Source: Phycisphaerales bacterium (GTDB taxonomy: Bacteria > Planctomycetota > Phycisphaerae > Phycisphaerales > SM1A02). From it: a stretch of DNA of 64,000 bases. The stretch is from positions 124,001 to 188,000 of the forward strand of contig JAKVBU010000008.1 of assembly GCA_022446885.1 (NCBI GenBank), in the 5' to 3' direction. Numbering within the stretch: position 1 is the first letter of the stretch; each line of letters starts with the position of its first letter. This document shows, in pieces, positions 1 to 64,000 of this stretch. A program made the position numbers and the translations under genes. Below the pieces are notes generated by a model. The model was not told the DNA's origin. It was given only the letters and a program-made list of their open reading frames with translations, and did no database searches.

Positions 1-2
1 CT

Positions 3-602
3 GACACCTGGAGCGAAGTGCTGAGCGATCAGTTTCGCGGGCAGGTGGCGATCGCTGATCCGAGATTTGGAACCACCGGCGGACATCTGGCCTCCATGCG
101 GCAGTGGTGGTTGGATCAGGGGCGGGCTCAGGCGTGGCAGTCCTTTCTCGATGCGCTCTCCCGCAGCCAAGTGCAGGTGCGTTCAGGCGGTAATGCCGCC
201 ACGGTGGACGCCGTCGTGCGCGGAGAAGCCCTGCTTGGCATGACCGACATGGACGACGTGCTGGCAGCTCGCCGCGCGGGTCATGAACTGCACATGCGTC
301 TGTTGCACCACGAGCAGGGCCCGGGTGCGGGCGCAATGCTCACCCCCAACGCCGTCGCTCTGGTGCGCGGCAGCCACAACAAGGCCGAGGCCGAGCAGTT
401 CATCGACTGGCTGCTTTCGCCCCGAGCGGCTCGTCTGCTGGCAGCGTCACCATCGGCCAACATGCCGTTGCCCGAATCGGTGCGGGGTGAATTCCCCCAA
501 CTCATGGTGCATGACTGGCTCGATGTCGATCACACGGCTGCTGCGGCCAATTGGCAGGTGGCCATGGACGAGGTGCTTGCTGCGCTGCGTGGAGCGTCTT
601 GA
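3..602 (+). CDS. ABC transporter substrate-binding protein, C-terminal part (5' truncated)
   Basis: The reading frame is open from the first bases of the window, so the gene starts upstream; only about 199 C-terminal residues are present. It resembles the second lobe of periplasmic binding proteins of the ferric-iron/thiamine type (FbpA/AfuA-like). A segment VAIADPRFGTTGGH is followed by an alpha/beta region, a stretch ending GMTDMDDVLAARRAG, and the typical ending in which a remaining-ligand loop precedes NKAEAEQFIDWLLSPRA. The protein would capture substrate in the periplasm for the permease encoded 2 nt downstream at 605. No ATPase gene follows, so the ATPase may lie upstream or elsewhere. 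Iron as substrate is inferred from family resemblance only. An internal GTG at 18 is not the real start, because the homology continues in front of it. Confidence 0.8.
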   Translation, partial: DTWSEVLSDQFRGQVAIADPRFGTTGGHLASMRQWWLDQGRAQAWQSFLDALSRSQVQVRSGGNAATVDAVVRGEALLGMTDMDDVLAARRAGHELHMRLLHHEQGPGAGAMLTPNAVALVRGSHNKAEAEQFIDWLLSPRAARLLAASPSANMPLPESVRGEFPQLMVHDWLDVDHTAAAANWQVAMDEVLAALRGAS

Positions 603-604
603 TC

Positions 605-2992
605 ATGGCACAGTTGGTGGCCCTCTTGCTGTGGCTGGGCCTGGTCGTGTGTCCGGCAATCGGCTTTCTGCTGAGCGCCCCAGGGGCGACCCACGATGTC
701 GCGCTCCATGAAACGTCTTCGCTGGTGGGGCCGACCCTGCTTTGGATCGGTCTGGTCTCGCTTGGTGCAGTAGGGGTGGGGCGGTGTGTAGCGCCTGCAC
801 TGCAAGGTCGTGGGCGATTGCTTGTGGCCCTCTGTCTTGCTTCAGCATTGCTTCCCACTGCGGCCGTGTTCTGGACCTGGTACGCCTTGCTGGATGCCCA
901 GAGTGTGATCGGGGCCGCTGCTATCGAAGGTGGATGGACATGGCTCCTGCGGCGAGCCGTGTTGGCGGCGGCCCTCATCAGCACGACCTGGCCGCTGGCG
1001 GCGCTTCTGCTGGCGGGCATGCCGCTGCGAGGTCCTGATTCGTTGCGTTCACTGCAGCGTCTGGATGGCGTCTCGATCATTGGGCGGGTCAAAGCGGCGA
1101 CGGTCCGAGAGTGGCCCGGCCTGTTGGCTGCCACCGGTCTTTGCGCCGCGGCGGTTTCGATGGCGACGACCGCATTTGATCTTGCCGCGGAGGCGACGGC
1201 CTCGACTGAGTTGCGAGCTCGCTTGGCTTTGGGCGGGGGCCTCTCTCAGGTGGCCGGCGTGTGGGCCCTCAGCATGGCGCCGGCGCTCTTTGGCGCGATC
1301 GGTGCCTGGTGGGCGATGAGTCGCCGCCGGTATCAGGGCCAGCGCACACTCGTGCCTCAAGGGAAGCGAAGTCGAATCTGGCCGGCGATCGTCGCCCTGG
1401 CGCTGACGCTGGCATTGCCACTTGCAACCCTCCTCTGGTTGGGCGTTGCCCCTGACATGGGCATTGTGAGGGCGACGATCGAGGCGGTGATTCGGGCGGT
1501 GGGTGTCGGATTGCTCGCGGCGGCGACGGTGTTCGTGTTCGTGCCGCTGCTGCGTCAGGGCCGGTACCAACGGCTGGTCTCGGTTGGCGCCTTGATCTGG
1601 CTGACTGCGGCGCTGCTTCCACGAGCCTGGGTGGCGGCCGGGTGGGGTCGGTTGCAGCAGTGGCTGCCGGTGGAGTTCGCTGATCTGGGATTGGGCCGAG
1701 CGGCCGCGCTGCTGCTGCCAGCGGGCGCCATTGCCTTGCTGGTCTCCGCCATGATCGTTCGCACCCAGCCACGAGCGCAGCGAGACTTGCGGGCGCTGGA
1801 TGCCCCGCCGTGGTGGCACCTCGATCCGACAATGATCAAAGGCCTCATCAGCGTGATCGCCTTGGGGGCGACGTGGAGTCTGTTTGCGCCTGCGGTTGAG
1901 GCTCGATTGGCGCCGCCTGGCCAAGGGCCGCCGTTGGTGAGCCGCCTCGTTGACGCGATGCACTACCAACGGCCCGAGTCGGTGGTCACCGTGCTGTGGG
2001 CCGTTGCGTTGTTGGCGATTGCAGGGGGCCTGATCGCTGCTTGGCGGCCGATGCGCAGCGCGATGTACCAGGTGGGTCCGCTGTCGCTGCTCATCTGCAT
2101 GGGTGTGTGGGGAGGCGGTTGCGCGATCGAGCCCGAGTCAGAGGGAACGCCACCGCTGCAGGTTCGCCATCTTGTTGGTGGACCCGGAACCGATCCCGGG
2201 CGTTTCGTCACCCCGCGTGCCGCCGATGCAACAGGACACGCAGTGGTTGTAGTTGACCGCAGTGGCCGGCTGCAAAGATTCGAGTGGTCGTCAGGTGAGG
2301 CCAAGGTCGTTCAGCATGTTGATCTACCGCTGAAGGGAAATGGGTTTCCCACGGGCGTGCATCTTGGCGACGATGGTCATGCCCTGATTGCCGACACCCA
2401 TGGGGGTCGGGTGCTCCAGGTGACGCCCACGGGTGAGATTACGACCGTGGTTGAAGCCGAGGCCACCGGGCTCGTCAGCCCCACCGACGTTGCCCCCGGG
2501 CCCGAGGGGCTGATCTATGTGAGCGAGTACGGCAGCGTCGATCGCATCCTCGTGTGCTCACCCGATGGAGCGTTGGTGCGAGTGTTGGGCCAATCGGGGG
2601 GAGCGCCCGGCGAGTTTCGACGCCCGCAGGCTCTGGCCTTTGATGCCTCCGGTGGGCTGTGGGTCGCAGATGCCTGCAACCACCGGCTGCAGCGATTGGA
2701 TCCGAAGACTGGTGAGGCATTGCAGATCATCGAAGCGGGGGTGCGCTATCCCTACGGACTGGATGTGCTGCCCAGCGGCGATCTGCTGGTGTCCGAGTAC
2801 GGCGGCAACGTGGTGCGACGGATTGATCCTGAGACCGGGCGATCACGGGTTTGGGGCGGGTGGGGCGATGGTGTCGGGCAGCTGCGCACACCATGGTCGG
2901 TGGCGATCGATCATGATGCGCAGGTGGCCTGGGTCGTGGACACTGGACACGATCAGGTGGTGGCCGTCGATCTGGAGGCGTTGGCTTGGTAA
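605..2992 (+). CDS. Iron-type ABC permease fused to a C-terminal NHL beta-propeller
   Basis: This 795-residue protein has two parts. Residues 1 to about 480 form a polytopic membrane domain like FbpB-type binding-protein-dependent permeases. Degenerate EAA-loop regions are visible near residues 145-175 and 405-430, and the late motif PPGQGPPL precedes HYQRP as in iron permeases. A further hydrophobic stretch ending GGGC at about residue 506 looks like a lipoprotein signal. Residues about 515-795 are NHL repeats with recurring GxVxVxDxxxxRLQ-like blades. ATG 605 is chosen because it starts the first membrane helix; the frame is open further upstream inside the previous gene. It lies 2 nt after the binding-protein stop, and its own stop overlaps the next start (TAATG). 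An internal ATG at 2051 could start a separate NHL lipoprotein. The fusion is continuous in the sequence; what the propeller senses is unknown. Confidence 0.75.
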   Translation: MAQLVALLLWLGLVVCPAIGFLLSAPGATHDVALHETSSLVGPTLLWIGLVSLGAVGVGRCVAPALQGRGRLLVALCLASALLPTAAVFWTWYALLDAQSVIGAAAIEGGWTWLLRRAVLAAALISTTWPLAALLLAGMPLRGPDSLRSLQRLDGVSIIGRVKAATVREWPGLLAATGLCAAAVSMATTAFDLAAEATASTELRARLALGGGLSQVAGVWALSMAPALFGAIGAWWAMSRRRYQGQRTLVPQGKRSRIWPAIVALALTLALPLATLLWLGVAPDMGIVRATIEAVIRAVGVGLLAAATVFVFVPLLRQGRYQRLVSVGALIWLTAALLPRAWVAAGWGRLQQWLPVEFADLGLGRAAALLLPAGAIALLVSAMIVRTQPRAQRDLRALDAPPWWHLDPTMIKGLISVIALGATWSLFAPAVEARLAPPGQGPPLVSRLVDAMHYQRPESVVTVLWAVALLAIAGGLIAAWRPMRSAMYQVGPLSLLICMGVWGGGCAIEPESEGTPPLQVRHLVGGPGTDPGRFVTPRAADATGHAVVVVDRSGRLQRFEWSSGEAKVVQHVDLPLKGNGFPTGVHLGDDGHALIADTHGGRVLQVTPTGEITTVVEAEATGLVSPTDVAPGPEGLIYVSEYGSVDRILVCSPDGALVRVLGQSGGAPGEFRRPQALAFDASGGLWVADACNHRLQRLDPKTGEALQIIEAGVRYPYGLDVLPSGDLLVSEYGGNVVRRIDPETGRSRVWGGWGDGVGQLRTPWSVAIDHDAQVAWVVDTGHDQVVAVDLEALAW

Positions 2993-5850
2993 TGCTGCAA
3001 CATCCTGTGGCCCTGATACTGCTGGCGGTTGTGCCTCTTCTGGCATTTGCCGCGATGCGACTGGCGCCACGGATCGGTCGAGCGCGGGCATGGACCTCAG
3101 CTGGTATCCGGTCTCTCCTGGTGGGGCTGTTGGCGCTGGCGCTCGCCCAGCCGCTGCTGCCACAGGGCTCACGCAACGTCACCGTGGCGGTCATTCTGGA
3201 TCGCTCACGGAGCGTGTCCGAGCCTGCACTTGATTCGGCCGTGCAATGGGTGCAAGAAGCGCTTCAGGGGCAGGAGCGTCAGTCAGAAGATCGGGTGGCG
3301 TTGGTGCACGTGGCAGCGGAGGCCATTCCCGGCGCAATGCCATCGCCCGAAGCGCAGGTGTCACTTGATATCCCGCCCGGGCTGCGAGATGCCAGCAGCC
3401 TGGCTGGCGGCATTGAACTGGCCCGGGCCATGCTGCCGCAGGACACACGCAATCGACTCTTGTTGATCTCGGACGGACTCGACACCGAAGGCACCTTGTC
3501 GGCGGCACACTCGAGCGACACGCCCATTGACGTACTCGTGTTGCCAGTTGACCGACCACGCGATGTGCGTATCGAACGCATCAGTGCGCCGGCCCGGGCG
3601 CCCGAGGGTGGCGTCATCGAAATGGACCTGGTGGTGCACGCCGCTGCGCCGGCAAGTGGTCGGATTGTCATACGACGCAACGGAACACCAGTGCCCCTGG
3701 GCCCCGATCAACAGGTTCAAGGACTGTCGCTGACCTTGCCCAAGGGAACAACCGTGCTGCCACTGCAGGTGGTGGCCGGCGAAGCACTCACTCGTCTTGA
3801 GGCCAGTTGGATTCCCGATGTGCGTCAAGGCGATGCCCCGGAGAACGATCACGGGCGGGCCATCGTGCTGTCGGCTCAAACTGGTCGGGTGCTTCTGGTG
3901 GGCACCGACGAGCGAGCGCTTGAGGGGATGTTGTCCTCGCTGGCTGGAAGTGGGATTGACGCCAAGATCGGAACGCCAGCGGATCTTGCACAGGGGGCTG
4001 CCTCGCTGGCGTCGATCGACGCGCTGGTGCTTGTCGATCTGCCCCGATGGGCGTTGCCAACACGCTTCGACACCTTGCTGGCCCGTTGGGTTGAATCCTC
4101 AGGCGGCGGCTTGCTCATGACCGGCGGCCATCAGGCTTTGGGCGCCGGAGGGTGGATTGGGTCCGACGTGGAGGGCGTGCTGCCCGTTGATCTGGAGCCG
4201 CCGGCCCAGCGGCAGATTCAACGTGGCGCCTTGGTGTTGCTGATGCACTCGTGCGAAATGGAGCGGGGAAACCACTGGGGGCGGGTAATCTGTGAGACCG
4301 CCATCGAGGCGCTCAGCAGCGCCGATCTGGTGGGCATCATCGAGTACAACCCCTCCAGCGGCAGACCGCACTGGCCTCTGGATCTTGCGCCGGCAGGCGA
4401 CAAGGTCGCCGCGTTGCAGGCAGCTGCCCGGCTCACGTTCGGTGACATGCCTGACTTCGCACCGTCCATGGAGGATGCAGTCGCGGCGCTTGAGGCGGCT
4501 GACGCCGGGCAGAAGCACATTGTGATCGTGTCGGATGGGGATCCTCAGCCTCCGTCGGTGGATCTGCTCGAGCGAATGCGCTCAGCGGACATTGCCGCAA
4601 CGACCGTGCTTGTAGGCGGGCATGGGCGAGCAGAGGACACCCTGCGCATGGAGCGGATCGCACGGTTCACCGGGGGCGAGTTTCACGATGTCAGGGACGC
4701 ATCCCAATTGCCCGGCATCATGATCGAAGCGGCGCAGCTGGCGACGCGTTCACTGGTACAGGAAGAAGTCGCACCGGTTGCAACAACCTCCGCCGCACCG
4801 GGCCCGCTGAAGGGAATCACGTTACCGCCACCGATTGATGCGTGGGTGGTGACGGCACCCCGCGATGCCCCTGCGGCAACACCGTGGGTGGTCAAGGGCA
4901 CACAAGGCGACGACCCGCTCGTGGCCTGGTGGCATCGAGGTAGCGGGCGTAGTGTCGTCGTCACCGTGCCCCCTGCGGCAGGGTGGACGCCCCAGTGGAA
5001 CAACTGGGGCGATCGGGATCGATTCTGGCAGGCGCTCGTGAGTTGGCTTCGTCCTACACCAGACGAGGGCGAGTGGGCCCTGCAGGCCCGCCAAGGCGAG
5101 GGGCCGCGTGTAGAAGTGACGCTCGAGGCGGCCAATGAAGCCACGCAGGATGTGCTGCCCGTCACCCGCTCGGTGGTGCTGGCCCCTGATGGATCGACTC
5201 GCATGTTGGACCTGCGTCCAACCGGGCCGGGCCGGGCCACGGGCGGGTTCGTCATGGACCAGCCCGGCGAGTGGGTGGTGGCGTCGGCTGTGGAAGGAAC
5301 TGATGGGGCAGGGCCGATTCAACTTCGAGCGGCGCTGGCTCAAGCCTGGCCCGATGAAGACCGCGCTTCCGTGGCCGACACTGCCGCCATGCACCGGCTG
5401 GCTCAGGCAACGGGCGGTCGCGTGCACGCCCTTGATGGTGATCCCCTCGAAGCGGCGCTCTTTGATCGAACAGGCCTCGATGTGCTCGTGGCTCCGTCGC
5501 CTTTGTGGCCTTGGCTTGTGATTGCAGCGGCGATCCTGCTTCCCATCGATGTCGCCGTTCGTCGTCTTGTGCTCAAGACCCAAGAGGGCACGATGATCAC
5601 AGTTGCCCCAACCCCTCGCGCCCAGGCCACGTCGAGCGATGGTTCACCGTCGCCTTCGACGCCGAGGGCTGCCGATCGGGCAGCGACATCGACGAACCAG
5701 CCTCCTGCGAGTTCCGAGTCGAAGCCTGTCGCGTCCGATCGAGTGGATGACCCCTCAGGTGCCTCTGAACAGGCTGACGAATCGAACGCCATGGACCGAC
5801 TTCGCGCTGCCCGCCGCCGCGGGCGTGGGCAGGAGGAGGACCTCTCATGA
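2992..5850 (+). CDS. Large membrane protein with two VWA domains (glutamine-amidotransferase-like family)
   Basis: A 952-residue protein. Two N-terminal membrane helices (about 5-25 and 38-55) are followed by a von Willebrand A domain with a metal-site motif DRSRS at residues 70-74. A central region includes a ThuA/GATase-like stretch (LLMTGGHQALGAGGW). A second VWA-like domain near residues 410-560 has VIVSDGDPQPP. One C-terminal helix comes before a Ser/Pro/Thr-rich tail ending in basic residues. Proteins of this layout commonly sit beside MoxR and DUF58 genes and are thought to form envelope-associated chaperone or assembly complexes. ATG 2992 shares one base with the preceding TAA; the next gene overlaps by 4 nt. 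The family is seen from architecture; the biological role is not established. Confidence 0.8.
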   Translation: MLQHPVALILLAVVPLLAFAAMRLAPRIGRARAWTSAGIRSLLVGLLALALAQPLLPQGSRNVTVAVILDRSRSVSEPALDSAVQWVQEALQGQERQSEDRVALVHVAAEAIPGAMPSPEAQVSLDIPPGLRDASSLAGGIELARAMLPQDTRNRLLLISDGLDTEGTLSAAHSSDTPIDVLVLPVDRPRDVRIERISAPARAPEGGVIEMDLVVHAAAPASGRIVIRRNGTPVPLGPDQQVQGLSLTLPKGTTVLPLQVVAGEALTRLEASWIPDVRQGDAPENDHGRAIVLSAQTGRVLLVGTDERALEGMLSSLAGSGIDAKIGTPADLAQGAASLASIDALVLVDLPRWALPTRFDTLLARWVESSGGGLLMTGGHQALGAGGWIGSDVEGVLPVDLEPPAQRQIQRGALVLLMHSCEMERGNHWGRVICETAIEALSSADLVGIIEYNPSSGRPHWPLDLAPAGDKVAALQAAARLTFGDMPDFAPSMEDAVAALEAADAGQKHIVIVSDGDPQPPSVDLLERMRSADIAATTVLVGGHGRAEDTLRMERIARFTGGEFHDVRDASQLPGIMIEAAQLATRSLVQEEVAPVATTSAAPGPLKGITLPPPIDAWVVTAPRDAPAATPWVVKGTQGDDPLVAWWHRGSGRSVVVTVPPAAGWTPQWNNWGDRDRFWQALVSWLRPTPDEGEWALQARQGEGPRVEVTLEAANEATQDVLPVTRSVVLAPDGSTRMLDLRPTGPGRATGGFVMDQPGEWVVASAVEGTDGAGPIQLRAALAQAWPDEDRASVADTAAMHRLAQATGGRVHALDGDPLEAALFDRTGLDVLVAPSPLWPWLVIAAAILLPIDVAVRRLVLKTQEGTMITVAPTPRAQATSSDGSPSPSTPRAADRAATSTNQPPASSESKPVASDRVDDPSGASEQADESNAMDRLRAARRRGRGQEEDLS

Positions 5851-6905
5851 ACGATGAGGCGTTGATCCAGGGGCCTGAGCGTGACCCTGCCGACGAAGCG
5901 GCGCTGGCCAATGCCCTGACGCAATTCAACGCCGGGTTGGGCGCATTGGCCGATGAGGTCGCACGCCACATCGCCGGTCAGAAGCCCGTGATTCGAGCGG
6001 TCATCTCGGCTTTACTCGCCGGTGGGCATGTGCTGCTGGAGGGCCCTCCGGGGCTGGGCAAGACCCTGCTGGGACGCACGCTGGCAGGGGCAACTGGGCT
6101 CAGTTTCGATCGCGTTCAATGTACGCCCGACCTGATGCCTGCTGATGTCACTGGAACCAACGTGCTGGTGCCCGACGCGAATGGGCACCAGCAATTGGTC
6201 TTTCGCCCCGGCCCGATCTTCGCCCAGATCGTGCTCGTGGATGAGATCAATCGGGCTGTGCCTCGAACCCAGTCGGCCATGCTCGAAGGCATGCAGGAAG
6301 GCACGGTCACGATCGGCACCCGCACCCATCAGTTGCCCGAGCCGTTTCTGGTACTGGCGACGCAGAATCCCCACGGAGATGAAGGCACATACCGATTGCC
6401 TGAAGCCCAGCGGGATCGCTTCATGGTGCAAGTGCGGGTGGAGCAGCCGCCCGCCGGGGTGCTGGCTCAGGTGATCGATCGAACCACCGGGGGGGAGGGT
6501 TCAACTGCTCGGGTGACTCGCCGACTCGCCGATGACTTCATTCCCAAAGCGTCCAGCTTGGCCTCGCAGGTGTATGTGGCAGGTCATCTGCAGCGATGGG
6601 TTGCCGACTTGATCGTGGCGTGCGATCGATCGAGCAAGGCCCCCCTAGCTCCAGTGGCCGACATGTTGGAACTGTGTCCGGGCCCTCGAGCGGGGCAAGC
6701 CATGCTCGCCATGGCCCGTGTGCAAGCGCTGGCCCAGGGTCGCACCGCCATTGGCCGGCGACACCTGAAGGCTGTTGCCGAGGCCTGCCTGTGCCATCGC
6801 ATGCAGTGTTCCCCCGAGGCGCTCGTGCGGGGTCTGGACGAACGCATGCTGGTGCGTCAACTGCTTGAAGGCGTTTCCGTGCCCGAACCTCAGGTGCAAG
6901 CATGA
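5847..6905 (+). CDS. MoxR-family AAA+ ATPase
   Basis: A 352-residue AAA+ ATPase of the MoxR branch. It has Walker A GPPGLGKT at residues 66-73, Walker B VLVDEIN near 129-135, the motif TQNPHGDEGTYRLPEAQRDR typical of MoxR proteins (sensor 1 and arginine-finger region), and a C-terminal lid. MoxR ATPases act as chaperones that activate or insert metal cofactors through VWA-domain partners. Such partners are encoded directly before (2992) and after (6902, 7840). The start ATG overlaps the previous stop (ATGA), so translation is probably coupled. Family assignment is strong; the substrate is unknown. Confidence 0.95.
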   Translation: MNDEALIQGPERDPADEAALANALTQFNAGLGALADEVARHIAGQKPVIRAVISALLAGGHVLLEGPPGLGKTLLGRTLAGATGLSFDRVQCTPDLMPADVTGTNVLVPDANGHQQLVFRPGPIFAQIVLVDEINRAVPRTQSAMLEGMQEGTVTIGTRTHQLPEPFLVLATQNPHGDEGTYRLPEAQRDRFMVQVRVEQPPAGVLAQVIDRTTGGEGSTARVTRRLADDFIPKASSLASQVYVAGHLQRWVADLIVACDRSSKAPLAPVADMLELCPGPRAGQAMLAMARVQALAQGRTAIGRRHLKAVAEACLCHRMQCSPEALVRGLDERMLVRQLLEGVSVPEPQVQA

Positions 6906-7843
6906 GCGCATCGGCGTACAGGTGGGGACAGTCTTCCCAGAGCGGGCCAACGAGTGTGGATGAATTGCTCGATCCGGCGCTGCGCAGCGCACTTGCTGGG
7001 CTGGACATCGAGGCGAGGCGATTGCTTGCCAGCCCACGACATGGTGAGCGTCGATCAACCCGTCGGGGCAGTTCCGTGGAGTTCGCTGACTTCAGGCCCT
7101 ACACACCCGGAGATGATCTTCGGCGGGTGGACTGGAACATTTATGCTCGACTCGACTCGCTCGTTGTAAAGCTGTTTCAAGACGAAGAAGACCTGCTGCT
7201 TGTTCTGGCAATCGATGCCTCGGCGTCCATGGACTTTGGAGATCCCTCCAAGCACCTGCTGTCTCGACAACTGGCGTTGGCAGCCGGCATCACGGCACTG
7301 GCAGCAGGACATCGGGTGCAGGCCCATGCCATCGGATCACCAGCGGCGCCAACCCGTGTGCTGCGAGGCCGCGGGGGCGTTGGCGCGTTGGGGCGGTGGC
7401 TGCTTGATCTGAAGGCAGATGGGAGCCTCGATGTCGCCGAGGGGCTGGGTACGTTGGGGCATCGAATCAGAGGGCGAGCGCGACTTGTAGCGATCACCGA
7501 TGGTCTGCAGCCTGGCGAGGCGTTTCCGGGTGCGCTTGCTGCACTGGGGGGTCGAGGCCACGACACCAACTTGATACAGGTGCTCTCGCCTCAGGAGTTG
7601 GCGCCCATGGCGACCGGGCTCAGTGGAGATCGGCGGCTGGTGGATGCCGAGACTGGGCAGGGGCCTTCGGTGAGTCTCACCGGAGCGATCGAGCGAGACT
7701 ATCTACGGCGGCTTGAAGCCCATGTCGAGCGACTGAGTCAGGCTGCCTTGCGCACCGGCGCTCGTCACATGTTGGTCCGCAGCGATGAGCCGCTCGAGTC
7801 ACTCCTTCGTCGGCGTCTGCGAGAAGCGGGGCTGCTGCGATGA
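6902..7843 (+). CDS. DUF58 domain-containing protein
   Basis: A 313-residue soluble protein. The DUF58 signature runs from FRPYTPGDDLRRVDWNIYAR (residues 64-83), followed by a VWA-like fold with the metal-site variant DASASM at 105-110. DUF58 proteins are regular partners of MoxR ATPases. The order MoxR-DUF58-BatA-like VWA here is the classic one. It overlaps both neighbours by 4 nt (ATGA), implying translational coupling and coordinated amounts. The role (MoxR adaptor or target) is inferred from context. Confidence 0.9.
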   Translation: MSASAYRWGQSSQSGPTSVDELLDPALRSALAGLDIEARRLLASPRHGERRSTRRGSSVEFADFRPYTPGDDLRRVDWNIYARLDSLVVKLFQDEEDLLLVLAIDASASMDFGDPSKHLLSRQLALAAGITALAAGHRVQAHAIGSPAAPTRVLRGRGGVGALGRWLLDLKADGSLDVAEGLGTLGHRIRGRARLVAITDGLQPGEAFPGALAALGGRGHDTNLIQVLSPQELAPMATGLSGDRRLVDAETGQGPSVSLTGAIERDYLRRLEAHVERLSQAALRTGARHMLVRSDEPLESLLRRRLREAGLLR

Positions 7844-9756
7844 CGATTGCCGCGCCATGGGTTGCACTTGTGCTGTTGAGCACGCTGGTGCCCGTCTTGC
7901 TAATGCTGTGGATGTTGAAGTTGCGTCGCTCGCGCGTGCGTGTTCCGGCTGCGTGGCTCTGGTCGGAGTCTCTTGAAGATCTACGGGCCCAGGTGCCATT
8001 CAAGAGACTGCGTTGGTCGATGCTGCTGGCGCTCCAGCTGATCGCCCTTGGGCTGCTGATACTTGCCGCGGCACGTCCGCGGGTGACGACAGATGACGGG
8101 CGAGGCGAACGAACAGTGCTGCTTGTAGACGTGTCCGGTTCCATGGGGACACGCGACGAACCTGGCGGCGAGCGAAGGCTTGAGCGGGTGCGCCAATCGC
8201 TGCGGGCAGCCGTCGATCGACTGCACCCGGGCGGATTGTTCAACTCCGACGCGGGCCGCACCATGCTCATCGCAGTTGGCGCCACGCCCCGCGTCGTGCA
8301 GCCGTTCACTTCGTCGAGGCAGGTGCTGCTGGCGGCGATCGATCAGATCGAGCGAACCGATGAGGCGGCCAGCATCGAGGGGGCGTTTGAACTGGCTCGG
8401 GCATGGGCTGCGGTACCTGACCCTGATGCCGTCGAGACGGCGGCCCCAGCCCCTGTGCGGCTTGAGCTCTTCAGCGACGGACAGATCGACGATCTGGAGA
8501 CAGCTGCAGCCACACTGCGCGAGTCGCTCTTGTTGCATCAGGTAGGAGATGAAGACACGGTCAATCGTGGGCTCGTGCAGGTTGGTGGACACCGCTTGCC
8601 AGAAGCGCCGCATCGGTTGCGTCCGTTCGTAACGCTGGAGGGGTGGGGGCTTGAGCCCGAGACCATCGACGTACGGCTGGCAGCCGACGGCGTGGGGGTC
8701 GCGCTTCGTCGGGTCGAGTTGCCAGCAGCCCGACTGGTCGATGACACCCTTGTGCCTGGCCGCATCGACGTGCTCTTTCCGCCAATCGACGCGCCCGATC
8801 ACACCCTGCTGAGCGCCCAACTGCTTCCTGCGGATGCACTCGATACCGACGACACGGCTTGGCGCGTGATTCCCCCGCCGGATCGGGCCCGTGCTGCGCC
8901 AGCCGGGGAAATCGGGCCGGTGCTCGCTCGGGCGATGTCCGCAGTGGACATGAAGATGACGACGCAGGAGCAGGCAGATCTGCTCGTTGGTGTGCTCGAC
9001 TCGCCTGTACGGCTGGGCGCTCGCCCCAGCCTGACCTTTGGAGCGCCTCCCGTTTCGGCTCATGTGGGCACTGCTTTGAGTGTCCGATCGCCTGATCGAG
9101 TGATCACGTCCGATCCCAGGCACCCGGTCACCGGGGGAAGCTCCTTGTCGGGATTGCGGGTGCAGGAGGCCGTCCATCTTCAGGTGAGCGACGAGGTGCG
9201 GACGTTGGCCGAGGGCCAAAATGGACCGCTGATTGTGGCGTGGCGTGAAGATGGCGTGCCACGTGTGCACGTGGCGTTCGAGATGGAACAGAGCGACTGG
9301 CAGATGCGTGAGGACATCATCACCTTCATGGTGGATGCCCAGGCCTGGCTGGCTGGTCGCAGCGACGAGCGTGATGACATTCGAGCCGGCGACACCATCA
9401 ACCTCGTGCTGCCTGGAGCGGTGGATTCGGTTGAGGTGCTGCACGCAGGCACGCAACTGGCAGTCTTGACGCCCCCGGATCCTTCACGAACACAGTGGGG
9501 GCCCGCACCACTGGCGGGGGTCTACGAGTTTCATTGGCAGAGCGGGGATGCTTCCGGGGTGGACAAGGTGGCTGTGGCCATGCCTGGCGCTGAGGCGGGG
9601 GATGTGCGAGGGCGCACACCCGATCTCAAGGCCAGCGCTGGAGATGTCGCCATCGTCGCTGCGGGCACAAGACAGATGCCGCTGTGGCCATTTGCCGTGG
9701 GCGTGGCCTTCGTCGTTTTGCTGATCGAGTGGTGGGTCTGGACCCGACGCCAATGA
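7840..9756 (+). CDS. BatA-like VWA domain membrane protein
   Basis: A 638-residue protein. The BatA-type N-terminus has a helix at 5-26, an amphipathic linker, a second helix at about 60-78, then a VWA domain with a canonical metal-site motif DVSGSMG at residues 97-103. The remainder looks like beta-rich extracytoplasmic domains. A C-terminal membrane helix (about 612-634) ends in RRQ. BatA-like proteins present a VWA domain at the inner membrane and cooperate with MoxR. It overlaps the DUF58 gene by 4 nt and is the last gene of the operon; the next gene is on the opposite strand. No terminator-like hairpin with a T-run was found in the 59 nt behind it. Confidence 0.85.
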   Translation: MTIAAPWVALVLLSTLVPVLLMLWMLKLRRSRVRVPAAWLWSESLEDLRAQVPFKRLRWSMLLALQLIALGLLILAAARPRVTTDDGRGERTVLLVDVSGSMGTRDEPGGERRLERVRQSLRAAVDRLHPGGLFNSDAGRTMLIAVGATPRVVQPFTSSRQVLLAAIDQIERTDEAASIEGAFELARAWAAVPDPDAVETAAPAPVRLELFSDGQIDDLETAAATLRESLLLHQVGDEDTVNRGLVQVGGHRLPEAPHRLRPFVTLEGWGLEPETIDVRLAADGVGVALRRVELPAARLVDDTLVPGRIDVLFPPIDAPDHTLLSAQLLPADALDTDDTAWRVIPPPDRARAAPAGEIGPVLARAMSAVDMKMTTQEQADLLVGVLDSPVRLGARPSLTFGAPPVSAHVGTALSVRSPDRVITSDPRHPVTGGSSLSGLRVQEAVHLQVSDEVRTLAEGQNGPLIVAWREDGVPRVHVAFEMEQSDWQMREDIITFMVDAQAWLAGRSDERDDIRAGDTINLVLPGAVDSVEVLHAGTQLAVLTPPDPSRTQWGPAPLAGVYEFHWQSGDASGVDKVAVAMPGAEAGDVRGRTPDLKASAGDVAIVAAGTRQMPLWPFAVGVAFVVLLIEWWVWTRRQ

Positions 9757-9815
9757 CGCTACGCTCGTCATACCGGCCCAGGTCAGGTGCCGATGCGTTC
9801 GGTGTGTAGACGTGC

Positions 9816-10430
9816 TCAGGCCGGATCCGGCATGCCCAGAAACTCGCGCATGTGCTGGTCGTAGGTTTCCGAGTCTTCGTCTCGTGAGAGATCAAGACGC
9901 AACTCATTGATGACCTTGGTGCCTTGCCCAATCCACTGAGACCACGTCTCCTGCGAGATGTGCTCGGCGATCCACTCGCCCTCGGGACCCTTGAAGGGCG
10001 GCCCTTCCAGCGGCGTGCCAGCTTGGCCGGTGCGAGCGCAGGTGAAACCGGTGTCGGTCGTTGCCGCCTGGGCGGCCTGTGCCTGCTGATCTTCATCAAG
10101 CGTCGGCACTTCACGTCCGAGCCCGAGGAGCGCTTCGCCCATGGCCTCCTGGGGCAGCCGATCACCTCGGGTGGCCGCGATACGCCAGCCTTCCTCGAGC
10201 GTGGCTGCAGCCTTGTCTGACCAGCCCGCCGCGATCATGGCCTCGCCACAGAGCTGCCAGGCCTTGCTCATGTCGCGATTGAGTTCAATGCAGCGTTCAA
10301 AGGCGCCGGCGGCTTCGGCCCCTCGGCCTGCCTGCAGCAGGGCCGAGCCAAGGCTGAAGTGGGCCATCTCGTTGTCGGGGTCCGCTTCGGCCATGTGCTG
10401 GAAGCGTTCGATGCGTTCGTCAATGGACAT
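9816..10430 (-). CDS. TPR protein fused to a YggX-like Fe(2+)-trafficking domain
   Basis: A 204-residue protein. Residues about 1-105 contain TPR-like helical repeats (DPDNEMAHFSLGSALLQAG, then AGAFERCIELN, then SKAWQLCGEAM). Residues about 129-200 align with YggX. Cys131 sits in a position like the conserved N-terminal Cys of YggX, followed by PPFKGPEGEWI, then HISQETWSQW and KVINELRLDLS, and a closing MREFLG. YggX proteins protect iron-sulfur proteins from oxidative damage and are suggested to traffic iron; free YggX is only about 90 residues. The TPR part could dock it to a partner (inference). The start has no Shine-Dalgarno but a TACCAT hexamer ends 6 nt upstream, so the mRNA may be leaderless. 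Confidence 0.8.
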   Translation of the reverse strand: MSIDERIERFQHMAEADPDNEMAHFSLGSALLQAGRGAEAAGAFERCIELNRDMSKAWQLCGEAMIAAGWSDKAAATLEEGWRIAATRGDRLPQEAMGEALLGLGREVPTLDEDQQAQAAQAATTDTGFTCARTGQAGTPLEGPPFKGPEGEWIAEHISQETWSQWIGQGTKVINELRLDLSRDEDSETYDQHMREFLGMPDPA

Positions 10431-10436
10431 CGGAGC

Positions 10437-10442
10437 ATGGTA
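10437..10442 (-). promoter_or_regulatory. Candidate leaderless -10 element for the TPR-YggX gene
   Basis: On the minus strand TACCAT is followed by exactly 6 nt and then the ATG at 10430. This would place the transcription start on the A of the start codon. No Shine-Dalgarno and no clear -35 are present. Confidence 0.5.
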
Positions 10443-10452
10443 TCGCCTGCCG

Positions 10453-10458
10453 TATCAT
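10453..10458 (+). promoter_or_regulatory. Candidate leaderless -10 element for dihydroorotate dehydrogenase
   Basis: TATCAT is followed by 7 nt and ATG at 10466. The hexamer overlaps an upstream in-frame ATG at 10457, which argues that 10466 is the real start. No Shine-Dalgarno is visible. It is divergent from the TACCAT element at 10437-10442. Confidence 0.5.
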
Positions 10459-10465
10459 GCCCGCC

Positions 10466-11368
10466 ATGCTGGGCAAGTTGAAGCTGCAGCGTCCGCTGGT
10501 GGCGGCCGCAGGCACGGCCGGAACGGGCTGGGAACTGGGCGAAGTTTTGGCCCTGCACCATCTGGGCGCGGTCACCACGAAGTCGATCACGCGGGAGGCC
10601 AGATCGGGCAACGCACCCATGCGGGTGGCGGAACTACCTACCGGCATGCTCAACGCTGTCGGGCTGGCCAATCCTGGCATCGCGGGATTTCTGTCCGACC
10701 ATCGACCACGACTTGAGCATCTTGACTGCCCCGTGATCGGTTCGGTGGCTGGTGCGTCGATTGATGACTACGTCTTCGTGGCCGAAGCGCTGGCTTCGAG
10801 TGGTCTTGCTGCGATCGAGTGCAATGTGTCCTGCCCCAATACCGGTGATGGCCGTCTGTTCTCCGAAGATGCCCCTGCGCTGAAGTCTCTGGTGCAGGCG
10901 GTGCGATCGGCCACCGGCAAGATTCCACTGCTGGTCAAGTTGCCGCTTGATTTTCAGCCCCGCTCGGAGGCGGCGATCGCTGCGATTGAGGGCGGCGCCG
11001 ACGTACTTACGCTGACCAACACCGTGCCGGGCATGGCGATCGACCCTGCCACACGGCGGCCGCGTCTGGGCAAGGGGGCTGGCGGCGTGAGCGGCCCGGG
11101 GATTCACCCGATGGTGGTGCGGATGGTGCGTGATGTGCACGCCAACATTGCGGCTGATGCGAGTGTCCCCATCATCGGGCTCGGTGGCGTCATGAATTGG
11201 GGCGATGCTGCCGAGTTGATTCTGGCAGGCGCTTCAGCGGTCGGTGTGGGAACTGCCCTCTTTGCCGATCCTCGGCGAGTAGTGAAGATCAACAAGGGGC
11301 TTGACCGTTGGGTGCGGGATCAGGGCGTAGAGTCGGTCAGTGATCTGGTCGGTGCACTTGCCAGTTGA
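10466..11368 (+). CDS. pyrD: Dihydroorotate dehydrogenase, class 1B type
   Basis: A 300-residue flavoenzyme of pyrimidine biosynthesis oxidising dihydroorotate to orotate. The FMN barrel is recognisable from VAAAGTAGTG near the start, TTKSITREARSGN, the catalytic loop IECNVSCPNT containing the Cys base typical of class 1 enzymes, LTNTVPGMAIDP, GGVSGPGIHP, and the phosphate-binding ends IIGLGGVMNWGDA and GASAVGVGTALF. Cytosolic, with no membrane anchor. A class 1B enzyme normally pairs with an electron-transfer subunit PyrK, which is not adjacent here. ATG 10457 is three codons upstream, but a TATCAT hexamer favours 10466. Its 3' end overlaps the convergent murD gene by 49 bp. Confidence 0.9.
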   Translation: MLGKLKLQRPLVAAAGTAGTGWELGEVLALHHLGAVTTKSITREARSGNAPMRVAELPTGMLNAVGLANPGIAGFLSDHRPRLEHLDCPVIGSVAGASIDDYVFVAEALASSGLAAIECNVSCPNTGDGRLFSEDAPALKSLVQAVRSATGKIPLLVKLPLDFQPRSEAAIAAIEGGADVLTLTNTVPGMAIDPATRRPRLGKGAGGVSGPGIHPMVVRMVRDVHANIAADASVPIIGLGGVMNWGDAAELILAGASAVGVGTALFADPRRVVKINKGLDRWVRDQGVESVSDLVGALAS

Positions 11369-12639
11369 GCCTGCACCAACTCGATGAAGTGAGCCCCTCG
11401 GGCGCGATAGTCGGGGTATTGATCCCAAGATGCGCAGGCCGGGCTCAGCAGCAGCACGTCTTCCCTCGCCATGTGTTCGATGGCACGTTTGACGGCTACC
11501 TCCAGCGTGTGGCAGACATGCACATGATTGGCGCGGCCCGCTGCAGCCGCGATTGTCTCGCCCGTCGCGCCGATGCAGTAGAGGCCTGCCAGTTGCGGCG
11601 CCCGGCGAGCGAGGGCATCAAGCGAGACGCCCTTGTCGTATCCGCCCACGATGAGGTGCACCCGGTCGATTCGGTCTGAGAGCGCTGCGAGCGCAAGTTC
11701 GGTGGACTGGGGTGTTGACGATTTTGCGTCGTTCCAGAATCTGGGATTGGGGCCGTCATCGATGGCTTGCAGGCGGTGTTCGAGGCCGCTGAAGGTGGCC
11801 AGATGTTTAGCGAGCATCTGGCGATCAACGCTGGTTGCAGTACTCGCGGCGGCGATGGCCAGCGCCGCGTTGGCCTGATTGTGCGCTCCGGGCACCCGCA
11901 ATTCGATGTGCTCGTTCAACCCCAGCGGCCCTTCGATGTGCACGTCGCCGGGCTGTTGATGTTGGAAGAGCACGGCCTTTGATCGGCGGTAGTGGGCTTC
12001 ACTGCCGTGCCAGTCGAGGTGATTGGGGGCGATGTTGGTCGTGACAGCCGTTCCTGGTGACCAGCATGGGGCCTCGGGTGATTCGTCACCCAGCCACCAG
12101 AGTTGGGCGCTGGAACACTCCAACACCACCCACGTATCGGCCCTGATGGTGTGCAGGCTCGGCAGCAGGCTGCTTCCGATGTTGCCACCCAGCCGAGCGT
12201 CGAGCCCGCTGGCCTTGAGCATGTGGTGCAACATGGTGGCGGTGGTGGACTTCCCAACGGTGCCCGTGATGCCGATGACGCGTCGTCGATCGGGCAGCCG
12301 CTCCACCAGCAGCCGCATCGCTGTTGTCACACAGGCCCCTGACTTGACCGCGGCCTGCACGAAGGGGTTGTCCCATGGCCGAGGCACTGCTGGGTTTACA
12401 ACGACCATGTCCGTGTCGGTGAAGTGGGCTTCAGTGTGGCCCCCGGCGGCCACGTCGGGGCGGCGGCCGGTGTGGGCTTCAATGCGTTCCAAGGCCCCTT
12501 CAAGGCGTTGGGCATCGGCCAGATCCGTGACCAGCACCTTGGCCTGCTGTTCCATCAGCCACCGAACGAGGCCCTCGCCGCCGCCAAAGTGGCCAAGGCC
12601 CATGACGGTCACACGTTGATCGGCAAGATCCCGGGGCAT
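11320..12639 (-). CDS. murD: UDP-N-acetylmuramoylalanine--D-glutamate ligase
   Basis: A 439-residue Mur ligase adding D-glutamate to UDP-MurNAc-L-Ala in cytosolic peptidoglycan synthesis. An N-terminal Rossmann domain (VTVMGLGHFGGGEG) is followed by the ATP loop GITGTVGKSTTATM, central-domain motifs NIAPNHLDWHGS and PGAHNQANAALA, and the C-terminal motifs FSGLEHRLQ, NDAKSSTPQST and GGYDKG. All are typical of MurD. The frame stays open about 150 codons upstream through a neighbouring gene, which is not coding. ATG 12648 is an alternative start, but TACCAT followed by 7 nt before ATG 12639 and the absence of a Shine-Dalgarno favour 12639. No other division/cell-wall cluster genes are adjacent. 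Confidence 0.93.
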   Translation of the reverse strand: MPRDLADQRVTVMGLGHFGGGEGLVRWLMEQQAKVLVTDLADAQRLEGALERIEAHTGRRPDVAAGGHTEAHFTDTDMVVVNPAVPRPWDNPFVQAAVKSGACVTTAMRLLVERLPDRRRVIGITGTVGKSTTATMLHHMLKASGLDARLGGNIGSSLLPSLHTIRADTWVVLECSSAQLWWLGDESPEAPCWSPGTAVTTNIAPNHLDWHGSEAHYRRSKAVLFQHQQPGDVHIEGPLGLNEHIELRVPGAHNQANAALAIAAASTATSVDRQMLAKHLATFSGLEHRLQAIDDGPNPRFWNDAKSSTPQSTELALAALSDRIDRVHLIVGGYDKGVSLDALARRAPQLAGLYCIGATGETIAAAAGRANHVHVCHTLEVAVKRAIEHMAREDVLLLSPACASWDQYPDYRARGAHFIELVQAQLASAPTRSLTDSTP

Positions 12640-12646
12640 GAATCGC

Positions 12647-12652
12647 ATGGTA
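12647..12652 (-). promoter_or_regulatory. Candidate leaderless -10 element for murD
   Basis: Minus-strand TACCAT lies 7 nt before ATG 12639. It overlaps the alternative ATG at 12648, which would then be untranscribed. Confidence 0.45.
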
Positions 12653-12669
12653 GTTGCAAGGCCAGAGCG

Positions 12670-12675
12670 TACGAT
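12670..12675 (+). promoter_or_regulatory. Candidate leaderless -10 element for the Mla-like operon
   Basis: TACGAT is followed by 7 nt and ATG 12683, the first gene of a five-gene overlapping operon. No Shine-Dalgarno is visible and the site is divergent from the murD element. Confidence 0.45.
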
Positions 12676-12682
12676 TGCCGCC

Positions 12683-13360
12683 ATGACAGGCCCCAGCGAT
12701 GTGCTCACCACCTCCGATGCGTCCCATGTGCCTCGACTGGCCCGAGTGGCGCCCCTGTCGCTGGTGGCACTGGTCATGGCGATCATTCCCCTGTGTCCGC
12801 CGCTCAATCTCATCGCGGTGGTGCTCGGATGTGTGGCCCTGCGGCAGGTGTCGCGTTCAGGCGGCGCCTTGCGGGGCCGCGGTGCCTCTTTTGCTGCCAT
12901 TGTGATTGGTCTGGCCGTGGGGGCCGCCAGTTGGTGGGCCTGGGCCGACACGGCCACCTGGATGGAGCGGGCCTTCAGACGCGAGGCTGCCACGGTGACC
13001 GATGGCTTCTTCAAGGAAGTGCTCGAGCCGGGCGTGAAGCAAGCAGACATCGCCAAGTTCTGGCCCGACGGCCGCGTTCCGGATGCAGCGTCCATCGATC
13101 AGTTTGCCTTGGCGCTACAGGCGGCCGGGCCGGTGACGAGCATTCAGGTGGTCGGCCCTCAAGCGGTTGGGGGTATGTCTGGCGACTTGTCCTCCGCGGT
13201 GCAATTGGACACTCCGGCGGGGCTCCTCAATGGCGGCGTGTCCATGCAGATCGTGATTGGTGGCAGCGGGGTGCCCGGTCTCAGGGCAACGCTGACATCG
13301 GTTTCGGTCCATCTGCCTGATGGCGACATCAAACTGGAGCCAGGTGAGGGCGGATCTTGA
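12683..13360 (+). CDS. Small membrane protein, DUF4190-like N-terminus (paralogue 1)
   Basis: A 225-residue protein of unknown function. Two closely spaced hydrophobic segments (about 20-45 and 65-85) are separated by a short polar loop with RQVSRSGGALRGRG. This is the Leu/Pro/Gly-rich double helix with a basic turn seen in DUF4190-like proteins. The rest (about 90-225) is a soluble domain predicted outside the membrane. The next gene encodes a similar layout, so the pair is probably a tandem duplication. It opens the operon that contains MlaF- and MlaD-like genes, and its TGA overlaps the next start (TTGA). It is not an MlaE permease: it has only two helices and no MlaE motifs. Confidence 0.75.
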   Translation: MTGPSDVLTTSDASHVPRLARVAPLSLVALVMAIIPLCPPLNLIAVVLGCVALRQVSRSGGALRGRGASFAAIVIGLAVGAASWWAWADTATWMERAFRREAATVTDGFFKEVLEPGVKQADIAKFWPDGRVPDAASIDQFALALQAAGPVTSIQVVGPQAVGGMSGDLSSAVQLDTPAGLLNGGVSMQIVIGGSGVPGLRATLTSVSVHLPDGDIKLEPGEGGS

Positions 13361-13965
13361 ACACACCGCGGTCGTCCAGTTGGAGCGCCTGGTCTCTGGT
13401 GGCGCTGGCCCTCAGCGTAGGACTGTGCCCACTGGTGACGCTTGCGGCGATTCCGGTGGCGCTATTGGCATTGAGGGACATTCGCCGCACCAATCGTCGA
13501 GGCCGTCGCCTTGCCATAACCGCAATCTGGATCAGCGTCATCGTCACGCCGTTGACGACAACATTTGCCATCTGGTGGAACGCCAACGTGCGAGTGGTGC
13601 TGATCGATGGGCCCGTGTCGCTCATTCGGGCCGGGCAGTCTGGAGACATCGACACCTTCGTAAACTCACTGGGCGGGACGCTGCCTGAGGACCTGCCCGG
13701 GGCGGAGCACTTTCTGACGGCACTGGGCGATCGATGGGGTGATGTCGTCTCGATGCGATTGACCGAGTCGGCCCCGGAGCGAACAGCACCGGCAGGCGCC
13801 TGGTGGGTAGGCTACGAGGCGATGTTCGAGCGAGGTGCAACGCCCGTCGAGGCGCTCTATGTGTTGCAGTCCGAGTCGGGAGCCTTTGTACTGGGCTTTC
13901 GCTCGCTGCGAATCGGCGCTGAGGAAGCGCTGGTCTACCCTCCCGACAAGGCAGGTGGGCCATGA
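13357..13965 (+). CDS. Small membrane protein, DUF4190-like N-terminus (paralogue 2)
   Basis: A 202-residue protein using TTG 13357 as start, overlapping the preceding TGA. The same layout as its neighbour is seen: hydrophobic segment about 12-37, basic loop RDIRRTNRRGRR, second segment about 50-75, then a soluble domain of about 125 residues (including TFVNSLGGTLPEDLPG). It overlaps the MlaF-like gene by 4 nt. Function unknown. Position suggests it works with the lipid-transport ATPase, perhaps as a membrane partner, but nothing in the sequence proves that. Confidence 0.72.
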   Translation: MNTPRSSSWSAWSLVALALSVGLCPLVTLAAIPVALLALRDIRRTNRRGRRLAITAIWISVIVTPLTTTFAIWWNANVRVVLIDGPVSLIRAGQSGDIDTFVNSLGGTLPEDLPGAEHFLTALGDRWGDVVSMRLTESAPERTAPAGAWWVGYEAMFERGATPVEALYVLQSESGAFVLGFRSLRIGAEEALVYPPDKAGGP

Positions 13966-14921
13966 GTTCGGGTGAGGTGGTCATCGAATTGCGCGACGTC
14001 GTCAAGCGTTTCGGCAACCAGACCGTTCTGGACGGTGTGACGATGGAGGTGCATCAGGGCGAGATCGTCGTGGTGATGGGTGGGTCCGGCTGCGGGAAGT
14101 CCACCACGTTGCGGCACATGATCGGGGCCTTGCACCCTGATGAAGGCTCAGTGCGGATCTTCGACCGCGATCTGGCCACGCTCGATGAGGCACAGCTCAA
14201 CGAGGTACGCAAGCAATTCGGCATCTTGTTCCAGTCGGGGGCGCTCTTCAACTCGATGTCGGTCGCCGACAATGTGGCACTGATCCTGGAGGAGCACACC
14301 AGTCTGGACGGGTCGATCATCGACATGATGGTCAAGATCAAACTCGAACTCGTGGGCCTGCGAGAAGCTTCGGACAAATTCCCGTCACAGATCAGTGGTG
14401 GTATGAAGAAGCGAGCCGGGCTGGCACGAGCATTGGCATTGGATCCCAAGATTCTGTTCTACGACGAGCCCAGCGCGGGGCTTGATCCGGTCACGTCGGC
14501 GGCGATCGACCGTCTGATGATCGACCTCACCCGCAAACTGGGTGTCGCCAGCGTGGTGGTAACGCACGAGATGGACTCAGCCTTCACCATCGCCGATCGC
14601 ATGGTGATGCTGCACCATGGTCGCGTGCTCATGAACGACACGCGTGAGGCGTTTGAGCGGCTGCGAGACTGGCCCGAAGATCAAATGGACGAACTCGACG
14701 AGTCGCAGCGTTTGATTCGCCAGTTCCTCCGTGGTGACGCCGAGGGGCCCATGACCGAACCCGACTCGGTGGAAGGCGACTACGCTGCCGACCTGCTGGG
14801 TGTGGATCACAGCAAACTGACCGGAGGCCGGTCGATTCAGACGACGCGCATGGTGCCGCACATGGATCGCCCGGGCTTCATTCGTAGGTTGTTCTCTCGG
14901 CTTGGAGGTCGAGCATCATGA
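13962..14921 (+). CDS. mlaF: ABC transporter ATPase, MlaF type (lipid asymmetry/MCE system)
   Basis: A 319-residue ATPase. Walker A GGSGCGKST is at residues 40-48, the Q-loop is near LFQSGALFNSMSV (89-101), the signature SGGMKKRAGLARA runs from 144, Walker B ILFYDEP is at 164-170, followed by SAGLDP and the switch His in VVVTHEMDS. The SGALFNSMSV and SGGMKKR wording is characteristic of MlaF/Mkl ATPases that power MCE lipid transporters between the membranes. The C-terminal about 70 residues extend past the usual MlaF length and end in a basic stretch. It overlaps the MCE gene by 4 nt. The permease MlaE, normally next to mlaF, is not in this operon. Confidence 0.88.
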   Translation: MSSGEVVIELRDVVKRFGNQTVLDGVTMEVHQGEIVVVMGGSGCGKSTTLRHMIGALHPDEGSVRIFDRDLATLDEAQLNEVRKQFGILFQSGALFNSMSVADNVALILEEHTSLDGSIIDMMVKIKLELVGLREASDKFPSQISGGMKKRAGLARALALDPKILFYDEPSAGLDPVTSAAIDRLMIDLTRKLGVASVVVTHEMDSAFTIADRMVMLHHGRVLMNDTREAFERLRDWPEDQMDELDESQRLIRQFLRGDAEGPMTEPDSVEGDYAADLLGVDHSKLTGGRSIQTTRMVPHMDRPGFIRRLFSRLGGRAS

Positions 14922-16048
14922 GTGACTCTGCAGCGACACAGAATTTCAAGGCTGGCCTGTTCGTTCTGACCGGACTTGTGCTGGCGATCGCCATGGTGTT
15001 CATCTTGAGCAATGCCTGGTCGTCAATGTTCGGCGTTCGGCATGTTGACTACACGGTGAAGTTCCCTGTCTCGCAGGGTGTGAAGTTCCTCTCAAGTGGC
15101 TCAGATGTTCGGCTGGGTGGTTTGAAAGTGGGCCGTGTGCAATCTGTCGTGCTCGATCATGAGAAGGATCCGGTCGAGCACGTGCGAGTGATCTTTTCGA
15201 TGCCCGCCCACATTGGCCTGTTTTCCAATGCCGTGGTGTTCGTAAATACGGCCCTGATCGGTAACCAGAGCTTTCTGGAAATCGATTCAGTGGGGTGGGA
15301 TGACGCCGATCGCCCAAGCGGGGCCGTGGGCAAGCCCGGGGTCAAACTGGCCGCCGGTGACTTGCTGCTGGGAACCCCTGGTGAGGGCATGATCACGTCG
15401 ATGCTGGGCCCGGCGGGCGCGTCCGACGCCACGGCGATGTTGGCGAACATGTCTGCCATCTCCAAGAAACTGCGCAGCGACGGCGCCCTGTTGCCTTGGG
15501 CCATGGGCGATAAGCCAGCGGGTGATTTCACCGGAGGGGTTGCGGCGCTCGGCCGCACGATGCAGCGGATCGAAGGCGACGGGCAATTGCTGCCCTGGGC
15601 GTTGGGAGATGACTCTGCCGCCGATGTCGAGGCCTCGCTCAAGGCAGTGCGGTCCACACTGACGTCGCTTGAAGGGCACTGGCCGGTGTGGTCGTCGGCG
15701 GTGGGATCGACGCTGGCCAATCTCGATCTGTCAAGCCAGCAGATGACCATGATGATGCAGGAGCTTCGCAACAGCCCGTGGCGGCTGCTCTATCGGCCTA
15801 CTGAAGTCGAGTCGTCGAATGAATTGCTGTTTGAGGCATCACGCAACTTCGTGTTCGGGGCGGCCGACCTGCGTTCAGCGGCCCAGAGCATGCAGGCGTT
15901 CATCGATCGCCGTGGCGAGGCTGCGGCTGACACGCAGGCTTTCAAGTTGATGCAGAAGAACCTGCTTGAGTCGGCCCGACGATACGAACGAGCTCAGCAG
16001 GAGTTGGAGCAGGTGCTGCAGCACGTGGGCCCGCATTCGACACCGTGA
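14918..16048 (+). CDS. mlaD: MlaD-type MCE domain protein
   Basis: A 376-residue protein with one N-terminal membrane helix (about 12-32) and an MCE domain at about 43-125 (VDYTVKFPVSQGVKFLSSGSDVRLGGLKVG written in pieces: YTVKFPVSQGVK, then SDVRLGGLKVGRV). A long helical C-terminal region follows. MCE proteins form periplasmic tunnels for phospholipids powered by MlaF. Two similar blocks occur in the C-terminal half (ALLPWAMGD and, about 40 residues later, QLLPWALGD), suggesting an internal duplication. ATG 14918 overlaps the mlaF stop. Its stop overlaps the following GTG start. Confidence 0.85.
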   Translation: MSDSAATQNFKAGLFVLTGLVLAIAMVFILSNAWSSMFGVRHVDYTVKFPVSQGVKFLSSGSDVRLGGLKVGRVQSVVLDHEKDPVEHVRVIFSMPAHIGLFSNAVVFVNTALIGNQSFLEIDSVGWDDADRPSGAVGKPGVKLAAGDLLLGTPGEGMITSMLGPAGASDATAMLANMSAISKKLRSDGALLPWAMGDKPAGDFTGGVAALGRTMQRIEGDGQLLPWALGDDSAADVEASLKAVRSTLTSLEGHWPVWSSAVGSTLANLDLSSQQMTMMMQELRNSPWRLLYRPTEVESSNELLFEASRNFVFGAADLRSAAQSMQAFIDRRGEAAADTQAFKLMQKNLLESARRYERAQQELEQVLQHVGPHSTP

Positions 16049-16887
16049 ACGACTGCTGCGCGATCGAGTCGCGTGATGATCCGCGCATAGAGGTGTATCT
16101 GGACGTTCGTGATCGCGATCTGCGCGGCCGCGAAGGTGTCTTCATGGCTGAGTCGGAGATGGTGGTGCGGCGTCTGCTGCGAACGCCCGACCGACTGCAC
16201 AGCGTGCTGGTCTCACCAACGCGCCGCGAGGCGATGCGTGATGTGCTCGACAAGGTGCAGGTGCCGGTGTATGTGGCTTCGCTGGACCTCATGTGCGAGA
16301 TTGCGGGCTTCCACATTCATCGCGGGGTGTTGGCTGCCGGCATTCGCCCCGAAGCCGCTGCCTTGGCCCCGGAGCCGTTCATCGACGCACTGCCCGAGTC
16401 GGGCCCTTGCCTGATTCTGGGGGCTTCCGGCATCACCAATGTCGACAATATGGGCGGCCTCTTTCGAGTAGCCGCGGCGATGGGGGCTTCGGGTGTGTTG
16501 CTCGATGGGGCCTGCTGTGACCCGCTCTATCGCAAGGCGATACGAGTCTCGATGGGTCATGTTCTGAGCGTGCCTTGGGCCATCGCTGAAGATCTGCCTG
16601 CGGCGCTGGAGCGTTTGCAGGCTCGGGACATGCGGATCTGGGCAGCTGAATCGTGCGTAGGTGGCAAGTCGCTGGCCGCAGCGCCGCCGCCGGCTCGGGC
16701 GCTCGTCTTGATGGGCAGTGAGGGGCACGGGCTGGATCAGGTCTTGCTCGATCTTGCTCACGAGCGGGTGGAGATTCCCATGGCCCCTGGGGTGCCCTCG
16801 CTCAACGTGGTGAGCGCTGCTGCCGTCATGTTGTGGGCTCGCCAGCAGGGTTTGGATGTCGCCTGCCATGAAGCCCCAACTGTGTAG
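16045..16887 (+). CDS. TrmH/SpoU-family RNA 2'-O-methyltransferase
   Basis: A 280-residue protein starting with GTG that overlaps the MCE stop (GTGA). An N-terminal RNA substrate-binding domain (about 10-120; FMAESEMVVRRLL) precedes the SPOUT methyltransferase domain. Its three knot motifs are clear: NVDNMGGLFRVAAAMG, then LVLMGSEGHGL, and finally IPMAPGVPSLNVVSAAAV. These proteins methylate ribose 2'-O in tRNA or rRNA using S-adenosylmethionine, in the cytosol. The specific target nucleotide cannot be told. Its place at the end of an Mla-type operon is probably only positional. Confidence 0.88.
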   Translation: MNDCCAIESRDDPRIEVYLDVRDRDLRGREGVFMAESEMVVRRLLRTPDRLHSVLVSPTRREAMRDVLDKVQVPVYVASLDLMCEIAGFHIHRGVLAAGIRPEAAALAPEPFIDALPESGPCLILGASGITNVDNMGGLFRVAAAMGASGVLLDGACCDPLYRKAIRVSMGHVLSVPWAIAEDLPAALERLQARDMRIWAAESCVGGKSLAAAPPPARALVLMGSEGHGLDQVLLDLAHERVEIPMAPGVPSLNVVSAAAVMLWARQQGLDVACHEAPTV

Positions 16888-16953
16888 CGGGCGGGGGTAG
16901 AGGGGGTTGTCGCGGGGCTCTGGGGAGGGGTGGCGAGGGGTGCAAGGGGGGGC
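16888..16953. other. G-rich convergent intergenic tract (possible G-quadruplex)
   Basis: Between the convergent ends of the TrmH-family gene and murA the + strand carries many runs of four to seven G separated by one to ten other bases, enough for several G-quadruplexes. There is no ordinary hairpin plus T-run here. It may act in ending transcription of one or both genes (inference). Confidence 0.5.
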
Positions 16954-18246
16954 TCAGGTTGGCCCGCCATCGACGCGTTCAATGGCGGCGCCCAAGCCTG
17001 CCAGTTGCTGTTCCAGATGGAGGTATCCCCGGTCAAGGTGGTAGATGCGTCTGACGAGGGTTTCGCCTCGAGCGGCGAGGCCAGCGAGCACGAGGGCTGC
17101 TGAGCCACGCAGGTCGCTGGCCATGACGGGGGCGCCCACGAGTTCATCGGCCCCCTGTACCACCACCGTGGCGCCTTGTCGTATGAGGGTGGCCCCCATT
17201 CGGGTGAGTTCCGGCACGTGCAGAAATCGATCGGGGTAGATCTTCTCGGTGACGATGCTGTTGCCGTCGGCCAGGCAGAGCAGGCTCATGACTTGTGCCT
17301 GCAGATCGGTTGGGAAGCCAGGGAAGGGCTGGGTGGTGAACAGGATCGGTCGCAGGCGTCGATCGGTTGTGATCTGAACGCTGCAGGCCTGAGGTGCTTC
17401 TTCCGGGTCGAGTTGCCGTACGTGGACGCCGGCTTCATCGAGTCGGTCGAGCACTGCCAGTAGGTGGTCGAACGGGAATCGGTGCAGCGTGACGTCGCCA
17501 TTGGTGATCGCGGCGGCAACGGCAAGCGTGCCGGCAACAATTCGATCTGGCATGACCTGCATGTCTACGCCGCTGAGTTGCTTTACACCTTGCACTCGGA
17601 TGCGTGGTGTGCCTTCGCCAGCGATGTCGGCGCCCATGGCTCGCAGCATTTGGGCGACAAAGGCTACTTCCGGCTCGCAGGCGGCAGACTCGATGATGGT
17701 CTCACCCTCAGCGAGAACCGCAGCGCAGAGGACGTTGGTGGTGCCCAGCACGGTGGATCCGAAGGGGCCGCCCATGAATACCGTTGTGCCGCGGAGTTTG
17801 TCACAGCGCAGCACCATGTCGCCGCTCTCGAGTGTGACCTTTGCGCCCAGCGCCTTCAGGCCTCGAAGGTGCAGGTCTACCGGGCGATCACCGATGGCGC
17901 ACCCGCCTGGCATGGCCACTCGTGCTTCGCCGCGCGCCGCCAGCAGCGGCCCCAGCACGCAGATGCTCGCTCGCATGGTGCGCACGATGTCGTAGGGGGC
18001 GTGCACCTTTGAGGTGTCGGTGGTCTCAATGGTGACGGTGTTGCCATCAGAGGTCACATCGCAGCCCAGTTCGCCCAGCAGGCGGGTCATGTTCGCGATG
18101 TCCTGAAGCATCGGAACACCGCGGAGGGTGACGGGGGCGTCGGCCAGAAGTGCTGCGGCAAGTGCCGGCAGGGCGGCATTCTTGGAGCCATCGACGGTGA
18201 GGGAGCCTGAGAGTCGGCGGCCGCCTTCGATGCGTAGTGCGTCCAT
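16954..18246 (-). CDS. murA: UDP-N-acetylglucosamine 1-carboxyvinyltransferase
   Basis: A 430-residue enzyme transferring enolpyruvate to UDP-GlcNAc, the first committed peptidoglycan step, in the cytosol. The duplicated inside-out barrel is recognisable. [18 protein letters not shown] is at 21-38. The flexible loop [19 protein letters not shown] includes Cys116, matching the catalytic, fosfomycin-reactive Cys of E. coli MurA (Cys115). Then come [16 protein letters not shown] and [15 protein letters not shown]; near the C-terminus is [16 protein letters not shown]. Length is normal for the family. No Shine-Dalgarno or TANNNT hexamer was found at this start. G-rich tracts lie on both flanks of the gene. 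Confidence 0.95.
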
Positions 18247-18271
18247 GCGTGTTCAGGGCTCCAGGGTCTTT

Positions 18272-18309
18272 TGGGGGTGGGGGGTGGTGGTGGGTGGTGG
18301 AGGGGGGGG
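18272..18309 (+). other. G-rich tract upstream of divergent murA and fibro-slime genes (possible G-quadruplex)
   Basis: About 38 bp consist almost only of G with single T or A interruptions, with runs of up to eight G. This could fold as a G-quadruplex on the + strand. It lies within the 212-bp region between murA and the next + strand gene, so it is in the 5' flank of both. Confidence 0.55.
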
Positions 18310-18312
18310 CAA

Positions 18313-18348
18313 GCCGCACAGGGGATGCAGGCCGCGCAGGGGATGCAG
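18313..18348 (+). repeat. Tandem 18-bp direct repeat, two copies
   Basis: GCCGCACAGGGGATGCAG at 18313-18330 is followed without a gap by a copy with a single difference at 18331-18348. It lies next to the G-rich tract in the leader of the fibro-slime gene. Function unknown. Confidence 0.75.
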
Positions 18349-18458
18349 GTAGAGCGACCGGATGGCAGGGCTGTGTTTGGCCGGTCTTGGGTCTGGTGGT
18401 TGTTGGTCTGAATCGTAGGGTCTTCCTGTCGGAGGCGACGCCTTTGGAGACTTCCAAC

Positions 18459-19367
18459 ATGTCTGCTCAGCCAACTGTTTTTTTGCCTTGCCTTGGGGCC
18501 GCAGCCTTTGCGGTGTCTTTGGCCCTGCCTGTGGGGGTGATGGCCCAGTCTGATCCGGAGACCATCACGCTTACGGGCACCGTTCGCGACTTCTATGAGC
18601 GCACGGCCAACCCGCCGGGCAATCTGCGGGCCCATCCGGATTTCGAGCAGGTGCCCGATCATGGATACGGCCTCTATTGCGGCAACATCAACTTGTCGCT
18701 GGATGGTCAGGGCAAGCCGGTCTTCAATGGAAACGGATTCAGGGTGGTGCAGCAGGCGACCGACTCGCAGGGCCGACCCATCTGTTGGGCGCTGGTTGAT
18801 GAGTCGCTTGGTGATACGCCCGAGGTGCGGGGCGCTGATGACAGCGGCGGGATCAAGAACTGGCGGTCGTTCAAGAGGTGGTTCCGCGATCGACCTCGCT
18901 GGAACATCTCCAAGCCGCTGTCGCTGACATTTGAGCGGCAGTCGGATGGGTCCTATGTGTTCGATGACACGATGGACCCGGAGTATCAGTCACTTGGTGG
19001 GTTTTTCCCCATCGAGCACGAGCTCTTTGGCAATCCTGGCGGCTGGCCCGATCGCAACTTCCACTTCACCTTTGAGTTGCAGACTGAGTTCACGCATGAT
19101 GCCCAGGGGGCCAACACCTTCGAGTTCATCGGCGATGACGATGTGTGGGTGTTCATAGACGGCCAATTGGTGATTGATCTTGGCGGTGTGCACGGGGCCC
19201 AGAGCCAGTTCGTCGATCTCAACCGGTTGGGTCTGGTTGATGGCGAAACCTATTCGCTGCACTTCTTCTTCGCCGAGCGGCATCGGACGCAGTCAAACTT
19301 CAGGATCGTGACCAATCTGCAATTGGGCTGCCCAGATCCACCGCCCATGACGGCGGCCTTTGACTGA
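18459..19367 (+). CDS. Secreted fibro-slime domain protein (PA14-like)
   Basis: A 302-residue exported protein. A signal peptide (about 1-28, ending GVMAQS) is followed by a region starting ITLTGTVRDFYERT and then the fibro-slime hallmark blocks: NFHFTFELQTEFTH, FEFIGDDDVWVFIDGQLVIDLGG, and YSLHFFFAERHRTQSNF. Fibro-slime domains are PA14-related carbohydrate- or protein-binding folds on secreted bacterial and slime-mould proteins. ATG 18459 is chosen because it starts the signal peptide and has GGAG 9 nt upstream; the frame is open further 5' through a low-complexity G-rich region that is not coding-like. A terminator-like hairpin follows the stop. The ligand is unknown. Confidence 0.82.
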   Translation: MSAQPTVFLPCLGAAAFAVSLALPVGVMAQSDPETITLTGTVRDFYERTANPPGNLRAHPDFEQVPDHGYGLYCGNINLSLDGQGKPVFNGNGFRVVQQATDSQGRPICWALVDESLGDTPEVRGADDSGGIKNWRSFKRWFRDRPRWNISKPLSLTFERQSDGSYVFDDTMDPEYQSLGGFFPIEHELFGNPGGWPDRNFHFTFELQTEFTHDAQGANTFEFIGDDDVWVFIDGQLVIDLGGVHGAQSQFVDLNRLGLVDGETYSLHFFFAERHRTQSNFRIVTNLQLGCPDPPPMTAAFD

Positions 19368-19401
19368 GGATTGCCTGAGAAGTGACATTCAGGTCTCGGG
19401 T

Positions 19402-19429
19402 GGCCACCCTCGCTGCGGCGGGGGTGGTC
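19402..19429 (+). terminator. Hairpin after the fibro-slime gene
   Basis: Arms CCACCCTCGC (19404-19413) and GCGGGGGTGG (19418-19427) pair around a TGCG loop, with one G-T wobble and two further outer pairs. It begins 34 nt after the stop. The downstream sequence TCGCTTCAGTTGT is only mildly T-rich, so strength as a terminator is uncertain. Confidence 0.5.
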
Positions 19430-19546
19430 GCTTCAGTTGTGGCATGCCGCTGGCAGCCCCATGGGAGCGCATGCAGTCGATTGGATTTGCTTGAGGGGGC
19501 ATGAGTGGGTCATGATCCATGGCGAAACCCGTCTGCGCCTCTCGGC

Positions 19547-19552
19547 TATGCT
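19547..19552 (+). promoter_or_regulatory. Candidate leaderless -10 element for the ferredoxin-NADP reductase gene
   Basis: TATGCT is followed by exactly 6 nt and ATG 19559. No Shine-Dalgarno is present. Confidence 0.5.
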
Positions 19553-19558
19553 CGAAGC

Positions 19559-20485
19559 ATGGCTGATCCAGTATTGCCGGATGTACAGATGAACCTCGTG
19601 CGGCCCAAGGAGCCTGTCATCGGGCGGGTTGTGCGATCGGAGTCGTGCATGGCCGGTCGCAGCGCCTCTTTTGTGCGCCATGTGGAGATTGACGTGAGCG
19701 GCACGCCATTGGAGGGCAATTTCCGGGTGGGGCAGGCATTCGGGGTGGTGCCGCCCGGGCGTGACGCCAGCGGCAAGTTGCACGCCGTTCGCCTGTATTC
19801 CATTGCATCGCCCAGTTGGGGTGAAGATGGCGCGGGCAAGGTGCTTTCGACAACCGTCAAGCGTGTGATCGATGAGCGCAAGACAGACGACCCGCAGGTG
19901 CACGATCTGTTTCTGGGTGTGTGCAGCAATTGGCTGTGCGATGTGCCTCTCGAAGCCGAGGTGGCGATCACCGGCCCCAGTGGCAAGCGGTTTCTGTTGC
20001 CTTCCGATACGGCGGCCCACGATTACGTGTTTGTCGCCACGGGCACTGGCATCGCGCCTTTCAGAGGCATGATCAAGGAGTTGCTCGAAGCGCCTGGTGG
20101 CCCGTGCAACAGCCAGATTCACCTTGTCTTGGGCGTGCCATATGGCACCGATCTGATGTACGACGATCTCTTCACGTCGCTCGATCAGGCGCATGACAAT
20201 TTTCACTATCACACGGCGATCAGTCGGCCTGAGCGTGGGCCTCGCCGTTATGTGGACCGTGCCGTCGTGGAGTCATCTCAGATTGGCGAACTGCTTCAGG
20301 GGGATCGGACGTTGCTGTACATGTGCGGGCTCAAGGGCATGGAAGAGGGCATCTATCGGCACATGTTCGATCTGGGGGTGGTGGACCAATATCTGGAGTG
20401 GCCTGATTCAATCGAGCGAGATCCCGCCAACGTGGGTGAGCGTAAGGTGCGGGCCGGGGCCCGCTGTCTGCTCGAGGTGTATTGA
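19559..20485 (+). CDS. Plant-type ferredoxin--NADP(+) reductase
   Basis: A 308-residue flavoprotein moving electrons between ferredoxin (or flavodoxin) and NADP(H). FAD-binding RLYSIASPS is at residues 78-86, followed by the plant-type signature GVCSNWLCD (about 120-128). The NADP pyrophosphate loop VATGTGIAPFRGM is at 159-171, then YMCGLKGMEEGIY and a C-terminal Tyr stacking residue (LLEVY at the very end). These mark the chloroplast/cyanobacterial-like FNR subclass rather than the bacterial Fpr subclass. ATG 19559 fits the family start. No partner ferredoxin gene is adjacent, so the electron direction and partner are unknown. Confidence 0.88.
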   Translation: MADPVLPDVQMNLVRPKEPVIGRVVRSESCMAGRSASFVRHVEIDVSGTPLEGNFRVGQAFGVVPPGRDASGKLHAVRLYSIASPSWGEDGAGKVLSTTVKRVIDERKTDDPQVHDLFLGVCSNWLCDVPLEAEVAITGPSGKRFLLPSDTAAHDYVFVATGTGIAPFRGMIKELLEAPGGPCNSQIHLVLGVPYGTDLMYDDLFTSLDQAHDNFHYHTAISRPERGPRRYVDRAVVESSQIGELLQGDRTLLYMCGLKGMEEGIYRHMFDLGVVDQYLEWPDSIERDPANVGERKVRAGARCLLEVY

Positions 20486-20787
20486 AGCAATGCTGGAGCC
20501 TTGCCCTCGTGGCATGGCACCATGCGGCATCTTCAAGAGACTGTGGCCCCCACCGTGCTCCCGGTGGGATCACGATCTGGCCCAAGCGCAGCCCTGTGCC
20601 TGTGACGAATGCAGTAAACCGGATCGCGTCGAAGCCGCCAACAGCCAATTTCTAAAAAGTGTACGTGCCCTCTCGGGGTGCTTGATGCAGAGTCGCAAGA
20701 AGCCGTGCGGCTGGAAACTCCGGCGATCCCGTAGCGTTGGCACCAATGCGCGTATCTGTGGGCCGTAGGCGGCCTGCATCGAGCGAA
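20486..20787. other. 302-bp region without a confident gene
   Basis: It contains a short hairpin with arms CCCACCG (20549-20555) and CGGTGGG (20562-20568), possibly ending FNR transcription. A 92-codon + strand frame (20490-20768), Cys-rich with a CACDEC cluster, begins 4 nt behind the FNR stop but has no Shine-Dalgarno, mixed codon use and no recognisable domain. It is not called as a gene. No known RNA fold was recognised. Confidence 0.4.
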
Positions 20788-20889
20788 TCAATCTTGTTCG
20801 TCGGTGGCATCACCTTGGTGCTGCAGCAACCGCCAGACCAGCAGCCCGATCGCGATCATGCCGGCCGTGATGATGATGCCCCAGAGCAT
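20788..20889 (-). CDS. 33-residue single-helix membrane protein behind the tricorn-like protease
   Basis: Reading the minus strand from ATG 20889 gives a 33-residue protein. One hydrophobic helix (LWGIIITAGMIAIGLLVW, residues 2-19) is followed by a polar, acidic tail ending DATDEQD. GAGGA lies 8-12 nt upstream of the start, and the gene sits about 30 nt behind the protease stop on the same strand, so it would be co-transcribed. Helix plus charged tail plus ribosome site makes it more than chance. It resembles small membrane-anchored accessory peptides in general, but no named family was recognised. Confidence 0.6.
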   Translation of the reverse strand: MLWGIIITAGMIAIGLLVWRLLQHQGDATDEQD

Positions 20890-20919
20890 GCGTCAGTCCT
20901 CGTGCATTGAACCAACCAG

Positions 20920-23900
20920 TCAGGCGGCCGGCTTGGGTGACACAGTGGCGGGCTTGTCGGGCGTATCGCGCAGCAAACGCTTTACAGCAGCCTCCAACTG
21001 CGGATCCTCGCCCGCCGCATCATGAGCCGGTGTGTGTTCGACGATCTGATCTGGAATGGCGCCGCGTGACTCCATGTCTGTGCCGTCGGGCAGATACCAA
21101 CCACGGAATGGCTGGCGCACTGTGGAACCGTCAATCAACGTGAAGGCGCCCGTTGAAATGACGCCGCCGAACGTCTCTTGGCCGATCACCGGGCCACGGT
21201 CGGCCGTCTGGATGGCGTGGCTGAAGATCTCCGCGTTGGAGAACGAATTCTCATTGCACAACACAGCAATCGGGCGGCTGAAGGCATACAGCAGCCGGCG
21301 GTCTCGCGGATACGAATCAGGGCGAACAAGAGATTGATCTGCGCCGCGGGGAATTGTGTAGGCGTGCACCGGCGCGGTGAGGCTCGTCAACAGGATGTCG
21401 GTGGTGAATCCACCGCCATTGTCACGCACATCAATGATCAGTCCATCCTTGTCGTGGGCCGCCGCATGCAGATCACGCTCGAAATCGTGCACCGAGGGCA
21501 TGTTCATGCCACGAATGTGCAGATAGCCCAGCCGCCCTTGGGAGGCTTCCTCAACTTGCGCACGACGGGACTCCACCTCATCTTCGTAGGCCAGATTCCG
21601 CCAGGTGGTATAGCTCACCGGTGTGATCAGCTCGATGCGGTCGTCGCCCTCGGCGCTGCGCACCTCAAGCAGCGTTTCGTCGCCGGAGGTGTCACGGAGG
21701 GCAGCGCCCAGGTCCATCATCGGGAGCATTGTGTCATCGGTGGCGAGTGCCAGCCCGTCGACAGCTCGAATCACATCACCGCATTCCAGCCCGCCATCGG
21801 AGCGGTGGGCCGGGCCGCGTTCAAGCACACGCACCACCTCGTGCCCACCGGGGACCGGCCTCGATTCGATGCCCAGATAGCCGAGGCTTGTTCGCCCCGT
21901 GCCCACTTGGGCATAGCCGCCGCGAATGCCCGTGTGCGAGCCATTGACCTCGCCGAAGAACTCATCCACCACTCGATTGAAGGCCTGTGAGGTGCGGGTC
22001 TTCGATGCCAGTTCGCCATAGCGATCGGTCAGAGCGTCCCAATCGAGCCCCTTCATGGTGGGGTGATAGAAGGTGCGGCCGAAGACGCGAGCGGTGTGGT
22101 CGAACTTCTGCCGTTGCTCGGCCGCCACGTCAATCCGGGTATCAACATCAATGCTGCGGGTCTTGGCCGTGCCGCCAGCTGCCGGAGCCGTCTTGGCCTG
22201 TGATGCGGCGACCATCGAGATCGTCTTGCCGGTGGGCAACCCTCGCACATCGGACACGCCGCCACTTGTGATTGCCTTGCGGTTCTTGCCCTCGTGATCG
22301 GCCGACCACAGGCCTTTGTCGCCGTCGATCTCGGCGCTGAACACGATGCGCTTGCCGTCAGGGGTCAGGTAGAGATCGCTCTCAGACCCATCGAAGTCGC
22401 TGATTCGACGCACGCGCCTCCAGGCCGAGTCAAGATCGTCGAAGGTGAGCGGGTCTGACGCTTCATGTGTTTCACCCTCGGCCAACAGGGGGAGCAGTTT
22501 CTTGGCGGAGGCCTTCTTGGTGGCAGCATCCAGCCGCTGCTCCAACGCCCAGTCGCTGAGTTCCATCAGCGTGGGGTCGATTGCCATGGCATACACGTCG
22601 AATTCGTAATTGTGCCCAATCCGACCGCGGTCGCTGAGAAAGACCATGAACGAGCCGTCGTCGCTGATGCGAGGGGCGATGTCGATGTCCGGATGGCGGG
22701 TGAGATTGACGGTGTTCTGAGGTTCGGTGACATCCATCAACCACACGTCGCTGTTGAAGTCCAGATCGCCGACGCTGTAAACGATGTGGCGTCCATCGGG
22801 AAGCCACCGCACGTCTGGCACATTCCACGATGCCAGAAGCAGTGTGTCTTCACCTGTTTCCAGATCGCGCAGCATCAAGTCGCCTCGATCGCGCACCCAC
22901 AGGAGGCTGCGGCCATCGGGCGAAGGTGATGGGGCGTAGGCATCGAAATCACCTTCGATGAGCACCGTCGGCTCGAATCGCAGGGCGCCAGCCCACCGCT
23001 CGCCCGTCGTGTTCTTGGCTGGCTTCTCTTTGGCCGGGGCTTCCTTGACGGGGGCAGCGTCGGTGTCCCTGTCAGCCTCATCCTTGTCTGGCTGAGGGGC
23101 AGGCTGCTGTGGCTCAGGATCCGCGGCCTCGGTTTCTTCTTCTTCTTCTTCTTCTTCTTCCGTGTCTTCCCTTTCGTCGTCCGTTTCTTCTTCGGGCTCA
23201 AGGTCTTCCCGGGCCAGCGACACCGTTGCGGCGCGAATCGACTCGTGTCCGCCCTCGTCAGTGCTGTAGAAGAGCTGCAGCCCGTCGGGCGACCAGGCGA
23301 TGTCCTGTTCACGGGCGTGGCTACTTGTCACGGTGGCCGCTGGCGTGTCTTCGTCCATCGCTCGCACCAACACCTCGCCGCGGGCCACGAGGGCGATCGC
23401 CTTGCCGGAGGGGTGCAGGGCTGCCTCGGACACCTTGCGGTCGAGTGACTCGTTGCGAGTGCTTGCTGCTGCCAGATCGGCTGCGGTCCGAACAGCAATG
23501 GGCTCTGGCTCATCGCGTGCGTCCAGATCAACCAGATGCAGTTTGTCCCAGCCCACGTATGCCGCCTTGCGACCATCACCTGAGACAGTCAGATCACGAA
23601 CCCCGTGGCCGATGGTGGTCTCATCCTCAGAGGGCTTGAGCATCGTGCGTTGCTTCGCTTGGGCCAGCGTCGCGCCCTTGGGCACGATCCAAATGTTGTT
23701 CTGGCCATCGCGACTTGAGACGACCACCGTAGATCCGTCGGGACGGGTGAAGGCTTGCCCTTCATTGCTGCGGGCTTGTGAGACTCGGTCGAACTGACCG
23801 GTGGGCAGATCGAGCGTCCACACCTCGCGATTGCCGCTGCCTCGGTAGGCCGGCCGGGCCCAAGGGGCGAAGCCACGGGTGAAGGTGAGGGTGCGACCGT

Positions 23901-24456
23901 CGGGGCTCATGCGTGGGGCGCGGCCTTGGGCGTCGGTCAGACGTCGAACCGGGCCGCCATCTGCCGACACGGCATACAGGCGGGGGGCTCGGTAAATCGT
24001 TGGCTCATGCGTGGAGGCAAAGAGCAGATCACGCCCGTCGTGGGAGAACCCGCCCAGCGCTTGCGTGCGATCAGATGTGGTCACCCGCCGCACTGCACCG
24101 TCTGCGACCAGGCGTCCATCGCGTTGGGCAATGGGCATCACGTAGAGATTGGTGGTGCCATCGCGATTGGACTCAAAGGCGAGCAGCCGCCCGTCGGGGG
24201 AGATGGCCGACCCCAGTTCATTGGCCGGATGGGCCGTGAGCCGATGGGCGTCGCCGCCGCTGGTGGAGGCCGAGAAGAGATCGCCGCCCTGCGACCACAC
24301 GACATGGCTGCCATTGGGCGTGAGGCTCGGATACTGCGGCAGGCCGGCTTGAACTCCGGTCCAGTCAGCCTCGGGAGACCCCTGGACGGGGGTGATCCCA
24401 CACAGCAGTGCGATCGAGAGGGGGGCGGCAGCAGTTATCAGGGCCCGGCGTGGCAT
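20920..24456 (-). CDS. Tricorn-like S41 protease with N-terminal propeller and PDZ domain
   Basis: An 1178-residue exported protein. A signal peptide (about 1-27) is followed by WD40/PD40-type beta-propeller repeats with recurring SPDGR and NLYV motifs, an acidic low-complexity insert with nine consecutive Glu, a second propeller, a helical core (FYHPTMKGLDWDALTDRY), a PDZ domain, and the S41 catalytic domain. The active Ser lies in ENSFSNAEIFSHAI, followed by GQETFGG and RGAIPD. Such proteins degrade peptides; tricorn itself acts on products of the proteasome, while exported relatives act in the periplasm. ATG 24456 is preferred over ATG 24465, because GGAG lies at a proper 9-nt distance only for 24456. 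A small membrane protein follows in the operon. Confidence 0.88.
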   Translation of the reverse strand: MPRRALITAAAPLSIALLCGITPVQGSPEADWTGVQAGLPQYPSLTPNGSHVVWSQGGDLFSASTSGGDAHRLTAHPANELGSAISPDGRLLAFESNRDGTTNLYVMPIAQRDGRLVADGAVRRVTTSDRTQALGGFSHDGRDLLFASTHEPTIYRAPRLYAVSADGGPVRRLTDAQGRAPRMSPDGRTLTFTRGFAPWARPAYRGSGNREVWTLDLPTGQFDRVSQARSNEGQAFTRPDGSTVVVSSRDGQNNIWIVPKGATLAQAKQRTMLKPSEDETTIGHGVRDLTVSGDGRKAAYVGWDKLHLVDLDARDEPEPIAVRTAADLAAASTRNESLDRKVSEAALHPSGKAIALVARGEVLVRAMDEDTPAATVTSSHAREQDIAWSPDGLQLFYSTDEGGHESIRAATVSLAREDLEPEEETDDEREDTEEEEEEEEETEAADPEPQQPAPQPDKDEADRDTDAAPVKEAPAKEKPAKNTTGERWAGALRFEPTVLIEGDFDAYAPSPSPDGRSLLWVRDRGDLMLRDLETGEDTLLLASWNVPDVRWLPDGRHIVYSVGDLDFNSDVWLMDVTEPQNTVNLTRHPDIDIAPRISDDGSFMVFLSDRGRIGHNYEFDVYAMAIDPTLMELSDWALEQRLDAATKKASAKKLLPLLAEGETHEASDPLTFDDLDSAWRRVRRISDFDGSESDLYLTPDGKRIVFSAEIDGDKGLWSADHEGKNRKAITSGGVSDVRGLPTGKTISMVAASQAKTAPAAGGTAKTRSIDVDTRIDVAAEQRQKFDHTARVFGRTFYHPTMKGLDWDALTDRYGELASKTRTSQAFNRVVDEFFGEVNGSHTGIRGGYAQVGTGRTSLGYLGIESRPVPGGHEVVRVLERGPAHRSDGGLECGDVIRAVDGLALATDDTMLPMMDLGAALRDTSGDETLLEVRSAEGDDRIELITPVSYTTWRNLAYEDEVESRRAQVEEASQGRLGYLHIRGMNMPSVHDFERDLHAAAHDKDGLIIDVRDNGGGFTTDILLTSLTAPVHAYTIPRGADQSLVRPDSYPRDRRLLYAFSRPIAVLCNENSFSNAEIFSHAIQTADRGPVIGQETFGGVISTGAFTLIDGSTVRQPFRGWYLPDGTDMESRGAIPDQIVEHTPAHDAAGEDPQLEAAVKRLLRDTPDKPATVSPKPAA
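23134..23160 (+). repeat. (TTC)9 microsatellite inside the tricorn-like protease gene
   Basis: Nine perfect TTC units (GAA on the coding minus strand) encode nine Glu in a row between the two propellers. GAA is used exclusively in this run. The tract is in-frame and could change length by slippage without breaking the frame. Confidence 0.9.
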
Positions 24457-24765
24457 GGGGGACATCTCCAGTTTGAAATGGGTCCAGCACGATAGCCTCC
24501 GGGGCGTGTCTGGGCCCTCATTGGTGCCCTGAAGCGGCTGCAAAGACCTCTCATGTTTGCAAGATCTTGTTCGAACAAGACTTGCATTGGGGACGTAGGC
24601 GATCTTCGTGCCCCGGCCCTCGGTCGGTGGACACAGGAGAGTTTGAGTATTCTGCCCAGTTCTCGACTCGGGCTGGAGGCCCCCCCGAGGGGCCGCCGAT
24701 CGAGAGAGCAACACCACACACAGCACCGCCATGCCCACGTGGCATCGCAGTTTTCAGGAACGCAC
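24457..24765. other. 309-bp divergent intergenic region with two inverted repeats
   Basis: It separates the minus-strand protease gene from the + strand glycan cluster. A 29-bp inverted repeat lies at 24558-24586: TGCAAGATCTTGTTC against GAACAAGACTTGCA, with one bulged base, and an exact TTCGAA centre. A second hairpin, GGCCCC/GGGGCC around CCCGA, lies at 24678-24694. A TATTCT at 24648-24653 could be a -10 for the + strand. For the minus strand, TATCGT (24489-24494) could be a -10 about 30 nt before the protease start. The first repeat could be an operator or an RNA hairpin. Confidence 0.5.
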
Positions 24766-25746
24766 ATGAGCCAGAAGAACATCATCGTTGCAGGGGGTGG
24801 TGGATTCATCGGAGGACACCTGGTCGGCGCACTGCTCGAGCAGGGGCACACGGTTCGGTCAGTTGACCGCAAGGGCTTCGACGACTGGTATCAGGTGCAC
24901 GAAGGCGCCGACAACGTCGTGGCCGATCTGCAGGGGCTCGACGCCTGCATGGCGGCCTGCGACGGCATGGACGAGTGCTACCAGCTCGCCGCCGACATGG
25001 GCGGCATGGGCTTCATCGAGAACAACAAGGCCCTGTGCATGCTCAGCGTGCTGATCAACACCCACATGGTGCTGGCTGCCAAGGAGAAGGGGCTGTCGAG
25101 TTTCTTCTACTCATCTTCAGCCTGTGTCTATAACGCTGACAAGCAGGTGAATGAAGACGTCATCCCCCTGAAGGAGGCCGATGCCTATCCGGCCATGCCT
25201 GAAGACGGCTACGGCTGGGAAAAGCTCTTCTCGGAGCGCATGTGTCGCCACTTCCGCGAAGACTTCAATCTTCGCTGTCGCGTGGCCCGCTATCACAACG
25301 TCTATGGCCCTCACGGCACTTGGGAAGGCGGCCGCGAGAAGGCCCCGGCGGCGATCATCCGCAAGGTGATCACGGCCAAGCACACCGGTGATCACACGAT
25401 TGAGATCTGGGGCGACGGCAAGCAGACCCGCTCGTTCATGTACATCGACGACTGCCTCAAGGGCTCGCAAGACATCATGCACAGCGACATTCTCGAGCCG
25501 ATCAATCTGGGTTCCAACGAGTTGACCACCATCAATGGGCTGGTAGACATCGTCGAGGAGATCGCCGGCATCAAGTTGGAGCGGTCCTACAAGCTCGACG
25601 CACCCAAGGGTGTGAACGGCCGCAATAGTGACAACACCATGATCATGGATGAATTGGGTTGGGAACCCGGCATCAAATTGCGCGACGGCATGGAACGCAC
25701 TTACCGCTGGATTCACGACGAGTACATGGCCAAGTACGGCGGCTGA
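24766..25746 (+). CDS. NAD-dependent epimerase, GDP-mannose 3,5-epimerase type
   Basis: A 326-residue short-chain dehydrogenase/reductase-type sugar-nucleotide epimerase. The NAD-binding loop VAGGGGFIGGH is at residues 8-18, the Ser/Tyr/Lys active site is in SSSACVYN and YGWEKLFSERMC, followed by YHNVYGPHGTWEGGREKAPAAI written in two parts (YHNVYGPHGTW, GGREKAPAAI) and RSFMYIDD. The GTWxGGREKAPAA block is shared with plant GDP-mannose 3,5-epimerase, which makes GDP-L-galactose from GDP-D-mannose. ATG 24766 has AGGA 6 nt upstream. The gene opens a glycan cluster with a glycosyltransferase 45 nt later. Exact substrate is inferred. Confidence 0.85.
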   Translation: MSQKNIIVAGGGGFIGGHLVGALLEQGHTVRSVDRKGFDDWYQVHEGADNVVADLQGLDACMAACDGMDECYQLAADMGGMGFIENNKALCMLSVLINTHMVLAAKEKGLSSFFYSSSACVYNADKQVNEDVIPLKEADAYPAMPEDGYGWEKLFSERMCRHFREDFNLRCRVARYHNVYGPHGTWEGGREKAPAAIIRKVITAKHTGDHTIEIWGDGKQTRSFMYIDDCLKGSQDIMHSDILEPINLGSNELTTINGLVDIVEEIAGIKLERSYKLDAPKGVNGRNSDNTMIMDELGWEPGIKLRDGMERTYRWIHDEYMAKYGG

Positions 25747-25791
25747 GGCCTCTGCGCTCTTTGCCCCGGTCGGAAACACTGAGCCGCGCCC

Positions 25792-27021
25792 ATGGCCCGG
25801 ACGATTCTCATCCTGACGCAGGTCTACATGCCCGACCCGGCGAGCGTGGGCCAGCACATGCACGATGCCGCAGCCGAACTGGTTCGTCGCGGCCATCGCG
25901 TGAAGGTGTACGCCGCGAGCCGTGGCTATGACGACCCGACACGCAGGTATCCCCTGCGGGAGGTGCGTGACGGCGTGCAGATTCGCCGTCTGCCCCTGAG
26001 CTCATTTGGCAAGAAGAGTCTGCCGCTGCGTGTGCTGGCCGGCGTGCTCTTGATGCTGCAGGAGATGGTTCGTGGTCTCTTTACACGTCGCCTGTCGTGC
26101 ATACTCGTGAGCACATCGCCGCCGATGTGCCCGGTGGCGGCGCTGTTCATCTCGTGGCTGCGGCGCGTGCCCATTTGTTACTGGGTCATGGATCTCAATC
26201 CCGATCAGGTGATCGAACTGGGCAAGGTGAAAGATGGCTCGCTGCCGGTGCGATGCATGAACTGGTTGAACCGTCGCATTCTGGGGCGGGCAAAGCGGAT
26301 TGTGCCCCTAGACCGGTTCATGGAGGCTCGGCTTCAGAAGAAGCGCGACATCACAGGCAAGACCGCCGTGATGCCGCCTTGGCCCCACGATGACCATGTG
26401 GAGATGATCGACCACGCCGACAATCCCTGGCGGCAGGAACATGTTGACGAGGGTTGCTTCGTGATCATGTACTCGGGCAATCATGGTTTCTCCACGCCGG
26501 TTCGAACCGTGCTCGACGCTGCACTGCAGATGCAGGGGGATGCTGGTCTGGAGTTCCTGTTCATCGGTGGAGGCGTGGGCAAGAAGGACGTAGACGACAC
26601 GATTGCCCAGCACGAACCCACCAACATCCGCTCGATGCCCTATCAGCCGTTCGAGACGCTGCGGTTTTCACTGAGCGCCGCCGATGTCCATCTGGTGTCG
26701 GTAGGGGATGACGTCGTGGGCGTGGTGCACCCGTGCAAGATCTACGGAGCCATGGCCGTGGGCAGGCCGATTTTGCTGCTGGGGCCGGATCCGTGCCATG
26801 CGTCTGACATCGTGGCCGACAATCGAATCGGCTGGCACATTCCCCACGGTGATGTGGACCGTGCCATCGAGGTGCTTTCGCAGATTCGTTCGACGTCGCC
26901 CGAGGAACTTCGAGCCATGGGCGAACGGGCCCAACAGGCCATTCGCAGCACGTATTCCAAGGCGGCGCTGTGCGGGCAGTTCTGTGATCAGGTCGAGTTG
27001 GCAGCAGGGGTGTCGCGATGA
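25792..27021 (+). CDS. GT4-family glycosyltransferase (WcaI/WbuB-like)
   Basis: A 409-residue retaining glycosyltransferase with two Rossmann-like domains. The N-terminal part has LTQVYMPDPASVGQHMHDAA and the acceptor-side WVMDLNPDQVIELG. The C-terminal donor-binding part has IMYSGNHGFSTP, VVGVVHPCKIYGAMAVG and GRPILLLG, the GT4 E/K-rich nucleotide-sugar region. It resembles enzymes for exopolysaccharide or O-antigen units such as WcaI/WbuB. Cytosolic or membrane-associated (a hydrophobic patch lies near residues 80-125). Its stop overlaps the next start (ATGA). The transferred sugar is unknown; the epimerase next door suggests a GDP-sugar. Confidence 0.85.
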   Translation: MARTILILTQVYMPDPASVGQHMHDAAAELVRRGHRVKVYAASRGYDDPTRRYPLREVRDGVQIRRLPLSSFGKKSLPLRVLAGVLLMLQEMVRGLFTRRLSCILVSTSPPMCPVAALFISWLRRVPICYWVMDLNPDQVIELGKVKDGSLPVRCMNWLNRRILGRAKRIVPLDRFMEARLQKKRDITGKTAVMPPWPHDDHVEMIDHADNPWRQEHVDEGCFVIMYSGNHGFSTPVRTVLDAALQMQGDAGLEFLFIGGGVGKKDVDDTIAQHEPTNIRSMPYQPFETLRFSLSAADVHLVSVGDDVVGVVHPCKIYGAMAVGRPILLLGPDPCHASDIVADNRIGWHIPHGDVDRAIEVLSQIRSTSPEELRAMGERAQQAIRSTYSKAALCGQFCDQVELAAGVSR

Positions 27022-27806
27022 AGTTCTACGTATTCATTCAGAACGAGCCCTTCCTGTTGCCCAAGGTGCTCGACAAGGTGCTTCGGGACTTCGGCGACGA
27101 TTGCGCCGGGGTGAACATTCAAAGTGTGGCGCAGGGCAAACGATCTCTGGTGGGCACCGCCCTTGACTTGTGGAAGCTCTATGGCTTTGGGTACTTCCAG
27201 TGGAAGCTGCGCCGCTTCATCTGGAAGAAGATCAAGGCGCGTGTCGTCAACGGCATGCTGGGCATGACGAACACCTGTCACAGTGTTGGGGCTGTGGCCC
27301 GCAAGTATGGCATCGAGACCACTGAGGCCGTCAACGTCAACTCAGATGAGTTTCTGGCCCATCTTCGTGATCGAGAAGTTGAGTTCATTCTGTCCATCTC
27401 GGGCACCCAGTTCTACGGCAAGCGACTTCGAGAACAGACGCCACGAGGCATCGTCAATTGTCATGGGGCTCTGTTGCCCAAGTACAGAGGGCTCATGCCT
27501 TCGTTTTGGACGCTGGCAAATGGGGAGCGTGAGGGCGGGGTGAGCGTTCACTTTGTCAACGAGAAACTCGATGACGGGCCGATCATCGTTCAGAAGCGAT
27601 ACGCTCTGAAGGAACGCGACTGCCTGGAGGATGTCATGGCCCGCTCCAAGGATCTCGCAGCGGAGGCGATCATCGAGTGTCTGCACAAGGTGCTCGCTGG
27701 CGATGTCGAGACGCTTCCCAACGAAGAAGCCGACGCAACACACTTCTCCATGCCTGGCCCCGACGACATGCGCCAATTCCGCAAGCGTGGACATCGCCTG
27801 CGATGA
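27018..27806 (+). CDS. Formyltransferase-family protein (sugar N-formyltransferase candidate)
   Basis: A 262-residue protein of the methionyl-tRNA formyltransferase/GART fold. The catalytic Asn-x-His is in IVNCHGALLPKYRG and the catalytic Asp in EKLDDGPIIVQ, so the enzyme looks intact. It lacks the C-terminal tRNA-binding domain of Fmt and is shorter. Its place between a glycosyltransferase and an acyltransferase suggests it formylates an amino group on a sugar nucleotide or glycan with N10-formyl-tetrahydrofolate. Both ends overlap neighbours by 4 nt (ATGA). No aminotransferase that would supply an amino sugar is in the cluster. Confidence 0.8.
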   Translation: MKFYVFIQNEPFLLPKVLDKVLRDFGDDCAGVNIQSVAQGKRSLVGTALDLWKLYGFGYFQWKLRRFIWKKIKARVVNGMLGMTNTCHSVGAVARKYGIETTEAVNVNSDEFLAHLRDREVEFILSISGTQFYGKRLREQTPRGIVNCHGALLPKYRGLMPSFWTLANGEREGGVSVHFVNEKLDDGPIIVQKRYALKERDCLEDVMARSKDLAAEAIIECLHKVLAGDVETLPNEEADATHFSMPGPDDMRQFRKRGHRLR

Positions 27807-28378
27807 GTGCATCCAGTGAGATCAAGCAGGACACGCACAGCCCGCACACGATGCGGAATCGTCTGGTTCGGTTGATCTGGGGGTTTGTGCGGCTCATCTT
27901 GTTCCGCCCCTCGCCCCGTGCATGCCACAGATGGCGCAATTGGTTGCTGCGTTGTTTCGGTGCCAGATTGCACCCTACGGCTCGGGTTTACCCGCGCGCC
28001 CGCATCTGGCTGCCCAGCAGGCTGACGATGGGGCGGCATGCCTGCATCGGCGAAGATGTTGACTGCTACAACGTCGGCGGCGTGGCGATCGGTGACTATG
28101 CGCTGGTCAGCCAGTACACCTATCTGTGCGGGGCGACGCACGATGCCAATGACGTGACGTTCCCGCTCATTCCTCAGCCAATCGTGATTGAACGACGGGC
28201 ATGGGTGGCTGCAGATTGCTTCGTGGCCGGAGGGGTAACGGTGGGGGCCGGCGCTGTGGTCGGGGCTCGCTCCAACGTGTTCAAGGATCTCCCCGCCTGG
28301 ACGGTGTGCGTGGGCTCGCCGGCTCGGGGTATCAAGCCTCGCGGCATCGGACCTGCTGATTTCGGCGAGGGCGACTGA
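27803..28378 (+). CDS. Left-handed beta-helix acyltransferase, WcaF-like
   Basis: A 191-residue protein with an N-terminal hydrophobic stretch (about 20-40) and hexapeptide repeats forming a left-handed beta-helix (for example MGRHACIGEDVDCYN, VAIGDYALVS, VTVGAGAVVGARSNV). QYTYLCGATHD and PLIPQPIVI are characteristic of WcaF-type acetyltransferases that decorate exopolysaccharides. The catalytic His is probably in GATHD. ATG 27803 overlaps the formyltransferase stop. It ends the cluster; acceptor sugar unknown. Confidence 0.85.
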   Translation: MSASSEIKQDTHSPHTMRNRLVRLIWGFVRLILFRPSPRACHRWRNWLLRCFGARLHPTARVYPRARIWLPSRLTMGRHACIGEDVDCYNVGGVAIGDYALVSQYTYLCGATHDANDVTFPLIPQPIVIERRAWVAADCFVAGGVTVGAGAVVGARSNVFKDLPAWTVCVGSPARGIKPRGIGPADFGEGD

Positions 28379-28408
28379 ACGCCTCGCCAGTCAGAGCGTA
28401 GAGCCAGC

Positions 28409-29335
28409 ATGTGCAGATGGCTCGCCTATCACGGACCACCAACAACGCTCGCCCATGTGCTGCTTGATCCGGAGCACTCTTTGATCGATCAGTCGCGTGC
28501 GGCGGTGCACAGTCGCTTTCAGGTGAACGGTGATGGTGTGGGTGTGGGGTGGTTTGACGGCATCGACCCAGACCCGGGGCTGTACCGCGAAGCTCGGGCC
28601 GCATGGCATGATGACAATCTGCAGTCACTGGCCCGCCATATTCGAAGCGAGTGTTTCCTCGCCCATGTTCGCGCTGCAACAACCGGGGCTGTCGAGCGGG
28701 CCAATGCCCATCCCTTCCGAGCTGGGGGTTGGCTGTTTCAGCACAACGGTGAGTTGGGCGACTGGCCGCGATTGCGTCGAGCTGTCGAGTCGCACATCGA
28801 TCCGCGTTGGTATGCCCATCGCGAAGGCAGTACGGACTCAGAAGCGCTCTTTCTTCTGGCCTTGTCGTTGGGGTTGCGTGATGACCCGGTCGGTGCGCTC
28901 ATTGCCACGGTGGATCTGGTGCGGGCGGTGCGTGCATCGATCGGTCAGACATCCGGGCAGACATCCGGGGAGACATCCGGGCAGACATCCGGGCAGATGT
29001 CCGGGCAGATATCCGGGCAGGCACTTGGGCAAGAAGCACCGCTTCGTGTGACGGCTGCTGCCACGGACGGGCGGGCGCTCTATTGCATTCGCACCGCGGA
29101 GGACGCGCTTGCCCCCTCCTTGTACTGGGGTCACGGCGGAACGCTCCGATCTCGTCAGGGGACGTTGTGTGATGTGGCGCCCGAAGCCGTTCTGGTGGTG
29201 TCCGAGCCCCTTGACACCAATGGCGATGCTTGGCAAGAGGTGCCCCCAGAGCACATCCTCAAGGTTGAGGCTGGCAGTGTGCAGATGCTGCCGATTGACA
29301 TGGCATATGGTGGGGCAGGGCGTAAAACCGCCTGA
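28409..29335 (+). CDS. Class II glutamine amidotransferase domain protein
   Basis: A 308-residue Ntn-hydrolase. After removal of Met the N-terminal residue is Cys2 (MCRWLAYHG), the nucleophile. The FxHVRAATTG motif (FLAHVRAATTG), the NAHPFRAGGWLFQHNGEL block and the STDSEALF loop match the YafJ/EgtC-type class II amidotransferase family, whose members include the ergothioneine enzyme EgtC. A low-complexity Gly-Gln-Thr-Ser stretch at about residues 179-205 comes from a 12-bp tandem repeat. No egtB or egtD gene is adjacent, so the substrate is unknown. No Shine-Dalgarno was seen. Confidence 0.85.
   Translation: MCRWLAYHGPPTTLAHVLLDPEHSLIDQSRAAVHSRFQVNGDGVGVGWFDGIDPDPGLYREARAAWHDDNLQSLARHIRSECFLAHVRAATTGAVERANAHPFRAGGWLFQHNGELGDWPRLRRAVESHIDPRWYAHREGSTDSEALFLLALSLGLRDDPVGALIATVDLVRAVRASIGQTSGQTSGETSGQTSGQMSGQISGQALGQEAPLRVTAAATDGRALYCIRTAEDALAPSLYWGHGGTLRSRQGTLCDVAPEAVLVVSEPLDTNGDAWQEVPPEHILKVEAGSVQMLPIDMAYGGAGRKTA
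28942..29037 (+). repeat. 12-bp minisatellite inside the glutamine amidotransferase gene
   Basis: Eight 12-bp units, the first six close to CGGGCAGACATC and the last two degraded, encode repeated G-Q-T-S. The array is in frame and could change the protein loop length by slippage. Confidence 0.9.
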
Positions 29336-29364
29336 GGAAGCAAGTTGCCCTGCTGCCGCGGTGC

Positions 29365-29392
29365 TTGCATGGTTGGGGCCATCTGATAGAAT
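29365..29392 (+). promoter_or_regulatory. Promoter of the TetR-RND operon
   Basis: TTGCAT (29365-29370) and TAGAAT (29387-29392) are spaced by 16 bp, giving a good sigma-70-like promoter. The predicted start near 29399 falls inside the palindrome that begins at 29394. Confidence 0.65.
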
Positions 29393-29393
29393 T

Positions 29394-29420
29394 CAAACGC
29401 TTGTTTGAAACAGGCGTTTG
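29394..29420 (+). promoter_or_regulatory. Palindromic operator, probable TetR autoregulation site
   Basis: A 27-bp palindrome: left half CAAACGCTTGTTT, one central G, right half AAACAGGCGTTTG; only one position is mismatched. It overlaps the transcription start and ends 8 bp before the TetR start codon, an arrangement expected for repression of the whole efflux operon. Confidence 0.75.
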
Positions 29421-29428
29421 GATTCCCC

Positions 29429-30031
29429 ATGTCCACCCGAACCGACATCCTCCAGGCGGCGCTGGGCTGCTTTGCTGACAAGGGCTACGACCGGGCCACG
29501 ATCCGTGAGATCAGCGCCGAGGCGGGCTGCAATCTGGCCTCGATCAACTACTACTTCGGCGACAAGCAGCAACTCTACGCACAGGTGCTCGCCTTTGCCT
29601 ATCAAACGCTCGGCACGGCGCCCATGCCGATCATGGCCGATGGCGCTTCGCCCGAGCGGGCGCTTCGGATCTGGATCGAGTGGTACGTGGAGCGCATTCT
29701 TGGCGAGGGGGCGCACCGCACCGGCCAGTTGATGGTGCATGAGCTTGCTCGGCCCACGGCCGCGCTGGACATGCTTGCTACAAGCGGTGTGCAGCCAGTG
29801 TTCGATGAGTTGCGGCGGATCATCTCGGCCTTGTCGCCAGGGGGGCTCACAAACGACGAGATTGCCCGCTTCGCGCTGAGCGTGGTGGGGCAGTGTCTGA
29901 TCTATCGCACCGGCGAGTCACTGCTTGCCAGACTGAATGGTGTTCCCCAGCAGGACACGCCTGCGATCGCCAGCCATATTGCCTCGGTGTCGATCGCAGC
30001 TGTGATGCATGCCCATGAGGTGCAGGCATGA
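29429..30031 (+). CDS. TetR-family transcriptional regulator
   Basis: A 200-residue repressor. The N-terminal helix-turn-helix is clear (DILQAALGCFADKGYD, then TIREISAEAGCNLASINYYFGDKQQL), and the C-terminal domain (about 80-200) is the variable ligand/dimer part, resembling the CecR/YbiH group. ATG 29429 is preferred over an in-frame TTG at 29405, because that TTG lies inside the operator. It probably binds the palindrome at 29394-29420, repressing itself and the efflux genes behind it, and is released by an unknown drug or metabolite. Its stop overlaps the next start (ATGA). Confidence 0.9.
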   Translation: MSTRTDILQAALGCFADKGYDRATIREISAEAGCNLASINYYFGDKQQLYAQVLAFAYQTLGTAPMPIMADGASPERALRIWIEWYVERILGEGAHRTGQLMVHELARPTAALDMLATSGVQPVFDELRRIISALSPGGLTNDEIARFALSVVGQCLIYRTGESLLARLNGVPQQDTPAIASHIASVSIAAVMHAHEVQA

Positions 30032-31488
30032 CGCGACTGGCCAGAGTGTGGGTGTTGGTGCCTCTGGGGATCGGTGGCTGCGCTTTGTACGACGTGCAGA
30101 CGCCAGAGCAGCCAGCTGTTTCGATGCCCGACGCATGGTCCACATCGCTGGAGGGCACCGAGTCGATCGACCGTTGGTGGACAGCCTTTGACGACGAGGC
30201 GCTCGACAAACTGGTTGAAGAGGCAGTCCGAGGCAATCAGAGCCTGCGTCAAGCCTGGGCCCGAATGGCGCAGGCTTCGGCTCAAGCAGGCATCAGTGCT
30301 GCGCCATTACTGCCCGAGGTCAATCTTCGATCGACGCAGGCCCGGCGATCGATGGTGCACTACAACCGTGATGACACCTTCACGGTGCAAGGCACGCATT
30401 ACGACACGTCTGTTGTTGTCGGGCTGGGCCTCTCATGGGAAATCGACATCTGGCGGCGCATCCACAACACGGCCCAGGCCGCGGTGTTGGCGGCGGAGGC
30501 TTCGAGGGCTGATGTCGAGTCCACAGCACTTGCACTCACAGGCCAGGTGGCCGACGTCTGGTTCACGATCAGGGCGCAGGGCGAGTTGCTCGATGTGCTG
30601 GGTGAGCAGATTCGGGTGAGCGAAGCCCTGCTCGAGAGTGTTGAGTATCGATTTGCCAATGGGCTGACGACGTCCCTGCCCGTTTTGCAGCAACGACAAC
30701 AACTCGAAGCTGTGCGGGCTCGGGTACCTCTGGTCGAGGCTCGCCTGGCGACATCGCTCAATGCGTTGGCGACGTTGCTGGGGCGAACCCCGCAAGCACT
30801 GGATGCGACGCAGGTGCAGACCACGCTGCCGCAACTTCCACCCTTTCCAGATCTGGGCACGCCGGCGGATTTGCTGCTTCGGCGACCGGACCTACGCTCG
30901 CGGCAACGATTACTGGCCTCGGCCGACCATGCCGTGGCCGCGGCGATCGCCGCCATGTTGCCGGCGATTCGCTTCACGCTTGATGCCGATCTGCACTACG
31001 GGCAGTGGGGTGGGCCGGTCCTTGCAAACAGCGCATCCATCGGCGGATCACTCTTCCAGCCGATCTTCGACGCCGATCGTCGGGGTCTGGAGGTGGTGCG
31101 GCAGGAGGCCATCGTGCAGGAACGGCTGGCCGCATTCTCTCAGACGTTCCTCACAGCCACTCGCGAAGTCGAAGATGCCTTTGAACAGGAATACTGGCAG
31201 CAGGAGTTGCTGGCCGAGATCGCCCTGCAAACCGACATCGCGCGCAGTCAGTTGTCGGAGGCCCACCTGCAGTACACCGAGGGCGTTGCGGAGTATCTGG
31301 ACGTCATCAGCGCGATCCAGACGCTGCAGTCGCTGCAGCGTGAAGACGTCGAAGCGCGACGTCAGTTGCTGGTGTATCGAGCCAATCTCTATCTGGCTCT
31401 GGGCGGGCGGTGGATGGAGTCGCTGGAGCAACCCTTCGTTGAGGGTGAGCGATCGCTGCACGAGGTAGGGGAGAAGGAGTCGTCATGA
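30028..31488 (+). CDS. Outer-membrane efflux lipoprotein (NodT/TolC-like)
   Basis: A 486-residue outer-membrane channel component. The N-terminal signal ends in the lipobox-like GIGGC (Cys17). Two OEP repeats with long helical hairpins follow, including ASFWEID-like VGLGLSWEIDIW and the second-half LRRPDLRSRQRLLASADHAVAAA. NodT-family channels form trimers that dock onto RND pumps. It sits between the regulator and the periplasmic adaptor and overlaps both by 4 nt. Substrate unknown. Confidence 0.9.
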   Translation: MTRLARVWVLVPLGIGGCALYDVQTPEQPAVSMPDAWSTSLEGTESIDRWWTAFDDEALDKLVEEAVRGNQSLRQAWARMAQASAQAGISAAPLLPEVNLRSTQARRSMVHYNRDDTFTVQGTHYDTSVVVGLGLSWEIDIWRRIHNTAQAAVLAAEASRADVESTALALTGQVADVWFTIRAQGELLDVLGEQIRVSEALLESVEYRFANGLTTSLPVLQQRQQLEAVRARVPLVEARLATSLNALATLLGRTPQALDATQVQTTLPQLPPFPDLGTPADLLLRRPDLRSRQRLLASADHAVAAAIAAMLPAIRFTLDADLHYGQWGGPVLANSASIGGSLFQPIFDADRRGLEVVRQEAIVQERLAAFSQTFLTATREVEDAFEQEYWQQELLAEIALQTDIARSQLSEAHLQYTEGVAEYLDVISAIQTLQSLQREDVEARRQLLVYRANLYLALGGRWMESLEQPFVEGERSLHEVGEKESS

Positions 31489-32672
31489 ATACGCTCGCTC
31501 GATTGCTGCGCCCGGTCGTGGCCGTACTTCGCGTCGCATTGCCGGTTGTCTTTCTGCTGGCGGGCGTCTTCGTGGCCATGGCCCTCTTTCAGGCAAGGCC
31601 CGAACCGCCGAGGGTGGAGCATCCGGAAACACCCACGCTGGTCCGCACCATGTCGCCTCAGTACAAATCGGTTCGTCTGGATGTGGAAGCCTGGGGCGAA
31701 GTGAAGCCGGCCCGCACGCTGGTGCTTCAACCGCAGGTGTCGGGTCGCCTGCTGGAGGTGTCAGCCGACCTGTCGCCCGGTGCCCTGATAGAGGCTGGGG
31801 CAGTGGCGGCCCGCGTCGATCCAGCTGATTTTGAACTGGCGCTGGCGCAGGCGCAGGCCGGGCTGGAGACCGCGCGTTTCAATCTGGAAGTTGAGCGTGG
31901 ACGAGGTCGCATTGCCCGCCGCGACTGGGAGTTGCTCGGGGGCATCGCCGGCGATCTCGAACTCGACGAAGCCTCCAGCCAATTGGCCCTGCGTGGCCCG
32001 CATCTCAAGGAACGAGAGGCGGCCTTGGCTGCGGCCCAGAGCCGGGTGGATCAGGCTCGCCTGGCGTTGGAGCGCACCCGGATCACGGTGCCATTTCCAG
32101 CCTTGGTGCGAACCCGCACCGGGGTCGAGGGATCGATGGTCGGTCCGGCAAGCGTCATTGCCACGTTGGTGGGAACCGACATGTGGTGGGTCGAAGTGGG
32201 CGTGCCGCTGGATGAATTGACGAGGCTTGAGGTGCCAGGCGGCGAGGCCCACGTCGAGGTTCGGCTCGCCGATGGAACCCTTGGCCAGTACGAGGGTGTG
32301 ATTGAACGGCTGACCGGGTCGGTGGATGCCGCTGGCTCACTGGCTCGGGTGCTCCTTCGAGTGGACCAGCCGATGGCCCAATCGGCCTCGCAGGCGGTGC
32401 CGCTCCTGCTGGGTGAGTTTGTCAGTGCCAGGCTTGAAGGGCCCAAGGTTGACTCGGTGCTTCAGTTGCCACGACGCGTCCTTCGCGACGACGACGTGCT
32501 CTGGGTGATGGGGGTAGATGATCGCCTGGCAATCCGGTCCGCAAAAGTGCTGGGCGGGTCGATCGAAACTGTGGTGGTTGACGCCCAACTTGAGCCGGGG
32601 GAACGGCTCGTCACCAGTTCGATCGCGGTGCCGGTGGAAGGGCTGCTGCTGGCGGATGACACCGTGCAATGA
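31485..32672 (+). CDS. RND efflux periplasmic adaptor (membrane fusion protein)
   Basis: A 395-residue adaptor. An N-terminal membrane anchor (about 8-28) is followed by the lipoyl half-motif (VQLQPQVSGRLLEVS-like: LVLQPQVSGRLLEV), a helical hairpin, the second lipoyl half (RITVPFPALVRTRTGVEGSMV) and a beta-barrel domain (WVEVGVPLDELTRL). It bridges the inner-membrane RND pump and the outer-membrane channel. It overlaps both neighbours by 4 nt. Confidence 0.9.
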   Translation: MNTLARLLRPVVAVLRVALPVVFLLAGVFVAMALFQARPEPPRVEHPETPTLVRTMSPQYKSVRLDVEAWGEVKPARTLVLQPQVSGRLLEVSADLSPGALIEAGAVAARVDPADFELALAQAQAGLETARFNLEVERGRGRIARRDWELLGGIAGDLELDEASSQLALRGPHLKEREAALAAAQSRVDQARLALERTRITVPFPALVRTRTGVEGSMVGPASVIATLVGTDMWWVEVGVPLDELTRLEVPGGEAHVEVRLADGTLGQYEGVIERLTGSVDAAGSLARVLLRVDQPMAQSASQAVPLLLGEFVSARLEGPKVDSVLQLPRRVLRDDDVLWVMGVDDRLAIRSAKVLGGSIETVVVDAQLEPGERLVTSSIAVPVEGLLLADDTVQ

Positions 32673-35600
32673 GCATGAACCAACTGCCATCTCAACGCCC
32701 CGGGCTCATCGGCTGGATGTGCCGCAATCCGGTCGCGGCCAATCTGCTGATGATCACGTTCATCGTGGGTGGTCTGCTCATGGCTGGGCGGCTCAAGCAG
32801 GAGGTCTTCCCCGAGTTTTCAATCGACATGGTGATCGTGACCGCCGCCTATCCCGGGGCCGGCCCGGAAGAGGTCGAGCAGGGCGTGATGCTCGCGATCG
32901 AAGGCGCTGTAGAGAGTTTGGACGGTGTGCGGCGAGTGTCATCTACGTCGGGCGAGGGGGGCGGAAGTGTCATCGTTGAACTCCTTCGAGGGGTGGACAC
33001 CGGCAAAGCCCTGCAGGATGTCAAGACGGCAGTCGATCGGATCACGTCATTTCCGGTGGACATGGAGCGGCCCACTACATCGCTCTTCCTGGCCCGCAAT
33101 CGCGTGCTCTCGCTGGTGGTGCACGGAGATACCGAAGAACGAACGCTCCGAGATCTGGCTCGATCGATCCGCGAAGAGGTCATGCAGTTGCCCGGAATCA
33201 CCTGGGCGACGCTGAACTACGCAAGGCCGCTTGAGATCGAGATCGAGGTACCCGGCGACGTCCTTCGCAGCATGGGATTGACGCTCGGTGACTTGGCGAC
33301 AATTGTGCGCGGGGCCTCGATCGACCTGCCCGCTGGAGAGATCCGTACCGACGGGGGGCGTGTGCTCGTGCGCACGAATGAACGCCGCGATCTGGCTCGC
33401 GACTTCGACGACATCCCCGTCGTCGTTCGCCCCGACGGCACGCTTGTGACGTTGGGCATGATCGCCGACGTACGCGAGACCTTTGCTCAGCAAGACCTGT
33501 CGGCCTTCTTCAACGGGCAGCCGGCGATGTCGGTGGAGGTCTTTCGGGTCGGTCATGAGACGCCCATCGGCATCTCCGGCGAGGCTGCCCGATACGTCGC
33601 CGATCGAGCTTCGACACTGCCTCCGGGCATAGAACTGGACATCTGGAACGACGACTCGGTGATCTATCGGGAGCGCATCGATCTACTCATGCGCAACGCC
33701 TTCGTCGGCCTTGCCCTTGTGCTGCTGATGCTGGGCCTGTTCCTCGAACCACGACTCGCGTTCTGGGTGATGCTGGGCATACCCATTTCGATTCTCGGTT
33801 CCTTCCTGTTCATTCCGCTGACCGGTGCGACGATCAACATGATCTCGCTCTTTGCCTTCATCGTGACCCTCGGGATCATCGTGGACGATGCGATCATGGT
33901 CGGGGAGAACATTCATGAACGTCGTCAGAGCGGCGTGGGGCTGTTGACCGCGGCGATCGAGGGTGCCCGCGAGATCGCCATGCCGGTCTTCTTTGCCGTC
34001 ACGACAAACATCGTTGCGTTCGCACCGATGTTCTTCGTGCCAGGTGGAGAAGGCAAGTTGTTCATGCAGATTCCGGCGATCACGATCAGCGTGTTCGTGG
34101 TGTCGCTGATCGAGTCACTGCTGGTGCTGCCAGCCCACCTGTCACATGAGGGTCGAGACTCGCTCTTTTGGCGAACGGTCTCGAAGCCATCGCGCTACTG
34201 CCGTGCGGGACTGGCGTGGGTGATCGACCGGTGTTACGGGCCCGTTTCCTCGCTGTGTTTCAAGCACCGCTACTCGACCATCGCGGCTGGTGTCGCCTTG
34301 CTCTTGATTTCGGCTGGCTATGTCGCCGGAGGGTGGATTCCGTTCTCGTTCATGCCCTCGATTGACTCGGGGTCCATCATCGTGTCGGCTCGACTGCCGG
34401 TGGATGCGCCTCGGTCCGAGGCGGACAAACTGCTGAGCACCTTGCAGACATCATTCCAGACGGCTGTGCGGGAAACGGGCATGCAAGATGCCGTGGTGGG
34501 GGAGTTTTCCGTCGTGGGGGCCAACCTCAATCCGTTTGGCCCGGTTCGCATGACCGGATCAGACGAGTCACTGGTGTCCATGTGGGTGCTGTTTGATCCC
34601 AGCCTGCAGACTGTAGACAGCGGCACTATCACCGCCGCTTGGCAGCGTGCTGCCGGATCGCTTCCAGGTGTCGAGACCATCACCTTTCGGGATGATTTTG
34701 CGGGCAACGAAAAGCCGCTTGAGATCAGACTGGCCCACAAGAACCGCGACACGCTCGATGCCGCAGCCGAGCAGGTCGCCTCGATGTTGCGTGGGTACGA
34801 GGGCGTCCGGGGCGTGGACTCGGGTGTCGCCACCGGCAAACCTCAACTGAACTTCACGCTGACGAGTGAAGGGCGGGCCGCCGGCCTGACCACCGCTGAT
34901 GCGGCCCGGCAGGGGCGTGACGCCATTCACGGTGCAGAGGTGTTGCGACAGCAACGGGATCGCGACGAGATGCGTGTCGTTGTCCGGCTGCCTGAGGCAG
35001 AGCGATCATCGCTGGGTGTCATGGACACGATCATGTTGCGTACGCCCGGTGGTGGTGAGATGCCGCTGTCGCAGGCCATGCACATCGAGCGAGGGCAGGC
35101 TCAGACATCGATCCATCGCGTAGATGGCCGACGGGTGATTGCAGTCGAGGGTGAAGTAGATGATGCCGTGACCAACGCCAATCAGGTGGTGCTCGATCTA
35201 GCCCCACGGATGGCCGCCGAGGTGGGGCCGCGATACCCGGGGCTGGTCTGGTCGTTTGAGGGCGAGTATCGCGATCAGATGGACACATTCGAAGATCTGG
35301 GTACGGGCTATGCGATGGCCATGCTTGTGATCTTCGGCCTGCTCGCCATTCCGTTCAAGTCATATGTGCAGCCGCTCATCGTGATGTCGGCGATTCCGTT
35401 CGGGTTCATCGGGGCCCTCATCGGGCACATTCTGCTGGGTTACAACCTGAACATCATCACGATGTTCGGGGTGGTTGCGCTTTCAGGTGTGGTGGTGAAT
35501 GACTCGCTGGTGCTCGTGGTCACGGCCAACCGCTGGCGCGAAGCCAATCCTGGTGGGACGGCGCTGCAGGCGATGCTGGTTGCCGGTCGGCGACGCTTCC

Positions 35601-35848
35601 GCCCGATCTTCCTCACCAGCGTCACGACCTTTTGTGGGCTCTCGCCGATGATCTTTGAGACAAGCATTCAGGCGAAGTTCCTGGTGCCCATGGCAATCGC
35701 GATCGGGTTCGGCATTCTGTTCGCAACGGTTGTGATCCTGCTGATCGTGCCTGCCCTCTACATCGCGGTTGACGATCTGCGCCGCTGGTGCGGTCTCATC
35801 CTTCAACCTGAGCCTGACGAGGGATCGCCCGAGAGCAACTCCCAATAG
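32669..35848 (+). CDS. RND efflux transporter permease (AcrB/HAE1-like)
   Basis: A 1059-residue proton-driven pump with twelve expected membrane helices and two large periplasmic loops. The helix-4 proton relay is seen in GIIVDDAIMVGENIHERR (paired Asp). The N-terminus GWMCRNPVAANLLMITFIVGG, PGAGPEEVEQGV, and the late FGVVALSGVVVNDSLVLV (helix 10 region) are typical. Exports drugs, lipids or metabolites from the inner membrane or periplasm; the sequence does not say which. It is the last gene of the TetR-controlled operon and its 3' end overlaps the convergent GNAT gene by 46 bp. Confidence 0.92.
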   Translation: MSMNQLPSQRPGLIGWMCRNPVAANLLMITFIVGGLLMAGRLKQEVFPEFSIDMVIVTAAYPGAGPEEVEQGVMLAIEGAVESLDGVRRVSSTSGEGGGSVIVELLRGVDTGKALQDVKTAVDRITSFPVDMERPTTSLFLARNRVLSLVVHGDTEERTLRDLARSIREEVMQLPGITWATLNYARPLEIEIEVPGDVLRSMGLTLGDLATIVRGASIDLPAGEIRTDGGRVLVRTNERRDLARDFDDIPVVVRPDGTLVTLGMIADVRETFAQQDLSAFFNGQPAMSVEVFRVGHETPIGISGEAARYVADRASTLPPGIELDIWNDDSVIYRERIDLLMRNAFVGLALVLLMLGLFLEPRLAFWVMLGIPISILGSFLFIPLTGATINMISLFAFIVTLGIIVDDAIMVGENIHERRQSGVGLLTAAIEGAREIAMPVFFAVTTNIVAFAPMFFVPGGEGKLFMQIPAITISVFVVSLIESLLVLPAHLSHEGRDSLFWRTVSKPSRYCRAGLAWVIDRCYGPVSSLCFKHRYSTIAAGVALLLISAGYVAGGWIPFSFMPSIDSGSIIVSARLPVDAPRSEADKLLSTLQTSFQTAVRETGMQDAVVGEFSVVGANLNPFGPVRMTGSDESLVSMWVLFDPSLQTVDSGTITAAWQRAAGSLPGVETITFRDDFAGNEKPLEIRLAHKNRDTLDAAAEQVASMLRGYEGVRGVDSGVATGKPQLNFTLTSEGRAAGLTTADAARQGRDAIHGAEVLRQQRDRDEMRVVVRLPEAERSSLGVMDTIMLRTPGGGEMPLSQAMHIERGQAQTSIHRVDGRRVIAVEGEVDDAVTNANQVVLDLAPRMAAEVGPRYPGLVWSFEGEYRDQMDTFEDLGTGYAMAMLVIFGLLAIPFKSYVQPLIVMSAIPFGFIGALIGHILLGYNLNIITMFGVVALSGVVVNDSLVLVVTANRWREANPGGTALQAMLVAGRRRFRPIFLTSVTTFCGLSPMIFETSIQAKFLVPMAIAIGFGILFATVVILLIVPALYIAVDDLRRWCGLILQPEPDEGSPESNSQ

Positions 35849-36258
35849 CTCACATCCCACCTGCGGTCGAATTTGAATCCCACCTCGTGGAACGTGCCCA
35901 CGTGCGTGAATCCCATGGCCTCGTGCAGGGCGACGCTGGGGGGGTTTGGCAGAGCGATGCCGGCGATGATGCTGTGAAAGCCTGCCGCCTCAATGGCGGG
36001 CAGGAGGGCTGCGTAGAGACGCCGCCCCAGCCCCAGCCCTCGAGCGGCCTCGTCCAGATAGACCGACACGAGTGCCGTGTCTCGATAGCCACAACGCACA
36101 TGCCACCTGCCGCCGTCGGCTGAGAATGCCGCCTGCCAGTCTTCGAGTGTTTCAGGCTCGATGGTGAAATTCGGATGGCTCACGGCGGCATCGGCGTTGC
36201 TTATGTCCAGGCAGGCTTGGACATCGCTCAGTCTGGCTCGGCGAATGCGGTGGCTCAT
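35803..36258 (-). CDS. GNAT N-acetyltransferase, phosphinothricin-acetyltransferase-like, shortened
   Basis: A 151-residue acetyltransferase. The N-terminal part (IRRARLSDVQACLDISNADA), the acetyl-CoA loop RGLGLGRRL and the C-terminal LHEAMGFTHVGTFHEVGFKFDRRWDVSYWE match phosphinothricin/methionine-sulfoximine acetyltransferases, normally about 165-180 residues. About 20-25 residues appear to be missing in frame between ADGGR and WHVRCGYRDT, where the family has a central beta strand. ATG 36258 has GAGG 8 nt upstream. It may be inactive or altered. Its 3' end overlaps the RND pump gene tail to tail. Confidence 0.8.
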   Translation of the reverse strand: MSHRIRRARLSDVQACLDISNADAAVSHPNFTIEPETLEDWQAAFSADGGRWHVRCGYRDTALVSVYLDEAARGLGLGRRLYAALLPAIEAAGFHSIIAGIALPNPPSVALHEAMGFTHVGTFHEVGFKFDRRWDVSYWELLSGDPSSGSG

Positions 36259-36446
36259 GGCGTTGGCCTCTACGATGAGAGATGGTCCGAGAATCAGACA
36301 GAGGGGTGATTTCGGAGTAAAAATGCCTTGTGGTGGGACTGTAGGGCCTGAACTGGTGCAGAGTCGGGGCCTTGTGGCCGATATTGCCCTGTCAGGGAGT
36401 AGGCTCACAGTGCCCGGCGCTCATCGGGCTGGTGCAGGAGTAGCAG

Positions 36447-37781
36447 ATGCGGATTTCATTGGGCTTGGCGGCTTTGGTTGTTGGTGTGATGGTGGTCTCT
36501 GGTGCACGTGCCGAGGTCTTTACGGTCGCTCAGGATGGCAGCGGAGACTTCACATCGATCAATGACGCATTGCTTGAGGCCTCATACTTTGGCTATGAAG
36601 TGCACGTGAAGCCGGGTGTGTATGAAGAGCATGCGGGCTATCAGCAGGCCTTTGCCCTGCCTGCTGGCGCCAGACTGATCTCGACTGATGGCCCTGAGTC
36701 CACCGTGCTCAGCGGCGGAGGCGTTCGAACTGTCATCAGTTTCAAGTCGAACGCCCAACCGGAGGCAGAGGCACTGGTGCGTGGATTCACCATCAAGGAA
36801 GGCTGGCGGGGATCTGGAGGAGGGGTCAGATGTCAGGCCAGAACACTGTTGGTCGAGAATTGCACCATTGAGGGAAACTACGCATGGTCCACAGGTGGAG
36901 CAGGGCATGTGGCAGACGGCGGTGATCTGACATTTCTCGAGTGCACATTCCAGGACAATTCATGTCAGGTAGGGATGGGCGCTTGGGGTGTCTCTTCTGA
37001 CGCATACAGTCAGGCACGACTCGAGTCGTGCACAGCCTGTAACAACGGTGGGGATCAGGCGTTCTCCAGCAATGTAGATCTGGATGGAATGACTACTGTC
37101 TGGGAGGAGTGCGGTGACTGCAATGGCAACGGTGAATCCGATGATGACGACTACATCAACGGCCTGCTGACCGATCTCAATGAGAACGGCCTATGGGACC
37201 AGTGCGAAGGCGATTGCAATAACAACAACGTGGCCGATCCAATGGAGTGTGCAGTCGGGTACTCGCCCGACATCAATGGCAACTACATCCCGGACTCCTG
37301 CGAGGATGATTGTGACGGCGACGGGCTACCCGACAGCTACGAGCTCGAGATCGGCACGGACCAGGACTGTGACGGCAACGGGATCGCTGATGCATGCGAT
37401 ATCCTCGATGGTCTGCACGAAGATTGTGACTCTAACGGTGTGCCCGACAGTTGCGAGAGTCTCTGGCAAGACTGCAACGAGAATGACCTGAACGACTTCT
37501 GCGAAATGTCGGACGGGGGCGATTGCAACGAGAACGACATTCCTGATGTCTGTGAGATCGCCGACGGCCTGATCGATGACATCAATGCCAATGAGATTGA
37601 CGACGAGTGCGAGTGCCTCGCTGACATCGACGAGTCAGGCTGGGTGTACTACGAGGAAGTCCTCCAGTGGCTCCAGTGGCACGGGCAGGACGGTACGCCC
37701 GCTGATGTGGATGCCAGCGGGCACGTGGACATCCTCGACCTGATCTATATCCTGTCGCACTGGGGGCAGTGCCCGAACTGA
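36447..37781 (+). CDS. Secreted beta-helix protein with Asp/Asn/Cys calcium repeats and dockerin-like tail
   Basis: A 444-residue exported protein. A signal peptide (about 1-22, ending GARA) is followed by a right-handed beta-helix-like region (about 24-215, starting FTVAQDGSGDFTSINDAL, like pectate lyase/polygalacturonase folds). Then come at least seven short calcium-binding repeats of the form DCNxNxxxDxCE (about 225-385), and a dockerin-like EF-hand pair ending DLIYILSHWGQC. AGGAG lies 6 nt upstream of the start. Probably a surface or extracellular protein; no catalytic residues were identified. Codon use is poorer in GC in the repeat part because of Asn/Asp. Confidence 0.82.
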   Translation: MRISLGLAALVVGVMVVSGARAEVFTVAQDGSGDFTSINDALLEASYFGYEVHVKPGVYEEHAGYQQAFALPAGARLISTDGPESTVLSGGGVRTVISFKSNAQPEAEALVRGFTIKEGWRGSGGGVRCQARTLLVENCTIEGNYAWSTGGAGHVADGGDLTFLECTFQDNSCQVGMGAWGVSSDAYSQARLESCTACNNGGDQAFSSNVDLDGMTTVWEECGDCNGNGESDDDDYINGLLTDLNENGLWDQCEGDCNNNNVADPMECAVGYSPDINGNYIPDSCEDDCDGDGLPDSYELEIGTDQDCDGNGIADACDILDGLHEDCDSNGVPDSCESLWQDCNENDLNDFCEMSDGGDCNENDIPDVCEIADGLIDDINANEIDDECECLADIDESGWVYYEEVLQWLQWHGQDGTPADVDASGHVDILDLIYILSHWGQCPN

Positions 37782-37814
37782 CCTTCACCCTGAGCGAGAC
37801 GCAGGATTCGACCG

Positions 37815-39119
37815 ATGCACCAAGGCCTGCGCACCGCTGATCTCTACCAGCGCTATGCCACATTGGCTGAGGCATCCTTCTGGGTGCCGGTCTTCTTCAT
37901 CTACTTCGCGGCGCTGTTGCCCCTTGAAGAGGTCCTGCTGCTGGAGGGGCTCTACTTTCTCTGCGTGGTGCTTGTTGAAGTGCCCAGCGGTTGGATCGGT
38001 GATCGCATCGGTCGCCGCCTGACACTGCTCGTGGGGGCTGCGCTCATGGCGGCCAGCCACCTCCTCTTGTTCACGGGGCCGTGGCTTGCGGGGGTGTCCA
38101 TGGATGCAGGTCCTGAGACGGGCCGCAACGGCCTGTTCATCCTGTTTGCCATCGGGCAGGGATTGCGTGCAGCGGGCATCGCTTTCAGAAGCGGCACCGA
38201 CACGGCCTTGCACCATGACGCACTCGAAGCGGCGGGGGCAGAAGGCGAGTTTCCAGCCCGCGAGGCCCGCGTCGCTCGACGCCGCTTTCGAGGCGCAGCA
38301 TTGGCGGCCCTGATCGGCGGGGGGGTGGCAGCCATCGATCTGCGTCTGCCCTATCTGCTGTCGTTCATCGTCGCGATCGCCATGTTCGCGGTGGTGCTGG
38401 GCATGCGTGAACCCGCTACCGACGACTCACGCACCAAGGCTCAACTGCCTCGACAGATTGCCTCGTGCCTGGCCCAATGGCGCAGTGGTGCACTGCTTCT
38501 TCTCTTTGCCTACGTGGCAATGATGCTCGTGCTGAACCACATTCCATACGAGTACTTCCAGCCGTACATCGAGAGCGTACTGGGTGAAGACGGGGCGGCG
38601 CCCGTAGCCACCCCGCTGGCGACCGGGCTTCATGTGGCTGTCACCTTCTGGCTCGCCTCGATTGCCGGTGGCCGCAGCATCGCACTGCGCAATCGCATCG
38701 GGCTGTGGGGTGTACTTGCGTGCGCCACAGCATTGCAGGCGCTGACCATCGGTCTCATGGGGTGGATGCTCAGCGGCTTCGTCGTGGCCTTGCTGCTCTT
38801 GCGATCCTGCCCACGGGCCATCATGACACCGCCGCTCAATGCCGCCGTGACCGGGTCGGTGCCGGTGCAGATTCGTGCCACCTATCTGTCGCTGCAGTCA
38901 CTGGCGGGCCGACTGGCCTTCAGCCTGACCTTGTTCATGCTGACGATGGCAGTACCGGCGGGCGCATCGGGCGACTGGGAGGGCATCTGTCACCAGCTGG
39001 TCTGGTCCACCTGGATTGCGGGCGTGGCGTTGGTGGCCGTGCTCCTGGTGCTGGCCATTCGAGGTCGGCGAGACGACGGCATGGGCACGTCACAGACCAC
39101 ATCCAAGCTCAGCCGCTAG
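37815..39119 (+). CDS. MFS transporter
   Basis: A 434-residue transporter with about twelve hydrophobic segments. The loop between helices 2 and 3 has GWIGDRIGRRLTLL, the classical MFS motif (GxxxDRxGRR). The substrate is not evident. It lies immediately before a GH38 mannosidase and an SSS symporter, so a role in sugar import or efflux is plausible. Its TAG stop also forms the first bases of a TANNNT element for the next gene. Confidence 0.85.
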   Translation: MHQGLRTADLYQRYATLAEASFWVPVFFIYFAALLPLEEVLLLEGLYFLCVVLVEVPSGWIGDRIGRRLTLLVGAALMAASHLLLFTGPWLAGVSMDAGPETGRNGLFILFAIGQGLRAAGIAFRSGTDTALHHDALEAAGAEGEFPAREARVARRRFRGAALAALIGGGVAAIDLRLPYLLSFIVAIAMFAVVLGMREPATDDSRTKAQLPRQIASCLAQWRSGALLLLFAYVAMMLVLNHIPYEYFQPYIESVLGEDGAAPVATPLATGLHVAVTFWLASIAGGRSIALRNRIGLWGVLACATALQALTIGLMGWMLSGFVVALLLLRSCPRAIMTPPLNAAVTGSVPVQIRATYLSLQSLAGRLAFSLTLFMLTMAVPAGASGDWEGICHQLVWSTWIAGVALVAVLLVLAIRGRRDDGMGTSQTTSKLSR

Positions 39120-39122
39120 GGT
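39117..39122 (+). promoter_or_regulatory. Candidate leaderless -10 element for the GH38 mannosidase
   Basis: TAGGGT, beginning with the MFS stop codon TAG, is followed by exactly 6 nt and ATG 39129. No Shine-Dalgarno is present, suggesting an internal leaderless promoter within the sugar cluster. Confidence 0.45.
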
Positions 39123-39128
39123 GCTCCC

Positions 39129-42116
39129 ATGCCTCCCGTTCATCCCATCGAACTGGCCGCCATTTCGGCCGGCAATCTGGTTGAGGACGTCTTGGGCGAG
39201 GCCGCCATCGAGGCTTCGACGCCGATGCAGGCGGCCCTCTGGCAGACGCCCGAGCGGCCCAGCCTGGATGAGGCCCGCACCCAGGACTTTGTCGATGTGA
39301 AGCCTCCTGTGCGGTGGGGGCCGGTCTGGTCTACAGCCTGGTTCCGACTGAGAGGCGTCATGCCCGAGGGAGATGGCACGCCCGCGCTGCGCTTCTCTAG
39401 TGGCACCGAGGCCCTGGTGCACTTGCCCGAGGGCACGAGTCATCACGGCTTCGACATGAATCGCGACCTCGCTCGCCTGCCTGCAACGTGCACGGGCGAG
39501 CTGGAGTTGTTTGTCGAGGCGGCGTGCAACCGACCCTTGGGGGCAACGCTGTTCTGGTGGGACCCCCCCGAGGATCACGCTCGCTGGAAGGAAGATCGGC
39601 CCGGCCGCTTCGATCGAGCTCAACTCGTACGAGTGCACGAACCAACATGGGCCTTGGCAGTCACGCTTGACTTTGCTCGCCGACTGCTGCTGGCGCTGCC
39701 TCGGGAGGCGCCAGAGACGGCTGCCGTGCATGAAGCGATCGCTCGGGCCATCAAGGCCGTTGACGATGTTGATCCACGGCGCACGTCCCCGGCGGTGCTT
39801 GAGCGCCTCAAGAGCGATCTGGCCGGCCACTCAACAGGCACCGAGGTCATTGCCGTTGGCCACGCCCACATTGACACGGCCTGGCTGTGGCCCGTGGCCG
39901 AGACACGACGCAAGGTCCGCCGCTCCTGGGCGACGGCGCTGGCCATCATGGATCGCTTTGAGGACTTCTGCTTCACCGCCAGCCAAACCCAGCAGTACGC
40001 ATGGTTGGAAGAGGACGACCCAGACCTGCTGGCTCGAATCGGTGAACAGGTCACCGCCGGTCGATGGGAGGTGCAGGGGGGCATGTGGGTCGAGCCCGAC
40101 TGTCAGGTGCCCTCAGGCGAGTCGCTCATTCGCCAGTTGCTCGTGGGAACAGCCTGGTGGAAGCGCCGCTTTCCTGATGCACCATCTCAGAGCGTGCTCT
40201 ATCTGCCCGACACATTCGGATTCCCGGCCAGCTTGCCGCAGATCATTGATCAAGCCGGGCTGAGCCGATTCGTGACCAACAAGATCTGCTGGAATGAGGT
40301 CACGGAGTTTCCTCATGTGGATTTCGATTGGCGTGGCATTGATGGGACAACCGTTGCGGCACACTTCACGCCCGGTCACAACTACAACGCCCAATTGGAG
40401 CCCAAGGATCTCATCGGCGCGCAGGCCAACGCGATGGCCGACGGCCCCGGCCGCTCTGATCGTTGGATCCAGCCCTTCGGATTCGGAGATGGCGGAGGTG
40501 GACCCACGGATGAAATGGCTTTGCGGGCACAGCTCAGTGGATCCGCTCGGGGCTTGCCGCGGGTCGTTTCAGGTCGGCTTGACTCGTTCGAACGAACTGG
40601 CAGTGGCGAGCCAGCCCTCTGGGATGGCGAGCTCTACCTTGAGATGCACCGAGGCACCTTTACCGCTCAAGGGTGGCTCAAGCGAGCCAATCTCGCCTGT
40701 GAGGAGTCGCTGCGGCTGGCCGAGATCCTCTCCTGGTGCGATGCGCCGACACGAATCGAAACTCGGCGGGCACTTGAGCGAGCGTGGCAGTTGCTCTTGT
40801 TGCAGCAGTTCCACGACATCTTGCCCGGATCTTCAATCGGCGTCGTCTACGAGGATGCCAGGCGAGACATCGCGCTGGTGCAGGCGGAGGCTGCATCGCG
40901 CATCGATGCGCTCTTTGAACAGCATGGCGAGGGGGGGCAAGCCCATGTATTCAATCCAGCCTCTACCGAGCGGGCCGGGGTTGTAGACACGCCGGCAGGG
41001 CCGATGTGGCATCAGGCGGCGCCGCCATTGGGCACCGCGCCGATGCAGAACGAGATTCCCGATGGTGTGTCGCCCGTGTCAGTGCAAGGGTTGCAACTCG
41101 ACAACGGGCTGCTCTCGTGTCGAATCGGCTCAGATGGCGCGGTGCACGACCTGTTTGCCTGCGGCGCGACACGGCCTGTGGCGGGGCCGCTGTGCGAACT
41201 GGCGATCTATCGCGATCGCCCGCGGCGCTGGGAGGCATGGGACATCGATCGAGACTACGAAGACCTGCAATTGGCGTTGGCGCCGCCAGCGTCGGTGGAA
41301 GTGGTAGAAGCCTCGTCGCTCAAAGCGGTGATCGAGGTCCGTCGAGATATCGATGACGCTTCGGCCGCCGTGCTGCGCTACACACTTCGAGCCGGATCTC
41401 CCATGCTCGAGGTTGCGATGGAGATTGACTGGGCCCAGTCGCATCGTCTGCTGCGGTGCAGATTCCAAACCGACATTCGCTCGACGGATGCGCTGATGGG
41501 CATCCAGTTTGGGCATGTCCGCAGAGCCATGCACCGGAACATGCCCTTTGACGAAGCACGTTTCGAGGTGCCCGGCCACCGCTGGATGGATTGCTCCGAG
41601 CCCGGCCGCGGGTTGGCTGTGCTTGACCGGGGCATCTATGGCAAGTCTGCTCACAATGGCACGCTCGGGCTCTCACTGCTGCGGGGCACGATGTTTCCCG
41701 ACCCCGACGCGGATCGTGGTGTCCATCAACTGCACTGGGCGCTGCTGCCCCATCAAGGTGATCCGTTGGTGGCCCAGGTGCCGGCCCATGCCGAAGCTTT
41801 CGCCGGCCGTGGGCCTCTGCCCAATGTGGCAGCCCGTGTTGCGCCCTTTGAACTGAGTGTGTCGGCGCCGGCCATGGTGGAGATTGCCGCCTGCAAGGGG
41901 GCCGAAGATGGCAAGGGCCGCATCCTGCGTCTTGTCGAGATGCACGGGGCCCATGGCCGAGCCACGTTGCAGTGGCCCACCAATGTCAGCGTGCAAGCCT
42001 GTGATCTTCATGAAGCACAGGTCGAATCCGAGCACGTACAGCATTCGGGCACGGTCACGACGGTTGATCTGCGGCCCTTTGGCATCACGACACTGCGTAT
42101 CGAGGACGACGCTTGA
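39129..42116 (+). CDS. Alpha-mannosidase, glycoside hydrolase family 38
   Basis: A 995-residue retaining alpha-mannosidase without a signal peptide, so probably cytosolic, acting on imported mannosides. The zinc/substrate site is in GHAHIDTAWLWPVAETRRK (near residue 245; His and Asp), then the nucleophile-region block LPDTFGFPASLPQI (near 358-371). A middle helical domain and C-terminal beta domains complete the family length. Its neighbours are an MFS transporter and an SSS symporter, with a 4-nt overlap to the latter, so the three probably handle a mannose-containing glycan. Linkage specificity cannot be read from the sequence. Confidence 0.92.
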   Translation: MPPVHPIELAAISAGNLVEDVLGEAAIEASTPMQAALWQTPERPSLDEARTQDFVDVKPPVRWGPVWSTAWFRLRGVMPEGDGTPALRFSSGTEALVHLPEGTSHHGFDMNRDLARLPATCTGELELFVEAACNRPLGATLFWWDPPEDHARWKEDRPGRFDRAQLVRVHEPTWALAVTLDFARRLLLALPREAPETAAVHEAIARAIKAVDDVDPRRTSPAVLERLKSDLAGHSTGTEVIAVGHAHIDTAWLWPVAETRRKVRRSWATALAIMDRFEDFCFTASQTQQYAWLEEDDPDLLARIGEQVTAGRWEVQGGMWVEPDCQVPSGESLIRQLLVGTAWWKRRFPDAPSQSVLYLPDTFGFPASLPQIIDQAGLSRFVTNKICWNEVTEFPHVDFDWRGIDGTTVAAHFTPGHNYNAQLEPKDLIGAQANAMADGPGRSDRWIQPFGFGDGGGGPTDEMALRAQLSGSARGLPRVVSGRLDSFERTGSGEPALWDGELYLEMHRGTFTAQGWLKRANLACEESLRLAEILSWCDAPTRIETRRALERAWQLLLLQQFHDILPGSSIGVVYEDARRDIALVQAEAASRIDALFEQHGEGGQAHVFNPASTERAGVVDTPAGPMWHQAAPPLGTAPMQNEIPDGVSPVSVQGLQLDNGLLSCRIGSDGAVHDLFACGATRPVAGPLCELAIYRDRPRRWEAWDIDRDYEDLQLALAPPASVEVVEASSLKAVIEVRRDIDDASAAVLRYTLRAGSPMLEVAMEIDWAQSHRLLRCRFQTDIRSTDALMGIQFGHVRRAMHRNMPFDEARFEVPGHRWMDCSEPGRGLAVLDRGIYGKSAHNGTLGLSLLRGTMFPDPDADRGVHQLHWALLPHQGDPLVAQVPAHAEAFAGRGPLPNVAARVAPFELSVSAPAMVEIAACKGAEDGKGRILRLVEMHGAHGRATLQWPTNVSVQACDLHEAQVESEHVQHSGTVTTVDLRPFGITTLRIEDDA

Positions 42117-44362
42117 CCACCATCGACTGGGTGCTCGTTGCAGCACTGCCACTGCTGCTGGCCTTTGCCGCGATGGGAACTCGCCGACATGCAAGGAGCG
42201 TGTCGGGCTTTCTTGCGGCCGAGCGATGCGCCGGGCGATACCTGATCACCGTCGCCTACGGCATGGCCCAGGTGGGTGTGATCTCGCTGGTGTGGTTTTG
42301 GCAGCAGTACTACGACGTTGGGTTCACGTCGATCTGGTGGGGCTTTCTCGAGGGGCCGGCGCTGATCATCATGGCCTTGTCGGGGTGGGTGATCTACCGC
42401 TATCGCCGCACCCGAGCGTTGACGATGGCGCAGTTTCTGGAAATGCGCTACTCGCGCCGTTTCCGGGTGTATGCAGGCTTCATCGCCTTCGCTGCTGGCC
42501 TCGTCAATTACGGCATCTTTCCAGCGGTGGCCGCCAGATTCTTCATGGTGCTCTGGGATCTGCCGGATGTGACCAATCTGGGCCTGTTCACCATGCAGAC
42601 CTTTCCGCTGATCATGGCGGCGCTGTTGATCGTGGCGCTCTTCTTCGTCTTCCTCGGAGGCCAGATCGCGGTGCTCGTGACCGATTGGATTCAGGGCACG
42701 ATTTCCAATTGGGTTTTCCTGGCCGTGATGATCTTCCTGCTCTGGTTGGTGCCTTGGTCATCCATCGAGACGGCCATTCTTGATCGCCCGCCAGGTCGAT
42801 CATTGGTCAACCCGTTCGACCTCGGCGCTGAGGGCCGCTTTGACGCGTGGTACTGGGTGATATCGGTCATCGTGCTCTTCTACGGCATGCTGTCGTGGCA
42901 GGGCACTAGTGGCTATCACGCCTCGGCCATCAATGCCCATGAAGCCAAGATGGCCAATATCCTTGCCGGCTGGCGATTCAGAGTGCTCATGCTCATCACG
43001 CTGGTCGTGCCGCTGGCCATTCACGCGGTGCAGCATGACCCCGCCTTTGCCGAGGCGGCGGCTTCCATCGAGCAGGTGGTGGATCAGCAGTCCACGGCAG
43101 CGCTTGCGGCTGAAGCAAGGGCGCCAGCTGCAGCCCGTGCGATGCTGCCGCCCGTGCTGCTGGGACTGTTCTCCATGGCCCTGGTGGGCGCATTCCTGTC
43201 GACGAATGACACCTATCTGCACTCGTGGGGCACGATCCTCGTACAGGACGTGATCCTGCCGCTACGGGGAGACAAACCGCTGTCGGCCCGGGCCCACCTG
43301 TGGGCGTTGCGTGGTGGCATTCTGCTGGTGGCCGTGTTCGCATTCGTGTTCAGCCTGTACTACAAGCCCGAGCAGTACGTCTCGATGTTCCTTGCGCTCA
43401 CAGGGGCGGTCTTCTTTGGTGGAGCCGGCAGTGTGATCATCGGCGGGCTCTACTGGAAACGTGGGTCAACTGCGGCCGCCTGGACAGCGATGACGGTCGG
43501 GCTCCTGCTGGCCGGCGGCGGGACGGTGCTCAAGCAGATCGACAAGTCACTCTTTGTCACCGGTGACGTGATCGAGGTCACGATTGACGGGAAGACCCAT
43601 TTTGCGCCATTGAACGAGGCCGGCCAAAAGGTGTACCTGTCTGGTGTCACCGGGTCGCTGGTCGTTGAACCCGTCGAGGCGCCGGCGCCGACAGCGGCAG
43701 TCTCACTCGTTGACGACGTGGGCGACGTGCTGCACCAGACGACGGTGGATCGCGAGCAAACGGCGCCATTGGGTGACAGCGGGCTTGACGTGCACTTCAC
43801 CCATCACGACGCGGGCATCTGGACACCCCTGCTGGCCTTTCTTCGCTGGCTGCAGGTGACGGTCACCGGGCAGGTCCTCACATTCTGGGCGATTCTGGCG
43901 GCCGTGGCCTCCTACATCGGAGTGTCACTGCTTGGGCCTCGCCACGAACACGATCTCGATCGCCTTTTGCACCGTGGGGCACATGCCATCGAAGGCGAAG
44001 AAGCCAGTGGTGAGGTGGCATCGACATGGCTCATGAAACTGGGCTTCGATGCCGAGATGACCAGATGGGATCGCATCGTTACAGCCGTGACGATTCTCTG
44101 GCCGGTGGTCTTCACCGTCGTGTTGATCGTCGGCATCATCGCCCATGCGATGGGGGGCACGCTCTCGGATGAAACCTGGTCGGCGCTCTGGCAGGGCTAT
44201 CTGTGGCTCGTGCTGGTGGTGGGAGGCATCGTGACCCTCTGGTTCACCATCGGAGGTGTTCGTGATCTGATGCGGCTCTTCAGGCGATTGCGTCAGGCTG
44301 ATCCGGATGCGGGCGACGACGGTGTGGTTCGCACCGATGCCGATACAAGCAAGTCCAACTGA
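42113..44362 (+). CDS. Sodium:solute symporter (SSS family) with a large extra loop
   Basis: A 749-residue transporter starting with TTG that overlaps the mannosidase stop. About thirteen membrane helices fit the SSS fold. SSS features include VSGFLAAERCAGRYLITVAYG, MAQFLEMRYSRRFRVY (TM3-like, RYSxxxR), and SLYYKPEQYVSMFLALTGAVFFGGAGSVIIGGLYWKR in pieces. Residues about 475-580 form a polar insert between helices that ordinary SGLT-type members lack; it is probably extracytoplasmic. Substrate is presumably a sugar, from context with the mannosidase. Confidence 0.85.
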   Translation: MTTIDWVLVAALPLLLAFAAMGTRRHARSVSGFLAAERCAGRYLITVAYGMAQVGVISLVWFWQQYYDVGFTSIWWGFLEGPALIIMALSGWVIYRYRRTRALTMAQFLEMRYSRRFRVYAGFIAFAAGLVNYGIFPAVAARFFMVLWDLPDVTNLGLFTMQTFPLIMAALLIVALFFVFLGGQIAVLVTDWIQGTISNWVFLAVMIFLLWLVPWSSIETAILDRPPGRSLVNPFDLGAEGRFDAWYWVISVIVLFYGMLSWQGTSGYHASAINAHEAKMANILAGWRFRVLMLITLVVPLAIHAVQHDPAFAEAAASIEQVVDQQSTAALAAEARAPAAARAMLPPVLLGLFSMALVGAFLSTNDTYLHSWGTILVQDVILPLRGDKPLSARAHLWALRGGILLVAVFAFVFSLYYKPEQYVSMFLALTGAVFFGGAGSVIIGGLYWKRGSTAAAWTAMTVGLLLAGGGTVLKQIDKSLFVTGDVIEVTIDGKTHFAPLNEAGQKVYLSGVTGSLVVEPVEAPAPTAAVSLVDDVGDVLHQTTVDREQTAPLGDSGLDVHFTHHDAGIWTPLLAFLRWLQVTVTGQVLTFWAILAAVASYIGVSLLGPRHEHDLDRLLHRGAHAIEGEEASGEVASTWLMKLGFDAEMTRWDRIVTAVTILWPVVFTVVLIVGIIAHAMGGTLSDETWSALWQGYLWLVLVVGGIVTLWFTIGGVRDLMRLFRRLRQADPDAGDDGVVRTDADTSKSN

Positions 44363-44371
44363 GCGGTTTGT

Positions 44372-44911
44372 TCAGACGCGGTCGCGCATGGTCTTGGGCG
44401 GCTGGAAGGCCAGACAGGGTTCGACCTCGATGGTGCATCTGTGCGAGTCGCGGTAGTTCTCGCTTGTCCCCTCGGTTTCAGTCGAGGCCACCGCGATGAT
44501 GCGGCGGTAGGGAACGAATGCCCGAATCTTCCGGGCTGGTAGATTCACTTCAAAATGATCTTCGCAGCACAGCATTAACTCAGCGTCATCGAACCGAGTC
44601 GGTGAGAGCAAGTTGATCGCGACGGGGGCATGCAGGAAGTTCTGCAGCAAATCGCGCAGCGTCTTGAACCGAGGATGCGATTCGAGCCGTGGTGACTTGT
44701 CATCACCCTCTTCCTCTGGGTCGGGGAACACGAGCCCCTTGACGTCGAGGGCTGGGGTCCAGTCGTCATGGCCGATGGGCTGCACGTGCCCATCTGGCGT
44801 CAGTGTGCCTTCTATCGCTGCCCGCTGGAGGGCCTGGGCTGTCATCCAGGGGGACACCTGACCCTTCACCCGGAATCGGTAGCGAGCGCTTGATTCGACG
44901 GCCGTGGCCAT
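44372..44911 (-). CDS. Protein with GYF_2/DUF4339-like N-terminal domain
   Basis: A 179-residue soluble protein. Residues about 10-55 read YRFRVKGQVSPWMTAQAL, then TPDGHVQPIGHDDWTPA, the pattern of GYF_2/DUF4339 domains that bind Pro-rich or membrane-protein tails. The C-terminal about 90 residues (RFKTLRDLLQNFLHAPVA, then KIRAFVPYRRIIAVAST) have no recognised domain. ATG 44911 is chosen over ATG 44947: GGAGG lies 8 nt upstream of 44911. Function unknown. Confidence 0.7.
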   Translation of the reverse strand: MATAVESSARYRFRVKGQVSPWMTAQALQRAAIEGTLTPDGHVQPIGHDDWTPALDVKGLVFPDPEEEGDDKSPRLESHPRFKTLRDLLQNFLHAPVAINLLSPTRFDDAELMLCCEDHFEVNLPARKIRAFVPYRRIIAVASTETEGTSENYRDSHRCTIEVEPCLAFQPPKTMRDRV

Positions 44912-44986
44912 GGGGACATCCTCCAGATCAGGTGACTTCTCCTCCATGGTGTCGCGCGCCGGCGCCGATTTTGCAAGTCGCCCCGC

Positions 44987-45004
44987 AAAAAACCCCGCTG
45001 GGGC
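44987..45004 (-). terminator. Intrinsic terminator behind the DUF1080 gene
   Basis: On the minus strand GCCCCAGCGGGG forms a short stem followed by TTTTTT, 16 nt after the stop. A longer alternative pairing CGCCCC/GGGGCG is also possible. Confidence 0.6.
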
Positions 45005-45019
45005 GGCCGTGGAAGGGGC

Positions 45020-46330
45020 TCAGGGGATCGGGCGAACCAAAACGTTGGTGAACTCGATGCCGCTTCCATGGCTCTGGAGGGCGATCGGGCCATCGCTCGC
45101 AATGCCCGGCAGATGGGCGTTCTCGATCACAGTTACGCCATTGAGCACCACTGTGAGGCGGTCTCCGCGCAGCCGGATGAAGAAACGATTCCACTGCCCG
45201 ACTTCGGCGTCTGCCGCATGGCGTGGAGTCACGCCCGCACGAACCTCCGGGGGCATTGACTGATCAGTCCGCCAACCCCACACCTCGCCCGACCCGACAG
45301 GCCAGCACCAGATGTTCACTTGGCTCTTTGACGCCCCACGCAGGTAGATCCCGCTATCGCGCTCTTCAATGCGGACAGTTTTCTGGTTGCCCGACTCGTC
45401 TCTGGCGATCGAGCCATCGGGCAGAATCACGGGGCGATCATGCGGTCCCTGAGAGTCGCCAACCCAACGCCAGTCACAGATCAGATCGAAATCCTTGAGG
45501 CTTTGGTTGGACCACAAGTCTCCACCCTTGCCGTTGTGCACGATCCGGCCCTGCGCCACGCTCCAATTGCCTTCGCGGCCGGCGGGCAACGTCCACCCAC
45601 TGAAGTCCAGCCCATTGAACAGCGGCTGAAAACCAGTGGCGTCATTGGCGGCGTCGGACCAAGGCGAGGGCTGGGCATCGCGGTGGGCGATGCGGATGTT
45701 GCGGAAGTCAATGGGGCTGCCTTCAGCCTCGAGGCAGATGTAGCCGCGGCGGGGGTTGCAGTCATAACCGCCGCTGACGACGGCGCCATTGACGGCCAGC
45801 GTGATTCGGCCATCGATGCACTCGATCCGATAGTGATTCCACTCACCTGCGCCCTTTGTTCTGGCCTCACTGGGCAGACATCTTGCCCACCCGCCCGGGT
45901 GGGGGCGATCAGGGGTCATCACAGCGCCCCAGATGGAGAAGATGTCTCCTTCACTGGTGTAGTTGGCTGTCTCAGTACCGAGCATCACTTGCACTTCAAT
46001 GGCTCGGCTGAAGGGCACGCCAAGGTGGGGGAGGGCATCGGACCACACAAAGACCCCGGCATTGCCCTTGGGCGACTCGTGGCGCCATTCCAATTCCAGC
46101 ACGAAGTCTTCGTACATACGATCGGTGCGGAGCAGGCAGGTGGGCTTGCCGGTGCACCGGATCATTCCGTCTTCGGCACGCCACGTGTCATCTGCGCCGT
46201 TGACATTGACCCAGCCGCTCAGGTCGGTGCCGTTGAACAAGTCGACAAAGGTGTCCTCTGCCACAGCGGAGGAGATGGCGCATGAGAGACCTAAAGAGAC
46301 AAGAACGGCGTGGAGCAGTGCATTGGGCAT
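45020..46330 (-). CDS. Secreted protein with two DUF1080 domains
   Basis: A 436-residue exported protein. A signal peptide (about 1-24, ending SSAVAED) is followed by two DUF1080 domains (LamG/GH16-like jelly roll; now often called 3-keto-disaccharide hydrolase) at about 27-212 and 230-434. Both have the opening F-N-G-x-D-x-S-G-W (LFNGTDLSGW and LFNGLDFSGW), and both show GDIFSIWG/VNIWCWPVG-type strands. They are common in planctomycetes and tied to glycan breakdown. The start lacks a Shine-Dalgarno but has TAGCAT 6 nt upstream. It is divergent from phosphofructokinase. Enzyme activity is inferred. Confidence 0.85.
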   Translation of the reverse strand: MPNALLHAVLVSLGLSCAISSAVAEDTFVDLFNGTDLSGWVNVNGADDTWRAEDGMIRCTGKPTCLLRTDRMYEDFVLELEWRHESPKGNAGVFVWSDALPHLGVPFSRAIEVQVMLGTETANYTSEGDIFSIWGAVMTPDRPHPGGWARCLPSEARTKGAGEWNHYRIECIDGRITLAVNGAVVSGGYDCNPRRGYICLEAEGSPIDFRNIRIAHRDAQPSPWSDAANDATGFQPLFNGLDFSGWTLPAGREGNWSVAQGRIVHNGKGGDLWSNQSLKDFDLICDWRWVGDSQGPHDRPVILPDGSIARDESGNQKTVRIEERDSGIYLRGASKSQVNIWCWPVGSGEVWGWRTDQSMPPEVRAGVTPRHAADAEVGQWNRFFIRLRGDRLTVVLNGVTVIENAHLPGIASDGPIALQSHGSGIEFTNVLVRPIP

Positions 46331-46336
46331 GGTTGG

Positions 46337-46342
46337 ATGCTA
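46337..46342 (-). promoter_or_regulatory. Candidate leaderless -10 element for the DUF1080 gene
   Basis: Minus-strand TAGCAT is followed by exactly 6 nt and ATG 46330; no Shine-Dalgarno. Confidence 0.5.
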
Positions 46343-46364
46343 GCGGCGCGACGTTCACTGGTGC

Positions 46365-46370
46365 TAGTGT
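46365..46370 (+). promoter_or_regulatory. Candidate leaderless -10 element for phosphofructokinase
   Basis: TAGTGT is followed by exactly 6 nt and ATG 46377; no Shine-Dalgarno. It is divergent from the TAGCAT element at 46337-46342. Confidence 0.5.
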
Positions 46371-46376
46371 TCGCCC

Positions 46377-47660
46377 ATGGCAGATCGAATCGGTGTACTG
46401 ATGGGTGGCGGCCCCGCCCCGGGCGTCAACAGCGTCATCGCAGCGGCGACGATACGGGCCCGGCTGGAAGGGCTGGACGTCGTAGGGATCCACGGCGGAT
46501 ACGAGGGTCTCATGACCGGGTCACCTGAGCACGAGTTGCTTCAGATCGATCGGGTCAGCCGGATCCACTTTCGTGGCGGGTGCATTCTGGGCACGTCCCG
46601 AGCCAATCCCACAAGCAGCCCCGAGACGCTCGATCAAACTGTTCGATCGCTTCGAGCACTCGGCGTGGACCGCTTGCTCACGATCGGCGGTGACGACACG
46701 GCGACATCCGCATTCCGGGTCTCACAGGCCGCTGGCGATGGCCTACGCGTCGCCCACGTTCCCAAGACCATCGACAACGATCTGGATCTCCCCGCTGACA
46801 TCGACACCTTCGGCTACGAGACGGCTCGCAGCGTGGGCGTGCAGATCGTGCAGAACCTCATGGTCGATGCCAGAACAACCTCCAGGTGGTACATCGTCAT
46901 CGCGATGGGTCGGAAGGCGGGCCACCTGGCGCTGGGCATCGGCAAGGCGGCCGGGGCCACGCTGACCGTCATCCCCGAGGAGTACGCAGGGGGCCAGGTC
47001 ACGCTGGATTCGGTCGCCGACACCATTGTCGGGTCGATCATCAAGCGGGCCTCCGAGGGCCGCAATGACGGTGTGGCGATCATCGCCGAGGGGGTCTGCC
47101 TCTCAATCGACCAGTCAACTATGGCAGGTCTGGGGCACATCGAGCATGACGCCCACGGGCACGTACGTGCCGCTGAGCTTGATTTGGGCGGTATGTTGCG
47201 AGCGGAAGTTCGACGCCGCCTTGAGGCCATTGGCGGCGAGGCAACGATCGTCTCAAAAAACCTCGGGTATGAGTTGCGCTGCGCCGATCCGGTGCCCGCC
47301 GACATGGAGTACACCCGCGATCTGGGCTACTGCGGCGCCAAGTTTCTGATCGAGGGCGGAGACAGTGCGGTGATCACCATGCAGCGAGGTCACTTCAAAC
47401 CCATACCGCTGGCGTCGATGTTTGACGAGGCGGTCGGCCACATGCGAGTTCGAACAGTTGACGTGACGTCAAGCAGATATGCCATCGCACGTCGCTACAT
47501 GATCCGTATTCGTCGCGATGATCTCGCGGACGACAGCCAGGTGGCGGAGATGGCGGCACGAACGAACCTCACGCCCGAGGCGTTCAAGGCGAGATTCGCT
47601 TCCGTCGTTGAGAATGAACCACCACCGATGAACTTCCGTGAATCGCTGGTGTGCAGTTGA
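46377..47660 (+). CDS. pfp: 6-phosphofructokinase, pyrophosphate-dependent type
   Basis: A 427-residue glycolytic kinase making fructose 1,6-bisphosphate. The phosphate-donor site reads GGDDT (104-108) and PKTIDND (129-135). An Asp at the second position of GGDD and a Lys before TIDND are the established marks of pyrophosphate-dependent enzymes, where ATP enzymes have GGDG and GTIDND. Substrate residues in YETARSVG and MGRKAGHLALG, then PEEY, complete the site. With PPi as donor the step is reversible, so it can serve glycolysis and gluconeogenesis. Probably transcribed alone, divergent from the DUF1080 gene. Confidence 0.92.
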   Translation: MADRIGVLMGGGPAPGVNSVIAAATIRARLEGLDVVGIHGGYEGLMTGSPEHELLQIDRVSRIHFRGGCILGTSRANPTSSPETLDQTVRSLRALGVDRLLTIGGDDTATSAFRVSQAAGDGLRVAHVPKTIDNDLDLPADIDTFGYETARSVGVQIVQNLMVDARTTSRWYIVIAMGRKAGHLALGIGKAAGATLTVIPEEYAGGQVTLDSVADTIVGSIIKRASEGRNDGVAIIAEGVCLSIDQSTMAGLGHIEHDAHGHVRAAELDLGGMLRAEVRRRLEAIGGEATIVSKNLGYELRCADPVPADMEYTRDLGYCGAKFLIEGGDSAVITMQRGHFKPIPLASMFDEAVGHMRVRTVDVTSSRYAIARRYMIRIRRDDLADDSQVAEMAARTNLTPEAFKARFASVVENEPPPMNFRESLVCS

Positions 47661-47673
47661 GTCCGCTGGGGCC

Positions 47674-48180
47674 TCACCAATCACCTGCGTAACTCGCATC
47701 AAAGGGCAGGCCGTCTCGAACGGCCAGTTCATGGAGCCGCCGGGCAAGTTGCCGCAGGTGCAGCGCATCATGGGCAGTCCAGGCCGCCATGAGGTCGCCC
47801 CCTGACATGGATCCGAAGCGAGGATGTGTCTTGATGGTGCCCATCGCTTCCACGTCGAGCGTTCGCAGCCACTTGACGGAACTCGCTCGCGCCTGAGAGA
47901 ACGACTCAAGCGTCGCTGGGACATCTGCCCAGTTGCCCTGCTCGACCGCGGCGTCGGGGTCTATTGGGTCCCATGCCTGTCGCGGGTTCTCCAGCAATCG
48001 TGCCAGACGGGGGCCGAAGTCCTGTCGTTCTTCGCAGAGCAGATGTCCCATGATCTGGGTGGCGCACCAGCCTCCGTGATCTGGGGACCAATGCAGATCG
48101 GCCTCGTCGAACAGGTTCAGCAGGGGCCCCAGCATTGCGGGGAAGGCCTCCAGGCGATCGATCAGGCGAGAGAGATCCAT
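47674..48180 (-). CDS. DinB-like four-helix metal-binding protein
   Basis: A 168-residue protein of the DinB_2/YfiT-like superfamily (not the polymerase DinB). The helical bundle has DLHWSPDHGGWCATQIMGHLLCEERQDF in pieces, and a late metal-ligand pattern TAHDALHLRQLARRLHEL (HxxxH). Members use a bound metal in thiol transfer, often with mycothiol or bacillithiol, but the thiol here is unknown. ATG 48180 lies 4 nt after the kinase stop, so both are probably in one operon; a longer frame starts at 48210 inside the kinase gene. Confidence 0.8.
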   Translation of the reverse strand: MDLSRLIDRLEAFPAMLGPLLNLFDEADLHWSPDHGGWCATQIMGHLLCEERQDFGPRLARLLENPRQAWDPIDPDAAVEQGNWADVPATLESFSQARASSVKWLRTLDVEAMGTIKTHPRFGSMSGGDLMAAWTAHDALHLRQLARRLHELAVRDGLPFDASYAGDW

Positions 48181-48184
48181 GCGA

Positions 48185-48928
48185 TCAGCGAGACCAGTCG
48201 AAGGTGTCAAGGTGACGACGCAACGCCGAAGCAGTCGGGAATCGTTCGATGATCCGGTCTTTGCGTAGTCCGCGAAGAATGGTCTTCAGTTCCACGGGCA
48301 GTTGGGCGTAACGCGACCGGCCACCGACCACGTCGAGCAGAATCTTGACCAACTCGCAGATGTCGGCTCGGCGCTGGGCCGCAGTCGGCCGGCCCCAATG
48401 GAACAGGTCGAGCACCTTTACCTCGAAGTGGATCCCTCGTCTACGCACCAGCACGTTTCCCCAGTGCAAATCGCCGTGGTACTCCCCCGCATCGTGGATC
48501 TCTTCCAGGCCCCTGGTAAGTGCATGCAGTAGATGCAGAGCGGAAACAGGATCCATCTGCCCGCCGCGACGGCGAACGAATCGATCGAGCACTTCCCCTT
48601 CCACATACTCACTGACCATGCAGGTGAGCCACTGGTTTCGCCAGCGCAGTCGCTCCGTGTGGTGGTAGTCAATGACTATGGCGCAGTGACGGAGCCGTTC
48701 GAGTTTGCGGGCGTAGCGGGTCAGCACGCGGTCACGGGGGTTGCGATCGGGCCGGAAAACCTTGACCGCACGGATGGCGTCGGTTCGTCGTTCCCGCACC
48801 TTGTAGACCTCGCCTTCCCACCCGGAACCAAGCAGGTCTTCAACGACATAGGTGCTGCCAATAACTCGACCGGGCTGCAGATTCAGTTCAGGGGCTTGTT
48901 CAACGGTGACGGGCATCGGATCGCGCAT
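48185..48928 (-). CDS. Serine/threonine protein kinase, short soluble form
   Basis: A 247-residue kinase domain with no membrane helix. The Gly loop GSGWEG is at 34-39, the ATP Lys is in AVKVF (Lys56), the catalytic loop HGDLHWGN at 151-158 (Asp153, Asn158; HGD instead of HRD), and the DFG position reads DLF (174-176). The C-terminal lobe is compact. Lys, both Asp and Asn are present, so activity is plausible, although the DFG change is unusual. GAGG lies 5 nt before ATG 48928, supporting that start. It is followed by the DinB-like gene and preceded by the FG-GAP gene. Confidence 0.8.
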   Translation of the reverse strand: MRDPMPVTVEQAPELNLQPGRVIGSTYVVEDLLGSGWEGEVYKVRERRTDAIRAVKVFRPDRNPRDRVLTRYARKLERLRHCAIVIDYHHTERLRWRNQWLTCMVSEYVEGEVLDRFVRRRGGQMDPVSALHLLHALTRGLEEIHDAGEYHGDLHWGNVLVRRRGIHFEVKVLDLFHWGRPTAAQRRADICELVKILLDVVGGRSRYAQLPVELKTILRGLRKDRIIERFPTASALRRHLDTFDWSR

Positions 48929-49017
48929 TCTACCTCGGCCCGAAGCAAACCACGGTGGCATCGTGCCCATTTGTCAGAGGCACGCCCGTGGCCACCACAA
49001 GTCAAACCACTCATTCT

Positions 49018-50370
49018 TCAGGGTGTGGAACAATCACCCCAACGTGCGATCACGAGCAGGATGTCATCGACGCCAACATGCCCGTCTTGGGTCACATCGC
49101 CCCCGCAATCAGGGCAAGCGCCCCACTGGGCGATGATGGTGAGGATGTCATCCACACCGACGGTTTGATCCGCGTTGGTATCTCCGGGGCAGGGGGCAGC
49201 AAAGGGCGTGATGAGCACACGTCCACTTCGCGGCGTCGAGTCATATCTCGGGCATCCGACCACAGCCGTGTTCTGCCACAGCCCGACGGCGTAGCCCATC
49301 TGCGAGCCATCCTGCGGTGGGGGCGGGAATGCTGTGCCCACTGGATGCCAATTGCCGTCCTGGCGTACGAGCCGGTAGGCAGCGCCAGCCACCGGCCCGG
49401 AGGCGCTATTGAAGATGGCGCCTACCAGCAGTCGATCGCCTTGCAGCGCTACCGAGTAGCCGAACTCGCCACCAATGAGATCCGGCGGCGAGATGGTCGA
49501 TTCCAGCTGGGGTCCCTCAGGCGTGAGCGTCCAGGTGACGACTTCGCCGATGTCCTCTTCCTCACTGGGCCCGTCAGCCAGAATGGCCCCAGCGACCAAG
49601 CGGTTGCCGTCCAAGGCGATGTCGTAGCCCAGGTAGTCGCCCGGGCCGGGGTCGGGATGGGTCAGGCGGGCTTCCAACAGCCAGCCGCTTTCGGGGCTGT
49701 ATCGCCAGAGATAGACGCAGCCGGCCGCGGGAATGCCGTCAACCGCCTCGAGGTTGGCGCCAAATGCCACGCGGTCGCCGTGCACCGCGACGCTTCGCCC
49801 CCCCCAGCCAAACTGGCCGCCGACCGAGGGCACGAGGTGGGCTTCGTGCATCCACTGGGCTTCATCAAATCGATACACATGGGCGGCGCCCGCGTCGGTA
49901 TCTGCCGTGTCGTCTAGTTGAGCGCCCACCACGAGCAGATCGCCGTGCATGGCGACGCTTGTGCCGAACCGCGTTCCTGCAAACTGGGCTGGGACATCTA
50001 CTGTGCCCGTCAGAACACAGGCGCCATGGGCGGCCAACAGCAGATGCACCTGCTCCCTGCCGGGGCAGGCGATGGCACCTCGACCGACATCCAAGGTGAT
50101 GTCGCTGCCGAATTCATCCCATGCGGTCAGGTCGAAGGGGGTTACCGGGCCGATGGGTTGCCAGTTGTCGCCGAATCGGAAGAAGGCCTCCACGTTGCCC
50201 GCCCGGTAGCCATTGAGGTCATGCTCTGGAGCCCCCACGAGCAGGAGATTCTCTTCGATCGCCACTGCCCGACCGAAGCCCGCGCCTTCAATGGGATTGG
50301 GCGGCGCGATCCAGGCCCCACCGGGCGGGTTCAGGGCGACGGTCAACAGGCTCGTGAGCAACAGGGGCAC
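49018..50370 (-). CDS. Secreted FG-GAP-type seven-repeat protein with dockerin-like tail
   Basis: A 450-residue protein from GTG 50370 (GAGG about 10 nt upstream) beginning with a short hydrophobic signal (PLLLTSLLTVAL). Seven repeats of the pattern F/LG-x-VA-x-x-GD-x-LLVGA follow (for example FGTSVAMHGDLLVVGAQ, FGYSVALQGDRLLVGAI), so a seven-bladed propeller is likely. Two EF-hand-like loops close the protein (GDTNADQTVGVDDILTII, then GDVTQDGHVGVDDILLVI, ending WGDC). A longer frame starts at ATG 50439 with no ribosome site. FG-GAP propellers bind ligands or calcium in adhesins; the ligand is unknown. Confidence 0.78.
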   Translation of the reverse strand: MPLLLTSLLTVALNPPGGAWIAPPNPIEGAGFGRAVAIEENLLLVGAPEHDLNGYRAGNVEAFFRFGDNWQPIGPVTPFDLTAWDEFGSDITLDVGRGAIACPGREQVHLLLAAHGACVLTGTVDVPAQFAGTRFGTSVAMHGDLLVVGAQLDDTADTDAGAAHVYRFDEAQWMHEAHLVPSVGGQFGWGGRSVAVHGDRVAFGANLEAVDGIPAAGCVYLWRYSPESGWLLEARLTHPDPGPGDYLGYDIALDGNRLVAGAILADGPSEEEDIGEVVTWTLTPEGPQLESTISPPDLIGGEFGYSVALQGDRLLVGAIFNSASGPVAGAAYRLVRQDGNWHPVGTAFPPPPQDGSQMGYAVGLWQNTAVVGCPRYDSTPRSGRVLITPFAAPCPGDTNADQTVGVDDILTIIAQWGACPDCGGDVTQDGHVGVDDILLVIARWGDCSTP

Positions 50371-50484
50371 CCCTTCAGCCTCGCCGCACCCACGCGCTGA
50401 CGCAAGGCGAAATCTCCAAGGATGGTATGCCCTGGGCATTGGGGGGCGAAATCCAAGCGCCTCCAGCGATACAGTGGTGCATTC

Positions 50485-51546
50485 ATGGACAGCTCACTCT
50501 TCAAGAAACTGTGCGAGACTCCGGGCGTACCTGGCCGTGAAGAGCGGGTTCGGGGTCTCATCAAGCGGACGATCAAGGGCCTCTTCGACGAGGTCCGTAC
50601 AGATGCACTGGGCTCACTCATCTGCACCCGCAGCCCACGTGGCTCCCGATCGAAGGCACCCACCCGCGTGCTGATCTGTGCCCACATGGATGAGATCGGG
50701 TTCTATGTTCGCCATGTAGACGATCAGGGATTCGTCTGGGTCAACCCGGCTGGTGGCTTCGATCCCCGCAACCTGTTCTCAAGGCGAGTGCTGGTGTGCA
50801 CAGCCAAGGAGGATCTGGTCGGGGTGATGAACCCCGGCGGGAAGCCCATCCACATCTCCTCGCCCGAAGAGCGGAAGAAGATTCCCGAGCCGCTGGAATT
50901 CTGCATCGATCTGGGCATGAAGGCAGCCGCGGTGAAGCGGAAGGTGAAGATTGGCGATTTCGTGGTCATGCACGAGCCCTTTGTCGAGATGCCAGAGGCG
51001 TTCGTGTCCAAGGCGATCGACAATCGACTGGCCTGTTTCACGGCCATCGAGGCCCTGCGGGCGATCGAGAAGGCCCGTGGTAAGGCGGGGCATCACGCCT
51101 GCGAGATTGTGGTGGCCTTCACGACGCAGGAGGAAGTCGGGCTTCGTGGGGCGCTGGCCGCGGCCCAGTCTGTTGATGCGGATCTGGGGATCGGCCTCGA
51201 CACCACGCTCTGCTGCGATACACCCGGGGTGCCCAGTGTCGATCGAGTGACGAGTTTCGGAGGTGGGGCGGGTGTGATGTTCATGGACTCTTCCATGATT
51301 GCAGATCAGGCACTCGCCGAAGATCTTTGCAGTGTGGCTCGCAAGCGCAAGATCCAGCATCAACGCTGCATTCTCCCTCGTGGGGGACAGGACGGCGCCG
51401 CCATTCAGCGCTCCGGCCACGGTGTTCGCACGGCGGCGCTGGTCTGCGGTACCAGATACATCCACACCGTCACGGAAATGTGCGCTCGCAAGGATCTTCA
51501 GGCAACGATAGATCTACTCGCCGCTTGGCTACGAACTGTCAAGTAG
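50485..51546 (+). CDS. M42-family metallo-aminopeptidase (glucanase/FrvX-like)
   Basis: A 353-residue cytosolic peptidase. The two-metal site is complete: His67 (AHMDEIG), Asp179 (AIDNRLAC), Glu216-Glu217 (TTQEEVGLRGA), Asp239 (GIGLDTTLCCD) and His327 (YIHTVTE). M42 enzymes remove N-terminal residues from peptides and form large dodecameric shells. ATG 50485 is used; a TACAGT hexamer ends 9 nt upstream, and no Shine-Dalgarno is seen. It is divergent from the FG-GAP gene. Confidence 0.92.
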   Translation: MDSSLFKKLCETPGVPGREERVRGLIKRTIKGLFDEVRTDALGSLICTRSPRGSRSKAPTRVLICAHMDEIGFYVRHVDDQGFVWVNPAGGFDPRNLFSRRVLVCTAKEDLVGVMNPGGKPIHISSPEERKKIPEPLEFCIDLGMKAAAVKRKVKIGDFVVMHEPFVEMPEAFVSKAIDNRLACFTAIEALRAIEKARGKAGHHACEIVVAFTTQEEVGLRGALAAAQSVDADLGIGLDTTLCCDTPGVPSVDRVTSFGGGAGVMFMDSSMIADQALAEDLCSVARKRKIQHQRCILPRGGQDGAAIQRSGHGVRTAALVCGTRYIHTVTEMCARKDLQATIDLLAAWLRTVK

Positions 51547-51601
51547 GTAGAACAGAGTCGGCAAGATTCACAGATAAGGCAAGGCTCAAGGACAGCCCAC
51601 T

Positions 51602-52207
51602 ATGCAACGATTCCTCACAGGAATGACCCTCATCGCCGCCATGGCCATCGGCACGACGCTGGCCACTGCCGGCGCTCGAACGGCGAAGGTCGAGTCATGG
51701 AAGTTGGATCCGGTGCATTGCATGGCGCTCTTCAGGGTGCACCATGCCGGTGCCGGCCAGTTCTGGGGCCGGTTCAATGATGTCTCCGGAACTGTGCAAT
51801 ACGCCCGCGACGATAGCGATGCGCCGGAGTTTGATGTCACGGTGAAGACCTCAAGCATCGACACCGGAACCGCCAAGCTCGATCGCAATCTTCAGGGCCC
51901 CGACTTCTTCAACGCCAGGGAGTTTGAGACCATGACGTTCAAGAGCACTGGCGGTGAGCGTCTGGGCGAGAAGAAGTGGAAGATCACAGGCGATCTGACG
52001 TTGCTGGGCAAGACCGAGCCGGTCGAGGTGGAGGTGGAAACCACCGGCGTGATCGGCAATCCGGTGGTCGCCAAGGCCGGGTGGGAGGCCATCTTCACGA
52101 TCTACCGCAGCGACTTCGGCATGAACTGGGGCGTGGACAATGGCGCCCTGGGCGACGAGGTCAAGTTGATCATTGGTCTCGAGGGTGATACCGGACCGGG
52201 CGCCTGA
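51602..52207 (+). CDS. YceI-family periplasmic lipid-binding protein
   Basis: A 201-residue exported protein. A signal peptide (about 1-24) is followed by the YceI lipocalin-like barrel: SWKLDPVHCMALFRVHHAG, then FDVTVKTSSIDTG, NAREFETMTFKST, WKITGDLTLLGKTEPVEVEV in two parts, and YRSDFGMNWG. YceI proteins bind isoprenoid lipids in the periplasm. AAGGA lies 9 nt before ATG 51602. One nucleotide separates its stop from the next gene, so the three genes to 54481 form an operon. Confidence 0.93.
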   Translation: MQRFLTGMTLIAAMAIGTTLATAGARTAKVESWKLDPVHCMALFRVHHAGAGQFWGRFNDVSGTVQYARDDSDAPEFDVTVKTSSIDTGTAKLDRNLQGPDFFNAREFETMTFKSTGGERLGEKKWKITGDLTLLGKTEPVEVEVETTGVIGNPVVAKAGWEAIFTIYRSDFGMNWGVDNGALGDEVKLIIGLEGDTGPGA

Positions 52208-52208
52208 G

Positions 52209-53099
52209 ATGATTTCCACTGCGCTATATGCCGTCGGGATTCCGCTGGCTGTGTCCGGAGGCGTCTTGGCGACAACGCTCTTGGTTCCGAGGCTGCGAAC
52301 TCGTGGGGCCTTGATCGATGGAACGCTTGCGGCGTGTCTGGCAGGCGCTGCGATGTTGTCCTTCGTTCTTGAGAAGGGGATGCAGATACCGCACAGCGAT
52401 GAGTGGCAGAAGTGGCTGATCACATCCTGGGTGCTGTTAATCGCTGCGGGTGCTGGCATGCTGGCTTCATGGGCATCAACAATTCGTATCGCACCTTTGG
52501 GCGGTTGGGTGATAGCCGCAGGTTTGGGCGCCTCCGCGGCGATTTGGTTGGAACTGCCCGGCCTCGACACTGCGGGCGATCGTGTCACGTTCGGTCTCAT
52601 GCTTGGGCTCACCGTGCTCGTGGTGCAGCAGGCGGTGGCGACAGGGCGTGAACTGATTTTTTGCATCGGGCTCTGGGCGATCGGGGCGTCACTTTCGCTG
52701 ACGCTCCTCGAGGGTGGAAACCTCACGCTGCCACCGGTGGCGGGGGCCCTGAGCGCAACTGCCGCAGCGGCGGCAGTGCTCCTGGCCATCACGTCCGGCG
52801 GGGCTCCTGCCCGGCGAGTCGGCGTCGGAACTGCGACGGCTGCAGGCACGGCGTTCGTTTTCCTCATCGTCCTCGGGCAGAAGTACGACTACAGCGTCGA
52901 TGGCATCGCTGACTGGCGATGGTGGCTGCCACTGACGGGCTTGGGCGCTTTGCTGCTGCTGCCGGCGGCCGTCCACAAGTCGAGCAGCAAGCGCCGCGCA
53001 CCTTGGCTGATGCCGCTGATGCTGGTGGTGCTGCCAAGCGTGCCGTCGATCATCCTTGCCCTCAAGGCACTGGCCACGGCGTCGCCGGACGGGTATTGA
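52209..53099 (+). CDS. Multi-pass membrane protein of unknown function
   Basis: A 296-residue hydrophobic protein with about eight membrane segments and no charged catalytic motif. The frame is open 12 codons before ATG 52209 but that part lies in yceI. It begins 1 nt after the YceI stop and its own stop overlaps the next start (TTGA), so it is tightly coupled to YceI and the peptide transporter. No family was recognised. Confidence 0.75.
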   Translation: MISTALYAVGIPLAVSGGVLATTLLVPRLRTRGALIDGTLAACLAGAAMLSFVLEKGMQIPHSDEWQKWLITSWVLLIAAGAGMLASWASTIRIAPLGGWVIAAGLGASAAIWLELPGLDTAGDRVTFGLMLGLTVLVVQQAVATGRELIFCIGLWAIGASLSLTLLEGGNLTLPPVAGALSATAAAAAVLLAITSGGAPARRVGVGTATAAGTAFVFLIVLGQKYDYSVDGIADWRWWLPLTGLGALLLLPAAVHKSSSKRRAPWLMPLMLVVLPSVPSIILALKALATASPDGY

Positions 53100-54481
53100 C
53101 CAATGTTCAGGCGGGAGCCCTCGATGTGACACAGGCGCGGCGACGGGCCCTGGGCGTGGCGATGGTCTCCTTCGCCGAGTTGTGGGAGCGGGCCAGTTTT
53201 TACAGTTTGTCCGGCGTCATGGCGCTCTATGCGATCGCCAAGGTGTCTGACGGTGGGTTGGGCTGGACATCCGGCGAGGCTGACAAACTCAGCGGCACCT
53301 ACACGCTTCTGGCGTTTGGGCTACCGGTCTTTTTGGGCATCGTGGGCGACCGGCTCACAGGTCACTACAGGGCGGTCGTGCTCGGTGGATGCGTGATCGT
53401 CACGGGGCATGCAACCTTGTTTGTGACGTCCGGCGAGAGCGGTTTCTGGGCGGGATTGCTTCTGGTGGCTGCCGGCACCGGCCTGTTGAAGCCTGCGATG
53501 CCCTGCCTTGTGAGTTCCTTCTACCCCGAGCAGCAGTTGCAGCGTGATCAGGCATTCAAGTGGTACTACCTGATGATCAATCTGGGCGCAGCCATGGGGC
53601 CTATCGTGGCTGGGTTCTTCAGTTTCAAGTGGGCCTTCCTCTGGGCCGGTCTGGGCATGATGGTTGCTTTGGTCCTGCTGGTGGCGGCTCGGTCATTGGT
53701 CCCGATGGTCGAACGGGGGCCTCCCCAGCATGGCGGCCCTGAACGCGATGAAGAGGGCGATCCGATGACAGGCACTCGCCTGCGTCGCAACCTCACCGTG
53801 CTGTTTGTCTTGTTCGGGCTGTTCCTTGTGTGGGCGCTGTCTTACGGCGTTTTCGCCGGAACATCGGACACTGAACTCATCGCCAAGAACTTTGTCGATC
53901 GGTCGCTCGATCTGGGATTCACCCAGAAAGTACCCACGGTCTGGCTGAACTCGATCGAGCCGACGGTGATCGTGGTGGCAACGCCACTCATCACGCTCGC
54001 CATCGCAGCTGCTGCCCGGCGAGGTTGGTATCCGAGCATGCCAGCGCAGATGGTCTTCGGAGGTCTGTTGTCTACAGCCGCGCTGATCGGCCTCGCGTAC
54101 GCAGTGCGGGCTATTCCGGTAGGGGATCAAGAGGCGCCGGTGATTGCTCTGGGCACGTTCGTGGGCCTGTACGCCATCATGAGCATCGGAGAGATCTTTA
54201 TCTCTCCCGTCTACATGGCCCTCATCACTCGGCTCGCTCCCCGCAGACTTCAGGCCACCTTCCAAGGCATGTGTCTATTGGCGATCGGGCTGCTGGGGTT
54301 TGCAGCCAGCAGAATTGGCGCTGCAGCCGAGGCTGACGGTGGCGCAGAGCGATTTGGCGACTATCTCGTGTCCGGCGTTGCCACCCTCGTTCTCGTAGCC
54401 CTCTTCATTCCGGTGGTGCCTTGGATGAAGCGCACGATTCGCAAGTGGAATCCCGGCCATGGGCCTGGTGGTGGGGCATGA
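53096..54481 (+). CDS. Proton-coupled peptide transporter (POT/PTR2 family)
   Basis: A 461-residue importer of di- and tripeptides with about twelve to fourteen helices. Family marks: FAELWERASFYSLSGVM (the ExxERFxYY-like helix 1, with ER present), GLPVFLGIVGDRLTGHYRAVVLGG in pieces, and KPAMPCLVSSFY and FKWYYLMINLGAAMGP (PTR2 signature). A TTG at 53096 overlapping the previous TGA is chosen, since the frame upstream belongs to the preceding gene. Together with the M42 peptidase and the secreted subtilases nearby it fits peptide use as a nutrient (inference). Confidence 0.87.
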   Translation: MTNVQAGALDVTQARRRALGVAMVSFAELWERASFYSLSGVMALYAIAKVSDGGLGWTSGEADKLSGTYTLLAFGLPVFLGIVGDRLTGHYRAVVLGGCVIVTGHATLFVTSGESGFWAGLLLVAAGTGLLKPAMPCLVSSFYPEQQLQRDQAFKWYYLMINLGAAMGPIVAGFFSFKWAFLWAGLGMMVALVLLVAARSLVPMVERGPPQHGGPERDEEGDPMTGTRLRRNLTVLFVLFGLFLVWALSYGVFAGTSDTELIAKNFVDRSLDLGFTQKVPTVWLNSIEPTVIVVATPLITLAIAAAARRGWYPSMPAQMVFGGLLSTAALIGLAYAVRAIPVGDQEAPVIALGTFVGLYAIMSIGEIFISPVYMALITRLAPRRLQATFQGMCLLAIGLLGFAASRIGAAAEADGGAERFGDYLVSGVATLVLVALFIPVVPWMKRTIRKWNPGHGPGGGA

Positions 54482-54572
54482 TGCCCGCTTCACACAGTGG
54501 GTCTGCCCCAGTACGCTTCTCCCCTTCATGAACATGACTCTGCTGTTGCTGTGGGCGCTTGGCTCGGTATTG

Positions 54573-54608
54573 GATCTCGATTTGGGACAGGATCTCGATT
54601 CGAGACAG
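54573..54608 (+). repeat. Imperfect tandem 18-bp repeat
   Basis: GATCTCGATTTGGGACAG (54573-54590) is followed directly by a copy with three differences (54591-54608). It lies in the 239-bp gap before the DUF481 gene, which holds no confident gene. Confidence 0.7.
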
Positions 54609-54720
54609 GGTCCGGGCTCAGCACAAGTGGCACCTGGCCCGGGGGCGACGCACAACGATATGAAGCTCTGGACCGGACCCGATTGGACTTTCTGAACGCC
54701 GCGTACGGCGGGAGTGCGAA

Positions 54721-55677
54721 ATGAATCTGATGGCAGTGTTGCTTGTCCTAGGAGCGATGGCATCGGCTGATGACCTCGCCCCCGGGACACATGTTGAAGT
54801 CACACTGAGCAATGGCGACCGGTTGAGCGGTCCATTAATCGAGCAGGACGACTCGTCAGTGACAATCGACCATCCAGTCTTGGGCCGCATTTCTTTACCT
54901 CGTCTGCCCAGGGAGTCTCCCGAGCCTCCGCCATCTCTTCCGGCCACCGCAGTTTCACCGGATGATGGCCTGCCCGAGAATCCCCCTGATCCAGTACTGG
55001 TCAAAGACGTGGCCGGACCGCAGGTGCCTTCAATCTGGAGTGGTAGCGCTGGTTTCTCACTGAACTACACCAACAACAGCACTACAACACTCAATGCCAG
55101 ATTGTCAGGTGCGTTGAATAAGAAGACGAAGGCGGAGACGTTCAATCTCAACGGCTGGTATCTGGTGCAGACAACGGACGGGGACGTGACGCAGTCCAAG
55201 GCCTTCGTGGAAGGCTCTCAGAACTGGCTCATGAGCGAGTCCCCCTGGCTATTCTTCATCGACGGCCAGTATCAGTACAACAGGAACCAGTCGTGGGAGC
55301 ATCTGGTGATGCCCAATGCGGGCGTCGGGTATCGCTTTCTCGATGATGACGTGTACACCCTCACCGGAAAGGCCGGGGCCGGTGTGCGGTGGGAGTACGC
55401 TCTGCATACCCTCGATCCGCAACTGTATTTGCGAGTCGACGGGAGTGTGAATCTCGATCAGAAAACGACCCTGAATGGCTTCGTGCAACTCACTCCGGCA
55501 TTTGATGATCCGGGCAACATGCAGGGCATTGTCCAACTCAATTACAGTCACACGATGGACCTCCTCGCACCGATGTCGCTTACCGTCTTCCTGCAGGACA
55601 ACTTCACCACCAAGGCACCTGAAGGATCAGAGTCCAACGACCTGACGGCCGGGGTGGGGCTGAACTGGGACTTCTGA
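54721..55677 (+). CDS. DUF481 outer-membrane barrel protein (YdiY-like)
   Basis: A 318-residue exported protein. A short signal peptide (about 1-16) is followed by a small domain (VEVTLSNGDRLSGPLIEQDD, like an SH3/Hfq-type strand set), a Pro-rich linker and a DUF481 domain of alternating beta strands (SGSAGFSLNYTNNSTTT, then GVGYRFLDDDVYTL), ending AGVGLNWDF with a terminal Phe as in outer-membrane barrels. GGGAG lies 6 nt upstream of ATG 54721. Function unknown; YdiY is acid-inducible in E. coli. Confidence 0.88.
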   Translation: MNLMAVLLVLGAMASADDLAPGTHVEVTLSNGDRLSGPLIEQDDSSVTIDHPVLGRISLPRLPRESPEPPPSLPATAVSPDDGLPENPPDPVLVKDVAGPQVPSIWSGSAGFSLNYTNNSTTTLNARLSGALNKKTKAETFNLNGWYLVQTTDGDVTQSKAFVEGSQNWLMSESPWLFFIDGQYQYNRNQSWEHLVMPNAGVGYRFLDDDVYTLTGKAGAGVRWEYALHTLDPQLYLRVDGSVNLDQKTTLNGFVQLTPAFDDPGNMQGIVQLNYSHTMDLLAPMSLTVFLQDNFTTKAPEGSESNDLTAGVGLNWDF

Positions 55678-55738
55678 CCATGCCTCGCCTTGACCTTCTG
55701 GCACTCCATCTTCTTCTCCCGACCACTGGAGTCTCTTG

Positions 55739-57385
55739 ATGCTGACGCTCACACTCACGCTTTCACTCGGCGCCGTCCCTACAGTTGAGGCACACCCGGT
55801 AGCCGTCACGGTCTATCCAAACCGAGCCTGGGTGCAGCGTGAGGTGCTGGTTGAACTCGCCGAAGGGGCGCAGGAAGTGATCGTCACCGGGCTGCCCGAG
55901 ACGATTCAATCCGACAGCATTCAAGCCTCGGCATCCGGGCCAGCCGCCGTGACCGACGTGTCATACCGAGTACGTACCGAGTCGACGCCCGCTGCAGACC
56001 GCGACGAGCTCGCCGGGGCTGTCGCCAGGGCTGAAGATGCCCTGCTGAGCGTGATGAACCGGGCCAAGGTGCTCGATGGGCAGGAGGCCTTTCTCGAAGG
56101 GTTGAGAGCCAAGGCCGTCTCGCAGGGGGCCGAGCAAGCCGGCACTGAAGCACTCGACACGGTGGCGGCTGGCCGGCAGATGAGTTTCATCGCCGACAAG
56201 ATGGCGGAGATCCTCAGTGCCCGACTGACGCTCCGTCATGATCAGGCTGCTGCTGAACAGTCGCTCGACGCAGCAAAGGCTGCCCTTGCTGCGGCTGGTG
56301 GGGCATCCGTCACGCACCGGGAACTCGTCGTTCGGCTGCAGGTGGCCAGGGCGACGGCGTCGACCATCACTGTGTCGGCGCTCGAGCATCGGGCTTCATG
56401 GAGCCCGATCTACGATGCCCGAATCGATGCATCCACTGGAGATGTCAAGCTCGACTATCGCGGGCAGGTCGTGCAGACCACGGGGGAGAACTGGCCTGAT
56501 GTGGAGATGACGCTCTCGACAGCGGAACCCAGCACCTCGCTTGAGCCTCCGACGCTGGGGCAGTGGGTGGTGGACGAGGCTGCGCCGCCGCCACCGCCCT
56601 CCGCGGGCCGTGCCCCGAAGTCACGTGGCCGCAGCGCCGACACCATGATCGCCGAGAACTTCGCCGCAGACATGCCAGGTGGAGTGGAGGCATCGGGGCA
56701 GTCATATTTTGCGTTTCAGGCCACAGTGGGTGGTGGACCGGTGAACGTCACGTACACGCTGCCCGGGCGGGTGGATGTGCCCAGCGATGGCGACTCACAG
56801 CGGCGTCTTCGAATCGGAGACACGATGCTTGATGGGTCCCTCGTGCGGCTGGCCGTGCCGGCCCGTACAGACGAGGTCTTTCTGCTCGCCGAAGCTGTCA
56901 ACCCTGGTCCCTATCTGCTGCTTCCGGGCGCAACATCGCTCTTTGTCGATGGTGGTTTTGTCGGTCGAACCCACATGCCGACGACGGCGCCAGGAGAGCC
57001 GGTGAAGATGCCCTTCGGCCCGTTGCCCACGCTCACAAGTGAACGGCATGTCAAGACCGAGACGTCTACGACGGGGCTGTTCGGTGACACCGCTCGATTT
57101 CAGCAGAAGATCACCATCGTCTTGGAGAATGCCACAGATGAGGCGGTTGAGGTTCGAGTGCTCGACCACCGTCCGGTCAGTCGCAACTCGAAGATCAAAG
57201 TCGAACTGGACGATCTGAGCGATCCACTCTCGACCGACCCGATCTATCAGCGTGATGAAAAGCCCAAGGGCATCCTTCGGTGGGACATCGAGGTGCCGGC
57301 GAATGCCGTGGGAGAGACCGCACGAACCATCACGTGGACGCTGGACGTTCGCTGGCCCAAAGGCATGTCCGTCACCGGCGTATGA
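55739..57385 (+). CDS. DUF4139 (mucoidy inhibitor MuiA-like) protein
   Basis: A 548-residue exported protein. A signal peptide (about 1-19) precedes the N-terminal DUF4140 part (VAVTVYPNRAWVQREVLVEL), a coiled coil (about 80-200), and the C-terminal DUF4139 domain (SWSPIYDARIDAS, GENWPDVEMTLSTAEP, WTLDVRWPKG). A Pro/Ser-rich insert lies near residues 285-300. MuiA-like proteins affect capsule and envelope phenotypes; the molecular role is unknown. GGAG lies 7 nt before ATG 55739. It is convergent with the first subtilase gene. Confidence 0.85.
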   Translation: MLTLTLTLSLGAVPTVEAHPVAVTVYPNRAWVQREVLVELAEGAQEVIVTGLPETIQSDSIQASASGPAAVTDVSYRVRTESTPAADRDELAGAVARAEDALLSVMNRAKVLDGQEAFLEGLRAKAVSQGAEQAGTEALDTVAAGRQMSFIADKMAEILSARLTLRHDQAAAEQSLDAAKAALAAAGGASVTHRELVVRLQVARATASTITVSALEHRASWSPIYDARIDASTGDVKLDYRGQVVQTTGENWPDVEMTLSTAEPSTSLEPPTLGQWVVDEAAPPPPPSAGRAPKSRGRSADTMIAENFAADMPGGVEASGQSYFAFQATVGGGPVNVTYTLPGRVDVPSDGDSQRRLRIGDTMLDGSLVRLAVPARTDEVFLLAEAVNPGPYLLLPGATSLFVDGGFVGRTHMPTTAPGEPVKMPFGPLPTLTSERHVKTETSTTGLFGDTARFQQKITIVLENATDEAVEVRVLDHRPVSRNSKIKVELDDLSDPLSTDPIYQRDEKPKGILRWDIEVPANAVGETARTITWTLDVRWPKGMSVTGV

Positions 57386-57394
57386 GGATCGCCC

Positions 57395-60300
57395 TCAGCA
57401 CGAGCCGAAGAAAGCGATGACCTGCAGCAGGTCGTCGATATCGACGATCCCACTGCCGTCTACATCGGCCTGGGCGTGACTCGTCATGAACCAGGAGATG
57501 ACCATCAGGACATCGTTGATGTCCGTGTCGTTGTCGCCGTCGGCATCCCCGGGGCAGGCACCCTGGCATTCGTCAGGCACGCCGTCGCCGTCCAGATCGG
57601 AACTGGAGCCCAGAGCAATATCGCAGGCGTCCTGAACTTCATTTCCGTTGCAATCGCTGTGGGGGCTGAAGGTCAATTCGATCCGAGCGACGTCATCGAA
57701 CACGTCGCCGTCCAGGGTTCGTCCCTGTACCCAGCCTTCAAATGTCACGACATCGGCTCGATCGAGCATGGTCAATCTGGCGATGGGCACGGCGTGCACG
57801 ATGGTGCAGTCGTCAGCGACAATCTCAAGGGCCTCTCCCTGCTCGTCGATGGGCAACACGAACCAGGCGCCATCAGTGGACACCAGATCTCCGCCGGCCT
57901 CGAAGGCGTCGAAGTCCATACCCAGAACCTGCAGGGCATTCTCGGCGAATGGGGTGCCAGAGGCGTCCAGCGAACCGATGGTCACCCGGCTGTCCCACCT
58001 GAGGTCGGGGAACGACTTGAACAGAGCCGGATTGATCGACATGGAGGTGGGGCCGCCAAACGGATCCTGATGGAATGTGCCGCTGCTGGAGAGCATCTTG
58101 CCGTGGGAACTGGTTCCAGCCACCGCGTCGATGCGACCGCCCGGATCGATCACGACGTAGATGTCACGTGTCCAGCTTTCGCCGCCGCCCTCCAGCAGGG
58201 CGTCGCCGATCGAACGGGACACCATCGGCAGGTCGATGCCGTCGTCGCAGACGACATCAGGGCAGGTTGCATCGACACTCACGAAAGCTCCACCAGCAGC
58301 AAAGCAATCGTCGATCGAAAGAAAGGCGCAATCATCGCCAAGGCAGCACGCCCCTTCCTGTGCCCCGCCGCACAGGACGTTTACACATGTGGATTGGGGG
58401 TGCAGGGTGCCGCCCAATGCGAGGCAGTCCTCCAACAGGATCGAGTTGGAGCAGTCTTCTCCGATGCAGCAGGCCCCCCAGACCGGGTTCTCGCAGACCG
58501 TCGAAGTCACAGCAAGGGCGTCAATGGCGGCCTCGACAGTCGACTGGGTGGTTGGTCCCAGATCGGAGGTCGTGAACCGGATTCGAATTTGTTGGGCACC
58601 CTGGGCGAGATCCATCAAATCGTGCTCGACTTGAATCCAGCCACCATGCACGTCGCTCCCCAGGGGGCCCACGACTTCGAGCGTCTGCCACGCACCGTTG
58701 TCAGCCGACACCTGCACGGTGAACGCATCAGTGCCGGGGGCAGCCCCCGTCGAGTTGCTGAACCAGCGTGCGTAGGAAAGTGCTGGCGCCTCGAGGCCGC
58801 TCATGATGAGTTCAGGGGACACGAGCATCGTCCAACCTTCATCAACGTCCTCATTGCAGGCTGCACCAGTCATCCAGCATGCCCCCGAACCGTCGAAGTC
58901 GGCTGCCGGGCCACCATCATCGCAGTCCCCGGGAATAGCCTGAGTCCAAGCCCCGTCAGTGGCCGTCGACTCGACACTCCAGCCGGTGTCGGTTTCGCAA
59001 TCGTCCCACCAGTTCACGGAGCGTTCGCCTATGACCCAGGTCAGCGGTTGCGAGGCACCGGCGGGGGGGAAGGTCACCAGGCCGGCAGTCTCACCTTCAC
59101 ATGACATGTATAGGCCCGATTCAACTTCACATGCCTGTCCGGGCACCTGTGCCGACCAGATGCCCTTGCCGATGTGCTTCATGTCGGCGCTCGACCAGCC
59201 CTCGAGACTGAGATCTCTCCAATGCAGTTTGACTGTGCCGGCCACCACCGAGTCGTCGCGCGGGTCGATGCTCAGCTCGACGGCAAATGGCTGATCTGGT
59301 TCGACCTCTTCCGGCAGAGGCGTATTCAAGATCAGCATCGGAGGCAGGAAGGCCGCGTCGATCGCAGCGCCGACATCCAGAATGCCGCCCGTCGCGCACA
59401 AGCCCTTCCATGCAGGCACCGGGCGGGCAGTATCGAGCAAGGTGGCCTTGATCTGGGAGACGGAGGCCCATGGCATGAGTGAAGCGAGCAGAGCTGCGCT
59501 ACCGGCGACGTGAGGGCTGGCCATCGAGGTGCCGCTCGAATGGCCGTAGCCACCGCCCGGCGTGGAACTGAGGATGCTCACGCCGGGAGCGGCGAGATCC
59601 ACCTCTTGTGCGTGGTACTGGGAGAAGCCCGCTCGTTCCTCATTGCTCCTGGAGGCCGCGACGCAGATGATGTTGTCGCTGTCGTACGCGCACGGCCAAT
59701 CGGCGCCCTCGTGTCCATCATTGCCGGCAGCGGCGACGAACACATGTCCGATCTGATCTCCGGCAGCCTCGATCGCATCCTTGAGGGCCTGACCTGCGTG
59801 GCTGTTCGTGCTCCAAGAGTTGTTCGAGACGCGGATTTCGTTGGCAACGCAGTACTGGATGGCCCCGATTGCGCCACCAATCGTGCCAGAGCCACTGGCG
59901 CACAGAAATTTCACGCCTGCGATTCTGCAGTTCCAATTGACGCCCACGACGCCCGTGCCATTGTCGCCCTGAGCTCCCACCGTGCCGGAGCAGTGTGTGC
60001 CATGACCGTGGTCATCCCACGGGTCAGAGTCGTCATTGCAGAAATCCCACCCGTGAACGTCATCGACATAGCCGTTGCCGTCGTCATCGAGTCCGTTGCC
60101 GGGGATCTCTCCCGGGTTGGTCCAGAGGTTGTCGACGAGATCGCCGTGGGTGTAGTCGATGCCCGTATCAATGACGGCAACGACGAATCCATCCTCCCCG
60201 GTGTGGTCGTCCCAGGCCTGGGCCGCGTGTATCTGATGCATGCCCCACAGGTCATTCCAATGAGGATCATCGGGCACGGTGTCAACAGCATGGACCAGCC

Positions 60301-60574
60301 CGACCGGCTCCACATAGATCGCCCAGGGGGAGAGCCTGGCAGCCGCCGCTGGAAGTGGTTGATCGGTTGAAACCCGCAGCAGGCCCGGTACGAGCCAGTA
60401 CTGCTCTTCAATCTGACCGCCGACATGTTCAAGCGCCTGCAGCCGCAGGTCGCCGGGCACTTCGGCCTTGAATCGAACCAGCAACTGTCCGTCCAGATGG
60501 GGGCGGTCGAAAATGGGCATCTCGCCACCGGACGTGGTGAGTGTGACCAACAGAATGGAAAGAAGCGTCGGCAT
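57395..60574 (-). CDS. Secreted S8 subtilase with GACC repeats and dockerin-like tail (paralogue B)
   Basis: A 1059-residue exported protease. A signal peptide (about 1-17) is followed by an I9-like propeptide (LLVRFKAEVPG to WLVPGLLRVST) and the S8 domain: Asp136 (AVIDTGIDYTHGDL), His191 (DDHGHGTHCSG), Asn285 (AAAGNDG), Ser350 (GTSMASPHVAG), with a calcium loop NGLDDDGNGYVDDVHG. A C-terminal beta domain, two Cys-rich GACC repeats (GACCIGEDCSNSILLEDC, GACCLGDDCAFLSIDDC), another domain, and an EF-hand pair (GDADGDNDTDINDVL, ADVDGSGIVDIDDLL, ending FFGSC) follow. ATG 60574 gives the signal peptide. It sits 96 nt behind its paralogue on the same strand. Confidence 0.88.
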   Translation of the reverse strand: MPTLLSILLVTLTTSGGEMPIFDRPHLDGQLLVRFKAEVPGDLRLQALEHVGGQIEEQYWLVPGLLRVSTDQPLPAAAARLSPWAIYVEPVGLVHAVDTVPDDPHWNDLWGMHQIHAAQAWDDHTGEDGFVVAVIDTGIDYTHGDLVDNLWTNPGEIPGNGLDDDGNGYVDDVHGWDFCNDDSDPWDDHGHGTHCSGTVGAQGDNGTGVVGVNWNCRIAGVKFLCASGSGTIGGAIGAIQYCVANEIRVSNNSWSTNSHAGQALKDAIEAAGDQIGHVFVAAAGNDGHEGADWPCAYDSDNIICVAASRSNEERAGFSQYHAQEVDLAAPGVSILSSTPGGGYGHSSGTSMASPHVAGSAALLASLMPWASVSQIKATLLDTARPVPAWKGLCATGGILDVGAAIDAAFLPPMLILNTPLPEEVEPDQPFAVELSIDPRDDSVVAGTVKLHWRDLSLEGWSSADMKHIGKGIWSAQVPGQACEVESGLYMSCEGETAGLVTFPPAGASQPLTWVIGERSVNWWDDCETDTGWSVESTATDGAWTQAIPGDCDDGGPAADFDGSGACWMTGAACNEDVDEGWTMLVSPELIMSGLEAPALSYARWFSNSTGAAPGTDAFTVQVSADNGAWQTLEVVGPLGSDVHGGWIQVEHDLMDLAQGAQQIRIRFTTSDLGPTTQSTVEAAIDALAVTSTVCENPVWGACCIGEDCSNSILLEDCLALGGTLHPQSTCVNVLCGGAQEGACCLGDDCAFLSIDDCFAAGGAFVSVDATCPDVVCDDGIDLPMVSRSIGDALLEGGGESWTRDIYVVIDPGGRIDAVAGTSSHGKMLSSSGTFHQDPFGGPTSMSINPALFKSFPDLRWDSRVTIGSLDASGTPFAENALQVLGMDFDAFEAGGDLVSTDGAWFVLPIDEQGEALEIVADDCTIVHAVPIARLTMLDRADVVTFEGWVQGRTLDGDVFDDVARIELTFSPHSDCNGNEVQDACDIALGSSSDLDGDGVPDECQGACPGDADGDNDTDINDVLMVISWFMTSHAQADVDGSGIVDIDDLLQVIAFFGSC

Positions 60575-60610
60575 GCCCGTGAAGACCTCTATGCTCCTGC
60601 TCAAACTGAG

Positions 60611-60642
60611 CACCGGGGCCGGTGCAAAGACCGGCCCCGGTG
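60611..60642 (-). terminator. Perfect 13-bp hairpin between the two subtilase genes
   Basis: Arms CACCGGGGCCGGT (60611-60623) and ACCGGCCCCGGTG (60630-60642) pair without mismatch around a 6-nt loop, in the 96-nt gap on the minus strand, 28 nt after the first stop and before the second start. No T-run follows, so it may act as an mRNA stabiliser or partial terminator rather than a full one. Confidence 0.6.
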
Positions 60643-60670
60643 ATTCAGTTCAATTCAACGACCTGCTGGC

Positions 60671-62947
<2,277 letters not shown>

Positions 62948-63042
62948 CTCTCGAGTTCTCCTTCCATGCACTCTGCCGACGGCAGAGGCTGGGGCACCAG
63001 TGTGGTGCTCGTACGTGTTGTCCCCACCACGTGAGCGGATCC

Positions 63043-63070
63043 AGTCTAACACCCATTTATCCGCTGCCAA
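63043..63070 (-). promoter_or_regulatory. Promoter of subtilase A
   Basis: On the minus strand TTGGCA, a 16-bp spacer and TAGACT form a good sigma-70-like promoter, leaving about 90 nt of leader before ATG 62947. Confidence 0.55.
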
Positions 63071-63117
63071 GGCCTTGCTGGCTGGTAGACTCTCGGACCC
63101 GAACCTGAGATTTCTCC

Positions 63118-63147
63118 TTGCCTGAGCCCGCGTTTGGGGTGTATTAG
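63118..63147 (+). promoter_or_regulatory. Promoter of the 63243 gene
   Basis: TTGCCT (63118-63123), an 18-bp spacer and TATTAG (63142-63147) form a candidate promoter divergent from that of subtilase A. The leader contains a hairpin with arms CTGAAGG and CCTTCAG (63206-63221) ending 10 nt before GAGGAG. Confidence 0.45.
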
Positions 63148-63242
63148 TGAATCTGTGGGGATCCAGAACCGGCTGCCGCGGTGCAGCAGGTGCCAGCCAG
63201 CCCGCCTGAAGGCCCCTTCAGCGGTGATTTTGAGGAGCTCCG

Positions 63243-64000
63243 ATGCGTCAGTGCCATATCAGTTTCACGACGGCCGCGGCCTTTTCAATGATGCTTCAAA
63301 TGCCGGCGATGGCTACTGATGTGGGTGGGGCAACGATTGCCGACGCATGTGAGGCGCTCGACCTGCGGGCCTGCACGATTCAACTGCTCTCGCTTGATGC
63401 ACTGCCAGATGGCGATGTTGGTTTGGAAGTCGTCATCGAGGGGCAGGTGCGCACGCTCGATCTCCATCTGCACAGCAATCGCAGCAGTGACTACCGACTG
63501 ATCGTGCAGGGCCCCGGTGGTCAGATGACGGATCACACCCCCGGCCCGGTGAACACCTGGCGCGGCACCGATCTGCAGCACCCTGAGACAAGGGCGGCCA
63601 TGTCGGTTGACGGTGACGCGCTGACGCTGTCAGTCTTCGACCATGATGGACGGCAGTGGTTCGTAGAGCCTTTGGCGGGTCGAGTACGCAACGCACGACC
63701 GGGCGATCATGCGGTCTACTTCGCTGGGGACATCATTTCGCCCGAGGCGACGTGCCCGGTAGACGAGACGTGGCGGGTAGGCGATGTGGATGGCAGCCCG
63801 CCTCCGCGTTCAGGAGACCGAGGTGGGAACCTGTGGGTGGCCGAGATGGCCGTGGATGCCGACTACGAGTTCTATTCCCAGTACGGATCGGTCTCACAGG
63901 TCGAAAACCGCGTCAATGCGGTGATCAATGCTGTGAACAACCAATATGAGGACGAGGTAGACATCTCCCATGAGTTGACCGCCATCGTCGTGCGATCCTC
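63243..64000 (+). CDS. Secreted protein, probable metalloprotease, N-terminal part (3' truncated)
   Basis: The frame from ATG 63243 stays open to the end of the window (252 codons) and so continues outside. GAGGAG lies 5 nt upstream. A signal peptide (about 1-25, ending MPAMATD) is followed by a beta-rich region resembling the propeptide of secreted zinc metalloproteases (VGLEVVIEGQVRTLDLHLH, then MSVDGDALTLSVFDHDG) and by a segment LWVAEMAVDADYEFYSQYGS and NRVNAVINAVNNQYE that matches the beginning of reprolysin-like (M12-type) catalytic domains. The zinc motif HExxH would lie beyond position 64000, so the catalytic role is inferred. Confidence 0.75.
   Translation, partial: MRQCHISFTTAAAFSMMLQMPAMATDVGGATIADACEALDLRACTIQLLSLDALPDGDVGLEVVIEGQVRTLDLHLHSNRSSDYRLIVQGPGGQMTDHTPGPVNTWRGTDLQHPETRAAMSVDGDALTLSVFDHDGRQWFVEPLAGRVRNARPGDHAVYFAGDIISPEATCPVDETWRVGDVDGSPPPRSGDRGGNLWVAEMAVDADYEFYSQYGSVSQVENRVNAVINAVNNQYEDEVDISHELTAIVVRS

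Follow-up and report, generated by a model that had tools for sequence, protein, structure and literature searches.

A planctomycete TPR-YggX fusion protein with four-cysteine forms and probable loss of putative metal ligands in one order

Background

Passages of two reports (PMC11078426, PMC1360075) tie YggX of Salmonella and Escherichia coli to oxidative stress and to the trafficking of Fe(II) and describe its Cys-7 as essential, a statement found in PMC11078426, including the title of a reference therein. A structural survey counts YggX, in its passage on the protein, among the treble clefs, though the solved homologs are without zinc (Kaur and Subramanian 2016, PMC4999995), and Table 2 of PMC2989944 gives an E. 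coli yggX mutant no greater sensitivity than the wild type to the redox cycler plumbagin. In E. coli, yggX neighbours mutY, which is a gammaproteobacterial feature. The iron name of YggX rests on one essential cysteine and on reports of Fe(II) binding. In the work of Osborne from 2005, YggX alone reportedly did not bind iron.

We analysed a window of 64,000 nucleotides from a Phycisphaerales bacterium, in which a first-pass annotation had described a protein that joins TPR repeats to a YggX-like domain. Both modules are known, and their combination, together with the four-cysteine forms described below, is apparently unpublished in the open-access literature: we found no paper there that joins YggX with tetratricopeptide, and no description of a four-cysteine YggX in the accessible text of the matches listed. 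Domain databases may list the architecture.

Results and discussion

The fusion protein of the window

The fusion gene occupies positions 9816..10430 of the window on the reverse strand, stop codon included, and encodes 204 aa from an ATG start that is consistent with the N-termini of its relatives. Residues 1 to about 106 (10113..10430, reverse strand) form a TPR domain of six helices, paired in the model as three hairpins, within which TPR_19 covers residues 31-86 at 32.2 bits against a cut-off of 25. A linker helix is predicted at residues 113-123 (10062..10094, reverse strand), in a stretch that varies among the relatives, and is followed by the YggX or Iron_traffic domain at residues 130-198 (9837..10043, reverse strand). 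The YggX profile search by which the annotation had proposed to refute its own claim returned a significant match, with PF04362 aligning these residues to profile positions 6-74 of 88 at 49.7 bits (E 3.3e-13, cut-off 27), and together with the TPR_19 score it bears out the fusion. The NCBIfam YggX equivalog, PRK05408, gives the protein 50.5 bits, below its cut-off of 74. A profile search of the window's genome, which is 97% complete, has this open reading frame as its sole PF04362 match, and hence the fusion is the only YggX-like protein found there by profile.

The conserved cysteine and the INE-x-x-L motif that had been read from the sequence are both present, the former as C131 (10038..10040, reverse strand), which alignments place at YggX Cys-7, and the latter as I174-N-E-L-R-L179, within what the census described below identifies as the most conserved stretch, K172-V-I-N-E-L-R-L179 (9894..9917, reverse strand). 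When the C-terminal part was compared with PDB sequences at E up to 1, four of the 8 matches were significant, two of them YggX entries, one PA5148 and one a further Fe(2+)-trafficking protein; MHC chains at E 0.17-0.36 made up the remaining four. Structure prediction, which the annotation had called for, agrees with the profile: the model of the window protein (mean pLDDT 95.7) aligns with the solved YggX PA5148 (1t07) at a TM-score of 0.81 by target length, over 75 columns with 32% identity and E 3.3e-3, at rank 25 of a fold search in which TPR structures stand ahead of it. The pTM of the model, 0.81, suggests that the two domains have a fixed mutual placing.

The protein thus shares with YggX (PF04362; E. 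coli YggX, PA5148/1t07 and 2mzy) the fold, the W...INExxL core and a cysteine at the Cys-7 position. Unlike free YggX, it is fused to a TPR domain, it has 204 aa instead of about 90, its match ends at profile position 74 of 88, and it carries K172 where the free forms mostly have Met; many of its fused relatives have four cysteines and some have none.

Distribution of the fusion

To survey the spread of the fusion, as the annotation had asked, we searched three overlapping sets of genomes with PF04362. Matches were found in 59 of 61 genomes (the window's genome and 60 relatives); the sample from the class yielded 114 among 198 genomes, and that from the phylum 47 among 392, with 46 of the latter above the cut-off. 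The two close genomes that have no match are 72% and 80% complete. The searches gave 165 distinct matching genomes, of which the census takes 164 and leaves out one with a partial match under the cut-off (G296); it excludes 13 named MAG loci and two proteobacterial controls, keeps one of the two matches of G192, and counts two loci in one genome once. A YggX domain was called fused if preceded in frame by a TPR half scoring at least 118 bits on the TPR-half model, the HMMs of the census having been trained on family members.

By this definition, the fused form is present in 150 of the 164 planctomycete genomes, including all 69 matching genomes of the window's order, and a YggX without the TPR fusion is present in the other 14, none of which has a same-frame match to the TPR-half model. 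Distinct sequences number 130 among 170 loci, and 115 of these are fused. A further set (A1) consists of 58 rows picked by hand; Pfam models applied to 58 members at E 0.01 found Iron_traffic in 58 and TPR_8 in 56. The 13 MAG loci, found as relatives by sequence, are titled Phycisphaerales, Phycisphaeraceae, Phycisphaerae or Planctomycetota, and the two nearest are from Phycisphaerales, with 75-76% identity; by these titles, the window's order is presumably Phycisphaerales. Beyond the phylum, the search covered plasmid records: its 37 matches are free proteobacterial YggX or TPR proteins, none spanning 80% of the fused query, and in a second search of plasmid records the 30 of 39 matches listed have names or places that fit free YggX. 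The view that YggX is normally a free protein therefore fits those solved and proteobacterial members that this survey met; in the planctomycete clade, by contrast, the fused architecture is the norm.

Origin of the fusion

Small free TPR proteins, such as 2kat (BPP2914, 115 aa) and the planctomycete solo proteins, resemble the TPR half in length and ending and match its profile over nearly the full length. The planctomycete solos were found with the TPR-half profile as open frames of 105-149 aa, scoring 44-76 bits; unlike the fused halves, they lack a YggX domain and branch outside the fused clade. 2kat scores 60.8 bits over positions 9-107, a value that many designed and eukaryotic TPRs exceed. 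Solo proteins occur in 7 of the 10 fused genomes sampled, with an eighth at L093 449-788. The window's genome itself has a free small TPR protein (G000:C98:90118-90393, open frame 121 aa) with 60.2 bits on the profile of the fused TPR half.

In a tree of 50 of the 98 fused TPR halves (no family label contributing more than 4) and 17 solos, built on few columns, a branch with 91/95 support, recovered in 94% of 200 bootstrap trees, separates the fused halves from the solo proteins. One solo with a long branch, L240, joins the side of the fused halves but stays immediately outside their group. Because the fused halves form one clade apart from the free small TPR proteins, the fusion probably arose once. 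The first split within the fused group lies between members from other classes (f75, f88 and f94; 98/96) and those of Phycisphaerae (80/76, weak), and the window's order forms one clade (100/98). A tree of the whole fused proteins broadly tracks taxonomic grouping, many of its forks being weak, and we read these patterns as one old fusion passed on mainly by vertical inheritance.

The families with free YggX were considered in the same light. Family f22 (L033, L034, L039, L042, L143-L148, L192; all 8 matching genomes) and f100 (L061/L137; G404) have a free YggX with one cysteine and, in the five that were aligned, about 13 extra residues inserted between this cysteine and the W...NE core. Free YggX proteins at L056 and L057 (G357, G473) score more than 100 bits, far over the usual scores of the clade, and four-cysteine YggX domains without the TPR half occur in three genomes (L058/L132; L059/L133 in f82; L142 in f14). 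All seven f22 genomes sampled have solo TPR proteins, with 57-76 bits, mostly higher than the 44-64 bits in the fused genomes. A fission of the fusion in f22 is unsupported, since these solos group with the other solos in the tree.

Cysteine states of the YggX domain

An alignment of the YggX half of relatives outside the window's order first showed a pattern of four cysteines, CxxC...CxxC. Among the 150 fusions, in counts that are inflated by shared descent, 74 have all four cysteines, one (G171) has histidine at the second position with cysteine at the other three (CHCC), 53 have only the first cysteine, 20 have none and 2 have those at positions 1 and 3. All four are present in each of the 10 fused members from other classes of the phylum, in 47 of 48 from families f8, f9, f19 and f21 together, and in 17 of the 23 from f11, where 1 is CHCC and 5 have none of the four. 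No fusion of the window's order, out of 69, has the four-cysteine form: Thr occupies position 2 in 59, Ser position 3 in 49 and Thr position 4 in 66, while the first cysteine is replaced by Asp in 13. The window protein follows this pattern, with T134 (10029..10031), S159 (9954..9956) and T162 (9945..9947, all on the reverse strand) aligned in the census with the cysteines of the four-cysteine relatives at the places of ligands 2, 3 and 4, and C131 as the counterpart of ligand 1. The first cysteine is lost in 20 of the 150, namely in 13 of 14 members of f5 and f6, in 5 of 23 of f11 and in 2 of 38 of f1. The 14 free forms comprise 3 with all four and 11 with the first cysteine only.

The change at positions 2-4 is nearly all or none. 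That these three are gained or lost almost as a unit, and that the sole substitution seen amid three cysteines is His, is what a metal site predicts. A tree computed by a quick method from 98 of the 115 distinct fused sequences, the four cysteine columns having been removed, implies 4 changes between the four-cysteine state and the rest, of which its starred branches force at least two, with 33 of the 95 inner branches open. Because all fused relatives from other classes have four cysteines, loss in the window's order is the likelier direction; with these four-cysteine outgroup classes at the root, loss is also the shorter history, and hence more parsimonious than gain. This likelier direction applies to the fused clade, and canonical free YggX has a single cysteine as well.

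The cysteines vary, but one part of the domain does not. N175 and E176 are kept in all 150 fusions and all 14 free forms; K172 is present in 148 of 150 fusions, with Met at that place in 11 of the 14 free forms; L179 is present in 149 of 149 fusions in the set of that size and W166 in 96%, and both in all 14 free forms. Since the K-V-I-N-E helix is kept across all cysteine states, it is this helix, not the cysteines, that constitutes the constant part of the protein.

Predicted structure of a four-cysteine relative

The model of the four-cysteine relative L049 has a mean pLDDT of 92.1 and a pTM of 0.68, with a poorly predicted stretch ahead of the finger (block mean pLDDT 54). In this model, C127 and C130 lie between the short strands 125-126 and 133-134, C155 lies just ahead of helix 156-173, and C158 lies in its first turn. 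We take this placement to be the treble-clef layout. The secondary structure of L049 shows the knuckle, flanked by its two short strands, and the ligand positions at the helix start; these features are less sharp in the model of the window protein, which, unlike treble-clef zinc fingers with their four ligands, retains a single thiol, C131. The fold search with the L049 model gives TPR matches in every row among the matches listed, so that the lack of a zinc finger among them carries no weight, and the treble-clef assignment hence rests on the secondary structure, on the match of the window model to 1t07 and on the literature.

The TPR half of L049 aligns over about 100 residues with three-TPR domains at Z 14-16 and 10-26% identity, and resembles three-TPR peptide-binding domains and the SycD/PcrH chaperones. 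The shared three-TPR fold likens it to TPR adaptors and class II chaperones (SycD/PcrH, CHIP, Hop), but Z values of this size are often seen among TPRs and imply no shared function, and the likeness tells little about what the protein does.

Genomic neighbourhood

Ten neighbours of the gene in the window were followed across 77 loci, of which 66 have the fusion, and none is linked to it phylum-wide. At 10430-10457 of the window, the fusion gene stands head to head with pyrD (dihydroorotate dehydrogenase; PRK07259 299 bits, cut-off 269), their first possible start codons being separated by 26 bases; PRK07259 is presumably the model of the class 1B catalytic subunit. This arrangement occurs in 15 of the 77 loci, the window included, all in f1 and f2. 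The model of the iron-sulphur protein PyrK, PF10418, matches 5 of 41 genomes (the window's genome and 40 relatives), and the window's genome is not among them; a link to iron-sulphur chemistry through PyrD and PyrK is therefore unsupported there.

Downstream of the fusion gene and convergent to it, an aerotolerance-type cluster spans 2986-9756 of the window, with DUF58 and BatA/VWA identified by Pfam and a MoxR-like ATPase and a large VWA gene identified by reading; each of these genes lies near the fusion gene in 8-11 of the 77 loci. Other adjacent genes vary by family, among them lipid A acyltransferase (f8), MeaB, CNNM/CBS, GreA, NAD kinase and more, in a scan of 20 chosen neighbours. In f11, the genes directly upstream on the same strand (L117:4862-6703, L123:7654-9489, L114:4840-6717) encode proteins of 612-626 aa that are related to one another, with 34-38% identity; those of L117 and L123 were scanned and matched nothing in Pfam at 1e-5. 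Among the neighbours examined, which are partly annotated, no iron or oxidative-stress gene is common to the loci, and no regulator recurs.

What the protein may do

The explanation we favour, with a probability of roughly 0.6, is an old and mainly vertically inherited planctomycete two-domain protein, probably from one fusion, that began as a four-ligand finger, lost ligands in the window's order, and most likely serves as an adaptor. A small three-TPR protein would have fused once to a YggX-type domain, itself a treble-clef finger, and the early fused protein would have carried four putative metal ligands (CxxC...CxxC). Ligands 2-4 would then have been replaced in the window's order, mostly by Thr, Ser and Thr, leaving one thiol, as C131 here, or none. 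The metal, where present, may merely stabilise the finger and would be dispensable once the fold is stable without it. One partner may be bound by way of a peptide that lies in the groove of the TPR domain, and a second may be held by the YggX domain through the K-V-I-N-E-x-x-L helix. That the protein is a soluble adaptor with these two faces is a tentative proposal, for which we would give somewhat less than even odds.

The annotation had taken the iron-trafficking label as a function, in which case a true YggX would protect or deliver iron, Cys131 would be its working residue and the TPR domain would aim it at a client enzyme. That the TPR domain may direct the YggX domain to a target is plausible. 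The Pfam match, the YggX fold and the presence of C131 favour the iron reading, as does the position of the fusion as the sole PF04362 protein of its genome. So does the first cysteine, retained in the 53 fusions that lost the other three, a state that a purely structural role does not predict and that a redox or iron role does. However, the same cysteine, the counterpart of Cys-7, is gone in 20 of the 150 with the rest of the domain kept, and half of the fusions (75 of 150, the CHCC form counted, the four-cysteine form being the commonest with 74) have a four-ligand site that the window protein lacks; the PRK05408 score is below its cut-off, no common iron or oxidative-stress neighbour was seen among those examined, and pyrD offers no PyrK link in the window's genome. 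The plumbagin result in the table cited above argues mildly against YggX itself having a strong role in stress. Iron trafficking as the function of this protein is thus unsupported and, in our judgement, unlikely; it is a family name only, and the label should be distrusted for this lineage without tests.

A sensor of redox state or metal level is still less probable. The four-cysteine finger would free Zn or Fe upon oxidation and so alter TPR binding, with the window's order having mostly a single-thiol switch, and the near-unitary retention or loss of ligands 2-4, the lone thiol kept in 53 of 150 and the fixed placing of the domains suggested by the pTM would all fit; yet forms without any of the four cysteines persist in f5, f6 and part of f11, and no regulator recurs among the neighbours examined. 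An artefact, in which a sequencing error or a chimeric contig has joined two genes, is practically inconceivable, nothing in its favour having been found, and can be rejected, because the same reading frame is found in 150 genomes, with near-constant spacing in 149 of them, and the model is confident across the join.

Beyond the adaptor explanation favoured here lies a bolder one, which we consider doubtful: YggX may at its root be a degraded metal finger rather than a carrier of iron. The ancestral site with four ligands would survive in the planctomycete fusions, and Cys-7 of YggX would be all that remains of it. The fusion would then be an undescribed planctomycete adaptor whose work is done by the TPR groove together with the K-V-I-N-E-x-x-L helix, and the annotation "Fe(2+) trafficking" would be mistaken throughout the clade.

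Conclusions

The four-cysteine fusions lend sequence support to the inclusion of YggX among the treble clefs, a claim that has hitherto been based on structure. They also caution against transferring the iron label to planctomycete genomes. The fused proteins form a natural set in which the cysteine of YggX may be accompanied by three further candidate ligands, stand by itself or be missing, and through which its role becomes testable: the four-cysteine members would be expected to bind Zn or Fe tightly, and the members without cysteines to remain functional should the metal serve structure only.
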